From an uncultured Actinomycetes bacterium (lineage in GTDB: Bacteria > Actinomycetota > Actinomycetes > Nanopelagicales > Nanopelagicaceae), in the NCBI GenBank assembly GCA_903928745.1, contig CAIYRR010000084.1, positions 1 through 46,407 of the forward strand: 46,407 bases of DNA, read 5' to 3'. This document shows positions 1 to 46,407 of this stretch, piece by piece. The position numbers and the translations under genes are program-made. Position 1 is the stretch's first letter; every line of letters starts with the position of its first letter. Below the pieces are notes generated by a model. It made no database searches. It was not told the origin of the DNA and was given only the letters and a program-made list of their open reading frames with translations.

Positions 1-144
1 GCTTGGCGTAAGGATTTGAACCTTCGAAGGTATGGGGATTTACAGAAATACCTCGGCATGAAAAGTCTTACTGGTGGCGGGTGAAGGATTTGAACCTTCG
101 AAGGTATGGGGATTTACAGAAATACCTCGGCATGAAAAGTCTTA
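1..144 (-). repeat. 74-bp tandem repeats downstream of tRNA-Tyr carrying its 3' half
   Basis: A unit at 71-144 is repeated with a 74-bp period; positions 10-70 match 84-144 without a mismatch, and 145-178 inside the tRNA gene is the third copy of the shared part. Read on the minus strand, each unit holds the anticodon-loop and 3' anticodon-stem sequence of tRNA-Tyr, a shortened variable region, the complete T arm, and (in the 71-144 copy) the 3' acceptor strand with CCA. The 5' acceptor strand and D arm are missing. Within the unit GAGGTAT can pair with ATACCTT around a 14-nt loop, so a hairpin replaces the anticodon arm. The outermost copy diverges at positions 1-9 and meets the window edge, so the total copy number is unknown. 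Confidence 0.9.
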
Positions 145-145
145 C

Positions 146-230
146 TGGTGGCGGGTGAAGGATTTGAACCTTCGAAGGCAGAGCCGGGGGATTTACAGTC
201 CCCTCCCATTGGCCGCTCGGGCAACCCGCC
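146..230 (-). tRNA. tRNA-Tyr (GTA anticodon)
   Basis: Read on the minus strand from 230, the 7-bp acceptor stem GGCGGGT/ACCCGCC closes, the anticodon stem GGGGA/TCCCC encloses the loop CTGTAAA (anticodon GTA), and the T arm is GAAGG-TTCAAAT-CCTTC. A long variable arm makes it class II, as expected for bacterial tRNA-Tyr. CCA is encoded (146-148 in + strand coordinates). The gene is 82 nt without CCA. It is transcribed leftward into the 74-bp repeats that copy its 3' half. No convincing -10 box is seen at the right distance upstream. Confidence 0.96.
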
Positions 231-254
231 AGGGTCGTACAAGTGTTGCGGCAT

Positions 255-323
255 TTATGGATTAACGAGGTGAAAGGATACCGCAGGCAAGAAGGCGCTC
301 AAACCGCCTTTTCATGCAAGAAA
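255..323 (+). other. Copy 1 of a 70-bp hairpin-bearing element
   Basis: This stretch aligns with 8323-8392 at about 53 of 69 positions with one single-base gap. Shared blocks are TTATGGAT[T/A]AA, CG[A/T]GGTG, ATAC, AGGCA, then AGGCG-7 nt-CGCCTTTT, then GCAAGAAA. The hairpin stem is AAGGCG (292-297) with CGCCTT (305-310), followed by TT. It lies about 90 bp upstream of the first glycosyltransferase and in the same direction. It could be a leader RNA, an operator region or a small mobile repeat; the sequence alone does not decide. Confidence 0.6.
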
Positions 324-412
324 TCGCACGTTTTCACTTGTTCTGATCATTCGTAAAGCACTCCCCCGAGTCGAATTATGCCGTGAGATTACTTTCTAAT
401 ATGGTCGGGTAT

Positions 413-1819
413 ATGCACAAGCCCACGATTATCCTGGCAACCAGCAATGGTGTCGGAATGGGTCACTTGGCGCGAGCAACAGCTATTGCAACCGAACTTA
501 AAGCTTTTGCCAACCCCATCATCGTTTCTATGGCCGGTGGAATTGCGGAGATACCATCCGCTCTTGATGTTCGCTGTGAATACATTCCGGGACGAGATCG
601 CAATTGGATGAGCCCGATGGCTTGGAATAACTATTTACGAGATCGCTTACTTGCTCTGATAGAAGAAACTGATGCAAAGCTCATCTCTTTCGATGGCGTG
701 GTTCCATATACGGGATTCTTAGCGATGAAGGAAACCAAACCGGAGATTCCTCTGATTTGGATGCGTCGTGGATTATGGAAAAAGACGCCACAGAGATTGG
801 CGCTTTACCTGCAGACAAAGTTAGTGGATTCAATTATTGAACCCGGAGATTTTGCTCATGAGTACGACAAGGGACCAACGGCCCAACGTGGTGATTCTAT
901 TTTGACTTCCCCGGTCTCTCTCTTTGATTCGACAACAGCACTCTCGCGTTCGGATGCGCGAAGCGCTTTAGGTCTGGATGTAGATCGCCCCGCCGTCCTT
1001 GTGCAACTTGGGACAGGTGAAACAGATATGAATCAAAAGATGACTGCAGTGCTCAACGGATTAGTAGGTTGGAAAGATTTGCAAGTAGTCCTTACCAAAG
1101 CTCCGGTAGATAAAGATGGTAAATCTCTAATTCCTGAAGATCTAGATGTGAAAGTCATTCGGTATTTTCCACTTGCAAGAGTTTTGCAAGCTTTTGACGG
1201 TGCAATAGGGGCCACCGGATACAACACCGTTCACGAATTACTGCCTGCAAGAATCCCAACTGTTTTGGTTTCCACGATTTGTAACACCGATGACCAAGAA
1301 CTTAGAGCACAATGGTGTGGTGATTTTGGCTATGCCCTTAATGCAGATCAAGCCAACATGGCAGATGTGACTGCAAAGGTGCGCCAACTTCAAGATCCTG
1401 TTGTGCGAGATCAGCTCTCAGGTAAGTGCAAAGAGCTTCCAGCCACTTTGGGGGCAATTGAAATTGCGCGCATTCTCGTTGATACCGCATTGTCTGGAAG
1501 TGCAAACCTTGAAGGAACCCACAAGTTTCATTTAGGACCAGTAAGGCGATATGCCAGAGTCTCGTTAAGTTGGGCTACTGCCATCTTCCGAAAGATGCGT
1601 CCATATAAATTGGTGAAGAAAGTTGATTCACTCCCCGCAATTTGGAGCGATGAAACGGCATCGGTTCCCCTTCGGGCATTTATTAACAGTCAAACACGCT
1701 TTGAACACCTCCTAGCTGGTTCCTCTCCACGCTATCGTCAAGCACGTGAAGCGATTGCCTATCGGGCCTACGGTCAATTAGTGGCTTCAGGTGCATCGAA
1801 ATCAGGCACACATGAGTGA
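413..1819 (+). CDS. GT-B fold glycosyltransferase (MurG/UGT-like)
   Basis: Predicted cytoplasmic glycosyltransferase that would move a sugar from a nucleotide-sugar donor to an unidentified acceptor. The N-terminus has the GT-B pattern: a beta strand followed by the glycine-rich loop GVGMGHLARA (about residues 13-22). A second Rossmann half carries the LVQLGTGETDMN region and GATGYNTVHELLPARIPTVL, which resembles the donor-binding segment of GT1/GT28 enzymes. Beyond about residue 370 a tail of roughly 100 residues matches nothing I recognise. The start is uncertain: GTG 383, ATG 401 and ATG 413 are in frame. I chose 413 because homology begins there and a TAATAT box at 397-402 sits 10 nt upstream. 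The next gene overlaps its stop, so the three glycosyltransferases look like one operon. Substrate unknown. Confidence 0.8.
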   Translation: MHKPTIILATSNGVGMGHLARATAIATELKAFANPIIVSMAGGIAEIPSALDVRCEYIPGRDRNWMSPMAWNNYLRDRLLALIEETDAKLISFDGVVPYTGFLAMKETKPEIPLIWMRRGLWKKTPQRLALYLQTKLVDSIIEPGDFAHEYDKGPTAQRGDSILTSPVSLFDSTTALSRSDARSALGLDVDRPAVLVQLGTGETDMNQKMTAVLNGLVGWKDLQVVLTKAPVDKDGKSLIPEDLDVKVIRYFPLARVLQAFDGAIGATGYNTVHELLPARIPTVLVSTICNTDDQELRAQWCGDFGYALNADQANMADVTAKVRQLQDPVVRDQLSGKCKELPATLGAIEIARILVDTALSGSANLEGTHKFHLGPVRRYARVSLSWATAIFRKMRPYKLVKKVDSLPAIWSDETASVPLRAFINSQTRFEHLLAGSSPRYRQAREAIAYRAYGQLVASGASKSGTHE

Positions 1820-2612
1820 AATTAAATACGCCTCCGCTCAAGAGGAATTTTCGGCTATTTCCAAAGCCCGACAAGAAAGACAAGCACAGATCTCTACATA
1901 CCCAACTCTGTCAGTGTTAATTTCTAGCGCGCGTCCAAGTGATTTATTGGCGATCATGCTGCAACTTGAAAAACAGACTCTTTCTCAATTTCAACTCGTT
2001 ATCGGTCTCCATAATTTCGACTTGACCCGTGCACATCGGTCGCAAATTAAAATCTTGGAGAAAAGAAATATCGAAGTCATCACCGAATACTTTGATGAAT
2101 CTTTTACACTTGGCAAAATCCTGACGAGCCTGGGGAAAATTTCGCATGGTGAATACATCGCAAAGATGGATGATGACGATATCTATGGTCCACATCATCT
2201 GAGCGATCTCCTCGAATTGATCATCCTTAAGCAAGCAGATGCTGTCGGACGAGCGATGAATTTTGTTTACGTTGAAGCTCTTGATTTGACGGTAAGACGA
2301 ATGACATCCCAAGGTATTTCAATGGCAAATGTTTGGGCAGACTGGGTTTGTGGAGGAACAATTCTCGCAAAGCGCTCTAGCGCAGAAGGCGCTGGTTGGT
2401 TCGGTGCTGGCAAAAGCGCCGTCGATACCTTCATTCTTCAAGGAATTAAATCAAATGGTGGAAAGATTTGGCGCACTTACGGGGCTGGATACATCTACCG
2501 TAGAAGCATTGCAGCCCAGACCTACATCACGAATTATTCAAAATACTTACGAGCAAATGTAGAACAAAGTGTTGGTACTTGGCCACATGAAGAATTTGGG
2601 ACGGGTCACTGA
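1812..2612 (+). CDS. GT-A (family 2-like) glycosyltransferase
   Basis: Probable nucleotide-sugar-dependent glycosyltransferase of 266 residues. TLSVLISSARPSDLLAIML at the N-terminus is the usual first strand and helix of GT2 enzymes. KMDDDDIYGPHHL (acidic run near residues 120-123) is the DXD-type metal and donor site. The middle section HGEYIAKMDDDD follows the common pattern in which the acidic site ends a beta strand. I chose ATG 1812 because it overlaps the previous stop as ATGAGTGA; an upstream ATG at 1791 lies deeper inside the previous gene. No membrane segments are visible, so it probably works at the cytoplasmic face. Acceptor and sugar unknown. Confidence 0.82.
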   Translation: MSEIKYASAQEEFSAISKARQERQAQISTYPTLSVLISSARPSDLLAIMLQLEKQTLSQFQLVIGLHNFDLTRAHRSQIKILEKRNIEVITEYFDESFTLGKILTSLGKISHGEYIAKMDDDDIYGPHHLSDLLELIILKQADAVGRAMNFVYVEALDLTVRRMTSQGISMANVWADWVCGGTILAKRSSAEGAGWFGAGKSAVDTFILQGIKSNGGKIWRTYGAGYIYRRSIAAQTYITNYSKYLRANVEQSVGTWPHEEFGTGH

Positions 2613-2617
2613 TAATC

Positions 2618-4141
2618 ATGAAAACTATCGCCTTTAGATACAACAGACCAAGTGATCTCGAATTAGTTGAGAAGCCAACCAAGAGCGTTGCCGTAATCAT
2701 CTCCTGCCGAGATGGCCAAGAAAAACTCAACCTCACTCTTGCCTCGTTAGCCGCCCAGACTTATCCCAAGAAACTCTTGGCTGTTTACGTCGTCGATGAC
2801 GGATCTAACCCTGCAATTAAACTTCCTAAGATTCGCCCTGCCAATACAACCATTATTAAATTTGGTAACTCTCTCACCAAGTGGGGCAAGGCCGAGGCAA
2901 CCAACTTTGCAGCCTCTAAATTAAAGGAAGAGATCTTCTGGTTTTTAGATGCTGACATGGTGCTAGAGCCAAATCACTTGGCACAACACATGAAATGGCA
3001 CCATGATGACGAGGATTACTTAGTTCTTGGTTGGAAGCGCTTTGTTCAAGAGTGGAATTACACTCCACAAGAACTATTTTCTAGCCTGGAAAACGGCGGT
3101 TTTCAGGGGCTTCATCCTGTAAGTGAAGTCAAGGAGCAATGGGAAGCCCTGGTCACAGACACCGATGATCTTCGTAGCGCAACTTTGGCCAGTTTCCGAA
3201 CCCTTGTCGGTGCCACATTTTCGATGACCAGAAAAAGCTGGCTCTCTGTCGGCGGATATAACCCTGAATTCAAACTGGGCAATGACACAGAGTTAGGTTG
3301 GCGCACTCTCATTAATGGATTGCGTTATGTACCTGAACGTGAGGCACATTCTTGGCATTTGGGGCTAACAAAGATTGAAACCAACCGCGACCAAGTCATC
3401 GCACACAATCGCCCGATCTTCGCAAATTATATTCCTGGCTTTGGGTACATGCGAAAAGGTTCAGACTTCGACTTAAAAGTTCCAGACTTTGAAGTGATTG
3501 TTGATTGCCGAGTTATGAGCGCTCAATCTTTTGTCAAACTAGTTAAAGACTTCAACTCAAAAGTTCACACGCAAGCCAGATACCGATTACTGGGGCCATG
3601 GACAGAACTAGCCAGCAGATACAGCGTGAACGAGGATGAACATGAGCAGTTGCGTTCTATCTATCGCTTCTGCTTTGGTGATGCCAAGTTTGCTTTCAAA
3701 AGCCTCGATGGTGATCAACATCTATCAATAAATGAAATTCTCTCAATGGTCAAAGTTAAGGCCACTCCGTTCATCTTCTTTACTGAAGGCAACCCAGATC
3801 CAGGTGTCATCTATTCAGGAATGCACGCGCACATTCTCAGTACCGGAAATGGACTCGAAGGAGTTGTTGATCCATTAGACCAGAGAACATTTGTTGCCCT
3901 GGCGCCTGCTCTGAGTCGAGCACAAAGAATTGGTGGCAACCTCCAGGAAAATATTCAAAATGGTTGGGGTTTGCGTTGGCAAGATGTCAGTCAATTTGAT
4001 TTCGGACTACCGATGCCAAGACCGACAGTGCGTCAATTCTTCAGAATGGTCTTTGCATCACTTAAGAGAATGCGACATCCAGCAGATCTCTTGCACTTAG
4101 CACCGAAGGCGCTGAGAGTTCTACGACTTAAGAAACGCTAG
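2618..4141 (+). CDS. Family 2 glycosyltransferase with long C-terminal region
   Basis: A 507-residue glycosyltransferase. The N-terminal GT-A domain has VAVIISCRDGQ, VVDDGS (residues 58-63), FLDADMVLEPNH (DXD at 111-113) and a later GNDTELGWR segment that fits the family's ED-type catalytic region. From about residue 290 there is a second region of about 200 residues, beginning near the DFEVIVDCRV segment, whose role I cannot name; it might be a second, degenerate glycosyltransferase domain. The gene starts 5 bp after the previous stop. Its stop shares the palindrome CTAG with the stop of the convergent acyltransferase. The context suggests assembly of a cell-surface glycan. Confidence 0.84.
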   Translation: MKTIAFRYNRPSDLELVEKPTKSVAVIISCRDGQEKLNLTLASLAAQTYPKKLLAVYVVDDGSNPAIKLPKIRPANTTIIKFGNSLTKWGKAEATNFAASKLKEEIFWFLDADMVLEPNHLAQHMKWHHDDEDYLVLGWKRFVQEWNYTPQELFSSLENGGFQGLHPVSEVKEQWEALVTDTDDLRSATLASFRTLVGATFSMTRKSWLSVGGYNPEFKLGNDTELGWRTLINGLRYVPEREAHSWHLGLTKIETNRDQVIAHNRPIFANYIPGFGYMRKGSDFDLKVPDFEVIVDCRVMSAQSFVKLVKDFNSKVHTQARYRLLGPWTELASRYSVNEDEHEQLRSIYRFCFGDAKFAFKSLDGDQHLSINEILSMVKVKATPFIFFTEGNPDPGVIYSGMHAHILSTGNGLEGVVDPLDQRTFVALAPALSRAQRIGGNLQENIQNGWGLRWQDVSQFDFGLPMPRPTVRQFFRMVFASLKRMRHPADLLHLAPKALRVLRLKKR

Positions 4142-5988
4142 GCCACTTTATTTAGCGCTGCACTTAACTGCGCGACCAACGTACGCGTAAATGCGACTGA
4201 TAAATGAGAATTATCTCGATAAACATTTACTCCACCTTTTACTGCGGGGCAAATATCTCCTGTGCAAATCCAATCCAATGGATCAATAAATGTCGCTCCA
4301 AATTTAAGTGCAATTTCCTTTGTTGCCAGACTTGCGGGTGTTCGCGTACGGCTCACATCACAATGAGTTGGATCGCTCACGTGAACGCTCAAACAACTCG
4401 GCGAATTCTGCCCCGGGTACGGGGTATCTCCAATTACAACAACCTTCAGGCCTTCTGCTTGCAATTTACCCATAAAGCTACTGAATCCAGCGCTCCATGT
4501 ATCGACGTACGAAGTAGTTGGTGAAGCCACTTTGGCCGTAATTTGCGTGGCATCGGAAATGATCACGTATTGAGGCTTTTCTGCTGCCAATTGCTTGGGC
4601 AATACGGACTGCCACCGAGAACATTCGCGATCAGTTATTCCACCTCGGAGTAGAGCAAGATCAGTTGCCGGGCATCCGCTTTTTGTGAAGGTTACTAATT
4701 TCTTCTTGGTGTTTTTGGCATACTGCTCAAGCGCGGGGAACCATTGCGCCCCATGAGAGTCTCCAATCAAAATGATCTTCGAATTACTTGTCTTGTCACC
4801 GAAGATACATGAAGGCTTGGGTTGGGATTCCTTAAATGGGAGATGGCAACCATCGGAATAAATCACAGGGCTACTCAAGTCAAAAGTGATCGAACTAGGT
4901 CCGTGATTGAAAGAGAAACTACTCACTGCGAAAATCGAAATAGCTAAACCACCGATGGCAAAATAGGTCGGGATCCAACGTTTTCGAAATCCTCCAATTC
5001 TATGGAACTTTAGTTCAACATAGACGTGCAATAAATGTGAAAGACCAACGGCAATAGCTATCAGGAAAACTCGAGAAATTAATGAAGGTTCGGGGCTTCG
5101 GAAATTGAGAATAACAATGAGTGGCCAGTGCACTAGATAGAGCGGGAAAGAAAGATCGCCTAGCCATTCTAAGAATTTATTGGTGGATAATTTGGCATCG
5201 GCAAGAATTACTAGCCCGGCAGATACAACGGGAAGCACGGTCGTTACTCCCGGAGTTGGCTGATCGCTGGTAATCAGGTAAACACTGAGAAAGAGTCCGG
5301 CCCATCCGAATAACGCTATTAAGTTCTTCTTAGAACTTTCTATCGTTTTGTGTGAAACTGCCAAACTGGCACCCAATAGAAGTTCCCATGCGCGTGATGT
5401 TGGAAGATAGAAAGAGTAAACCTCCGACAAACTGTAGGTAGTAATAAAGGCAAGAACGAGAAAAAGCGCGGTTAATGCGTAGATGGCCTTTTTCTTGTTG
5501 CGAAGGAAAAGTAGAAACATCAATGGCCACGCTAAATAGAACTGCTCTTCAACTCCCAGAGACCAATAATGAAGAAACGGGGATGGATTGAGGGACTGGC
5601 TTAAGTAATTTGTATTTTCATTGAGGAAAACGAGATTCGGAATCGTAAGTAGAACACCGATGCCTTCCACCATATATTGATGTAGATCTAGAGGTGAGAG
5701 CAAGAGTGAGCCAGCAAAGGAGATGCCAAGAAGTGCCAGAAGGCTTACAGGAAGAATTCGGCGCGCACGGTTTTGATAGAAGGAAATAATTTGCTGGCGG
5801 ACAGTTCCTGTACCCGTTTGAAGTTTGCGAGTGATAACAAAACCTGAAATCACGAAAAATACGTCTACTCCAAGAAATCCACCGCTGAAACCGCTGATGT
5901 TGTAGTGATAGAAAATCACCAGCAATACGGAGACTCCACGAAGAGCCTGAATATCCCGGCGCTTGGAGTAAGTTTTTGCGGAAGTCAT
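4138..5988 (-). CDS. OafA/YrhL-type acyltransferase with C-terminal SGNH domain
   Basis: A membrane acyltransferase of 616 residues that would O-acylate a cell-envelope glycan. Residues 1 to about 350 form an acyltransferase-3 domain: RDIQALRGVSVLLVIFYHY with the conserved His near 28, GVDVFFVISGF (40-50), then about ten hydrophobic helices. A linker and one more helix lead to an extracytoplasmic SGNH hydrolase-like domain with IGDSHGAQWFP near residue 405 (nucleophile Ser) and DNSH at 592-595 (Asp/His pair). This two-domain build is standard for polysaccharide O-acetyltransferases. A TAGACT box sits 7 nt before the ATG, so the mRNA is probably leaderless. Its convergent position against three glycosyltransferases suggests it decorates their product. 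Confidence 0.9.
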   Translation of the reverse strand: MTSAKTYSKRRDIQALRGVSVLLVIFYHYNISGFSGGFLGVDVFFVISGFVITRKLQTGTGTVRQQIISFYQNRARRILPVSLLALLGISFAGSLLLSPLDLHQYMVEGIGVLLTIPNLVFLNENTNYLSQSLNPSPFLHYWSLGVEEQFYLAWPLMFLLFLRNKKKAIYALTALFLVLAFITTYSLSEVYSFYLPTSRAWELLLGASLAVSHKTIESSKKNLIALFGWAGLFLSVYLITSDQPTPGVTTVLPVVSAGLVILADAKLSTNKFLEWLGDLSFPLYLVHWPLIVILNFRSPEPSLISRVFLIAIAVGLSHLLHVYVELKFHRIGGFRKRWIPTYFAIGGLAISIFAVSSFSFNHGPSSITFDLSSPVIYSDGCHLPFKESQPKPSCIFGDKTSNSKIILIGDSHGAQWFPALEQYAKNTKKKLVTFTKSGCPATDLALLRGGITDRECSRWQSVLPKQLAAEKPQYVIISDATQITAKVASPTTSYVDTWSAGFSSFMGKLQAEGLKVVVIGDTPYPGQNSPSCLSVHVSDPTHCDVSRTRTPASLATKEIALKFGATFIDPLDWICTGDICPAVKGGVNVYRDNSHLSVAFTRTLVAQLSAALNKVA

Positions 5989-5995
5989 TGGCGGC

Positions 5996-6001
5996 AGTCT
6001 A
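5996..6001 (-). promoter_or_regulatory. -10 box TAGACT of the acyltransferase gene
   Basis: TAGACT on the minus strand ends 7 nt before the ATG at 5988. That spacing puts the transcription start at or next to the start codon, which would give a leaderless mRNA. No strong -35 is seen. Confidence 0.5.
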
Positions 6002-6030
6002 CAGGGCTCCCTTTTTAGGCGCTATATGCG

Positions 6031-6036
6031 TACCGT
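6031..6036 (+). promoter_or_regulatory. -10 box TACCGT of the acyl-CoA dehydrogenase gene
   Basis: TACCGT ends 6 nt before ATG 6043, again predicting a leaderless message. The divergent acyltransferase promoter shares this 54-bp intergenic region. TATATG at 6023-6028 is an alternative -10 that would leave a short leader. Confidence 0.45.
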
Positions 6037-6042
6037 AGTGCC

Positions 6043-7269
6043 ATGGAGTTTAGTAATAGCGCGAAAGCACAGGAATATCTCAACTTGCTTCAAAGTTTTA
6101 TGGATCAGAAAGTCTTTCCCTCGGAAACGATTTATCACAAGCAACGTGAAGCATTGATGGCTTCTGGTGAGCCACATTCACTCCCTGCCATTATTGAAGA
6201 ACTGAAAGAATCCGCCCGAGCAAAAGGTTTATGGAATCTATTTCTGCCTGACTCCCATGATCCAAACCATGGTTTAAGTGTTACCGATTATGCAGTGTTA
6301 GCCGAACTCACTGGTTGGTCACCAGAAATTGCACCTGAAGTTCTCAATTGTTCCGCTCCTGATACAGGAAATATGGAAGTTTTGCATTTATTTGGAAGTG
6401 AAGCCCAAAAGAAAGAATGGCTCGAGCCTTTATTAAATGGCGAGATACGTTCTGGATTTGCTATGACCGAGCCTGACATTGCCTCCAGTGATGCCAGGAA
6501 TATTTCCACCTCCATTGTGCGCCATGGCGATGAATACGTCATCAACGGACGCAAATGGTGGACCACCGGCGCAATGGATCCACGATGTCAGGTATTAATC
6601 GTCATGGGAGTTACGGACCCGGACGCTGATTCTCATCATCGTCAATCAATGGTCTTAGTGCCATTGAATACCCCAGGCGTGAGTATTGTCAGAAATCTTT
6701 CGGTATTTGGTTATCAAGATCAACACGGTCATGCTGAAATTCTTTTTGAGCAAGTAAAAGTTCCTGTTACCAACTTGATAGGTGCTCAAGGTTCTGGTTT
6801 TGAAATTGCACAGGCTCGGCTCGGACCTGGACGAGTACATCACTGCATGCGCGCAATTGGAATGGCAGAGCGCGCACTGTCGTTGATGATTGATCGCGCA
6901 GGAGAGCGCAAAACTTTTGGAAGCGCACTTGCTGCTCAAGGAATTATTCAAGAGTGGATCGCCAATGCACGTATAGATATTGAACAAGCCCGTCTGCTTG
7001 TTCTCAAGACAGCATGGATGATTGACACCGTCGGGGCAAAAGCTGCTCGTAAGGAAATTGCTGCTATTAAAGTCGTTGTTCCACGCATGGCGCAGGAGAT
7101 TATTGACCACGCCATTCAGGTTCATGGTGGTGCAGGCGTTAGCCAAGACACTCCATTGGCTGCGATGTATGCAGGAATACGCACCTTGCGAATTGCTGAT
7201 GGCCCAGATGAAGTTCACCTACGAGATATTGCACGACTAGAACTAAAAGACAGGCACATCGCAAAATAA
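6043..7269 (+). CDS. Acyl-CoA dehydrogenase family protein (ACAD10/11-like)
   Basis: An FAD-dependent acyl-CoA dehydrogenase of 408 residues. Its features are FAMTEPDIASSD (139-150, the flavin and substrate loop), VINGRKWWTTGA (167-177), the RVHHCMRAIGMAERAL helix, ERKTFGSALAAQG, and the C-terminal VHGGAGVSQDTPLA and RIADGPDEVH that bind FAD across subunits. The IASSDARNIST and WWTTGA variants, together with the kinase-fold gene that follows, point to the ACAD10/ACAD11 branch rather than to a classical medium-chain FadE. The stop TAA and the next ATG share one base, so the two proteins are translationally coupled. Exact substrate not readable from sequence. Confidence 0.88.
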   Translation: MEFSNSAKAQEYLNLLQSFMDQKVFPSETIYHKQREALMASGEPHSLPAIIEELKESARAKGLWNLFLPDSHDPNHGLSVTDYAVLAELTGWSPEIAPEVLNCSAPDTGNMEVLHLFGSEAQKKEWLEPLLNGEIRSGFAMTEPDIASSDARNISTSIVRHGDEYVINGRKWWTTGAMDPRCQVLIVMGVTDPDADSHHRQSMVLVPLNTPGVSIVRNLSVFGYQDQHGHAEILFEQVKVPVTNLIGAQGSGFEIAQARLGPGRVHHCMRAIGMAERALSLMIDRAGERKTFGSALAAQGIIQEWIANARIDIEQARLLVLKTAWMIDTVGAKAARKEIAAIKVVVPRMAQEIIDHAIQVHGGAGVSQDTPLAAMYAGIRTLRIADGPDEVHLRDIARLELKDRHIAK

Positions 7270-8306
7270 TGGCTCTTGAACTTGGCGATGTACGCGCCGA
7301 AGATTCATTTGATATAGATGCGGTACATCAGTGGTTGCTGAAGAATTCAAATGCCCCAAGCGATAAACCAAAGGTTCATCAATTTGGTTCAGGTGCTTCC
7401 AACCTAACGTATCTGCTCACATATCAAGATTGCGAGCTCATACTTAGGCGGCCACCTGTAGGTACCAAGGCAGCGTCGGCACATGACATGAAGAGAGAAT
7501 TCTTCATCCAACAAGCTCTGCATCCGCAATATCCACTCACTCCAGAAGTTGTTGCCCTTTGCCAAGATCCTTCAGTTATTGGCTCAGATTTCTATGTTAT
7601 GAAAAAAATTGATGGCACTATCTTCCGTCGTGATCTGCCAAAAGGGTTATCGCTCAATATCGATCAAGTTTCTCTAATCGGAAATCTGGTAATCGATGGC
7701 TTGGTCGCACTGCATCATGTTGAGTCAGAGACTCTTTCACAATTGAGCAAGGGTCCTGGTTATGTGCAGCGACAAGTAGATGGTTGGTCGCGTAGATATA
7801 GAAAAGCACTCACACCTGATGTTCTAGATGGTGAGACGCTTATGAAATGGTTAGATGAAAATCAACCAGAAGATGTTGCCTCATGTGTTATTCACGGCGA
7901 TTGGCGTTTAGACAATATGGTTTTCAATTTAGATGCAACACCAAAATTAGTCGGAGTACTTGATTGGGAGATGGCGACAATCGGAGACCCACTGATGGAC
8001 TTAGGTTCGGCAATGGCTTACTGGATAGATGCCACAGACTCGGGTCCGATTTCTGATTTACGCAGACAACCAAGTCACCTACCGGGTATGCCAACTCGCA
8101 AAGAGTTCATAGAAAGATATTTAGAGCGATCAGAATGGAATTGTGATGACTTCACCTTCTATGAGGTCTTTGGACTTTTCCGATTAACGGTAATTTGCCA
8201 ACAAATCTGGGCCAGATACGTTGCTGGCCAAACAACAAACCCGGCCTTTGCAGGCTTCGGAGACGCGGTAAATCTATTGATTACTCGAGCCATGGGACTG
8301 ATTTGA
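7269..8306 (+). CDS. APH-fold phosphotransferase (ACAD10/11 kinase-domain type)
   Basis: A kinase-like protein of 345 residues from the aminoglycoside phosphotransferase superfamily. HQFGSGASNLTYLL (38-51) is the nucleotide-binding loop, followed by LILRRPP with the Lys/Arg region of the N-lobe. CVIHGDWRLDNMVF (206-219) is the catalytic HxDxxxxN loop (D211, N216), and GVLDWEMATIGDPLMDLG carries the metal-binding Asp at 232. GSGASNLTY and LDWEMATIGDPL are typical of the domain fused to acyl-CoA dehydrogenase in mammalian ACAD10/11, and of bacterial kinases thought to phosphorylate hydroxyacyl-CoA. Antibiotic resistance is unlikely in this context. Coupled to the upstream dehydrogenase by a 1-nt overlap. 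Confidence 0.87.
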   Translation: MALELGDVRAEDSFDIDAVHQWLLKNSNAPSDKPKVHQFGSGASNLTYLLTYQDCELILRRPPVGTKAASAHDMKREFFIQQALHPQYPLTPEVVALCQDPSVIGSDFYVMKKIDGTIFRRDLPKGLSLNIDQVSLIGNLVIDGLVALHHVESETLSQLSKGPGYVQRQVDGWSRRYRKALTPDVLDGETLMKWLDENQPEDVASCVIHGDWRLDNMVFNLDATPKLVGVLDWEMATIGDPLMDLGSAMAYWIDATDSGPISDLRRQPSHLPGMPTRKEFIERYLERSEWNCDDFTFYEVFGLFRLTVICQQIWARYVAGQTTNPAFAGFGDAVNLLITRAMGLI

Positions 8307-8322
8307 AACCTAATCGTGGCAA

Positions 8323-8392
8323 TTATGGATAAAGCGTGGTGGCGAGATACGGTAGGCAGGTAGGCGTTTAGAGCGCCTTTTGAGGCAAGAAA
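8323..8392 (+). other. Copy 2 of the 70-bp hairpin-bearing element (yajQ leader)
   Basis: Homologous to 255-323. The hairpin stem is AGGCG (8362-8366) and CGCCT (8374-8378) with a 7-nt loop, then TTT. TACGGT at 8348-8353 looks like a -10 box, which would start the transcript near 8360, directly at the hairpin, and leave a leader of about 45 nt before the yajQ ATG. The hairpin could instead terminate the upstream kinase gene, but the homologous copy at 255 has no + strand gene before it, which argues against a pure terminator. Confidence 0.6.
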
Positions 8393-8404
8393 GAGAGAAG
8401 ATTC

Positions 8405-8896
8405 ATGGCATCAGATAGCAGTTTTGACGTCGTCTCCAAGATCGACCGCATGGAACTCGATAACGCAGTTAATCAAGCAATTCGCGAAATCGATACCCGC
8501 TTTGACTTCAAGAATACTGGGGCGAAGATTGAGCTCGAGGGTGAAAAGATTTCCATCGAGGCCAGTACTGAAGAAAAGGCCAAAGCCACTCTAGAAGTAT
8601 TGCGCGATAAGTTGGTCAAGCGCGGAGTATCCCTCAAGCACATTGATCCGGGCGAGCCATCATTAAGTGGAAAAATCTACAAAATTAACTGCCCACTTAA
8701 AGAAGGTATCTCTACAGAGAATGCCAAGAAAGTTGCAAAATTTCTGCGCGATGAAGGCCCTAAATCAATTAAGACACAGATTCAAGGCGACGAACTTCGT
8801 GTTACTAGCAAGAGTCGCGATGACCTTCAGGATGCAATCGCCATGATCAAAGATTTCAAATGGGATTTCGCAGTTCAATTCACGAATTATCGGTGA
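8405..8896 (+). CDS. yajQ: YajQ family nucleotide-binding protein
   Basis: A 163-residue YajQ/UPF0234 protein. It starts with SSFDVVSKIDRMELDNAVNQ and continues IDTRFDFKNTGAKIELEG, both family hallmarks. It ends DLQDAIAMIKDFKWDFAVQFTNYR, matching the conserved C-terminus; length is normal. Members are two ferredoxin-like domains; some bind cyclic di-GMP and act as regulators in proteobacteria, while the role in actinobacteria is unclear. A purine-rich stretch (AAGAGAGAAG) ends about 4 nt before the ATG and can serve as a ribosome site. The stop codon is TGA followed by C, and rarD continues in the same frame right behind it. Confidence 0.95.
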   Translation: MASDSSFDVVSKIDRMELDNAVNQAIREIDTRFDFKNTGAKIELEGEKISIEASTEEKAKATLEVLRDKLVKRGVSLKHIDPGEPSLSGKIYKINCPLKEGISTENAKKVAKFLRDEGPKSIKTQIQGDELRVTSKSRDDLQDAIAMIKDFKWDFAVQFTNYR

Positions 8897-8902
8897 CCTC
8901 GA

Positions 8903-9799
8903 ATTTCAAAAATTGAACATAAAGCGACGGGACTTCTTTACGGAATAGGCGCATACACAATTTGGGGTTTGCTTCCTCTTTTTTGGCGCTACATGCACAA
9001 AGCAAGTGCTTTCGAAATCCTTGCCAATCGAGGAATCTGGTCGCTAGTCCTTTGCGTAATCTTGTTGGCATTCCTCAAGCAACTCAAGGGAACTCTTGCT
9101 CTCTTTCGCCAACCGCGCACAATGGCTCTACTGGCGCTGACTTCTTTAATGCTCACAATCAACTGGGGCGTCTATATCTGGTCAGTTAGCGTCAACCGAA
9201 TCGTCGAGGCATCTCTCGGTTATTACATCACCCCGCTTGCCAGTGTCACATTTGGCGTGCTTGTTTTGCACGAGCGTTTGCGTCGACTTCAGTGGGTAGC
9301 GGTAATCCTCGCCGCGGCGGGAGTTACTACCTTGACGATTGAATATGGAGCGCTCCCATGGATTGCACTAGCACTAGCTATCTCTTGGAGTTCTTATAGT
9401 CTGCTCAAAAAGGCCTTACAACTAGGGGCCCTTGAAGGTCTCTCAATCGAAACTCTGATCGCCCTCGTACCTAATCTTTTCTACCTCACAATGATTGAAA
9501 ATCAACATCGCGCACAATTTGGATTGAGTTGGGGATTCTCTTTATTGCTTGTTTGTGCAGGCGTCGCAACAGTTGTCCCTCTACTTCTCTTCAACGGTGC
9601 AACAACTCGCTTACCGCTCACTATGACGGGTTTGCTTCAGTACATCACTCCAACGATTATGTTCATCGTGGGTACCTTCATGAACCATGAAGCAATGCCA
9701 GCAGGACGCATAGTCGGGTTCGGCTTTATTTGGATTGCACTGGTCTTCCTTGGAACAGATTTGGTGCGATCAAACAGAGCTACCGCTAGCGCTCTTTAG
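8903..9799 (+). CDS. rarD: RarD-type EamA permease, non-canonical start
   Basis: An inner-membrane permease of the EamA/DMT superfamily, RarD branch, about 298 residues with ten hydrophobic helices. GLLYGIGAYTIWGLLPLFW opens helix 1, as is normal for RarD. FEILANRGIWSLVLC, INWGVYIWSVSVNRIVEASLGYYI and LQYITPTIMFIVG are further family stretches. RarD substrates are poorly known. Between the yajQ stop (8894-8896) and the Leu TTG at 8969, which lies inside helix 1, this frame has no ATG, GTG or TTG. Position 8903 is an ATT, chosen because translation from it (reading SKIEHKATGLLYG) restores normal length. ATT 8912 is an alternative. A sequence error or stop readthrough would also explain this. 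The last 30 bp overlap the convergent ppdK. Confidence 0.83.
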   Translation: MSKIEHKATGLLYGIGAYTIWGLLPLFWRYMHKASAFEILANRGIWSLVLCVILLAFLKQLKGTLALFRQPRTMALLALTSLMLTINWGVYIWSVSVNRIVEASLGYYITPLASVTFGVLVLHERLRRLQWVAVILAAAGVTTLTIEYGALPWIALALAISWSSYSLLKKALQLGALEGLSIETLIALVPNLFYLTMIENQHRAQFGLSWGFSLLLVCAGVATVVPLLLFNGATTRLPLTMTGLLQYITPTIMFIVGTFMNHEAMPAGRIVGFGFIWIALVFLGTDLVRSNRATASAL

Positions 9800-12475
9800 A
9801 ACAAGGGCTCTCCCCGACTCCAAGCGCGCCACCGGCACTCTAAATGGCGAACAAGAAACATAGTTGAGTCCTAATTCGTGGAAGAAGTGAATACTGCGTG
9901 GGTCGCCGCCATGTTCTCCGCAGATTCCAAGTTTGAAATCTGGGCGAAGCGCACGGGCTTGTTCCACTGCGGTACGCACAAGAATTCCCACACCCGCCTG
10001 GTCCAAAGATTCGAACGGATTGAAAGGCAAGAGTTCAAGATCCAAATATCTAGGTAAGAATGTCGATTCAACATCGTCGCGACTAAATGCCCAAGTAAGT
10101 TGAGTGAGATCGTTAGTACCAAAGGAGAAGAAATCCGCGTAATGACCAAGACGACTTGCGGTAATCGCTGCGCGTGGTGTCTCAATCATTGTGCCGATCG
10201 GAATATCTATCTTTTGACCCGATCCAACAAATGTGCGAGTAATTTCTGCTTCAAGTGTTTCGCGCAAATATAGAAGTTCGCGTTGCGTTGCAACGAGAGG
10301 AATCATGACTTCTGGTTTTGGATCATGTCCAAGACGCTTTACTTCGAGGTAGGCATGCACAAGCGCACGTACCTGCATTTTATAAAGCTCTGGAATAAGA
10401 ATTCCTAGACGAACTCCACGCAGACCCAACATTGGGTTGGCTTCATGTAAGCGCTTAACAGCAGCGAAAATCGCCTGCTCGCGCATCGGGACTTCCTCGC
10501 CAAGCGCCTCTGCTCTTGCCATCACGGCAGTGAGATCGGCCAGAGGCGGCAAGAATTCGTGAAGTGGAGGATCAAGAAGACGGACGGTGACGGGCAGACC
10601 CGACATCGCCATCATGATGCCTACGAAATCTGCACGTTGAAGTGGCTCCATCTCTGCAATCACACCGCGTTGTACATCTTCATTTTCGGCCAAAACTAAA
10701 CGCTCGATATAAGAACGACGTGGACCAAGGAACATATGCTCGGTACGACACAATCCAACACCTTCTGCACCCAAGATTCGCGCACGGATTGCATCCTCAG
10801 GAGTGTCGGCATTTGCATGCACTCTTAAAACACGTATTTCGTCTGCGTAACAAAGAATTCGATCTACTGCTTTTACAACTGCAGATGCCTCATCACTGGA
10901 TGCCGCAAGGCGCCCCTCTAGGTAGGAAGTTACTGGAGATGCAATTACTGGAATTGTCCCGAGGTAAACATTTCCCGTTGAACCATCAATAGAAATAGTT
11001 TCGCCTTCATAAACAGTCAAACTTCCAGCCGTGAAAAGATTTGCTCGCTCATCCACTGCGATTGACTCTGTGCCACACACTGCTGTCTTACCCATTCCGC
11101 GCGCTACAACAGCCGCGTGGGATGTCTTGCCGCCGCGACTAGTGAGAATTCCCTCGGATGCCACCATGCCCACGAGATCATCAGGACTTGTTTCGCGCCT
11201 GACAAGAATCACTTTCTTGCCACTTCTGGCTAGGTCAAAAGCACGCCTGGAATCAAATACAACTTCGCCCACTGCCGCACCTGGAGATGCAGGAATGCCA
11301 GTGGCAATGGCTTTAACAGAACCGCTCAAATCGAACTGCGGGAACATCAATTGGGCTAACTGATCACCAGATGTACGCACTAAGGCTTCATCCATACTGA
11401 TCTTGCCCTCATCCACCAACTGCGTGGCGATTCGAAATGCTGCTTCCGCGGTTCGTTTTCCGACGCGAGTTTGCAAAATCCAGAGCTTGCCTTTTTCAAC
11501 GGTAAATTCAATATCGCATAAATCTCGGTAGTGATCTTCTAGAAGTGTCATGACGCGCTCAAGTTCTGCATGCACCACTGGAGATTTTTCACCGAATTCC
11601 ACAAGTGACATTGTGTTGCGAATTCCGGCGACAACATCTTCGCCTTGGGCGCGCTCTAAATAATCGCCATAACTTCCGCTCTCACCTGTCGCAGGATCGC
11701 GCGTAAATGCAACCCCTGTACCCGAATCATCTGTGAGGTTTCCAAAGACCATGGACTGGATATTTACAGCAGTTCCCAAATCGGAAGGAATTCGTTCACG
11801 TTGACGATAAATCTGGGCGCGCTCTGAATTCCAGGATCTAAAAACTGCCTCTATTGACTGCGCTAGATGTTCTCGCGGATCAGTTGGGAATGCCTTACCC
11901 GTAACTGCTTCACTTTCCTTTATATAGCCATCAGCTAAGGCTTGCAGACCTTCAACATCAAGATCTGGAATACCAGCGACGCCGAATGTGGCAAGAACGC
12001 GTGTCTCAATCTTGTGAAACTCTTTGGGAGCGACATCGCAAACAATGCGGCCATACATATCAACAAAACGTCGGTAGGAATCCCATGCAAATTTTGGATT
12101 GCCCGTTTGAGTGGCCATGCTTTGTGCAACAGCAGGCGTCATTCCGACGTTGAGAACGGTCTCCATCATTCCTGGCATGGAAAATTTGGCACCTGATCGC
12201 ACTGAGACTAGAAGAGGCTTATCAGGATTTCCAAATTCTTTTCCGAGAGATTTTTCTAAGTCAATTAGTGCGCTATCGATTTCATTTTGCAGCCCTGATG
12301 GCATTGACCCCGAACTTAAATACTCACGACATGCTTGCGTTGTAATTGTGAAACCAGGAGGCACCGGCAATCCGATTCGAACCATCTCTGCAAGGTTGGC
12401 ACCTTTGCCACCCAACAAATCTGATTGTGTGCGATCTCCAACAGTAAATGGATAAACCAGATTTTCAGACATCAT
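9770..12475 (-). CDS. ppdK: Pyruvate, phosphate dikinase
   Basis: Interconverts pyruvate, ATP and phosphate with PEP, AMP and pyrophosphate; cytoplasmic. At 901 residues it is full length. The N-terminal ATP-grasp domain includes LGGKGANLAEM (21-31), SVRSGAKFSMPGMMETVLNVG and FTRDPATGE. The central swivelling domain has ILTSRGGKTSHAAVVARG with the phospho-accepting His at 453. The C-terminal barrel has LCRTEHMF, SFGTNDLTQLTW and GICGEHGGDP with the catalytic Cys at 852. Start is ATG 12475 or the ATG right after it; GGGGATTGGG upstream can act as ribosome site. TAGGCT at 12506-12511 is the likely -10. No PPDK regulatory protein gene is in view. It could serve gluconeogenesis or pyrophosphate-based glycolysis. 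Confidence 0.97.
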   Translation of the reverse strand: MMSENLVYPFTVGDRTQSDLLGGKGANLAEMVRIGLPVPPGFTITTQACREYLSSGSMPSGLQNEIDSALIDLEKSLGKEFGNPDKPLLVSVRSGAKFSMPGMMETVLNVGMTPAVAQSMATQTGNPKFAWDSYRRFVDMYGRIVCDVAPKEFHKIETRVLATFGVAGIPDLDVEGLQALADGYIKESEAVTGKAFPTDPREHLAQSIEAVFRSWNSERAQIYRQRERIPSDLGTAVNIQSMVFGNLTDDSGTGVAFTRDPATGESGSYGDYLERAQGEDVVAGIRNTMSLVEFGEKSPVVHAELERVMTLLEDHYRDLCDIEFTVEKGKLWILQTRVGKRTAEAAFRIATQLVDEGKISMDEALVRTSGDQLAQLMFPQFDLSGSVKAIATGIPASPGAAVGEVVFDSRRAFDLARSGKKVILVRRETSPDDLVGMVASEGILTSRGGKTSHAAVVARGMGKTAVCGTESIAVDERANLFTAGSLTVYEGETISIDGSTGNVYLGTIPVIASPVTSYLEGRLAASSDEASAVVKAVDRILCYADEIRVLRVHANADTPEDAIRARILGAEGVGLCRTEHMFLGPRRSYIERLVLAENEDVQRGVIAEMEPLQRADFVGIMMAMSGLPVTVRLLDPPLHEFLPPLADLTAVMARAEALGEEVPMREQAIFAAVKRLHEANPMLGLRGVRLGILIPELYKMQVRALVHAYLEVKRLGHDPKPEVMIPLVATQRELLYLRETLEAEITRTFVGSGQKIDIPIGTMIETPRAAITASRLGHYADFFSFGTNDLTQLTWAFSRDDVESTFLPRYLDLELLPFNPFESLDQAGVGILVRTAVEQARALRPDFKLGICGEHGGDPRSIHFFHELGLNYVSCSPFRVPVARLESGRALVLKSASGSSV

Positions 12476-12505
12476 TTCCCAATCCCCTGCGATCGCGATT
12501 TGAGA

Positions 12506-12511
12506 AGCCTA
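12506..12511 (-). promoter_or_regulatory. -10 box TAGGCT upstream of ppdK
   Basis: TAGGCT on the minus strand lies 30 nt before the ppdK ATG, leaving a leader of roughly 24 nt that contains the purine-rich ribosome site. No clear -35 is seen. Confidence 0.45.
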
Positions 12512-12550
12512 ACCGATTGCGAACCAACCTTGGAGTGAGATTAAAGATAT

Positions 12551-13540
12551 CTAGTGAGAGCGCTCAATCACAGTGTCACATAATGAGAATAATGCCGATG
12601 TAGCATCACATATGGGCAATGGCCCCAGTGCTAAACGGGCTGTTTGAGCAACTTTGTGCAATTGCCCGCGTGAAGTTTCAATCGCAGGGTGAACTCGTAG
12701 CGCACGAAGAACTTGATCAACAATTTCCTCGGATTCAATCGGTGCCCGAAGCAATTCTTGCAATTCACGATCAGATGGATCTGTTGACCTAAGAACATTG
12801 AGTGTGACCAATGTTGGTACGCCTTCGCGTAAATCTGTACCGGGGGTTTTGCCCGAATCTTCGGATTCGCTAGCAATATCAATTACATCATCAGCCAATT
12901 GGAAAGCAATGCCTATCTGCTCACCAAAAGTGGTGACCGTCTCAACAATTTCGGCGCTGCAACCCGATAGCAATGCGCCATATCTTGCACTAGTTGAAAT
13001 TAACGAACCCGTCTTATCTGCAACCACTTGCATGTAGTGCGCTAATGGATCCTCGCCGGCAGCCGGACCTTGCGTCTCCATAATCTGCCCAATAACTAAG
13101 CGCTCGAAAGTGCGCGCCTGCAAACGAACTGCCTCTGGTCCTAAATCGGCTAACAAGTCAGACGCTTTGGCAAAAAGATAGTCACCCGTAAGAATCGCAA
13201 TGCTGTTTCCCCAGCGATTGTTCGCACTTTCAACCCCGCGTCGCAATGGAGCTTCGTCCATAACATCATCGTGATACAAAGTTGCAAGGTGGGTTAATTC
13301 GCAGACCACTGCCGCTTCAATAATTTCATATCGCGTGGGATCACCAAGATGAGACGAAATCAAAGTAAGTAATGGGCGAAGTCTTTTACCCCCGGCAGCA
13401 ACAAGATGGTGTGACGTTTCTTCAACAAGCGGATAGTCGCCCTTTATATGTGAATTAAGTAATGACTCTACTTGCGCCAAACTCTGCGTAAGGGATTGCT
13501 CTAACTCTCCCGAAACGTTCGGGATGCCAAAGGCTGACAT
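12551..13540 (-). CDS. Polyprenyl diphosphate synthase (menaquinone side chain)
   Basis: A trans-prenyltransferase of 329 residues that extends an allylic diphosphate with isopentenyl diphosphate units. GGKRLRPLL (50-58) binds diphosphate; the first Asp-rich motif is LYHDDVMDEAPLRRG (DDVMD 91-95); the second is FQLADDVIDI (DDVID 217-221). Spacing and a single-subunit layout fit the long-chain enzymes (hepta- to decaprenyl) that provide the menaquinone tail; chain length cannot be fixed by eye. Its ATG overlaps the nuoN stop as TAATG, so it is the last cistron of the nuo operon and is translationally coupled to it. This ties quinone tail supply to expression of the quinone-reducing complex. 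Confidence 0.92.
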   Translation of the reverse strand: MSAFGIPNVSGELEQSLTQSLAQVESLLNSHIKGDYPLVEETSHHLVAAGGKRLRPLLTLISSHLGDPTRYEIIEAAVVCELTHLATLYHDDVMDEAPLRRGVESANNRWGNSIAILTGDYLFAKASDLLADLGPEAVRLQARTFERLVIGQIMETQGPAAGEDPLAHYMQVVADKTGSLISTSARYGALLSGCSAEIVETVTTFGEQIGIAFQLADDVIDIASESEDSGKTPGTDLREGVPTLVTLNVLRSTDPSDRELQELLRAPIESEEIVDQVLRALRVHPAIETSRGQLHKVAQTARLALGPLPICDATSALFSLCDTVIERSH

Positions 13541-15060
13541 TAGCGAATGAAGATAGCCGTTGAAGAGATGAAATTAAGCAATGGTGTTGGGAAAACACCA
13601 AGGAAGATTGTCAGCACGAAAGCGCTCACAATGCTGATGCGAGTGAGTACCGACGGGATGATAACGCTGGTGCCATCTTCGACTGGATCTGTAAAGAACA
13701 TCAAGACAATTACGCGGATATAGAAATATGCGGCGATTGCACTAGAAAGTACGCCAACAATTACAACTGCTTTATTGCCACTTTCATATGCTGCCGAGAA
13801 GATGGAAAACTTTCCTATAAATCCGCTTGTAAGTGGAATACCAGCAAAGCCCAATAAGAATGTGGCAAATACGGTTGCAACAAATGGCGAACGCTTACCC
13901 AAACCAGCCCAACGATTGAGATCGGTGATTTCACCTGCAGAATCTCTCACTAGCGTTACAACGCCGAATGCACCGAGTGTGGCAACACCGTAGGCGATCA
14001 AGTAGAAGATTGAGGCGTCAAGACCGGCTTTATTCATGGCCAACACGCCAGAAAGCAAGAAGCCAGCATGTGCAATCGATGAGTAAGCGAGCATGCGCTT
14101 GATATCACGTTGTGCGATTGCAACAAATGAACCAAAGAGCATTGTGATGATGGCGATCACTGTAATAAATGGACGCCAATCCCAGTACGCATTTGCAAAG
14201 CCAACATAGAAGATTCGAAGAAGTGCGCCGAATGCCGCGACTTTAGTCGCCGCTGCCATAAAGGCGGTTACTGGTGTTGGTGCGCCCTGATAAACGTCAG
14301 GAGTCCATGCATGGAACGGAACCGCTCCAACTTTGAATAGGAGTCCTACAGATAAGAAGCCGATGCCAATCAACATGAAAACGCTGTTGCCATTAGAACC
14401 TGAGACTGCGGCGCCAATTCCTGATAGAGAAACAGTGCCAGAGAAGCCGTAAAGATATGCGGCGCCAAATAAGAAGAATGCAGAAGAGAAAGCTCCAAGG
14501 AGGAAATACTTTAGGGCGGCTTCTTGCGACATCAAACGACGACGACGGGAAAGGCCGGCCATTAAGTACAAAGGCAGGGAGAGCATTTCGAGTGCGACAA
14601 AGAGTGTGATCAAATCTGTGGAAATAGGGAAGAGCATCATGCCGGCAACTGCAAAGAGAGTTAGCGGATAAATTTCGGTGAGGTGCTCGCCACTCTTAAT
14701 AGAGTGCGCTTCTTCAGGAGACCCAGGAACAGCAGCAGCAAGAACCGTGAAATTCTCTTGATCTGCAATAAGAAATACCCCAAGTATTGCCATGAAGACA
14801 ATGCCTGCTTGCATCAATAATCCCGCGCCATCAATCGCAACAGAACCCATCGCTGCTCCGCCCGATGTCTCGTGACGAATGCGCCAAAGTTGAGCAAGTG
14901 CTAAAACCAGAGTTCCGATGGTGAGACTCAATTGCAGAACTGGACGAATCTTTCGTGAAGCAAATGCCTCAACTAGGACACCAAGAACTGCGCCACCCAA
15001 AACAATCAGAATTGGTGCAATAAGTGAATAAATAAGTACTGGGGATACGAAACCGGACAT
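13540..15060 (-). CDS. nuoN: NADH-quinone oxidoreductase subunit N
   Basis: Antiporter-like proton-pumping subunit in the membrane arm of complex I. At 506 residues it has about 14 hydrophobic helices. Conserved features include LFVALEMLSLPLYLM with the functional Glu, EAALKYFLLGAFSSAFFLFG with a key Lys, GLLFKVGAVPFHAWTPDVYQ (Lys and the PFHxWxPDVY signature) and RDIKRMLAYSSIAHAGFLL. It starts directly after the nuoM stop (TAAATG). Its own stop overlaps the polyprenyl synthase start. Confidence 0.97.
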   Translation of the reverse strand: MSGFVSPVLIYSLIAPILIVLGGAVLGVLVEAFASRKIRPVLQLSLTIGTLVLALAQLWRIRHETSGGAAMGSVAIDGAGLLMQAGIVFMAILGVFLIADQENFTVLAAAVPGSPEEAHSIKSGEHLTEIYPLTLFAVAGMMLFPISTDLITLFVALEMLSLPLYLMAGLSRRRRLMSQEAALKYFLLGAFSSAFFLFGAAYLYGFSGTVSLSGIGAAVSGSNGNSVFMLIGIGFLSVGLLFKVGAVPFHAWTPDVYQGAPTPVTAFMAAATKVAAFGALLRIFYVGFANAYWDWRPFITVIAIITMLFGSFVAIAQRDIKRMLAYSSIAHAGFLLSGVLAMNKAGLDASIFYLIAYGVATLGAFGVVTLVRDSAGEITDLNRWAGLGKRSPFVATVFATFLLGFAGIPLTSGFIGKFSIFSAAYESGNKAVVIVGVLSSAIAAYFYIRVIVLMFFTDPVEDGTSVIIPSVLTRISIVSAFVLTIFLGVFPTPLLNFISSTAIFIR

Positions 15061-16584
15061 TTACTTACCAGCCTTTGCAATAGAAGGAGCTGGATCGGTG
15101 TGACCATTAATCGTGAGCACGTGAGTTACGGTCGGATTAATGACGTTCAAGAGCGGCGCTGGGTAGAAACCAAGAACCAAAATAATCGCCACAACTGGAG
15201 CAATCGCAACTTTCTCTCGCACGTTGAGATCCGTGAGGCCCTCATTGCCCGGCATTACTGGCCCATGCAAAGAGCGTTGAATAGGAATCAAAATGTAAAG
15301 CGCGGCAAGGACGATTCCAAATGTTCCAACAATGGCCGCTACCGGGTAGCGGGTGTACGTGCCGACAAGTACTAGGAATTCACTCACAAAGCTTGAAAGT
15401 CCAGGCAAGGCAAGTGATGACATCCCTGCGAAGAAGAAGACCCATGCCATTACCGGTGTGACTCTCTGAAGCCCGCCGAAGTCCGCAATCTTTGAAGAAC
15501 CACGGCGCGATGTCATCCAGCCAGCTACTAAGAAGAGCGCAGCTGTTGAGAAACCATGATTGAACATATACAAAGTTGCACCTGATTGGCCTTGCGTAGT
15601 CATCGCAAAGATACCCATCGTGATGAAACCGAAGTGTGAAATAGATGTGAAAGCAATTAAGCGCTTGAAGTCGGTCTGACCGATAGCAAGGAATGCACCG
15701 TAAATTATCGAAATAACTGCAAGCACGATAATCACCGGCGTGAATGTCTTCGTTGCATCAGGGAAAAGGGTGAGGCAATAGCGAATCATTCCGAATGTTC
15801 CGACTTTATCGAGTACACCTAAGAGCAATACAGAGGTCCCCGGCGTTGCAGCGTCAGCGGCATCTGGCAACCAAGTATGGAATGGCCACAAAGGAGCTTT
15901 GATTGCGAAAGCGATAAAGAATCCAAGGAACAAGAAATTCTGAGTGGTATGGCTGATCTGTAAATGCGAGAGCGCAGTGGTGTCGAAAGTATGTCCGCCT
16001 TGTTCGCCAGAAATGACGTAGAGCGCGATGATTGAAGCCAGCATTAATAGTCCGCCAAAGAGGCTGTACAACAAGAACTTAACTGCAGCAGCCGAGCGCT
16101 TGCCCGAACCAAAACCACCTATAAGGAAGTAGACAGGAACCAACATCGCTTCGAAGAAGACGTAGAAAAGGAATACGTCGGTGGCAGCGAATACGCCGAT
16201 CATCATTGTTTCAAGAATAAGAATGAGAATGTAGAAAGTCTTCGCACTCCATCGTCCACCGCTTGCCTCATTCCAACCGGCAAGTACAACGATTGGTGCA
16301 AGGAGAACGCTGAGCAAAATTAGAACTAAGGCAATTCCATCAACACCAACTGCGTAATTGATTCCGAAAGTTGGGATCCAGGAATGCGATTCAACAAATT
16401 GAAGATCAACATTGTCGCGTTGGAATTGTGTGGCCATTGCAATGCCGGCAGCAGCAACAATTAGGGTCGTAGCAAATGCAGCCCGCTTTGCGGCTAGTGC
16501 ATTCGTCTTAGGCAAGAAGGCTACAAATAGCGCTCCAAGAAGTGGCAGTAGGCCAAGAGTCGTTAACCAGTTCACGTTACTCAT
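15061..16584 (-). CDS. nuoM: NADH-quinone oxidoreductase subunit M
   Basis: Second antiporter-like membrane subunit of complex I, 507 residues. The family stretches seen are VFLFYVFFEAMLVPVYFLIG, AAVKFLLYSLFGGLLML, IKAPLWPFHTWLPDAADAAT and TDFKRLIAFTSISHFGF. I chose ATG 16584 (MSNVNWLTT), which overlaps the nuoL stop as TGATG; the open frame runs 19 codons further into nuoL but those residues do not look like NuoM. The C-terminal amphipathic section is of ordinary length. Confidence 0.97.
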   Translation of the reverse strand: MSNVNWLTTLGLLPLLGALFVAFLPKTNALAAKRAAFATTLIVAAAGIAMATQFQRDNVDLQFVESHSWIPTFGINYAVGVDGIALVLILLSVLLAPIVVLAGWNEASGGRWSAKTFYILILILETMMIGVFAATDVFLFYVFFEAMLVPVYFLIGGFGSGKRSAAAVKFLLYSLFGGLLMLASIIALYVISGEQGGHTFDTTALSHLQISHTTQNFLFLGFFIAFAIKAPLWPFHTWLPDAADAATPGTSVLLLGVLDKVGTFGMIRYCLTLFPDATKTFTPVIIVLAVISIIYGAFLAIGQTDFKRLIAFTSISHFGFITMGIFAMTTQGQSGATLYMFNHGFSTAALFLVAGWMTSRRGSSKIADFGGLQRVTPVMAWVFFFAGMSSLALPGLSSFVSEFLVLVGTYTRYPVAAIVGTFGIVLAALYILIPIQRSLHGPVMPGNEGLTDLNVREKVAIAPVVAIILVLGFYPAPLLNVINPTVTHVLTINGHTDPAPSIAKAGK

Positions 16585-18473
16585 CACAGTGTGACCACCC
16601 AAATCGCGGCGACTAAGCCAATTGCTCCGATCAAAATCCACATCGCGTAACTGCGAACGAATCCTGTCTGTGTCGTTCGAAGTGCGGAGCCAGAACCTTG
16701 AACCAATTTCGCAACGCCACGTACTGCGCCGTCGATGATTGATTTATCAGTAACTACCAACGCCTTCGTCAACTTCTGTCCAGTCTTCATAAATACTGCC
16801 TCGTTGAAATCATCTTGCAAGAGATCGCGACGAGCTATTCGGGTGAAGATAGAAACATTTGTTGGAGCGACAAGTGGAATCTCCTTGCGGAGGTACTTAA
16901 CAACCGCTAAACCAACTCCAAGAAGTACGAGAACCAGCGCCAGCACCGATACAACTTCTGGCTTCAGTAATTCACCTTCGTGTACAGGAGATTGTTCTAC
17001 AACTGGTGCAAGCCAATTTTTCAATGAATTTCCGCGAGTAAAAATGAATCCAGATGCGACAGAACCGATAGCAAGTAAAGCCATTGGAAGCCACATCAAA
17101 ACCGGAGACTCATGTGGATGCGCCTTGTCATCCCATCGCTTTGAACCAGCAAAGGTAAGGATGACTACACGAGTCATATAGAAGGCTGTAATCGCGGCGC
17201 CAAGAAGCGCAGCACAACCCAGCGTGATGCCCTTTATTCCGCCAGCGTTAAACGCCACTTCAATAATCTTGTCTTTGGAATAGAAGCCAGCAAATGGTGG
17301 AACGCCAATAATTGCCAAATATCCGAGTCCGAATGTTGCAAAAGTGATTGGCATAAATTTGCTCAAGCCACCATAACGGCGCATATTTACTTCATCATCC
17401 ATGCCATGCATGACCGAGCCGGCACCAAGGAACATTCCCGCTTTAAAGAATCCATGCGTTAGCAAATGCATGATTGCGAATGCATAACCAGCTGGTCCAA
17501 GGCCTGCGCCCAAAACCATGTAACCAATTTGCGACATCGTAGAAGCAGCAAGTGCCTTCTTTATATCGTCCTTGGCTGTACCGATAATCGCACCGAAGAG
17601 AAGTGTGATTGCACCAATAATTGCTACGCATAATTGCGCAGTTGGCGCCGCATCGAAAATAAAGTTAGAACGGGTAATTAAGTACACGCCAGCTGTAACC
17701 ATCGTTGCCGCGTGGATAAGAGCAGAAACCGGTGTTGGGCCAGCCATTGCATCGCCAAGCCATGCCTGCAATGGGAATTGTGCAGACTTACCAGTTGCAG
17801 CGACGAGCAGCATGATTCCGATTGCTGTGAGTGCTCCCGTTGATGCTTGGCTAGCTTGTTCTTTTACTCCAGCAAATGAAACTGTGCCAAGTGTTGCGAA
17901 TGCAATCATGATGGCAAGTGAAAGCCCCATGTCACCAACCCGGTTGGCTACGAATGCTTTCTTGGCTGCCGTTGCATATGTTGGCTTTTGATTCCAGAAA
18001 CCGATGAGCAAGTAAGAAGCCAGACCCACACCTTCCCAACCCACGTAAAGGTTGAGGTAAGAATCGCCAAGAACTAATAAGAGCATGGCTGCAATAAAGA
18101 GGTTGAGGTAGGCAAAGAATCGTCGACGATCCAAATCGTGGGACATGTAGGCAATCGAGTAGATATGAATCAATGTGCCAACGCCAGTAATAAGTAGAAC
18201 GAAGCAGATAGAGAGCTGATCAAGCATCAATCCAGCATCAACCTGGAAGGAGCCAACAGAAATCCAGCTAAAGAGTTTCTGCGTGACAGCTCGTTGTTCT
18301 GTAGAGCGACCCAACATTTGCGAGAACTCATAGAGACCGATAACAAATGCTCCGCCGGACATTGCGGTACCCAGCAGATGTCCCCACTTGTCGGCTTTGC
18401 GACCTGCGAAGAGCAAGAGAGCTGAACCCAACAGTGGCAGTGCGATTAAGTAGACCAAGTAATTGCTTGTCAT
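16584..18473 (-). CDS. nuoL: NADH-quinone oxidoreductase subunit L
   Basis: Distal antiporter-like subunit of complex I, 629 residues. [20 protein letters not shown] carries the conserved Glu. [19 protein letters not shown] and [19 protein letters not shown] are the most conserved NuoL segments, and [18 protein letters not shown] follows. The C-terminal part (from about residue 500) contains the [12 protein letters not shown] region, which should form the long lateral helix and its anchoring helix. It begins 4 bp after the nuoK stop. Confidence 0.97.
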
Positions 18474-18477
18474 CAGA

Positions 18478-18777
18478 TCACCGCTTCAACAAACTGGCAT
18501 CATCAACTGATGCCGAACGACGTGATCGATAGATCGTCACGATGATTGCAAGTCCCACAACAACTTCACACGCAGCCACGACCATCGTGAAGAAGGCCAT
18601 TACTTGGCCATCAAGATTGCCGTTGATACGCGCAAAAGTTACAAAAGCTAGATTGGCAGCGTTGAGCATGAGCTCCACACACATGAAAACAACGATTGCA
18701 TTTCGGCGAACCACAACACCAATAGCGCCGATCGTAAATAGGAGTGCAGAGACGTACAAGTAATTAGCGGCGTTCAT
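18478..18777 (-). CDS. nuoK: NADH-quinone oxidoreductase subunit K
   Basis: A small membrane subunit of 99 residues with three hydrophobic helices. [17 protein letters not shown] holds the conserved Glu of the E-channel, and [17 protein letters not shown] holds the second conserved Glu in helix 3. Both acidic residues in mid-membrane are expected for proton transfer. The start codon overlaps the nuoJ stop as TAATG. Confidence 0.97.
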
Positions 18778-19565
18778 TACTTCTCCCCCTCCTCGTTGGC
18801 TAATTCAATTAATTGGAAAGGCTTGGAATCGATAACATCTCCACGCGCTTTAAGCATCGCGGAAACGGATGCCTCAGAAGCGGTGCCATCAGGTAGCAGA
18901 GCAGGAACATCAACGGCGTTATGAAGCGCGTAAACACCTGGGTTTGGAAGACCAGCCGCACTTCCTAATGACTCTCCACGGAAGCGCTTAATTGAAAGTT
19001 CTCGCTGTGTTGGTCGAGCGACAAGTCTGTGATTGTGTGCCAAAACCATCGCACCAAGAGCGGCGGTAATAAGAAGAGCTGAAACAACTTCGAATGGCCA
19101 CACATAGGTAGAGAAAAGCAGTTGCGCTAGAGCGGGTACATTTCCGGCTGCATTTGCGTCAGTCAACCCAACCATGTCACTACCTAGCGTTGCACGACCT
19201 AAGAGAGAGACCATAAGTCCGCCAAAACCAACTGCGGCAGTAATCGCGATGGGACGCAATCCTGGAATTGTTTCTTTCAACGAGTCAGCGCTATCTACAC
19301 CGACAAGCATCAAAATAAAGAGGAAGAGCATCATGACTGCTCCTGTGTATACAACGACTTGAACAATGCCGAGGAATAGAGCGTCTTGTGCAATGTAGAA
19401 AATCGCCAAAGTGATCATGACCCATGCAAGCAAAATTGCCGAGTGGACTGCTTTCTTTGAGAGCAACATTCCTAACGCTGCAACAATCGCCAGTGGTGCC
19501 AAGAACCAGAACATCACTGCTTCTGGTGTAGTGGTCTTTCCGACTTCAATCGCAAGATTAATCAT
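18777..19565 (-). CDS. nuoJ: NADH-quinone oxidoreductase subunit J
   Basis: Membrane subunit of complex I, 262 residues. Five hydrophobic helices fill the first 170 residues, with [21 protein letters not shown] (conserved Tyr and Gly of the flexible third helix) as the signature. The remaining roughly 90 residues form a soluble tail with no recognisable motif; such hydrophilic C-terminal tails occur in actinobacterial NuoJ. The start ATG lies inside the nuoI end (8-nt overlap). Confidence 0.95.
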
Positions 19566-20196
19566 GCTTCACCTCACTTGATGTTTCTTGAGATGGGTGG
19601 AAACCAAGTACATCGCCTTTGTAATAATTGCTGTCATCCATTCCTGGATACATTGCATGAGGCGGAGCCAACATTCCTTGACGAAGAGGCGCCAAGAGAT
19701 CTTCTTTTTCGAAAATGAGTTTGGAACGAGAATCATCTGCCAATTCATATTCATTGGTCATTGTTAGCGCCCTTGTTGGACAAGCTTCGATGCAAAGACC
19801 GCAGAAAATGCAGCGCAAGTAATTGATTTGGTAGACCTTGCCGAAGCGCTCACCGGGAGACATGCGATGCTCTTCGGTATTGGATTCACCTTCGACATAA
19901 ATCGCATCTGCAGGACATGCCCATGCACAAAGTTCGCAACCGATGCACTTTTCTAGTCCATCTGGATGGCGATTGAGTTGGTGGCGGCCATGAAAACGTG
20001 GCGCTGTTGGCTCTTTTACTTCAGGATACGAAACCGTATTGACCTTCTTGAACATGGTTCGGAAAGTGACCCAGAATCCTAAGAGCTGCGTAGTAAATGA
20101 AGCAGGCCCATCGTTTACAACGGGCTTAGAAGTCACTGCTTCTAGCCCAAGATCGCGACGAGTTGGCTCTACTTCGTTATTCATGTTCTCAGACAC
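19558..20196 (-). CDS. nuoI: NADH-quinone oxidoreductase subunit I (two 4Fe-4S ferredoxin)
   Basis: Peripheral-arm subunit holding clusters N6a and N6b. The two ferredoxin motifs are [16 protein letters not shown] and [16 protein letters not shown], each CxxCxxCxxxCP. [18 protein letters not shown] before the first motif is typical. Two starts are possible: GTG 20196, placed 4 nt after GGGGAG and overlapping the nuoH stop, or ATG 20184 four codons on ([10 protein letters not shown]). I prefer GTG for its ribosome site, with little certainty. The first 50 residues or so are a poorly conserved extension. About 212 residues in total. Confidence 0.96.
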
Positions 20197-21418
20197 GTGG
20201 CTCCCCCAACTGTGCGCTTTCTGCGCCTGGCATCTGTGGAACAGCAAATGTTGGAGCATCGAAATTATCTTCAGGCAAAATGCGCGCGCGCTTTTTCACC
20301 GAATCAAATGCAACGTTGATTCCTAAGACGATCAAGACAACCACACTTGCAAAGCCAAGAACCGTGACTCGTGATGCACCATTGAGTGACATGACCCGGA
20401 GTGTTGCAACAACCATGATCCAGAAAAGACTGACAGGAATCAAAACCTTCCAACCAAATTTCATGAATTGGTCATAACGCATACGAGGCAATGTTCCGCG
20501 TAGCCAAACGAAAATAAAGAAGAAGAAAATTACTTTGGCGAAGAACCAAATTAAGGTAAACCAGCCGCCGAGCCATTGCTCTGTAAATCCAAGACCTGGA
20601 AGTGCGTGATATCCACCAAGGAAAAGTGTTGTCGCCAGAGCTGATACGGCGACGATGTTTACGTACTCTGCAAGGAAGAAGAGCGCGAATTTAAGAGATG
20701 AATATTCGGTATGGAAACCACCAACGAGTTCGCCTTCGGCTTCAGCTAAGTCAAATGGCGCACGGTTTGTTTCGCCGACCATTGAAATCGCGTAGATAAC
20801 GAATGATGGGAACAAGACAACTGCAAACCACCATTTTTGTTGTGCCGCAACAATTTCAGAAGTCGACATCGAACCTGAGTAAATAAAGACGGCAACAAGT
20901 GAAAGCCCCATGGCTACTTCATATGAAATAACTTGGGCGCTCGATCGAAGACCACCAAGTAATGGGTAGGTCGAACCTGACGACCAACCAGCAAGAACAA
21001 TTCCGTAAACACCAATGGATGCAATTGCCAGAATGTAGAGAACTCCAACAGGAAGATCTGTAAGTTGCATCGCAGTTTTATGACCAACGAGCGTCACTGG
21101 CCCACTCATTGGAATAACAGCAAAGGACATAAAACATGCAGTTGCGCTAATTATCGGAGCAATAACAAAAACAATTTTGTCGGCGGCGGCAGGAATGAGA
21201 TCTTCCTTAAGGGCTAACTTCACGCCATCGGCAAGTGCCTGAACCAATCCGAATGGTCCCACGCGGTTTGGTCCAAGGCGCATCTGCATGCGGGCAACAA
21301 TGCGACGCTCGCCCCAGACAGATAAGAGCGTAAGAACAACACATAGTGCGAAGACCAGCACGCCTTTGACGGCGATCAACCAGCCTGGATCTTGTCCGAG
21401 AAGTTGCGCAGTTGTCAT
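20189..21418 (-). CDS. nuoH: NADH-quinone oxidoreductase subunit H
   Basis: Membrane subunit that forms much of the quinone chamber, 409 residues. The signatures are [56 protein letters not shown] and [19 protein letters not shown], plus [19 protein letters not shown] near the end. I chose ATG 21418, overlapping the nuoG stop as TAATG; the open frame extends 29 codons upstream into nuoG without NuoH character. A short soluble tail after the last helix is normal in actinobacteria. Confidence 0.97.
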
Positions 21419-23772
21419 TAGTCCTTCACCACCGTTACTACAGCGCCATTGGCAACAGCCAGTGTGGCGAGAATGTGTGAACCACGTGAATTGCGTGGCA
21501 TCCAAACTGCATCATCATGAATTGCACCGGCTTCAACCAGTACAGGAAGCACGATTGCTCCGTGAGAATTTGAAACTCGAACCGCATCACCAGTGACTAC
21601 GCCAATTGATTGGGCACGACTTGGTGAAATCACAATGACTGTTTGACGAGCAGTACCAGCAAGATTCTCTTCTCCATCTTGCAGTGAACCGGCATCAAGC
21701 AATCGGCGCCAAGATGTCAAGAGTGCATCGGTTGCACCTAATGTCGGAGCGTTTGCTGGCGCAACTGGAACAAATGCAGAAACCGCACCATCCCATTTGC
21801 CAAGAGAGGCGAACTCTTTTGCTGCCGATGAAACTGTTGGCAATGCAATTGAGCGACCAAGCTTCTCCGAAATCATTGTCAGAATGCGAACATCGCTACG
21901 GTTAAGTGATTCCACTACAGCTGCTTCAAAGTTGCGGCCGCGACCTTCCCAGTTAACAAACGTTCCAGATTTTTCAGTGATTGCTGCGACTGGCAAAACT
22001 ACATCGGCAAGCTTTGTTACCGCGCTTTCACGAATTTCTAGCGAGACAACAAATGCTTTCTTTATTGCAGAAATTGCTTCGTGACTTTTATCTGCATCCA
22101 CTGGATCGATACCACCGATGACGAGTGCATCGAGAGTTCCAGTATTTACTGCTGCGAATATTTCAGAGCTGCTACGACCCACCGCAGCAGGAAGTGAATC
22201 AACGCCCCAAGCTGCGGCAACATCTACACGAGCGGCCGCATCAGTAACTGGACGACCACCAGGGAGGAGGTTGCCAATTGCACCAGCATTGAGCGCGCCA
22301 CGTTCGCCTGCACGACGAGGAATCCACGCCAACTTTGCACCGCTCTTTTGAGCAAGGGCAACGACAGCAGAAAGTGTTCCAGCGCTTTCAGATGCACGTT
22401 CTCCGACAAGGATGATTGATTTATCAGTGAGTTCTTGTGCAGCAACCGCTTGTGCCTCTGTACCAGGGGCAACGCAAACGAAATTCGCTTTGAGTTTTTC
22501 CGCGCCGATTGAAAGTTTGGTACCAATCGTTGTCACTTTAAGAGAACGTTTTCTTACCTGCCTGTTGATTCGCAGAAAGACGATTGGTGATTCTTCTTCT
22601 GGTTCAAATCCAACAAGGAGTATCGAATCAGCGCGATCAATGTCACGATAAGAAGGTGCAGAGTCAACAACAGTTGAAGCCAAGAAATCGCGCTCTTCAT
22701 CAGATGTGATGCGTGAGCGGAAATCAATGTCGTTTGTACCAAGAGCAACACGAGCAAATTTGCTATAACCGTATGCATCCTCGAGAGTCACGCGACCACC
22801 AACTAGTACAGCAGCACGCTTGTCCTGAAGACCTGCTGCGGCAGCGGCTAACGCTTCAGGCCATGAGGCAACTTGAAGTTCGCCAGAGGCATCACGCACC
22901 ATTGGTTGCGTAATGCGATCTGCTGCCGTTACATACTTAAATGCCCAACGACCCTTATCGCAGTTCCACTCTTCGTTTACATCGGTGTCATCGCCAGCGA
23001 GGCGACGAAGTGTTTTTCCGCGACGTACATCGGTACGCATGGAACAACCTGCCGCGCAATGTTCGCAAGCAGAAGGAGTAGAAACTAAATCAAAAGGGCG
23101 CGCATGGAAGCGATAGGAAGCACCTGTAAGTGCGCCTACTGGGCATATCTGAACAACGTTGCCCGAGAAGTACGACTCAAAGGGTTGCTTTTCATAGATT
23201 CCAACTTGTTGAAGCGCGCCACGTTCGTTGAGAGTAATAAATGGATCGCCAGCAATCTGATCTGAGAATCGCGTGCAACGAGCACATAAAACGCAACGTT
23301 CGCGATCAAGAAGAACTTGCGAGGAAATATTTATTGGCTTTTCAAATGTGCGCTTGGTTCCTTCGAAACGAGATTCGGTACGTCCCGTGCTCATCGCTTG
23401 GTTTTGCAATGGGCACTCGCCACCCTTGTCGCAAACTGGGCAATCAAGTGGGTGGTTGATTAACAAAAGTTCCATTACGCCTTTTTGAGCTTTTTCAGCA
23501 ACAGGCGAAGTCAATTGAGTCTTAACGATCATTCCGGGTTCAACAGGAATTGTGCACGAAGCTTGTGGCTTTGGAAATGCGCGACCATTAATTTCAATGT
23601 CAACGAGGCACTGACGACATGCACCTACTGGATCAAGCAATGGGTGGTCGCAGAAACGAGGAATTTGAATTCCAAGCTTCTCTGCGGCACGAATAACCAA
23701 AGTGCCTTTAGGTACGGAAATTTCAAAACCATCGACAATAACGGTGATCATGTCTACGACATCAGTACTCAT
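21418..23772 (-). CDS. nuoG: NADH-quinone oxidoreductase subunit G
   Basis: The largest peripheral-arm subunit, 784 residues. A 2Fe-2S ferredoxin domain ([15 protein letters not shown], then a fourth Cys) gives N1b. [17 protein letters not shown] gives the His-ligated N3. [10 protein letters not shown] with a distant CPVGAL gives the ferredoxin-like clusters. [15 protein letters not shown] with a later NCDKGRW fits the optional off-path cluster N7. The rest is a molybdopterin-oxidoreductase-like fold without cofactor function, ending in a small beta-barrel section ([19 protein letters not shown]). The nuoF stop lies immediately before its ATG. Confidence 0.97.
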
Positions 23773-25080
23773 TTACGCACCTGCCTTTGCTGATGCGAAA
23801 AGTGTTGAGGCGTGAGAATCAAATGGGCATCCGGCGTTCGTGACATGTGCAATGTATTCGTCGCGGAAATGTTTGATTGAAGAACTAATCGAACTTGTTG
23901 CACCATCACCGAGTGCGCAGAAAGAGCGACCCAAAATGTTTTCGCAAAGATCGAGTAACTTATCCAAATCGGCAGCTGTGCCTTTGCCGTTTTCAAGATC
24001 GCGCAAGATTTGTACCAACCACCATGTGCCTTCGCGACAAGGTGTGCACTTTCCGCATGATTCGTGCTTGTAGAACTCAGTCCAACGAAGTACTGCACGA
24101 ACTACGCAAGTTGTTTCATCAAAAATTTGCAATGCCTTTGTACCGAGCATCGAACCTGCTGCTGCTACACCTTCATAATCAAGAGGTGTATCAAGTTGAT
24201 CTGCAGTGAAGATCGGCGTTGATGATCCACCCGGAGTCCAGAACTTAAGTTGGTGGCCTTCGCGAACTCCACCAGCAAGTTCGAGAATCTCACGCAATGT
24301 GATTCCCAGTGGTGCTTCAAATTGACCTGGATTAGCAACGTGACCGGAGAGCGAATAAAGAGTCATTCCCTTGCTCTTTTCGGTACCCATCGCGGAGAAC
24401 CACTCAGGACCATTCGCAATAATTGCTGGCACTGACGAAATAGATTCAACGTTATTTACAACAGTTGGCCTTGCATAGAGACCAGCGATGGCAGGAAATG
24501 GAGGACGCAAGCGCGGTTGACCGCGGTAGCCCTCAAGCGAATCAAGTAGCGCTGTTTCTTCTCCGCAAATATATGCACCGGCTCCGACGTGAAGAACGAG
24601 TTCTAAGTCTTGACCACTCTTAAATACATTTTTTCCGAGATATCCCGCAGCGTATGCATCTTCGATTGCTTGCTGAAGACGTCGAGCAACATGTGCTACT
24701 TCGCCGCGAATATAAATGAATGCGTACTTTGCGCGAATGGCATAAGAGGCGATGATGATTCCTTCAACGAGTACGTGAGGATTGGCCAGAAGTAATGGCA
24801 TGTCCTTGCACGTTCCTGGTTCGGATTCGTCAGCATTAACAACGAGATAGTGATCCTTGTTATCGCCTTGAGGAATAAATCCCCATTTCATGCCCGTAGG
24901 GAAACCAGCACCACCACGACCGCGAAGTCCAGAATCTTTAACGAGTTGAATAACAGCGTCCGGCTCCATCTTGAGAGCTTTTGCTGCAGCTTTATATCCG
25001 CCATGACGCTTGTATCCGGCCATTGTGAATGAATCTTCTTCATCCCAATGTGCAGAAAGAACTGGAGTCAACGCTGTCAT
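23773..25080 (-). CDS. nuoF: NADH-quinone oxidoreductase subunit F
   Basis: The NADH- and FMN-binding subunit, 435 residues. DSGLRGRGGAGFPTGMKWG is the glycine-rich nucleotide loop, YLVVNADESEPGTCKD contacts FMN, and GAGAYICGEETALLDSLEG is the NADH site. ESCGKCTPCREG plus a later CALGDGA Cys binds cluster N3. It overlaps the nuoE stop by 4 nt (ATGA). Confidence 0.98.
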   Translation of the reverse strand: MTALTPVLSAHWDEEDSFTMAGYKRHGGYKAAAKALKMEPDAVIQLVKDSGLRGRGGAGFPTGMKWGFIPQGDNKDHYLVVNADESEPGTCKDMPLLLANPHVLVEGIIIASYAIRAKYAFIYIRGEVAHVARRLQQAIEDAYAAGYLGKNVFKSGQDLELVLHVGAGAYICGEETALLDSLEGYRGQPRLRPPFPAIAGLYARPTVVNNVESISSVPAIIANGPEWFSAMGTEKSKGMTLYSLSGHVANPGQFEAPLGITLREILELAGGVREGHQLKFWTPGGSSTPIFTADQLDTPLDYEGVAAAGSMLGTKALQIFDETTCVVRAVLRWTEFYKHESCGKCTPCREGTWWLVQILRDLENGKGTAADLDKLLDLCENILGRSFCALGDGATSSISSSIKHFRDEYIAHVTNAGCPFDSHASTLFASAKAGA

Positions 25081-25709
25081 TTCTTTGACCCCTTCTTAGA
25101 AAGTCTTAGGCCCAGCAAAGAAGGTGCACCTGCTTGAACGCCTTCATTTGCATGTCCATCGTTAAGACCTGCAAGTACTGCGGAGTTTTCTTTCCACGTT
25201 GGAAGAACATTTGGTCCGCGAGTTGGAGGAATTGGTTTACCAGCGCGCATCGAATCAACAAGATCCTTCGCAGACTGAACAGTTTGGTTGTCGTAAAATT
25301 CCCAGTTAGCCATAACAACCGGTGCATAATCGCATGCAGCGTTACATTCGAGATGCTCTAGCGAAACTTTTCCGTCGGCAGTAACGCCATCGTTTTCAAG
25401 TCCAAGATGCTCTTTAAGTCCTTCGAGGATTTCGTCGCCGCCCATGATTGCGCACAAAGTATTTGTGCAAACACCAACGTGATATTCACCCATTGGCTTG
25501 CGCTTGTACTGGGTGTAGAAAGTTGCAACTGCTGAAACTTCGGCTGTTGTGATACTTAATTTCGCTGAGATTTCTTCAATACCTTCGTTGGTGACAAAGC
25601 CGGCTAGAGATTGCACATAGTGAAGCAATGGCATGATGGCCGATCGCGAACGTGGATAACGCGCGATAATTGAATCCATCACGGAGAGTTCTTGCTCGGA
25701 ATATGCCAT
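25077..25709 (-). CDS. nuoE: NADH-quinone oxidoreductase subunit E
   Basis: Thioredoxin-fold subunit with the 2Fe-2S cluster N1a, 210 residues. The N-terminal helical part carries SRSAIMPLLHYVQS and ATFYTQYKRKP. The cluster ligands are in VGVCTNTLCAIMGG and LEHLECNAACDYAPVVM. About 50 residues of low-complexity tail follow, as in other actinobacteria. The start overlaps the nuoD stop (TAATG). Confidence 0.97.
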   Translation of the reverse strand: MAYSEQELSVMDSIIARYPRSRSAIMPLLHYVQSLAGFVTNEGIEEISAKLSITTAEVSAVATFYTQYKRKPMGEYHVGVCTNTLCAIMGGDEILEGLKEHLGLENDGVTADGKVSLEHLECNAACDYAPVVMANWEFYDNQTVQSAKDLVDSMRAGKPIPPTRGPNVLPTWKENSAVLAGLNDGHANEGVQAGAPSLLGLRLSKKGSKK

Positions 25710-27049
25710 TAGCGGTCAACACCACCCAACACAGGATCGATAGAGGCAACCGCGCCAATGATGTCGGCGATCAAGCTGCCTTCACACATTGCTGCTGTTG
25801 CCTGCAGGTTATTAAAGGAAGGTTCACGAAAGTGCACTCGATAAGGCTTAGTGCCTCCGTCGGAAACAAGGTGCACACCAAGTTCGCCGCGAGGGGATTC
25901 GATTGCTGAATAAACCTGACCGGCTGGAACACGGAAACCTTCGGTAACAAGTTTGAAGTGATGAATGAGTGACTCCATGGACGTTCCCATGATTTCTCGA
26001 ATGTGATCGAGAGAGTTTCCCATTCCATCTGAACCAAGGGCCAACTGCGATGGCCAAGCAATTTTCTTATCTGCAACCATTACAGGTGCACCTTCAAGTT
26101 TTTCCAACTTATCGATGCACTGTTCAATGATGCGAAGTGATTGCTCAAGTTCGTTCATACGAATCAAGAAGCGACCATAAACATCAGAAGTGTTTGCTGT
26201 GACGACATCGAAGTTGTAATCCTCGTATCCACAATATGGCTGCAATTTGCGCAAATCCCAAGGCATTCCCGTTGAACGCAGAACTGGACCTGTGATTCCT
26301 AGCGTTGTGCAACCTGCAAGATCCAGGAATCCAATACCTTCGGTCCGCTTCATCCAAATGGTGTTACCAATGAGCAACTTGTCATTGTCCTTGAAGTCAC
26401 GACGCAATTCCTTAACGGTCTCGCGAAGCTTTGGTAGCGCTCCAGCTGGAAGATCTTGAGCGACTCCACCTGGGCGCACATAAGCCATATTCATTCGAAG
26501 ACCAGAGATGATTTCAAAAACATCCAAAACTTTTTCGCGCTCACGGAAGCAGAAGATCATTGGAGAAAGCGCGCCGAGTTCTAGCGCACCTGTTCCGAGA
26601 GCAACCATGTGTGATGAGATGCGATTGAATTCCATCATCATGACGCGAATAACGCTGGCGCGCTCTGGCACATCATTTGTAATTCCAAGAAGTTTTTCTA
26701 CACCTAAGCAGTAGGCAGTTTCATTGAAGAGCGGAGCCAAGTAATCCATACGGGTTACGAATGTGACACCTTGAGTCCAACTGCGATATTCGGCGTTCTT
26801 TTCAATACCTGTATGAAGGTATCCAATTCCGCAACGCAATTCAGTAACGGTTTCACCTTCAAGTTCAAGAACAAGGCGAAGCACACCGTGAGTTGATGGG
26901 TGCTGTGGTCCCATGTTGACGACAACGCGTTCTTCTTTAGTTGCGCCGATTTCAGTGACAAGCGCATCCCAATCGCCACCGGTTACAGAGAAAACTTTTC
27001 CTTCTGTGGTTTCGCGTGAACTTGCGTATGGATCGCTATACGTCGTCAT
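25709..27049 (-). CDS. nuoD: NADH-quinone oxidoreductase subunit D
   Basis: The 49-kDa-type subunit that forms the quinone pocket with NuoB, 446 residues. [20 protein letters not shown] includes the conserved His-rich quinone loop. [35 protein letters not shown] and the C-terminal [16 protein letters not shown] and [19 protein letters not shown] are all hallmark segments. Separate from nuoC, unlike the fused NuoCD of enterobacteria. The start overlaps the nuoC stop by 4 nt. Confidence 0.98.
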
Positions 27050-27675
27050 CGGTAGGACCTGCGCTCGTTAGGAGGTGGCACAGTTGCGCCCTTGTATTCA
27101 ACGGGAATTCCACCCAATGGGTAATCCTTGCGTTGCGGATGTCCGCGCCAATCGTCAGGCATCAAGATGCGAGTGAGTCCTGGATGTCCGTCAAAAACGA
27201 TTCCGAACATGTCGAAGGTTTCGCGTTCGTTCCAATTGTTGCCTGCCCAAACTTCAACAAGTGAAGGAAGGTGTGGATCAGAATCCGGAACTGAAACCTC
27301 AAGGCGGATGCGACGATTGTGCGTCATTGAAAGCAATGGATAGACAGCATGTAATTCACGATTTGTATCGGATGGATAGTGCGCTCCATTGACGCCAAGG
27401 CACATTTCAAAGAGCAATTTGTCGCGAAGAATCATGGCGACTTCAACTAATCTTTCGCGCTTGACGTGCAGTGTGAGCTCCCCGCGATCAACAACTACTC
27501 GCTCAATTGCATCAGCAAAATCGGGATAAGCGCGCTCTAAATCATCGGCTACTTCATCAAAATATCCGCCGTAAGGACGTTCGCTAGAACCAGTGGATGC
27601 CGCAGTGCGTACAAGCCCACCGTAACCTGACGTATCGCCGGAGCCTTTAGCCCCGAACATTCCCTGATCGCTCAT
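27046..27675 (-). CDS. nuoC: NADH-quinone oxidoreductase subunit C
   Basis: The 30-kDa-type peripheral subunit, 209 residues. The core has [21 protein letters not shown], then [20 protein letters not shown] and [19 protein letters not shown], the signature of the family. The first 40 residues are glycine-rich and variable. The start overlaps the nuoB stop by 4 nt. Confidence 0.97.
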
Positions 27676-28238
27676 GCGAGCAATCCCTTCAACTGATGCG
27701 TTGGCTTTGCTGCCATTGCTGCTGCTTCAACTTCGCGGATGATGCGCTCGCGGTTTGGTCCAAGCTTTTCGTTATTGATATTTTCGTGAAGCTTCAAGAT
27801 TGCATCCATCAACATTTCTGGACGCGGCGGACAACCTGGCAAATAAATATCTACAGGCACTACGTGATCAACACCTTGCACAATTGCGTAGTTGTTAAAC
27901 ATTCCACCTGATGATGCGCAAGCACCCATCGCGATTACCCACTTTGGCGCAGCCATTTGATCATAAATCTGGCGAAGCACTGGAGCCATTTTGTTAGATA
28001 CACGACCGGCAACAATCATTAAATCTGCTTGACGTGGCGAAGCGCGGAAAACTTCCATTCCAAATCGCGCTAGGTCATAACGTCCACCACCGGCAGCCAT
28101 CATTTCAATTGCGCAACATGCAAGACCGAATGTTGCTGGCCACAGTGAGTTCTTACGCATGTAACCAGCAAGTTTTTCAACACTGGTTAATACAAGACCG
28201 CTAGGTAATTTTTCCTCTAGACCCACAATTAGTCCCAT
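27672..28238 (-). CDS. nuoB: NADH-quinone oxidoreductase subunit B
   Basis: Subunit with the terminal cluster N2 that hands electrons to menaquinone, 188 residues. The N2 ligands are visible in [11 protein letters not shown] (tandem Cys), [12 protein letters not shown] and [32 protein letters not shown] lies between them as expected. It overlaps the end of nuoA by 10 nt. Confidence 0.98.
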
Positions 28239-28600
28239 TCCAATCCGCCGCGGCGCCAGACATATGCATATGCAACAAATACCGTGGCGATGAAAATACC
28301 CATTTCAGCAAGACCGAATACGCCGAGCTTGTCGAAAGTAACGGCCCATGGATAAAGGAAAACAATTTCAATATCAAAAATAATAAAGAGCATTGCGGTT
28401 AAGAAATATTTAATTGGAAACCGTCCGCCTTCAGCAGCTTGTGGACTTGGTTCAATTCCGCATTCATAGGCTTGCGCTTTGGCTCGGTTGTAACGCTTTG
28501 GCCCCGTGATCGCCGCAATGACAAGTGATATAGCAGCAAATCCGAAACCAATGGCTCCGATGACCAGAATCGGTACATAAGGATTGGGTGTGGATGTCAT
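28229..28600 (-). CDS. nuoA: NADH-quinone oxidoreductase subunit A
   Basis: Small membrane subunit of 123 residues with three hydrophobic helices, first gene of the nuo operon. [20 protein letters not shown] (the loop with the conserved Cys) followed by [20 protein letters not shown] is diagnostic. A TAGGAT box lies 10 nt before the ATG, and no clear ribosome site is seen, so the operon message probably has almost no leader. Confidence 0.97.
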
Positions 28601-28610
28601 GATGAGCCAA

Positions 28611-28616
28611 ATCCTA
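28611..28616 (-). promoter_or_regulatory. -10 box TAGGAT of the nuo operon
   Basis: TAGGAT on the minus strand sits in the short gap between menG and nuoA and ends 10 nt before the nuoA ATG. It is the only promoter-like box seen for the 16-kb operon. The -35 region is weak. Confidence 0.5.
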
Positions 28617-28643
28617 GGGTTTCCAGCGTCATCTTAAATACCG

Positions 28644-29336
28644 CTAAGCCTTAATCGCCCTGTGAACTGCGACAACTCCACCAGTGAGATTTTGCCAAGC
28701 GACCTGGCTCCAACCGGCGGCCGTGATGCGATCGGCGAGCGCTGCCTGATCTGGCCATGCCCGAATCGACTCAGCTAAATAAACATATGCATCAGGATTG
28801 CTCGAAGTTCGTCGAGCAATTACGGGAAGCGCTCGCATGAGGTAATTGGTATAAATGGTACGAAACGGGCGAAATGTTGGTGCCGAGAACTCTGCAACGA
28901 CCAAAGCGCCCCCTGATTTTGTTACACGAAGAGCCTCACGCAGCGCCTTATCGATATCGGTGGTGTTTCGAAGGCCAAAAGAGATGGTGACGACATCAAA
29001 AGTATTGGCCTCAAAGGGCAAATTCAGGGCATCTGCCTTGGTGAAGGGCAAATCAGGGTGGCGAAGGCGACCTGCAGCCAGCATGCCTTCGGAGAAATCG
29101 GCGGGAATAACGTCGGCTCCAGCTGCGGCCAATGGCGCGCTAGAGGATCCTGTTCCAGCGGCAAGGTCGAGAATCTTCATGCCTGCTTTAGGGGCGATAG
29201 TGGCGGTAGTGACTTTGCGCCAGGCTTTTGTACGGCCCAGACTCAATAAATCATTTAAAAGATCATAACGCTTGGCAACTCCATCAAACATCGCCGCAAC
29301 TTCATCGGGGTCTTTATCGAGATTGGCACGGGACAT
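28644..29336 (-). CDS. menG: Demethylmenaquinone methyltransferase
   Basis: SAM-dependent C-methyltransferase (MenG/UbiE) for the last step of menaquinone synthesis, 230 residues. [20 protein letters not shown] is the UbiE N-terminal signature. The SAM site is [17 protein letters not shown], with the acidic residue in [31 protein letters not shown] and [14 protein letters not shown] are later family motifs. It lies just upstream of nuoA on the same strand and may be transcribed with nuo as well as from its own promoter. Confidence 0.95.
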
Positions 29337-29355
29337 GCCTTTATTCTCGCGCAGA

Positions 29356-29369
29356 GTAGGCTCACCTAC
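29356..29369 (+). promoter_or_regulatory. -10 box TAGGCT within an inverted repeat upstream of bioY
   Basis: GTAGG and CCTAC form a perfect 5-bp inverted repeat around CTCA. The -10-like TAGGCT (29357-29362) lies inside it. A repressor binding here would block initiation. It does not look like a known biotin-regulator site that I can recall, so its role is open. Confidence 0.4.
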
Positions 29370-29388
29370 AAATTAGAAGGAGAGAGTC

Positions 29389-29964
29389 ATGACGATTTCA
29401 GCAATTTCATTGCGTAGCGCCGTTTTTGGCCGCGCGACCGTGGCCACCAACACCGCACTCGTTGCTGGGGGCGTCCTAGCTCTCTCTCTTTTGGCTCAAG
29501 TAGCCCTGCCGATTCCTGGTTCGCCCATCCCTGTCACGGGACAAACGCTAGGTGTCCTATTAATCGGTACAAGTTATGGCGCAACTCTTGGAGTGACAAC
29601 TTTTCTTACCTATCTTTTGATTGGTCTAGCCGGCGCACCGGTATTTGCAGGAGGTGCTCACGGATTGAGTCGTTTAACTGGAGCAACAGGTGGATACCTC
29701 ATTGGAATGCTGCTGGCCTCTTTTGTTGTCGGGGCGCTCGCCGGTCGTAAATGGGATCAGCGAATTAATAAAGCGCTCATCACAATGTTGCTTGGCGATG
29801 TAATTATTTTTTCTTTGGGACTTTTGTGGCTTCATGCATCGGTCGGTAAAAGTTGGTCGTGGACTATTGCTGCTGGTTTTACTCCATTTGTTATTGGAGA
29901 AGTTTTGAAAGTTGCTATTGCAGGAACTTCATTGCCGTTGGTCTGGCGCTTTGTACAAAAGTAA
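29389..29964 (+). CDS. bioY: Biotin transporter BioY (ECF substrate-binding subunit)
   Basis: Integral membrane S component for biotin uptake, 191 residues and six hydrophobic helices. Family stretches are LALSLLAQVALPIPGSPIPV, TGQTLGVLLIGTSYGATLG (BioY signature), YLLIGLAGAPVFAGG and GATGGYLIGMLLASFVVGALAG. A strong ribosome site (AAGGAGAG) lies 5 nt before the ATG, unlike many genes here. No bioM or bioN is adjacent, so it must use energy-coupling subunits encoded elsewhere or act alone. Its presence suggests reliance on external biotin. Confidence 0.95.
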   Translation: MTISAISLRSAVFGRATVATNTALVAGGVLALSLLAQVALPIPGSPIPVTGQTLGVLLIGTSYGATLGVTTFLTYLLIGLAGAPVFAGGAHGLSRLTGATGGYLIGMLLASFVVGALAGRKWDQRINKALITMLLGDVIIFSLGLLWLHASVGKSWSWTIAAGFTPFVIGEVLKVAIAGTSLPLVWRFVQK

Positions 29965-29970
29965 TCAACC

Positions 29971-31197
29971 ATGATGGCACAACTAACGCAGGTCACAACC
30001 ACGCGCCTTGGCGACCACCTTCCACTTCTAGATTTACTTCCTGATGCAAATCCATTGTCATGGGTACGTCGAGGTGAAGGGCTTGTTGGCTGGGGAATTT
30101 ATGCAAGCACTACCGTGCGTGGAGAAAATCGTTTTCGTGATGCAAGAACTTGGTGGCACCAACAATTAGAGAAATTATCCATTACTGATTCTGTTCATGT
30201 GTCAGGTACAGGTCCAATTCTTTTTTCGTCTTTCTCATTTTCACCTGACGAAGATTCTGTACTTATTATCCCAGAAGTCGTTGTTGGTATGCGAGATGGA
30301 ATTTCTTGGATCACATGGATGGGAGATACCCCGCCACCCGTACTTCGTGAAACACCTGCTGTGCTTGAAGAATTGGCTTACTCATGGGGAGACGGCACGC
30401 TTCCACCATATAAATGGGAAGAGCAAGTAGCTGCTGCAATTGAACTGATCAGAACCGAAAAAGTTGAAAAGGTTGTCCTGGCAAGAGATCTCAATGCACT
30501 CACGACAACTGCAATTGATGCTCGACTCATTCTTCGAAATCTCTCTGCGCAATACCCAACGACTTGGAGCTTCGCGGTTGATGGTTTGGTAGGTGCAACA
30601 CCTGAGTTATTACTTCGTCTTAAGCACGGAATGGTCACTTCTCGCGTACTTGCAGGAACAATTAGCAGGACGGGTGATGACGAAAAGGACTTAGCCCTTG
30701 CAGCATCATTGGCTAGGTCATCAAAGGATCTAGAAGAACATGTATTTGCCGTGCGCTCGGTCGCGGAATCTCTTGCACATTTTTGCGCTTCAACAAATGT
30801 TCCTGAATCGCCATATGTACTTCACTTAGCAAACCTCATGCATTTAGCAACCGATGTCACCGGCGCTGTTGCAGAATCGCGCGCTCACGTAGATACCTTT
30901 GCAATTCTCGAGAAACTTCATCCATCTGCGGCCGTGTGCGGTACACCTACCCATGTCGCTGCAAGAATCATTAATGAACTAGAGGGAATGTCTCGAGGAA
31001 GATATGCCGGACCTGTTGGGTGGATCGATGCACGCGGTGATGGCGAACTAGGAATTGCACTTCGATGTGGACAAATTTCCGGCAACGCAATCAGGCTCTT
31101 TGCAGGTTGTGGAATTGTGGCTGGTTCAAATCCAGAGCGCGAACTCAGTGAGAGCCAAGTTAAATTTTCGGCCATGAAAGGCGCATTACAAGAATAG
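29971..31197 (+). CDS. menF: Isochorismate synthase
   Basis: Converts chorismate to isochorismate, the entry step to menaquinone; 408 residues of the chorismate-binding family. KVEKVVLARDLNAL, VGATPELLLRLKHGMVTSRVLAG and LHPSAAVCGTPTHVA carry conserved active-site residues. GRYAGPVGWIDARGDGELGI and FAGCGIVAGSNPERELSES complete the C-terminal barrel. The context with menD on the opposite strand, ending at the adjacent base, favours MenF over anthranilate or salicylate synthases. It starts 6 bp after bioY. Confidence 0.93.
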   Translation: MMAQLTQVTTTRLGDHLPLLDLLPDANPLSWVRRGEGLVGWGIYASTTVRGENRFRDARTWWHQQLEKLSITDSVHVSGTGPILFSSFSFSPDEDSVLIIPEVVVGMRDGISWITWMGDTPPPVLRETPAVLEELAYSWGDGTLPPYKWEEQVAAAIELIRTEKVEKVVLARDLNALTTTAIDARLILRNLSAQYPTTWSFAVDGLVGATPELLLRLKHGMVTSRVLAGTISRTGDDEKDLALAASLARSSKDLEEHVFAVRSVAESLAHFCASTNVPESPYVLHLANLMHLATDVTGAVAESRAHVDTFAILEKLHPSAAVCGTPTHVAARIINELEGMSRGRYAGPVGWIDARGDGELGIALRCGQISGNAIRLFAGCGIVAGSNPERELSESQVKFSAMKGALQE

Positions 31198-32775
31198 TTA
31201 CAAAGCTTCTATCTCTGCATAAAGATTCTTAAGGATTTGAGCATTATCAAATCGTGTTGGGACTTTAGCAACAACTACTGAAAGACCTCTCACGGGTGTA
31301 GAAACTGCCGCCACAAAATCGTCCATGTTTGAAACCGTTGTACTTTGAACAGCAAAAGCTTGTGCAATTACTGCTGGATCTTGGCCGTGTGGAGTACCGA
31401 AAATCTTTTCAAATCCATCCACGGAATTCTGTGGCAATGTTGAAAAGATTCCGCCGCCATCATTATTGATAACTACTAATTGAAGATTGATTCCTTCGGT
31501 CATCACGAGCGCCCCTACGTCATGAAGAAAAGACAAGTCTCCAACAATGGCTACACAATTCTCTCTCTGCGAAGCAATACCCAATGCAGTAGAAATATTG
31601 CCATCAATTCCAGCTAGCCCACGGTTTGCATATGTTTCGATGTCAGCGCGCGGTGAGGCGAATCCTTCTATGTCTCGAATTGGGCGTGAAGAAGAAATAA
31701 AGAGTCGGCTTCTAGCCGGGAGCAATGCCGAAAGGGCCCTAGCGATGTTCTCCTCGCACCACGTTGGAAGCGCTTGAAGCAGAGCATGTGTGGTCGCCGA
31801 TTTCTCTTGCCAGATTCGCTTCCACTCTTCATCGGCGTCGTTATTGATCGAAACAGTAGGAATCTCACTAAAGATTTGATCTGCGGTTCTCTTAATATCT
31901 ACCGTCTTAACCCTTGAATCAATCACTATTTCTTGATCTGCGGACTTAACCAGTGCATTGATAGATCGTGAGAGCGTCGTGCGACCTATGACAATAACTA
32001 CTTCTGGCGCTAATTCCTTTCGGGTCTTCTCCGAAGTTAGGAAAAGTGACGCATGCGCAATGCACTCAGGAAAAGATAAAGGATCCTCCGAGAGAACTGG
32101 CCAACCAATTTCGCGAGCAAAAGCTGAGACTTCCTTCGTCTCAAATCCCCCGCGGTCATGACCGATAACAATAACTCCGCGCGAACTTGCGATTGTGAGG
32201 GTAGAAGAAGAGCTCTTTGCCTTCGCTACATATTCATACTTGGAAATTCCCTTCAACCATTCTTCAGAGTCATCAGAAAGTAGAGGCTCGTCAAATTGAA
32301 TATTCAGATGTACCGGACCAGAATCCAGACACGCTATAGCTTCGGAGAAATCAAATGCAGGATCGGAAACATCTCCAGCGTAGGAAACCGCACCACCATA
32401 AATATTGCTTTGTATCGTTGTCTGATTTGCTCCCGTCTCTCGTAATCGAGCGGGACGATCAGCAGTCAAAACCAGAAGTGGTACCCGAGAGTGATGAGCT
32501 TCAAGTACTGCAGGATGATAATTTGCAACAGCCGTCCCGCTTGTACAAATGATTGCAACGGGACGCTTAGATGCTTTTGCAATACCCAATGCAAAGAATG
32601 CCGCGCTTCGTTCATCGATTCGCACATGCAACGTTAATAATCCATGTTGCTCTGCTTCATAGAGCGCTATTGATAAAGGTGCGTTACGAGAACCAGGCGA
32701 AAGAACCACATCCGATATTCCAGATCGAATTAATTGCAGAGCGATATTGCGCGCGAGAGCGGTTGATGTATTCAC
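31198..32775 (-). CDS. menD: SEPHCHC synthase (2-oxoglutarate decarboxylase), MenD
   Basis: Thiamine-diphosphate enzyme that adds succinic semialdehyde units from 2-oxoglutarate to isochorismate; 525 residues. SGISDVVLSPGSRNAPLSIA, DERSAAFFALGIAKAS (catalytic Glu region) and ICTSGTAVANYHPAVLEAHH form the N-terminal domain. The ThDP motif begins VGDLSFLHDVGAL and ends NNDGGGIFSTLPQ. I chose GTG 32775 (VNTSTALARN): it overlaps the menC stop as GTGA and has AGAAGGG upstream. A longer frame from TTG 32802 lies inside menC. Confidence 0.94.
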   Translation of the reverse strand: MNTSTALARNIALQLIRSGISDVVLSPGSRNAPLSIALYEAEQHGLLTLHVRIDERSAAFFALGIAKASKRPVAIICTSGTAVANYHPAVLEAHHSRVPLLVLTADRPARLRETGANQTTIQSNIYGGAVSYAGDVSDPAFDFSEAIACLDSGPVHLNIQFDEPLLSDDSEEWLKGISKYEYVAKAKSSSSTLTIASSRGVIVIGHDRGGFETKEVSAFAREIGWPVLSEDPLSFPECIAHASLFLTSEKTRKELAPEVVIVIGRTTLSRSINALVKSADQEIVIDSRVKTVDIKRTADQIFSEIPTVSINNDADEEWKRIWQEKSATTHALLQALPTWCEENIARALSALLPARSRLFISSSRPIRDIEGFASPRADIETYANRGLAGIDGNISTALGIASQRENCVAIVGDLSFLHDVGALVMTEGINLQLVVINNDGGGIFSTLPQNSVDGFEKIFGTPHGQDPAVIAQAFAVQSTTVSNMDDFVAAVSTPVRGLSVVVAKVPTRFDNAQILKNLYAEIEAL

Positions 32776-33758
32776 CAGATCCACCCTTCTTGTAGCACCC
32801 AATCTTGAGCGCCACTAACCCAAGTGTTGCGTATTCTCTCTTTCCAAAAAACTAATTGCTCAGGGCTAACCCGATTCTTTGCAATCACTCCATGGTCAAG
32901 TTCCATGGGGGCAATTTCAATGCATCCATCGATGACAGGTAGGTGGGCAACGTCAGCGCTAAGAAGATTTCCCGTGGCTAACCCGCATGCATAAGGCAAT
33001 TTCTCTAAGGTCGCTGCCAACTTGAGGCCATAAGTAATCCCAATAGCGGATTCAAGTGCGCTCGAAACCACAACTGGAACTCCGTGTTTCTTGGCTAATT
33101 GAATAGATCGCGAAATTCCACCCAATGGAGCGACTTTCAACATCACAATATCCACGACATCGCGAAGATCCACAGTCATCGGGGAGGCAGATTTACGCAG
33201 GATTTCATCTCCAGCGATCAAGACTCGCCCATTGAGTTTTTCGTGTAACTGGCGCAATTGCTCGAGAGTTTCACACGGTTGCTCGACATATTCGATAGCA
33301 CCTGTTTGGTAGATATCTTCGATTGCCCTGAGGGCTTGATCAACGCTCCAACTCCCGTTCACATCAATACGAATTTTCATTTGTGGAGCGATGGATCGGA
33401 CATCGGAAATTCTTTTTAAATCATCGGATAACTCTCCACCAACTTTGATCTTCACAGACTGACAACCCGGGTACCAGGAAAGTATTTCTTCTATTCGCTC
33501 ATAGCCATTTACAGCTGGCAGCGTTGCATTGACAGGAATCAATTTTCGTTGCATTGGTGGTGGCGTTTGAGTTGCTGCTTCAATCGCACTCACCAACCAA
33601 GGAACGCACTCTTTTGCATCGTATTCAAGAAAAGGGGAAGACTCTGCCCATCCCGCAGGACCCTCGAAGATTGCAACTTCTCGCGAAGTTACAGATCTAA
33701 AGTTTGTCCTTGTGGGAAGCGAAATGACTTGTAAAGATTCAAGAATTGAATCCAGCAT
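32772..33758 (-). CDS. menC: o-Succinylbenzoate synthase
   Basis: Enolase-superfamily dehydratase that forms o-succinylbenzoate, 328 residues. SVKIKVGG (Lys 103 and 105), IRIDVNGSW (Asp 132), YVEQPC (Glu 159), IAGDE (Asp 184) and MLKVAPLGG (Lys 208) supply the catalytic lysines and metal ligands in the right order. It starts immediately after the menB stop (TAAATG) and overlaps menD by 4 nt, so menB-menC-menD is one operon. Confidence 0.93.
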   Translation of the reverse strand: MLDSILESLQVISLPTRTNFRSVTSREVAIFEGPAGWAESSPFLEYDAKECVPWLVSAIEAATQTPPPMQRKLIPVNATLPAVNGYERIEEILSWYPGCQSVKIKVGGELSDDLKRISDVRSIAPQMKIRIDVNGSWSVDQALRAIEDIYQTGAIEYVEQPCETLEQLRQLHEKLNGRVLIAGDEILRKSASPMTVDLRDVVDIVMLKVAPLGGISRSIQLAKKHGVPVVVSSALESAIGITYGLKLAATLEKLPYACGLATGNLLSADVAHLPVIDGCIEIAPMELDHGVIAKNRVSPEQLVFWKERIRNTWVSGAQDWVLQEGWIW

Positions 33759-34637
33759 TTATGGGCGCCTTGGAAATTTTCCAAAATCTGGTGGACGCTT
33801 CTCTTTATAAGCATCTCTGCCTTCTTGCCCTTCTTCGGTCATATAAAACAGAAGCGTCGCATCTCCAGCAAGTTGTTGTACTCCAGCCAAACCATCATCG
33901 GCAGCATTTAAACTTGCTTTCAAAAGTCGAAGTGCCATTGGAGAATTGCGCAACATTTCCCGACACCATGAAACCGTTTCTGCTTCGAGATCTGCAACAG
34001 GTACGACTGTATTCACCAATCCCATTGCGAGCGCCTCTTGTGCATCGTATTCGCGCGTCATGAACCAAATCTCACGCGCTTTCTTTTGTCCGACGTGCGC
34101 TGCTAACAAACCTGCGCCATATCCCCCATCAAAGGATCCGACCATCGGACCTGTTTGACCAAATTTTGCGTTATCTCCTGCAATTGTTAAATCGCAAACA
34201 ACGTGTAATACATGTCCACCACCAATTGCCCAACCTGCGACCATCGCTACTACGGGTTTTGGGGTTCGACGAATTTGCACTTGCAAATCGAGAACATTAA
34301 GTCGGCCGATTCCCTTTTTCGCTAACGAATCATCCCCGAGGTATCCGTCATCACCGCGAACGCTGATGTCTCCGCCTGAACAAAATGCCTCATTGCCTGC
34401 GCCAGTAAGGACGATGACTCCGACATCTTCGTTATCCCGGGCCAAGGAAAATGCGCTTTGCAATTCGATAATTGTTTGAGGGCGAAACGCGTTGCGAACT
34501 TGCGGACGATTGATAGTAATCTTCGCAATTCCATCCGCGCACTGGTACAGCACGTCGGTGAAATTCTCACCACCAGGGCCGACCTCCCATGTTGGGATAA
34601 CTCTGCTGCCGAAATCGCGCTTAATTGGCTTACTCAT
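33759..34637 (-). CDS. menB: 1,4-Dihydroxy-2-naphthoyl-CoA synthase
   Basis: Crotonase-fold enzyme that closes the second ring of the naphthoquinone, 292 residues. [20 protein letters not shown] is the MenB-type oxyanion and substrate loop. [19 protein letters not shown] and [17 protein letters not shown] follow, and the C-terminus [13 protein letters not shown] is typical of MenB. The first gene of menB-menC-menD. A good ribosome site (GGGAGGAAAT) stands right before the ATG, and a TAGGCT box at 34665-34670 lies 27 nt upstream. Confidence 0.96.
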
Positions 34638-34663
34638 ATTTCCTCCCGAGTGCTCACGGGCGA

Positions 34664-34670
34664 TAGCCTA
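34664..34670. promoter_or_regulatory. Overlapping divergent -10 boxes for menB and menE
   Basis: The 7-bp string TAGCCTA reads TAGCCT on the + strand (9 nt before the menE ATG) and TAGGCT on the minus strand (27 nt before the menB ATG). Both are good actinobacterial -10 boxes and they share five base pairs. RNA polymerase could occupy only one direction at a time. The menE message would be nearly leaderless; the menB message would have a short leader with a ribosome site. Confidence 0.5.
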
Positions 34671-34678
34671 CGGTTTCA

Positions 34679-35776
34679 ATGGAAAAGACGTCACAACGAG
34701 AGCTCTTGGTCTGCGCCAAAGAAGCCTCCATCTCCTCCCTTATGGCGCAACTAACAAGCGCCCTCACGGGACAAGGTCAGGCCATCGGTCTGGGCGAGGT
34801 TGCCAGCACCCATGTCCCAGATCGCGTCTGTGTTGTCATCGCGACAAGTGGTTCTACTGGCACACCTAAGGAAGTTGGTCTCTCATCCTCAGCGCTGCTG
34901 AGTTCTGCCCGTTCTTGCAATGCATATCTTGGGGCAAAGTTTGGTGACGTGTGGTCTCTGCTATTGCCTCTTACACATATTGCCGGAGTGAATGTGTTGA
35001 TTCGATCTTTGGAACTTGGGACAACGCCTCTGGATTTAAGAAATTCCGCAATTTATCCCAACGCGGATTTCACTGCGATTGTGCCAACACAACTTTTCCG
35101 AGCACTCAATGGTGATGACGCACTCTTGCAACACTTGAAAAATGCAAAGGCAGTTCTAGTCGGTGGCTCCGCACTTTCAGATGAGATTAGGGATCTGGCA
35201 ACAAGAAATTCAATCAATATTGTTGAAACATATGGAATGAGTGAAACTTGCGGAGGGTGCGTCTATAACGGGACTCCTCTTGATGGAGTCACGATCGAAA
35301 TCGATTCTCAAGAGAGAATTAAAATTAGCGGGAAAATGCTTGCAACCACCTACGTCAACAATCAAGATGCATGGGACTTAGTTTGTCGTGATGGTTGGTT
35401 TACTACATCCGATTACGGGACATTAAATGCGGGGAAATTGGTAGTTCAAGGTCGAGCCGATGACGTAATTATTAGTGGCGGAGAAAATATCTCACTCCTT
35501 GCTATCGAGAAAGTTCTTGCCACAGCTTTCCCGACCACGCAATGTGCAGCATTCGCCATCGCCGATTCAGAGTGGGGATCTGCTCTACATATTGCCTGTG
35601 AAGGTCAAACGCATCCGACTCAACAAGAAATCACTAAGGCCCTGACACAATCCTTAGGAGATATCGCTAAACCAAAGGGATTTCTCTTTCTTGCTGAACT
35701 GCCTCTAATTAGTATCGGAAAAGTAAATCGCGCTGCACTTGCAGAAATTGCAATGCGTGAAAGGCTTCAGGGATGA
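34679..35776 (+). CDS. menE: o-Succinylbenzoate-CoA ligase
   Basis: ANL-superfamily adenylate-forming enzyme that activates o-succinylbenzoate with CoA; 365 residues, short as actinobacterial MenE often is. VVIATSGSTGTPKEVGLS is the P-loop motif, VETYGMSETCGGCVYNG the A5 motif, WFTTSDYGTL and VQGRADDVIISGGENISL the hinge motifs, and ISIGKVNRAAL the C-terminal Lys motif. The N-terminal part before the P-loop is reduced to about 55 residues. Its end overlaps menA by 4 nt (ATGA). Confidence 0.93.
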   Translation: MEKTSQRELLVCAKEASISSLMAQLTSALTGQGQAIGLGEVASTHVPDRVCVVIATSGSTGTPKEVGLSSSALLSSARSCNAYLGAKFGDVWSLLLPLTHIAGVNVLIRSLELGTTPLDLRNSAIYPNADFTAIVPTQLFRALNGDDALLQHLKNAKAVLVGGSALSDEIRDLATRNSINIVETYGMSETCGGCVYNGTPLDGVTIEIDSQERIKISGKMLATTYVNNQDAWDLVCRDGWFTTSDYGTLNAGKLVVQGRADDVIISGGENISLLAIEKVLATAFPTTQCAAFAIADSEWGSALHIACEGQTHPTQQEITKALTQSLGDIAKPKGFLFLAELPLISIGKVNRAALAEIAMRERLQG

Positions 35777-36633
35777 GTTCAGCCAATATTTGGATTAAAG
35801 GGGCGAGACCTCGCACCCTTCCAGCTGCGATTGCACCTGTGCTTGTGGCTACAGCTCTTGCGAAAAGTGATGCAAATATTGGACGTGCACTTCTTGCCTT
35901 GTTGGTCAGCCTTGCTCTGCAAATCGCGGTCAATTACTCAAATGACTATTCAGATGGAGTGCGTGGAACCGATGCCGATCGCATTGGGCCTGTTCGCCTA
36001 GTTGCCAGTGGCTTAGCAACTGCGTCTGCTGTTAAGCGCGCGGCACTCTATGCATTTACTGTTGCCGGTCTTGCTGGCTTAGTCCTTGCTTGGCTTTCAT
36101 CCTGGTGGTTGCTTGCAATTGGCGCAGCAGCGATTGCCGCGGCGTGGACTTATACGGGCGGCAAGAATCCTTACGGCTATTTGGGTTTAGGAGAAATTTC
36201 GGTTTTCGTATTTTTCGGAGTGGTCGCGACCATGGGCTCTTATTATGTACAAACCGAATTAGTGACCATGAAGAGCTTTATTGTTTCTATACCAATGGGT
36301 GCGCTTGCATGTGCCCTCTTGGCGATCAACAATATTCGTGACTTGAAGAAAGATGCCGTTGTAGGAAAACGTACTCTGGCTGTTCGACTCGGGGAGAAGA
36401 TGAGTCGTCGAGCATTCTTCGCGCTCTTGCTTTGCGCACACATCGCGGCGCTGCTTACCTTTTCACCATGGGCGCTGATCACTCTGATTGTTCTGCCGAT
36501 CACTCTTAAACTCGGAAAGTCAGTCACTAGTGGAATCGAAGCCAGCGAATTAATCCCGGTCCTTGCTAAAACAGGTCAGCTCCAATTGCTCTTTTCTGCC
36601 CTGTTAGCAACTTCTCTTTGGCTTTCCAGGTAG
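35773..36633 (+). CDS. menA: 1,4-Dihydroxy-2-naphthoate polyprenyltransferase
   Basis: UbiA-family membrane enzyme that joins the naphthoate head to the polyprenyl tail, 286 residues and eight or nine helices. KGARPRTLPAAIAPVLVATA is the MenA start. NYSNDYSDGVRGTDADRIGP is the first Asp-rich motif. NNIRDLKKDAVVGKRTLAVR is the second. It is translated with menE by overlap. The tail donor would come from the synthase at the end of the nuo operon. Confidence 0.95.
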   Translation: MSSANIWIKGARPRTLPAAIAPVLVATALAKSDANIGRALLALLVSLALQIAVNYSNDYSDGVRGTDADRIGPVRLVASGLATASAVKRAALYAFTVAGLAGLVLAWLSSWWLLAIGAAAIAAAWTYTGGKNPYGYLGLGEISVFVFFGVVATMGSYYVQTELVTMKSFIVSIPMGALACALLAINNIRDLKKDAVVGKRTLAVRLGEKMSRRAFFALLLCAHIAALLTFSPWALITLIVLPITLKLGKSVTSGIEASELIPVLAKTGQLQLLFSALLATSLWLSR

Positions 36634-36637
36634 GGGT

Positions 36638-36643
36638 TAGACT
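36638..36643 (+). promoter_or_regulatory. -10 box TAGACT of the small membrane protein gene
   Basis: TAGACT ends 6 nt before ATG 36650, so the message should be leaderless. It follows the menA stop by only 4 bp, giving this small gene its own promoter. Confidence 0.5.
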
Positions 36644-36649
36644 GCGACC

Positions 36650-36901
36650 ATGCGTTTCTTAATAATTCTTCTTCCAATAATATTCACGATTTACACGATC
36701 GTTGATTGCGCAAAAACGGATGCATCAGAAATTCGTAACTTGCCAAAGTGGGCTTGGTTGCTCATCATTATTATCATCGGCACCATCGGAACAATTGCTT
36801 ACTGGATTGCTGGCCGTCCACGTCACACAGGACTTGGTCGCCCTCCGGTTCGTCGCATCTTGCCTCCAGATGACGATCCAGACTTCTTACGAAAGCTCTA
36901 G
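36650..36901 (+). CDS. Small PLDc_N-type membrane protein
   Basis: An 83-residue protein with two hydrophobic helices: FLIILLPIIFTIYTIVDC and WAWLLIIIIIGTIGTIAYWI. YTIVDC followed by a short polar stretch, LPKWAWLLIII, and IGTIAYWIAGRPR fit the PLDc_N (phospholipase D nuclease N-terminal) small-protein family; no nuclease domain follows. The tail is basic then acidic (PPDDDPDFLRKL). Function unknown. It ends 3 bp from the convergent end of the cytochrome c biogenesis operon. Confidence 0.8.
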   Translation: MRFLIILLPIIFTIYTIVDCAKTDASEIRNLPKWAWLLIIIIIGTIGTIAYWIAGRPRHTGLGRPPVRRILPPDDDPDFLRKL

Positions 36902-36904
36902 TCT

Positions 36905-37819
36905 CTAAAGACCTGAGTAGGTGTGCTTTCCTGTTCCCCAAACATTTACATATACGTAGTTGAACAGGAAAGTAGAACCCGCAAGCAAACATAACCAAGC
37001 TGCTTTTCTTCCGCGCCAACCCACAGTCACGCGGGCATGCAAATAGGCGGCATAAGCAACCCAAGTAATGAAAGCCCAAGTCTCCTTTGGATCCCAACCC
37101 CAATATCGTCCCCATGCATGCTCGGCCCAAATTGCCCCTGCAATGACGGCAAAAGTCCACAGCGGAAATACAAATGCGACTAAGCGATAAGAGAGTTGAT
37201 CGAGCACTTCAAGGCTAGGCAATCTCTTTGCCCACGCAGTGCGTTCGCCACGCGATTCCATTGAATCGAGATAGAGATATGCGGCCGCTATGACGTTGGC
37301 TAAAAGGAATACTCCGCCAGACATAATCGCTGCAGAAACATGGATAACTAGCCATGTTGATTTGAGTGCAGGAACAAGCGGCGCACTTGGTCGGTAAAGA
37401 ACAGTAATCGCCGTTCCTAATGTAAGAAGTACGGCAATCGAAACAATTAATCCCAACCAACGCAGGTCATATTTACGAAGCGCCCCTAAATATGCGCCGC
37501 AAAATGCAAGAGCACCCGTAATGGAGAATTCGTACATGTTGCCCCACGGCGCTCTTCCAGCAGAAATTCCACGAGCGACGACACCTGCAAATAGAAGAAG
37601 GAATCCAAGAATCATGAAGGCTGTAGCGATGCGGGCCATCTTTTCGGTCCGAGTGAAGTCAAAAGTTTTTGTTAATAGAGTGCCTGGCATTTCTTCGCTT
37701 TGAGGTGCACGTACCGCCCATGCGGTTTCGTATGCATGAGAGAAAAACGCCAGCGTGTAGACAGCCATCGCCGAATAGATCAGGTAATTGGACAAATATG
37801 CCCAAGAAGAATGTGTCAC
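36905..37819 (-). CDS. ccsB: Cytochrome c biogenesis protein CcsA/CcsB (heme handling)
   Basis: Membrane protein of System II cytochrome c maturation, 304 residues with about eight helices. WGRYWGWDPKETWAFITW is the Trp-rich WWD heme-binding motif, followed by YAAYLHARVTVGWRG. GNMYEFSITGALAFCGAY and STWLVIHVSAAIMSGGVFLL carry conserved His and aromatic residues. With ResB it would export heme and attach it to apocytochrome. Starts with GTG, overlapping the ResB stop (GTGA). Confidence 0.94.
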   Translation of the reverse strand: MTHSSWAYLSNYLIYSAMAVYTLAFFSHAYETAWAVRAPQSEEMPGTLLTKTFDFTRTEKMARIATAFMILGFLLLFAGVVARGISAGRAPWGNMYEFSITGALAFCGAYLGALRKYDLRWLGLIVSIAVLLTLGTAITVLYRPSAPLVPALKSTWLVIHVSAAIMSGGVFLLANVIAAAYLYLDSMESRGERTAWAKRLPSLEVLDQLSYRLVAFVFPLWTFAVIAGAIWAEHAWGRYWGWDPKETWAFITWVAYAAYLHARVTVGWRGRKAAWLCLLAGSTFLFNYVYVNVWGTGKHTYSGL

Positions 37820-39294
37820 TGATTCACCTTTTTCAACTCATCGACAAATGCTGCCATTTCAATCTCTAATCCTGGCGCGCCATTCTTTGCTAAACCTGCG
37901 ACTTCAACGAGACCATCACCGCTTACGCGAATCCAGATTCGTCGTCGACGAGTAAACAAAGACGCCAGCAAACCAAGAATCGCAAGGATAGCGCCAAAGA
38001 GCGCAAAGAGCTTTCCGGGATCTCTCACGATTTGCAGATTAACCCATGGAACAAATCCATCGAAGGTAATAGATCCTTGAGCAAAAGAATACGTTTCTCC
38101 AAGTTTCAAAGTTTTCAATCCGATTCGCGCCATCTTGCTCGTATCAATTCGATAAACGGATTGCGGAACTCCTCGATCGAGTCCTAAATCTCCCGTCCAT
38201 GCCGAAAGCAAAAGCGCGGGATCGAGCGCTTCTGGGAAAGAGGATATTCCGCCTCGTATTTTGTCTCGGGAAGCTGTCGGTAGGAAAGATGCAACGAAAC
38301 CTAATTGCGGAGTTGAATCTGGAACTTTGATCGCCCCCGCAGATGTCAGGTTGCCATCTTGCGGTAAAAATGGAACAGGCCCTTGAAAGACGACTGCGCC
38401 GGCTTTATCGCGCACAGTAACAATTGGAGAATATCCATTTGCTTGTAAATAAACATTGGTGGAGCCAAAACTTAATGGCGAATTGACTTTAATGAGGTGT
38501 TTTACAGGCGCATCCCCCGGTTGACTAATTGCATCGACCCATAACGAGTAATCCTTAGGCGCATTAGTTAAAGGATCGTATTCGGCTTTGAAATTTGTCA
38601 TCGTTAATGTGAAAGGAGGGAGAGAGGAATCCGAAAAGAGTTTTCCATAGGTAAGGCTGTCATAAGTCGTCGGCGTGTTAGTAAAACGTTCGCCAACATT
38701 TACGATCGCTTCACCTTTCATACCAAAGAGCGCGCCAAGACTCACACCAATAAGAACGAGAATTAACGCTAGGTGGAAAAGCAGATTTCCTGTTTCTCGT
38801 AAATAACCTTTTTCAGCAGAAAGCGTTCCTTCATTTTCACGAACACGAAAATGTCTCTTTCGAAAAAAGGATTGGGCAGCATCAAATTCTGTTCCTGTCC
38901 CTTGCCAAGTAGAGAAGAACTCCATTTTCTCAAGATGCTTAGGGGTAATCGGAGGGAGTGCTCTAGAGGCCTTAAAGTGTTCAAATGTTCTTGGGAGCAC
39001 GCATCCGATTAGTGAGATGAATAGCAAGATGTATATCGCGCTGAACCAAGGTGATCCATACACATCAAAAAGTGAGAGTCGATCCATCCACAGAGCAAGT
39101 GTGGGATCACTCTTGAAATAGTCACTCACTTTCATTGGATTCTGCGGACGTTGCGGGATAAGAGAACCAGGAATCGAGGCGACGCCCAATATGAGCAGTA
39201 ACGAAAGAGCGGTGCGCATACTTGTAAGTTGTCTCCACATAAAACGCAGAGAACTAGTTAGGCCAAGCTCTGAAATATCTTTATCGTTACTCAT
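37816..39294 (-). CDS. resB: ResB-type cytochrome c biogenesis protein
   Basis: Membrane partner of CcsA, 492 residues. The N-terminus has FMWRQLTSMRTALSLLLILG and GSLIPQRPQNPMKVSDYF, the usual ResB start. Two helices follow, then LRETGNLLFHLALILVLIGVSLG, then a large extracytoplasmic domain (about residues 195-425). The last helix is LFALFGAILAILGLLASLF, followed by RRRRIWIRV. It begins directly after the CcdA stop. Confidence 0.94.
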   Translation of the reverse strand: MSNDKDISELGLTSSLRFMWRQLTSMRTALSLLLILGVASIPGSLIPQRPQNPMKVSDYFKSDPTLALWMDRLSLFDVYGSPWFSAIYILLFISLIGCVLPRTFEHFKASRALPPITPKHLEKMEFFSTWQGTGTEFDAAQSFFRKRHFRVRENEGTLSAEKGYLRETGNLLFHLALILVLIGVSLGALFGMKGEAIVNVGERFTNTPTTYDSLTYGKLFSDSSLPPFTLTMTNFKAEYDPLTNAPKDYSLWVDAISQPGDAPVKHLIKVNSPLSFGSTNVYLQANGYSPIVTVRDKAGAVVFQGPVPFLPQDGNLTSAGAIKVPDSTPQLGFVASFLPTASRDKIRGGISSFPEALDPALLLSAWTGDLGLDRGVPQSVYRIDTSKMARIGLKTLKLGETYSFAQGSITFDGFVPWVNLQIVRDPGKLFALFGAILAILGLLASLFTRRRRIWIRVSGDGLVEVAGLAKNGAPGLEIEMAAFVDELKKVNQ

Positions 39295-40020
39295 TTAAAC
39301 CACCGGGATAAAATCAGAAATCAATGATCGTAGCGAATTCATGAACTCACTCCAGAAACCAAAAACTTGCATGAGGCCAATGAGGATTAAGAGTCCGCCA
39401 CCGATATTAGTTATCACATTTCCTCGACGAGTAAGGAAGCGCCTGATTTTCACAGAGCGGTCTAGGAAAAGTCCCGAAAGAATGAAGGGGGCGCCAAGAC
39501 CAATGCAGTAGCCCAATGAGAGAACTGCTCCGCGCCAGGCACTGGCTTGTTCGAATGCCAATGTTTCAACAGCGGCGAGAGCGGGGCCTATGCACGGTGT
39601 CCAGCCCACACCAAAAAGAAAACCAAGTACTGGCGCTCCAACTAGGCCGCCCACAACAGACATCTTTGGTTTATAGGTAGGCATCATTGGGAATGCGCCC
39701 ATAAATATCACTCCGAGGGCAATCGTAAATAAACCAAGTACTCGAGTGATAACACTTTCATGAACCAGAATCTTTGATCCCAATCCTCCAAAGAGTGCGC
39801 CATAGGAAACAAATAACGCCGTGAAGCCAGAAACGAAAAGGATTGATCCAAGAAGTACTTTCCCGCGATTACGAGATAAACCAGCGGCAAAGGAAAGATA
39901 TCCGGGCACAAGCGGCAATACGCAAGGGGATAAAAAGGAGATTAAACCGGCAACAATTGAAATCGGAAAAGCAGCGATAAGCATTCCGCCGAGAATTTGA
40001 TCTACAAAGAAATTCTTCAT
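39295..40020 (-). CDS. ccdA: CcdA-type thiol-disulfide transport protein
   Basis: A six-helix membrane protein of 241 residues that carries reducing power from cytoplasmic thioredoxin across the membrane. SFLSPCVLPLVPGYLSFAAG holds the first redox Cys; GVGWTPCIGPALAAV holds the second. The paired Pro-Cys context is the CcdA/DsbD-beta signature. It overlaps the ResA gene by 4 nt (ATGA), its likely redox partner. Confidence 0.95.
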   Translation of the reverse strand: MKNFFVDQILGGMLIAAFPISIVAGLISFLSPCVLPLVPGYLSFAAGLSRNRGKVLLGSILFVSGFTALFVSYGALFGGLGSKILVHESVITRVLGLFTIALGVIFMGAFPMMPTYKPKMSVVGGLVGAPVLGFLFGVGWTPCIGPALAAVETLAFEQASAWRGAVLSLGYCIGLGAPFILSGLFLDRSVKIRRFLTRRGNVITNIGGGLLILIGLMQVFGFWSEFMNSLRSLISDFIPVV

Positions 40021-40565
40021 TCGGCGACCACGCGATCTATGAGATCGGTTAATGAAGCGACAGTAACTTCACCAGAAATGCGGCCTGCAACTTTCCCATC
40101 CTTATCAATAATTACCGTCGATGGGATCGCATTGGCAATTAAGGAATTACGAAAGCCGAGAAGAATGGAGTCATCTTTAAGAGTGGGGTATGGGATATTA
40201 AACCTCTTGATAAAAGCATTTGCAGTCGAAATATTGTCGCGAGTAAGAATGCCAACAAAACTTACCTTTGGATATTTCAAGGAAAGAGCCGCCAATGTTG
40301 GAGCTTCTGCCCTACATGGAGCACACCATGATGCCCAAACATTTACTACGGCAATCGTCCCAGTTTTTAATGAGTAATTTCTTCCTTCTAAAGTCATGCC
40401 CTGCATTTCTGGCGCTGCGACTCGGCTAGATTTCGCAAGAAAAGTTACCGTCCCATTTCCTGAGACATAGCTCTTAGCGCCCGATGTTGTACCCGAACTT
40501 CCGCAAGCAGAGAGTACAAGCGCGAGCGCAAGTGAGGTTGAAATTAAACCCGTACGTTTATTCAT
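40017..40565 (-). CDS. resA: ResA/TlpA-like thioredoxin lipoprotein
   Basis: Extracytoplasmic thioredoxin-fold reductase, 182 residues, that would keep apocytochrome c cysteines reduced. A lipoprotein signal peptide ends in the lipobox LSAC near residue 20. VVNVWASWCAPCRAEAPTLA carries the CxxC active site. AIPSTVIIDKDGKVAGRISG holds the cis-Pro. I chose ATG 40565, overlapping the upstream stop as TGATG; GTG 40568 is equally possible. Confidence 0.93.
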   Translation of the reverse strand: MNKRTGLISTSLALALVLSACGSSGTTSGAKSYVSGNGTVTFLAKSSRVAAPEMQGMTLEGRNYSLKTGTIAVVNVWASWCAPCRAEAPTLAALSLKYPKVSFVGILTRDNISTANAFIKRFNIPYPTLKDDSILLGFRNSLIANAIPSTVIIDKDGKVAGRISGEVTVASLTDLIDRVVAE

Positions 40566-41188
40566 CACTTCTTTGGTGGAAGCAAATGTTGTGCGGGTTC
40601 GGAGTGAGTAATCCCAGAAATAATATTGTCGTCATCAAAGTGGATAGTTGTTACCGAAGCAAGAGAGCATTCACGTTTTCTTGGGTCGTGGAACATTGGT
40701 CGTTTTTCAATTGCGCTGCGCAAAATCCATATCGGAAGTTGATGTGAAACACAGATGGCATCTTTTCCATTTGCTGCTTCGTGTGCGGCAAAAACCGCAG
40801 CGAGCATCCGATTGATTTGTTCTACATATGGTTCGCCCCAAGATGGCTTCCACGGATTCCATAGATGGCGCCATGCACTTGGGTGGCGTAACACTCCATC
40901 GCCAATACCAAATGGTTTTCCTTCAAAAATATTGGCGGCTTCAATTAATCTCTCATCGGTGGTGATCGCGATTCCATGCGCCTGTGCAATCGGCCCGGCA
41001 GTTTCCTGCGCTCTTTGTAATGGCGAGACATGAAGTGCGCCCAAGTCAACGCCTTTGGACCATTCACCAATAGTTGTAGCCATCTCTTGTCCACGCGCAG
41101 AAAGTCTCCATCCAGGCTGGCGCCCGTAGAGGATTTTCTTTGGATTCTCTACTTCGCCATGGCGGATTACATGCACTGATGAGGACAT
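40565..41188 (-). CDS. Histidine phosphatase family protein
   Basis: Phosphoglycerate-mutase-like protein of 207 residues. VHVIRHGEVENP carries the catalytic RHG, LGALHVSPLQRAQETAGPIA the second conserved Arg, DERLIEAANIFEGKPF the acidic segment, and VSHQLPIWILRSAIE the second His. Substrate unknown. It heads the operon with ResA, CcdA, ResB and CcsA, the same order as Rv0525-Rv0529 of M. tuberculosis as I recall it. ATG 41188 is preferred over TTG 41194 because a TATGCT box ends 6 nt before it. Confidence 0.9.
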   Translation of the reverse strand: MSSSVHVIRHGEVENPKKILYGRQPGWRLSARGQEMATTIGEWSKGVDLGALHVSPLQRAQETAGPIAQAHGIAITTDERLIEAANIFEGKPFGIGDGVLRHPSAWRHLWNPWKPSWGEPYVEQINRMLAAVFAAHEAANGKDAICVSHQLPIWILRSAIEKRPMFHDPRKRECSLASVTTIHFDDDNIISGITHSEPAQHLLPPKK

Positions 41189-41194
41189 GGGCAA

Positions 41195-41200
41195 AGCATA
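41195..41200 (-). promoter_or_regulatory. -10 box TATGCT of the cytochrome c maturation operon
   Basis: TATGCT on the minus strand ends 6 nt before ATG 41188. Leaderless start expected. It faces the promoter of the HAD gene across a 51-bp gap. Confidence 0.5.
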
Positions 41201-41227
41201 AAGCGTCTGGGAGAACCCCCGTCTCGC

Positions 41228-41233
41228 TAAGGT
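41228..41233 (+). promoter_or_regulatory. -10 box TAAGGT of the HAD hydrolase gene
   Basis: TAAGGT ends 6 nt before ATG 41240, predicting a leaderless message. Confidence 0.5.
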
Positions 41234-41239
41234 TGAGCC

Positions 41240-42016
41240 ATGGAGGCGACCCCAAAACGAGCGGCATTTTTTGATGTCGATAACACGCTCCTGCGCGGCT
41301 CAACCCTCTATTTTCTGGGCCGGGGAATGTACCAACGTGGTTTCTTTACGAAGGCAGACATTTCACGATTCGTGCTCGCCAATCTCCGATTTCGATTAAC
41401 GGGTAAAGAAAACCCTGAGGAAATCAAGAGGTGGCAGAACGGCGCTTGTGATTTTATCGGTGGTCATAACGTTGAAGAGATCGCATCCATGGCCGAAGAT
41501 ATTTACGATCAATATGTTTCTCCTGCGCTCTGGCAAGGCACCATTGATATTGCACAAACACATTTAAGTAATGACGAAGAAGTTTGGCTTGTTACCGCAG
41601 CGCCGGCAGATATGGCTTGTCTCATTGCTAAGAGATTAGGTTTTACGGGCGCACTCGGTTCCCTCGCTGAAACAAAAGATGGCGTGTACACGGGAGCAAT
41701 GGTGGGAAACCTGTTGCATGGCAAAGAAAAGGCGACAGCAATCAATGAGCTGGCGCGAACTCGAGGATTTGATCTTCAGCAATGTTATGCATATTCAGAT
41801 TCTCATAACGACCTGCCGTTGCTCTTAGCAGTTGGTATCCCAAGCACAATTAATCCGGATGCAATTTTGAGAATTCGAGCCATCCGAGATGGTTGGCCGA
41901 TTCATGATTTTCGTCGTGCTCGAGTATTTAACAGATTGGTCGGCCCGATCGTCAGCCGTATCGTCGCATTAGGCGCACTTTTGACTCCGAGATGGGGCCG
42001 CTCTAAAGGTCGGTAA
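41240..42016 (+). CDS. HAD-IB family hydrolase
   Basis: A haloacid dehalogenase superfamily phosphatase of 258 residues, SerB-like subfamily IB. RAAFFDVDNTLLRGSTLYF holds the nucleophile and acid/base Asp (DVDNT). WLVTAAPADMACLIAKRLG is motif II, HGKEKATAINELA motif III and YAYSDSHNDLPLLLAVG motif IV. The cap domain is helical. The C-terminus after residue 215 is basic and includes a weakly hydrophobic stretch. Substrate unknown; these proteins are sometimes annotated as phosphoserine phosphatase-like without proof. Confidence 0.9.
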   Translation: MEATPKRAAFFDVDNTLLRGSTLYFLGRGMYQRGFFTKADISRFVLANLRFRLTGKENPEEIKRWQNGACDFIGGHNVEEIASMAEDIYDQYVSPALWQGTIDIAQTHLSNDEEVWLVTAAPADMACLIAKRLGFTGALGSLAETKDGVYTGAMVGNLLHGKEKATAINELARTRGFDLQQCYAYSDSHNDLPLLLAVGIPSTINPDAILRIRAIRDGWPIHDFRRARVFNRLVGPIVSRIVALGALLTPRWGRSKGR

Positions 42017-42037
42017 GCACAAGGGTCAATCTGGCAC

Positions 42038-42043
42038 TAATGT
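42038..42043 (+). promoter_or_regulatory. -10 box TAATGT of the helicase-associated gene
   Basis: TAATGT ends 9 nt before ATG 42053. The base run after it, AGGCAAG, also follows the -10-like positions in both copies of the 70-bp element, which may be chance or a shared start-site preference. Confidence 0.4.
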
Positions 42044-42052
42044 AGGCAAGTT

Positions 42053-44248
42053 ATGGAAACACGTTCCTTCGCCGAATATCTGCGATCACTCAGTGATGAG
42101 GCTTTGCTTACCCTCTTTGCTTTACGCCCTGACTTAGTTTCTCCTGTCCCACCAGAAATATCTTCACTAGGAATTCGCGCTAGTTCTGCACCAAGTTTGG
42201 CTCGCGCTGTTGATTCGCTGAACGAGTGGCAGTTTCAAATCCTTGAGGCATGCGCTGCTCTCACCGAACCATTTTCAGAGAAAGCTGTCATTGCCTTAAC
42301 TGACACATCTGCAAAATTCGTCATACCCCGACTCGTTGACTTGGCACTTATCTACGGAGATTCTCAAGGTTATTGGCTACCAAATTCTTTACGAGAAGTT
42401 CTGGGGAATGAACCAGCAGGGCTAGGACCATCGTCCATGGCGAAACTTTCCATGGCAAAACTTGAAGAAGCTCCAGAGTCGTCGAAGAAAATTTTGGAGA
42501 GACTCACTTGGGGACCTCCTCGAGGCAGTGTTGGAGATATTCGAAACCCCGGGCCAGGAATTGCATGGCTCCTGAAAGAAAATTTCCTTATTCCATTGGA
42601 TCAACGCACCGTTGTCCTTCCTCGAGAAGTTGCTCTGCATTTGCGAAGCGGAAAAGTTCATAAGAATCCACAACCAAATCCCCCTCAATTAACGGGATCT
42701 GCCATTAAAGAAGCAGTTGTTGATCGTGCGGCTGTTGCAAATATCGCAACAGTGCTTCGCTGGTGTGAAGAAATTCTCAATTTTTGGTCTGAGGAAGCAC
42801 CAAGTTCTTTGCGCGCAGGTGGACTCGGAGTTAGAGACTTAAAGGCGGCGGCAGAGCACCTTGGGGTAGATGAAAACTGCGCAGCATTTATTGCCGAAAT
42901 TGTCTTTCTTGCCGGACTTGTAGTCATTGATGCAGACGATCGAATTCTGCCCACCCATACATTTGATTTATGGCTTACTCAAGATCACGAGACTCGATGG
43001 AGAACACTCGCTTCATTATGGCTAATTACTTCTCGGGTAAGTGGATTAGTTGGTCGAGCAGATTCAAAAAATATATCCGCGCTTGGTCCAGAGCTTGATC
43101 GGGTAAATGCGGCTAGCGCGAGAAGACTGACTCTCGAAATACTTTCCGAAAATCCTTACTTATCTCCAGAGATGAACTCTTTCCTTGCATTAACTAAATG
43201 GAGAGCGCCTTCACGACGAAGTTCAACGCTTCAAAGTGAACTTGTGCAATGGACATTGCGTGAGGCCGAGTGGCTAGGCATTACAGGTCAAGGTGCGCTC
43301 TCTCGATATGGATCTGCATTCCTTCAAGCAAATGAGAATTTGGGTGTAGCAGAAGACTTACCAAAACCGGTTCACCACATTCTCTTGCAAAGTGATAACA
43401 CAGCAATCGCACCAGGTCCTTTGGAAATAGAAGTAGCACGAATTCTTGACTCAATTGCAGATATCGAAAGTCGTGGCGGGGCAACCGTTTATCGTTTCAG
43501 CGAATCAACTATTCGCCGGGGTCTTGATCATGGCAAGACTGGCGAAGAAATCAAGGAATTTCTACGCAAGACTTCTAAAACACCGATGCCACAACCACTT
43601 GAATATTTGATTGCAGATGTTGCAAAAAGACACGGACGGCTTCGCGTTGGAAATACAACCGCTTACATTCGCTGTGAAGATCCAAGCATCATCACTCAGA
43701 TTCTGAGCGATAGAAAAGTCGAAGGCTTGGGTCTGCGTCGCATTGCACCTGAAGTATTGGTTTGTGATCATGAAGCAAATGAACTCATCGCCACTTTGCG
43801 AGAAGCCGGATATATGCCAGCTGCAGAATCTGGATCTGGCATTTTGCTCTCTGGGCTCAAACTGAATCGTGCGAAATCTCGGCCACGTCCACCAAGAATC
43901 ATTGGTGAAATAGAATCTCCCACACAAGAAACGTTGTCAGCTGCTGTCCGAGCTATTCGTGCTGGTGAGCGCTCAAGTCATAAGCAAACTTCATTAAGAA
44001 ATGTCGCCGCTAAAGCACTGGGCGCACTTCCACGCACAACCGCAAATGAAACTCTCGAGATCCTTAATAAATTCATCAAAGAACAACGCACCCTTTCCAT
44101 TGGATATGCCGATAACAACGGATCGGCAACTCATCGCATCATTGACCCGATAAGCATCTCTGCGGGTTCGCTGATTGCTAGAGATCACGGAACAGGCGAG
44201 GTCCAGTCATTCAGGATTCCCCGTATTACAGGCGTAGCCCCACTATGA
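42053..44248 (+). CDS. Helicase-associated (XPB/Ssl2-like) domain protein
   Basis: A 731-residue protein of the actinobacterial family found next to XPB helicases (as Rv0862c with Rv0861c, from memory). The start FAEYLRSLSDEALLTLFALR is the family signature. A winged-helix-like region around residues 60-115 follows. Residues around 450-600 (HHILLQSDNTAIAPGPLEI, YRFSESTIRRGLDHGKTGEE) form the helicase-C-like domain, without Walker motifs. The end (LEILNKFIKEQRTLSIGYAD) resembles a WYL-type or related beta domain. It probably assists XPB in DNA unwinding or damage handling; direct evidence for this role is lacking. Confidence 0.86.
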   Translation: METRSFAEYLRSLSDEALLTLFALRPDLVSPVPPEISSLGIRASSAPSLARAVDSLNEWQFQILEACAALTEPFSEKAVIALTDTSAKFVIPRLVDLALIYGDSQGYWLPNSLREVLGNEPAGLGPSSMAKLSMAKLEEAPESSKKILERLTWGPPRGSVGDIRNPGPGIAWLLKENFLIPLDQRTVVLPREVALHLRSGKVHKNPQPNPPQLTGSAIKEAVVDRAAVANIATVLRWCEEILNFWSEEAPSSLRAGGLGVRDLKAAAEHLGVDENCAAFIAEIVFLAGLVVIDADDRILPTHTFDLWLTQDHETRWRTLASLWLITSRVSGLVGRADSKNISALGPELDRVNAASARRLTLEILSENPYLSPEMNSFLALTKWRAPSRRSSTLQSELVQWTLREAEWLGITGQGALSRYGSAFLQANENLGVAEDLPKPVHHILLQSDNTAIAPGPLEIEVARILDSIADIESRGGATVYRFSESTIRRGLDHGKTGEEIKEFLRKTSKTPMPQPLEYLIADVAKRHGRLRVGNTTAYIRCEDPSIITQILSDRKVEGLGLRRIAPEVLVCDHEANELIATLREAGYMPAAESGSGILLSGLKLNRAKSRPRPPRIIGEIESPTQETLSAAVRAIRAGERSSHKQTSLRNVAAKALGALPRTTANETLEILNKFIKEQRTLSIGYADNNGSATHRIIDPISISAGSLIARDHGTGEVQSFRIPRITGVAPL

Positions 44249-44282
44249 GCACAATGAAGAGAAATACGGCAGAATTCATCGC

Positions 44283-45350
44283 ATGATTACACCTCTAGCG
44301 GCCCTCGAAAAACTAGTTCGGTGCGAATCCCCAACTGAAGATTTGCAAGCATGTATCGCGGTAATTAACTTAGCCAGCGAAATTGCAGCGGAAGTTCTTG
44401 GTGCACCCGCAACTATCCGCCAAATTGAAGGACGTCCCGTGTTCTGGTGGGGCGATCAAGATCCTGAAATTGTGCTGCTTGCCCACCTAGATACGGTCTG
44501 GCCGCACGGATCCTTCACTCCTCTTTGGAGCGTTGAAGGCGATGTGGCTCGCGGTCCCGGAATTTATGACATGAAAGCTGGATTCATTCAGGCTCTTTAT
44601 GCCATGCAAGGAATCGAAGGTTCGGTTGCATTGATTGCAACTACTGATGAAGAAACCGGTAGCGCAACATCTAAAGAATTCATCAAGGAAATTTCTCGCA
44701 AATCGAAAGCGGTCCTAGTGCTAGAAGCCGCTATTGATGGCAAAGTTAAAACTGGTCGAAAAGGAACATCGATGTATAACATCACTGTTCACGGTCGAGC
44801 ATCACATGCCGGACTAGAACCAGAAAAAGGAATAAACGCGACAGTTGAAATTGCACGATTGGTTTTACAACTCTCTGCTTTAGAAAATGCCGAGCATGGA
44901 ACCACCGTTGTGCCGACCGTTATGCATTCGGGTAATACTTCAAATACGGTTCCAGATTTAGCAGTCCTTGATGTCGACGCTCGCTCTTTCTTGCAAGCTG
45001 ACCTCCTCCGCGTGGACAATGCAATTCGCGCATTTGCCACTCAACACCCAGAGGCACGCGTGGAGATTACTGGTGGGCTTAATCGTCCTCCTCTTGAATT
45101 AAGTTCGACTAAAGAACTTTATGAGCGCGCGCATAAAGTTGCAGCAAAACTCGGGATGTCTCTCGATCACGCCGCTGTAGGCGGGGCCAGCGACGGAAAT
45201 TTTGCAGCAGCAGCCGGGGCAAAAGTTCTTGATGGTTTAGGCGCAGTTGGACATGGCGCTCACGCGCATAATGAATGGGCCAGTGTTAGCGCCATTCAAG
45301 AACGAACAGAGTTTCTTCACGCATTTTTTTTGGACTTACTTATTGACTGA
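44283..45350 (+). CDS. M20 family metallopeptidase
   Basis: A zinc-dependent amidohydrolase/peptidase of 355 residues, carboxypeptidase G2 and ArgE/DapE group. VLLAHLDTVWPHGSF holds HxD, RGPGIYDMKAGFIQ the bridging Asp, ATTDEETGS the catalytic Glu pair, and HGRASHAGLEPEKGINA the dimerisation domain with its His. GGASDGNFAAAAG and GHGAHAHNEW complete the site. Cytoplasmic, no signal peptide. Substrate unknown. Its end overlaps the XPB start by 8 nt, so it is inserted into what is otherwise a helicase pair. Confidence 0.92.
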   Translation: MITPLAALEKLVRCESPTEDLQACIAVINLASEIAAEVLGAPATIRQIEGRPVFWWGDQDPEIVLLAHLDTVWPHGSFTPLWSVEGDVARGPGIYDMKAGFIQALYAMQGIEGSVALIATTDEETGSATSKEFIKEISRKSKAVLVLEAAIDGKVKTGRKGTSMYNITVHGRASHAGLEPEKGINATVEIARLVLQLSALENAEHGTTVVPTVMHSGNTSNTVPDLAVLDVDARSFLQADLLRVDNAIRAFATQHPEARVEITGGLNRPPLELSSTKELYERAHKVAAKLGMSLDHAAVGGASDGNFAAAAGAKVLDGLGAVGHGAHAHNEWASVSAIQERTEFLHAFFLDLLID

Positions 45351-46407
45351 TGGACCACTGATTGTCCAGAGCGATAAGACACTTCTCCTAGATATTGACC
45401 ACGTTCTTAGCACGGAGTGTCGTCGGGCGATTGCACCATTTGCCGAACTCGAACGCTCTCCAGAACATATTCACACATATCGCCTCACATCACTTGGGCT
45501 CTGGAATGCGCGCGCTGCAGGACATGATGCCGAGATGGTTATCGATACTCTCCTTAAATATTCGCGATACGCCGTTCCCCATTCCATTTTGGTTGATGTC
45601 GCAGAGACGATGTCTCGTTACGGACGCCTGCGCCTTGAAGCCGATCCCGTACATGGATTGGTATTGATAACAACTGATACCGCAGTTCTAGAAGAAGTAA
45701 TCAGAGCAAAGAAGATCGCTCCATTGCTAGGAATTCGCATTGATGCAGAAACGATTGCCGTGCACCCAAGCCAACGCGGCCATATTAAACAATCACTTTT
45801 GCGCCTTGGTTGGCCGGCAGAAGATTTTGCTGGCTATGTTGACGGCCAGCATCATGAAATTGATTTAGTTCAAAACGGATGGAAAATTCGGCCCTACCAA
45901 GAATTAGCTGCAGAAGGATTCTGGCATGGAGGGTCTGGTGTCGTCGTTCTCCCCTGTGGCGCGGGTAAGACGATTGTTGGCGCCGCTGCAATGGCACATG
46001 CCAAGGCAACAACACTTATTTTGGTCACAAACACTATTGCTGCAAGACAATGGCGCGAAGAATTATTGCAACGCACTACTTTGAATGAAGATGAAATCGG
46101 AGAATATTCAGGGGCAAAGAAAGAGATACGTCCTGTCACAATCGCCACTTATCAAGTCATGACTAAAAAGAAGAATGGTACCTACGCGCACTTAGATCTT
46201 TTTGATACCCATGACTGGGGATTAATTATTTATGACGAAGTGCATCTGCTTCCTGAGCCTATTTTCCGATTCACAGCTGATATCCAATCTCGTCGCCGCT
46301 TAGGACTCACTGCAACGCTGGTGCGTGAAGATGGACTTGAAGGTGAAGTTTTCTCACTAATTGGTCCAAAACGCTATGACGTTCCTTGGAAAGAGATTGA
46401 AGCGCAA
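45343..46407 (+). CDS. DNA repair helicase XPB (truncated by window end)
   Basis: First 355 codons of an SF2 helicase of the XPB/ERCC3 family; the frame is open to the last base. GPLIVQSDKTLLLDIDH opens it, the usual start of actinobacterial XPB. A damage-recognition-like N-terminal domain runs to about 180. Motif Q/I is WKIRPYQELAAEGFW and LPCGAGKT (203-210, Walker A). Motif II is DEVH (298-301), motif III GLTATLVREDG. I chose TTG 45343 (LTDGPLIVQ); no ATG or GTG lies near. The C-terminal RecA domain is outside the window. 3'-5' DNA helicase; nucleotide excision repair is the likely pathway. Confidence 0.94.
   Translation, partial: MTDGPLIVQSDKTLLLDIDHVLSTECRRAIAPFAELERSPEHIHTYRLTSLGLWNARAAGHDAEMVIDTLLKYSRYAVPHSILVDVAETMSRYGRLRLEADPVHGLVLITTDTAVLEEVIRAKKIAPLLGIRIDAETIAVHPSQRGHIKQSLLRLGWPAEDFAGYVDGQHHEIDLVQNGWKIRPYQELAAEGFWHGGSGVVVLPCGAGKTIVGAAAMAHAKATTLILVTNTIAARQWREELLQRTTLNEDEIGEYSGAKKEIRPVTIATYQVMTKKKNGTYAHLDLFDTHDWGLIIYDEVHLLPEPIFRFTADIQSRRRLGLTATLVREDGLEGEVFSLIGPKRYDVPWKEIEAQ

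Follow-up and report, generated by a model that had tools for sequence, protein, structure and literature searches.

The window analysed here, an entire contig (C84) of 46,407 nucleotides from a genome of 132 contigs (1.65 Mb, 88% complete), starts with tandem copies of the 3′ half of tRNA-Tyr lying behind an intact tRNA-Tyr gene. Judging from sequence comparison across the Nanopelagicales, we propose that these units are probably attachment-site remnants, namely displaced tRNA 3′ halves, at an integration hot spot in tRNA-Tyr, and that unequal recombination would have amplified them.

The intact tRNA-Tyr gene (anticodon GTA) occupies positions 146-230 on the minus strand, as identified by ARAGORN, by the Rfam tRNA model RF00005 (which matches 149-230) and from the sequence, and it is the putative integration target. 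Its CCA is encoded in the DNA, at 148-146 on the minus strand. Directly downstream of the gene lies unit 1 (72-145, minus strand, 74 nt), which is composed of a spacer GTAAGACTTTTCATGCCGAGGTATTT, a tRNA-Tyr-like 3′ half (CTGTAAATCCCC ATA CCTTCGAAGGTTCAAATCC), and the native, type A tRNA end TTCACCCGCCACCA, and which terminates in CACCCGCCACCA. Unit 2 (1-71, minus strand, 71 nt) has a body identical to that of unit 1 and is cut by the contig end. Its type B′ end reads ...TTACGCCAAGC at the contig edge, and the complete homologue in contig C9 of the same genome is TTACACCAAGCCACCA. The two units are arranged head to tail, carrying anticodon-loop, T-arm and 3′-end sequence of tRNA-Tyr. On the minus strand, the 19-nt T-arm core CCTTCGAAGGTTCAAATCC is present in tRNA-Tyr at 160-178, where it is the inferred crossover partner, in unit 1 at 86-104, and in unit 2 at 12-30. 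The sequence GGTATTTCTGTAAATCCCCATACC (minus strand; 103-126 in unit 1 and 29-52 in unit 2), which the original prediction described as a new hairpin, forms a GGTAT/ATACC stem with an anticodon-loop-like loop. TRF reports a period of 74 with 2.3 copies and a 100% match across 10-178, and the 74-nt copies at 10-83 and 84-157 are identical. Accordingly, the original prediction read the tandem copies correctly, and the perfect 74-bp repeat, claimed for 61 bp, is stronger than it had stated. The repeat is far beyond chance expectation.

The general plan of a unit is a variable spacer, GCCGAGGTATTT or a variant of it, YTGTAAATCCCC-ATACC-TTCGAAGGTTCAAATCC, and then an end of type A or type B. The type A end is the native tRNA-Tyr end, and the type B end is near GCACGCCAAGCCACCA. 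The ATACC of the units replaces the variable arm CCGGCTCTGCC of tRNA-Tyr. Except in decayed last units, the unit boundaries lie directly 3′ of CCACCA.

Is the array real? It stands at the window start, which is a contig end, and its copy number differs between C84 and C9, as might be expected if it were an artefact of assembling a metagenome-derived genome. C9 starts inside tRNA-Tyr, overlaps the array at 97% identity, and carries a single unit that differs from unit 2 by two substitutions; this unit ends in TTACACCAAGCCACCA / ACACCAAGCCACCA and is followed by an ICMT-family gene, so that the array in the assembled sequence of this genome measures 1-2 units. Since the genome G005 has tRNA-Tyr, two units and the same ICMT-family gene in that order on one contig, C9 very probably represents the opposite flank of this locus. 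Furthermore, the unit is internal to contigs of several independent projects (for example, contigs of 81 kb and 44.8 kb in other genomes), with clean species-specific variants. An assembly artefact, which the original prediction had itself considered as a way to fail, is therefore hardly credible.

How could one unit have become two? A crossover in silico between the T-arm core of the tRNA and that of the unit, in a one-unit ancestor, produces the first 230 nt of the window exactly, in the order tRNA, type-A unit, and original last unit. C9 equals the assumed one-unit ancestor at 133 of 135 positions. Since the tRNA would be broken in the reciprocal product, expansion alone would be expected to survive.

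We also compared occupied and empty sites. In G168, the native tRNA-Tyr is followed by GTAAGACTTAAATT... / GTAAGACTTAAATTAAAATCC, representing an empty site. In G274, the 3′ half of tRNA-Tyr is replaced (CCTTCAAAGGTTCAAATCCTTTACCCGCCA) with compensation in the T stem, and the gene is followed by a cassette of about 3 kb; a DNA methylase gene and, next to it, an ORF that matched no Pfam family would make this a restriction-modification cassette. The far end of this cassette carries the native 3′ half, from CTGTAAATCC in the anticodon loop to CCACCA, together with the native flank. As read from the two sequences, the arrangement is the one classically produced by integration into a tRNA gene. 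The regenerated gene in G274 (locus L193, 3403-3485) has the T stem AAAGG/CCTTT and no encoded CCA, and the native G168 gene differs.

The units themselves also distinguish closely comparable loci. G031, which has a unit, and G041, which has none, show a precise 72-bp difference between CCACCA and the common flank CAAGATATACGAGTATGCGCG; the flank CAAGATATACGAGTATGCGCGTTAAAATTCCCAG precedes the same gene in both, and the extra 72 bp of G031 are one type-B unit. G242 and the unit-less G271 differ by a unit and some flank, with the endpoint 11 nt past CCA. The endpoints therefore differ between the two pairs (after CCA versus 11 nt past it), unlike one fixed crossover point, and this counts against the explanation that we favour, as does the GCCGAGGTATTT flank, which is common to most units and is not accounted for by it. 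In addition, the native flank TATTTATCGTT of G271 is the spacer start of the G242 unit, as expected if the spacer is partly native flank. This observation would also fit replication slippage that simply duplicated the tRNA-Tyr 3′ half in tandem, in which case no mobile element would be involved and the cassettes would be an unrelated matter at the same locus; recombination at the T-arm core accounts in full for the present change in copy number. However, the unit body differs consistently from the local tRNA (ATACC for CCGGCTCTGCC, and the type-B end), these differences are common to the arrays and the isolated cassette-end sites of three genera, and the GCCGAGGTATTT part is not a simple duplicated flank. 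We therefore regard slippage as rather unlikely, and retain attachment-site remnants as the probable origin of the units.

The surroundings of tRNA-Tyr in the relatives fit an integration site. Most relatives have conserved neighbouring genes on its 5′ side, while the gene content of the 3′ side varies strongly and includes cassettes of 1-10 kb, several of which end in displaced tRNA-Tyr 3′ halves. The cargo comprises restriction-modification, HepT/MNT toxin-antitoxin and surface-protein genes, and includes fn3 and Listeria-Bacteroides-repeat surface proteins, ADH, and DNA methylase. In G039, two isolated unit-core sites, 0.96 and 3.1 kb past tRNA-Tyr, bound blocks that encode MNT nucleotidyltransferases and a protein of the alcohol-dehydrogenase family, and G221 has an isolated unit-core site 1.2 kb past tRNA-Tyr. 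Displaced native 3′ halves lie 3.7 kb away in G030 and 2.85 kb away in G034, enclosing fn3 and Listeria-Bacteroides-repeat surface proteins. A HepT/MNT toxin-antitoxin pair stands between two complete tRNA-Tyr genes in G019, and a homologue of the G030 cargo lies behind the three units of G042. The remark in the original prediction that such repeats also arise where mobile elements integrate is supported by the isolated unit-core sites and by the G274/G168 and G031/G041 pairs.

Several further features were observed around tRNA-Tyr. A block of 10 kb with sugar-transport and kinase genes lies between two complete tRNA-Tyr genes in G001 (L078, contig C43), and its left end, GATAGTTGATCTATATATC, is common to the tRNA-Tyr locus of G017. 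The complete tRNA-Tyr at that locus (L079, 339-424, contig C40) has a 3′ half with the short variable region of the unit type, CCCCATACCTTC, and may have arisen by a crossover at the anticodon loop; a second, normal tRNA-Tyr gene of G017 lies in contig C61. The motif GTAAGAC-CTCATG-AAAATGAG-CGTGA, a small inverted repeat, stands right behind tRNA-Tyr in several genomes, and other genomes share approximately ACGTGGATTCAGTTT-AAACACTGGATCTA at this place (loci L128, L136, L127, L171, L189 and L193). These shared motifs may be cassette left ends, or recombinase or terminator sites. In G163 (L131, contig C31, near 369 on the minus strand), a contig end shows a tRNA-Tyr 3′ half and its terminator joined to the start of an xseA-like coding sequence; either a cassette end or chimerism of the contig could explain this junction. 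In the window itself, about 8 kb (383-8306) with glycosyltransferase-type, SGNH/acyltransferase, acyl-CoA dehydrogenase and phosphotransferase-like genes separate tRNA-Tyr from a yajQ-like gene (8405). In many relatives this gene directly adjoins tRNA-Tyr, so that here the 5′ side, too, has acquired variation.

We next consider the distribution of the unit. Comparison of the same locus in related Nanopelagicales, as suggested with the original prediction, located the hairpin sequence (≤2 mismatches) in 11 of the 296 family genomes and 3 of the 17 genera, always behind tRNA-Tyr and in 1-3 copies per locus; the order-level search set consists of the same 296 genomes. Those hairpin-bearing genomes that have named records are Actinobacteria/Nanopelagicales MAGs from several projects. 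The shorter core CTGTAAATCCCCATACCTTCGAAGG (≤3 mismatches) occurs in 16 genomes, and the additional places are mostly single sites away from arrays. Moreover, an identical 69-nt unit is shared by G005 and G242, two genomes of different genera in which it is flanked by different genes, suggesting the horizontal movement of the segment.

Do the units function as RNA? In Escherichia coli, the tyrT operon has tandem repeats behind tRNA-Tyr that include the tRNA 3′ end and give rise to rtT. The present array resembles that design, but the length of the repeat and the copied part differ, and the units here share sequence with cassette ends. An actinobacterial analogue would process the pre-tRNA-Tyr transcript into unit RNAs with a hairpin, a T arm and CCA, perhaps titrating enzymes that process tRNA or bind the T arm. 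Pairing of the GGTAT/ATACC helix holds in 94.5% of cells, with one compensatory change (GGCAT/ATGCC in G042), the spacers are homogenised within arrays, and read-through is plausible because, in G002 and G031, the downstream genes begin a short distance away on the same strand. However, the covariation of the helix is no better than that of shuffles, as 86 of 500 reach the same level, and the C9 strain variant breaks a helix pair. Of 13 units, 7 have a fully paired T stem and 6 an incomplete one, and the folds predicted from single sequences vary between species. The presence of the unit in only 11 of 296 genomes, with close relatives cleanly lacking it, also argues against such a function, and the Rfam search of the array matched tRNA alone. 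The processed, CCA-ended fragments envisaged by the original prediction thus found no support, and an RNA function is improbable. Nothing in this analysis requires the units to function as RNA, and the array itself presumably serves no selected function.

Which agent moves the cassettes? The integrase that the original prediction suggested beside the array was not found among the cassette ORFs examined in G030, G034, G039, G221 and G274. A tyrosine integrase adjoining the array was considered and rejected, and the further PF00589 proteins of G001 and G221 were not seen in the tRNA-Tyr blocks read. Exactly two PF00589 proteins were counted in each of the genomes G017, G042, G039 and G019, which bear an array or a cassette, and those read, in G017 and G042, are XerC/XerD-like by sequence. 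Serine recombinases were absent in 15 of the 16 genomes searched, the exception being G221. A phage origin of the unit was likewise rejected, as exact-pattern scans of viral contigs with the unit hairpin, the unit 3′ half, the native tRNA-Tyr 3′ half and the T-arm/acceptor sequence yielded no match. The candidate agents are a recombinase in trans, visiting elements, Xer, or homologous recombination across the 40-85 bp tRNA repeats.

In integron arrays, cargo cassettes without an integrase of their own are stacked behind a fixed site, and each ends in a related recombination site. The cassettes at tRNA-Tyr are likewise integrase-less and stacked behind a fixed site, each ending in a related site, but the fixed site here is a tRNA 3′ half, and no IntI-type tyrosine recombinase was found, the PF00589 proteins of G039, G042, G017 and G019 being the two per genome described above. 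A full integron-like system, in which a trans-acting recombinase (possibly XerC/XerD or that of a visiting element) would stack cassettes at the 3′-half site TGTAAATCCCCATACC-TTCGAAGGTTCAAATCC and the ~70-bp units would be empty cassettes, is conceivable, and we give it a small chance.

On the reading that we prefer, attachment-site remnants amplified by unequal recombination, the array would have formed as follows. Small gene cassettes would recombine into the 3′ half of tRNA-Tyr, and the tRNA gene would be kept or regenerated on their entry. A displaced or cassette-borne tRNA-Tyr 3′ half, from the anticodon loop to CCA, would mark the far end of the cassette. Subsequently, a cargo-less remnant of ~70 bp, consisting of the spacer and the 3′ half, would be left beside tRNA-Tyr, and its copy number would then be altered by unequal recombination at the identical 19-21 bp T-arm sequences of the tRNA and the unit. 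Site-specific recombination with a recombinase in trans, and not homologous recombination alone, presumably moves the cassettes. The founder unit would be the scar of a tRNA-Tyr cassette; we infer this event, because no cassette lies between tRNA-Tyr and the array in this genome.

The locus has counterparts among known tRNA-associated islands. In the additive flexible genomic island fGI-2 of Methylophilaceae, the last 20 bp of tRNA-Lys are repeated (PMC10872708), and fGI1 of Ca. Actinomarinales has cassettes at tRNAs (PMC7771536). As defined in these studies, such islands combine variable gene content beside a tRNA with repeats of its 3′ part, and both were found here, again in streamlined aquatic bacteria with cassettes added beside a tRNA and tRNA pieces marking the cassette ends. 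The repeat here is longer than in those islands, reaching from the anticodon loop to CCA, and the tRNA is immediately followed by a tandem array of cargo-less units of ~70 bp. In Islander, the endpoints of tRNA islands are a regenerated target and a displaced fragment, and the islands are integrated by tyrosine integrases (PMC4383910). G274 compared with G168 has the regenerated tRNA-Tyr and the displaced 3′ fragment at the island end, and the window itself retains fragments alone; unlike Islander islands, the cassettes examined (G030, G034, G039, G221 and G274) carry no integrase. Tycheposons, as outlined in PMC10872708, combine a tRNA border, a tyrosine recombinase and cargo. Within that outline, the G001 and G019 blocks, with a tRNA-Tyr gene at both ends, resemble these tRNA-bounded elements with metabolic cargo, but the blocks examined yielded no gene for a tyrosine recombinase, and most blocks are far smaller. 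Our partial coverage of the literature yielded no paper on the tRNA-Tyr site of Nanopelagicales. Additive tRNA islands are known, and the miniature-array variant would be new.

These results caution against taking every tandem repeat derived from a tRNA for an RNA gene. They locate a gene-exchange site in abundant, streamlined freshwater bacteria. Since several genomes using the site yielded no dedicated recombinase, the movement of its cassettes becomes a directly testable question. The genes traded at this site are those of defence, namely restriction-modification and toxin-antitoxin systems, and those of the cell surface.
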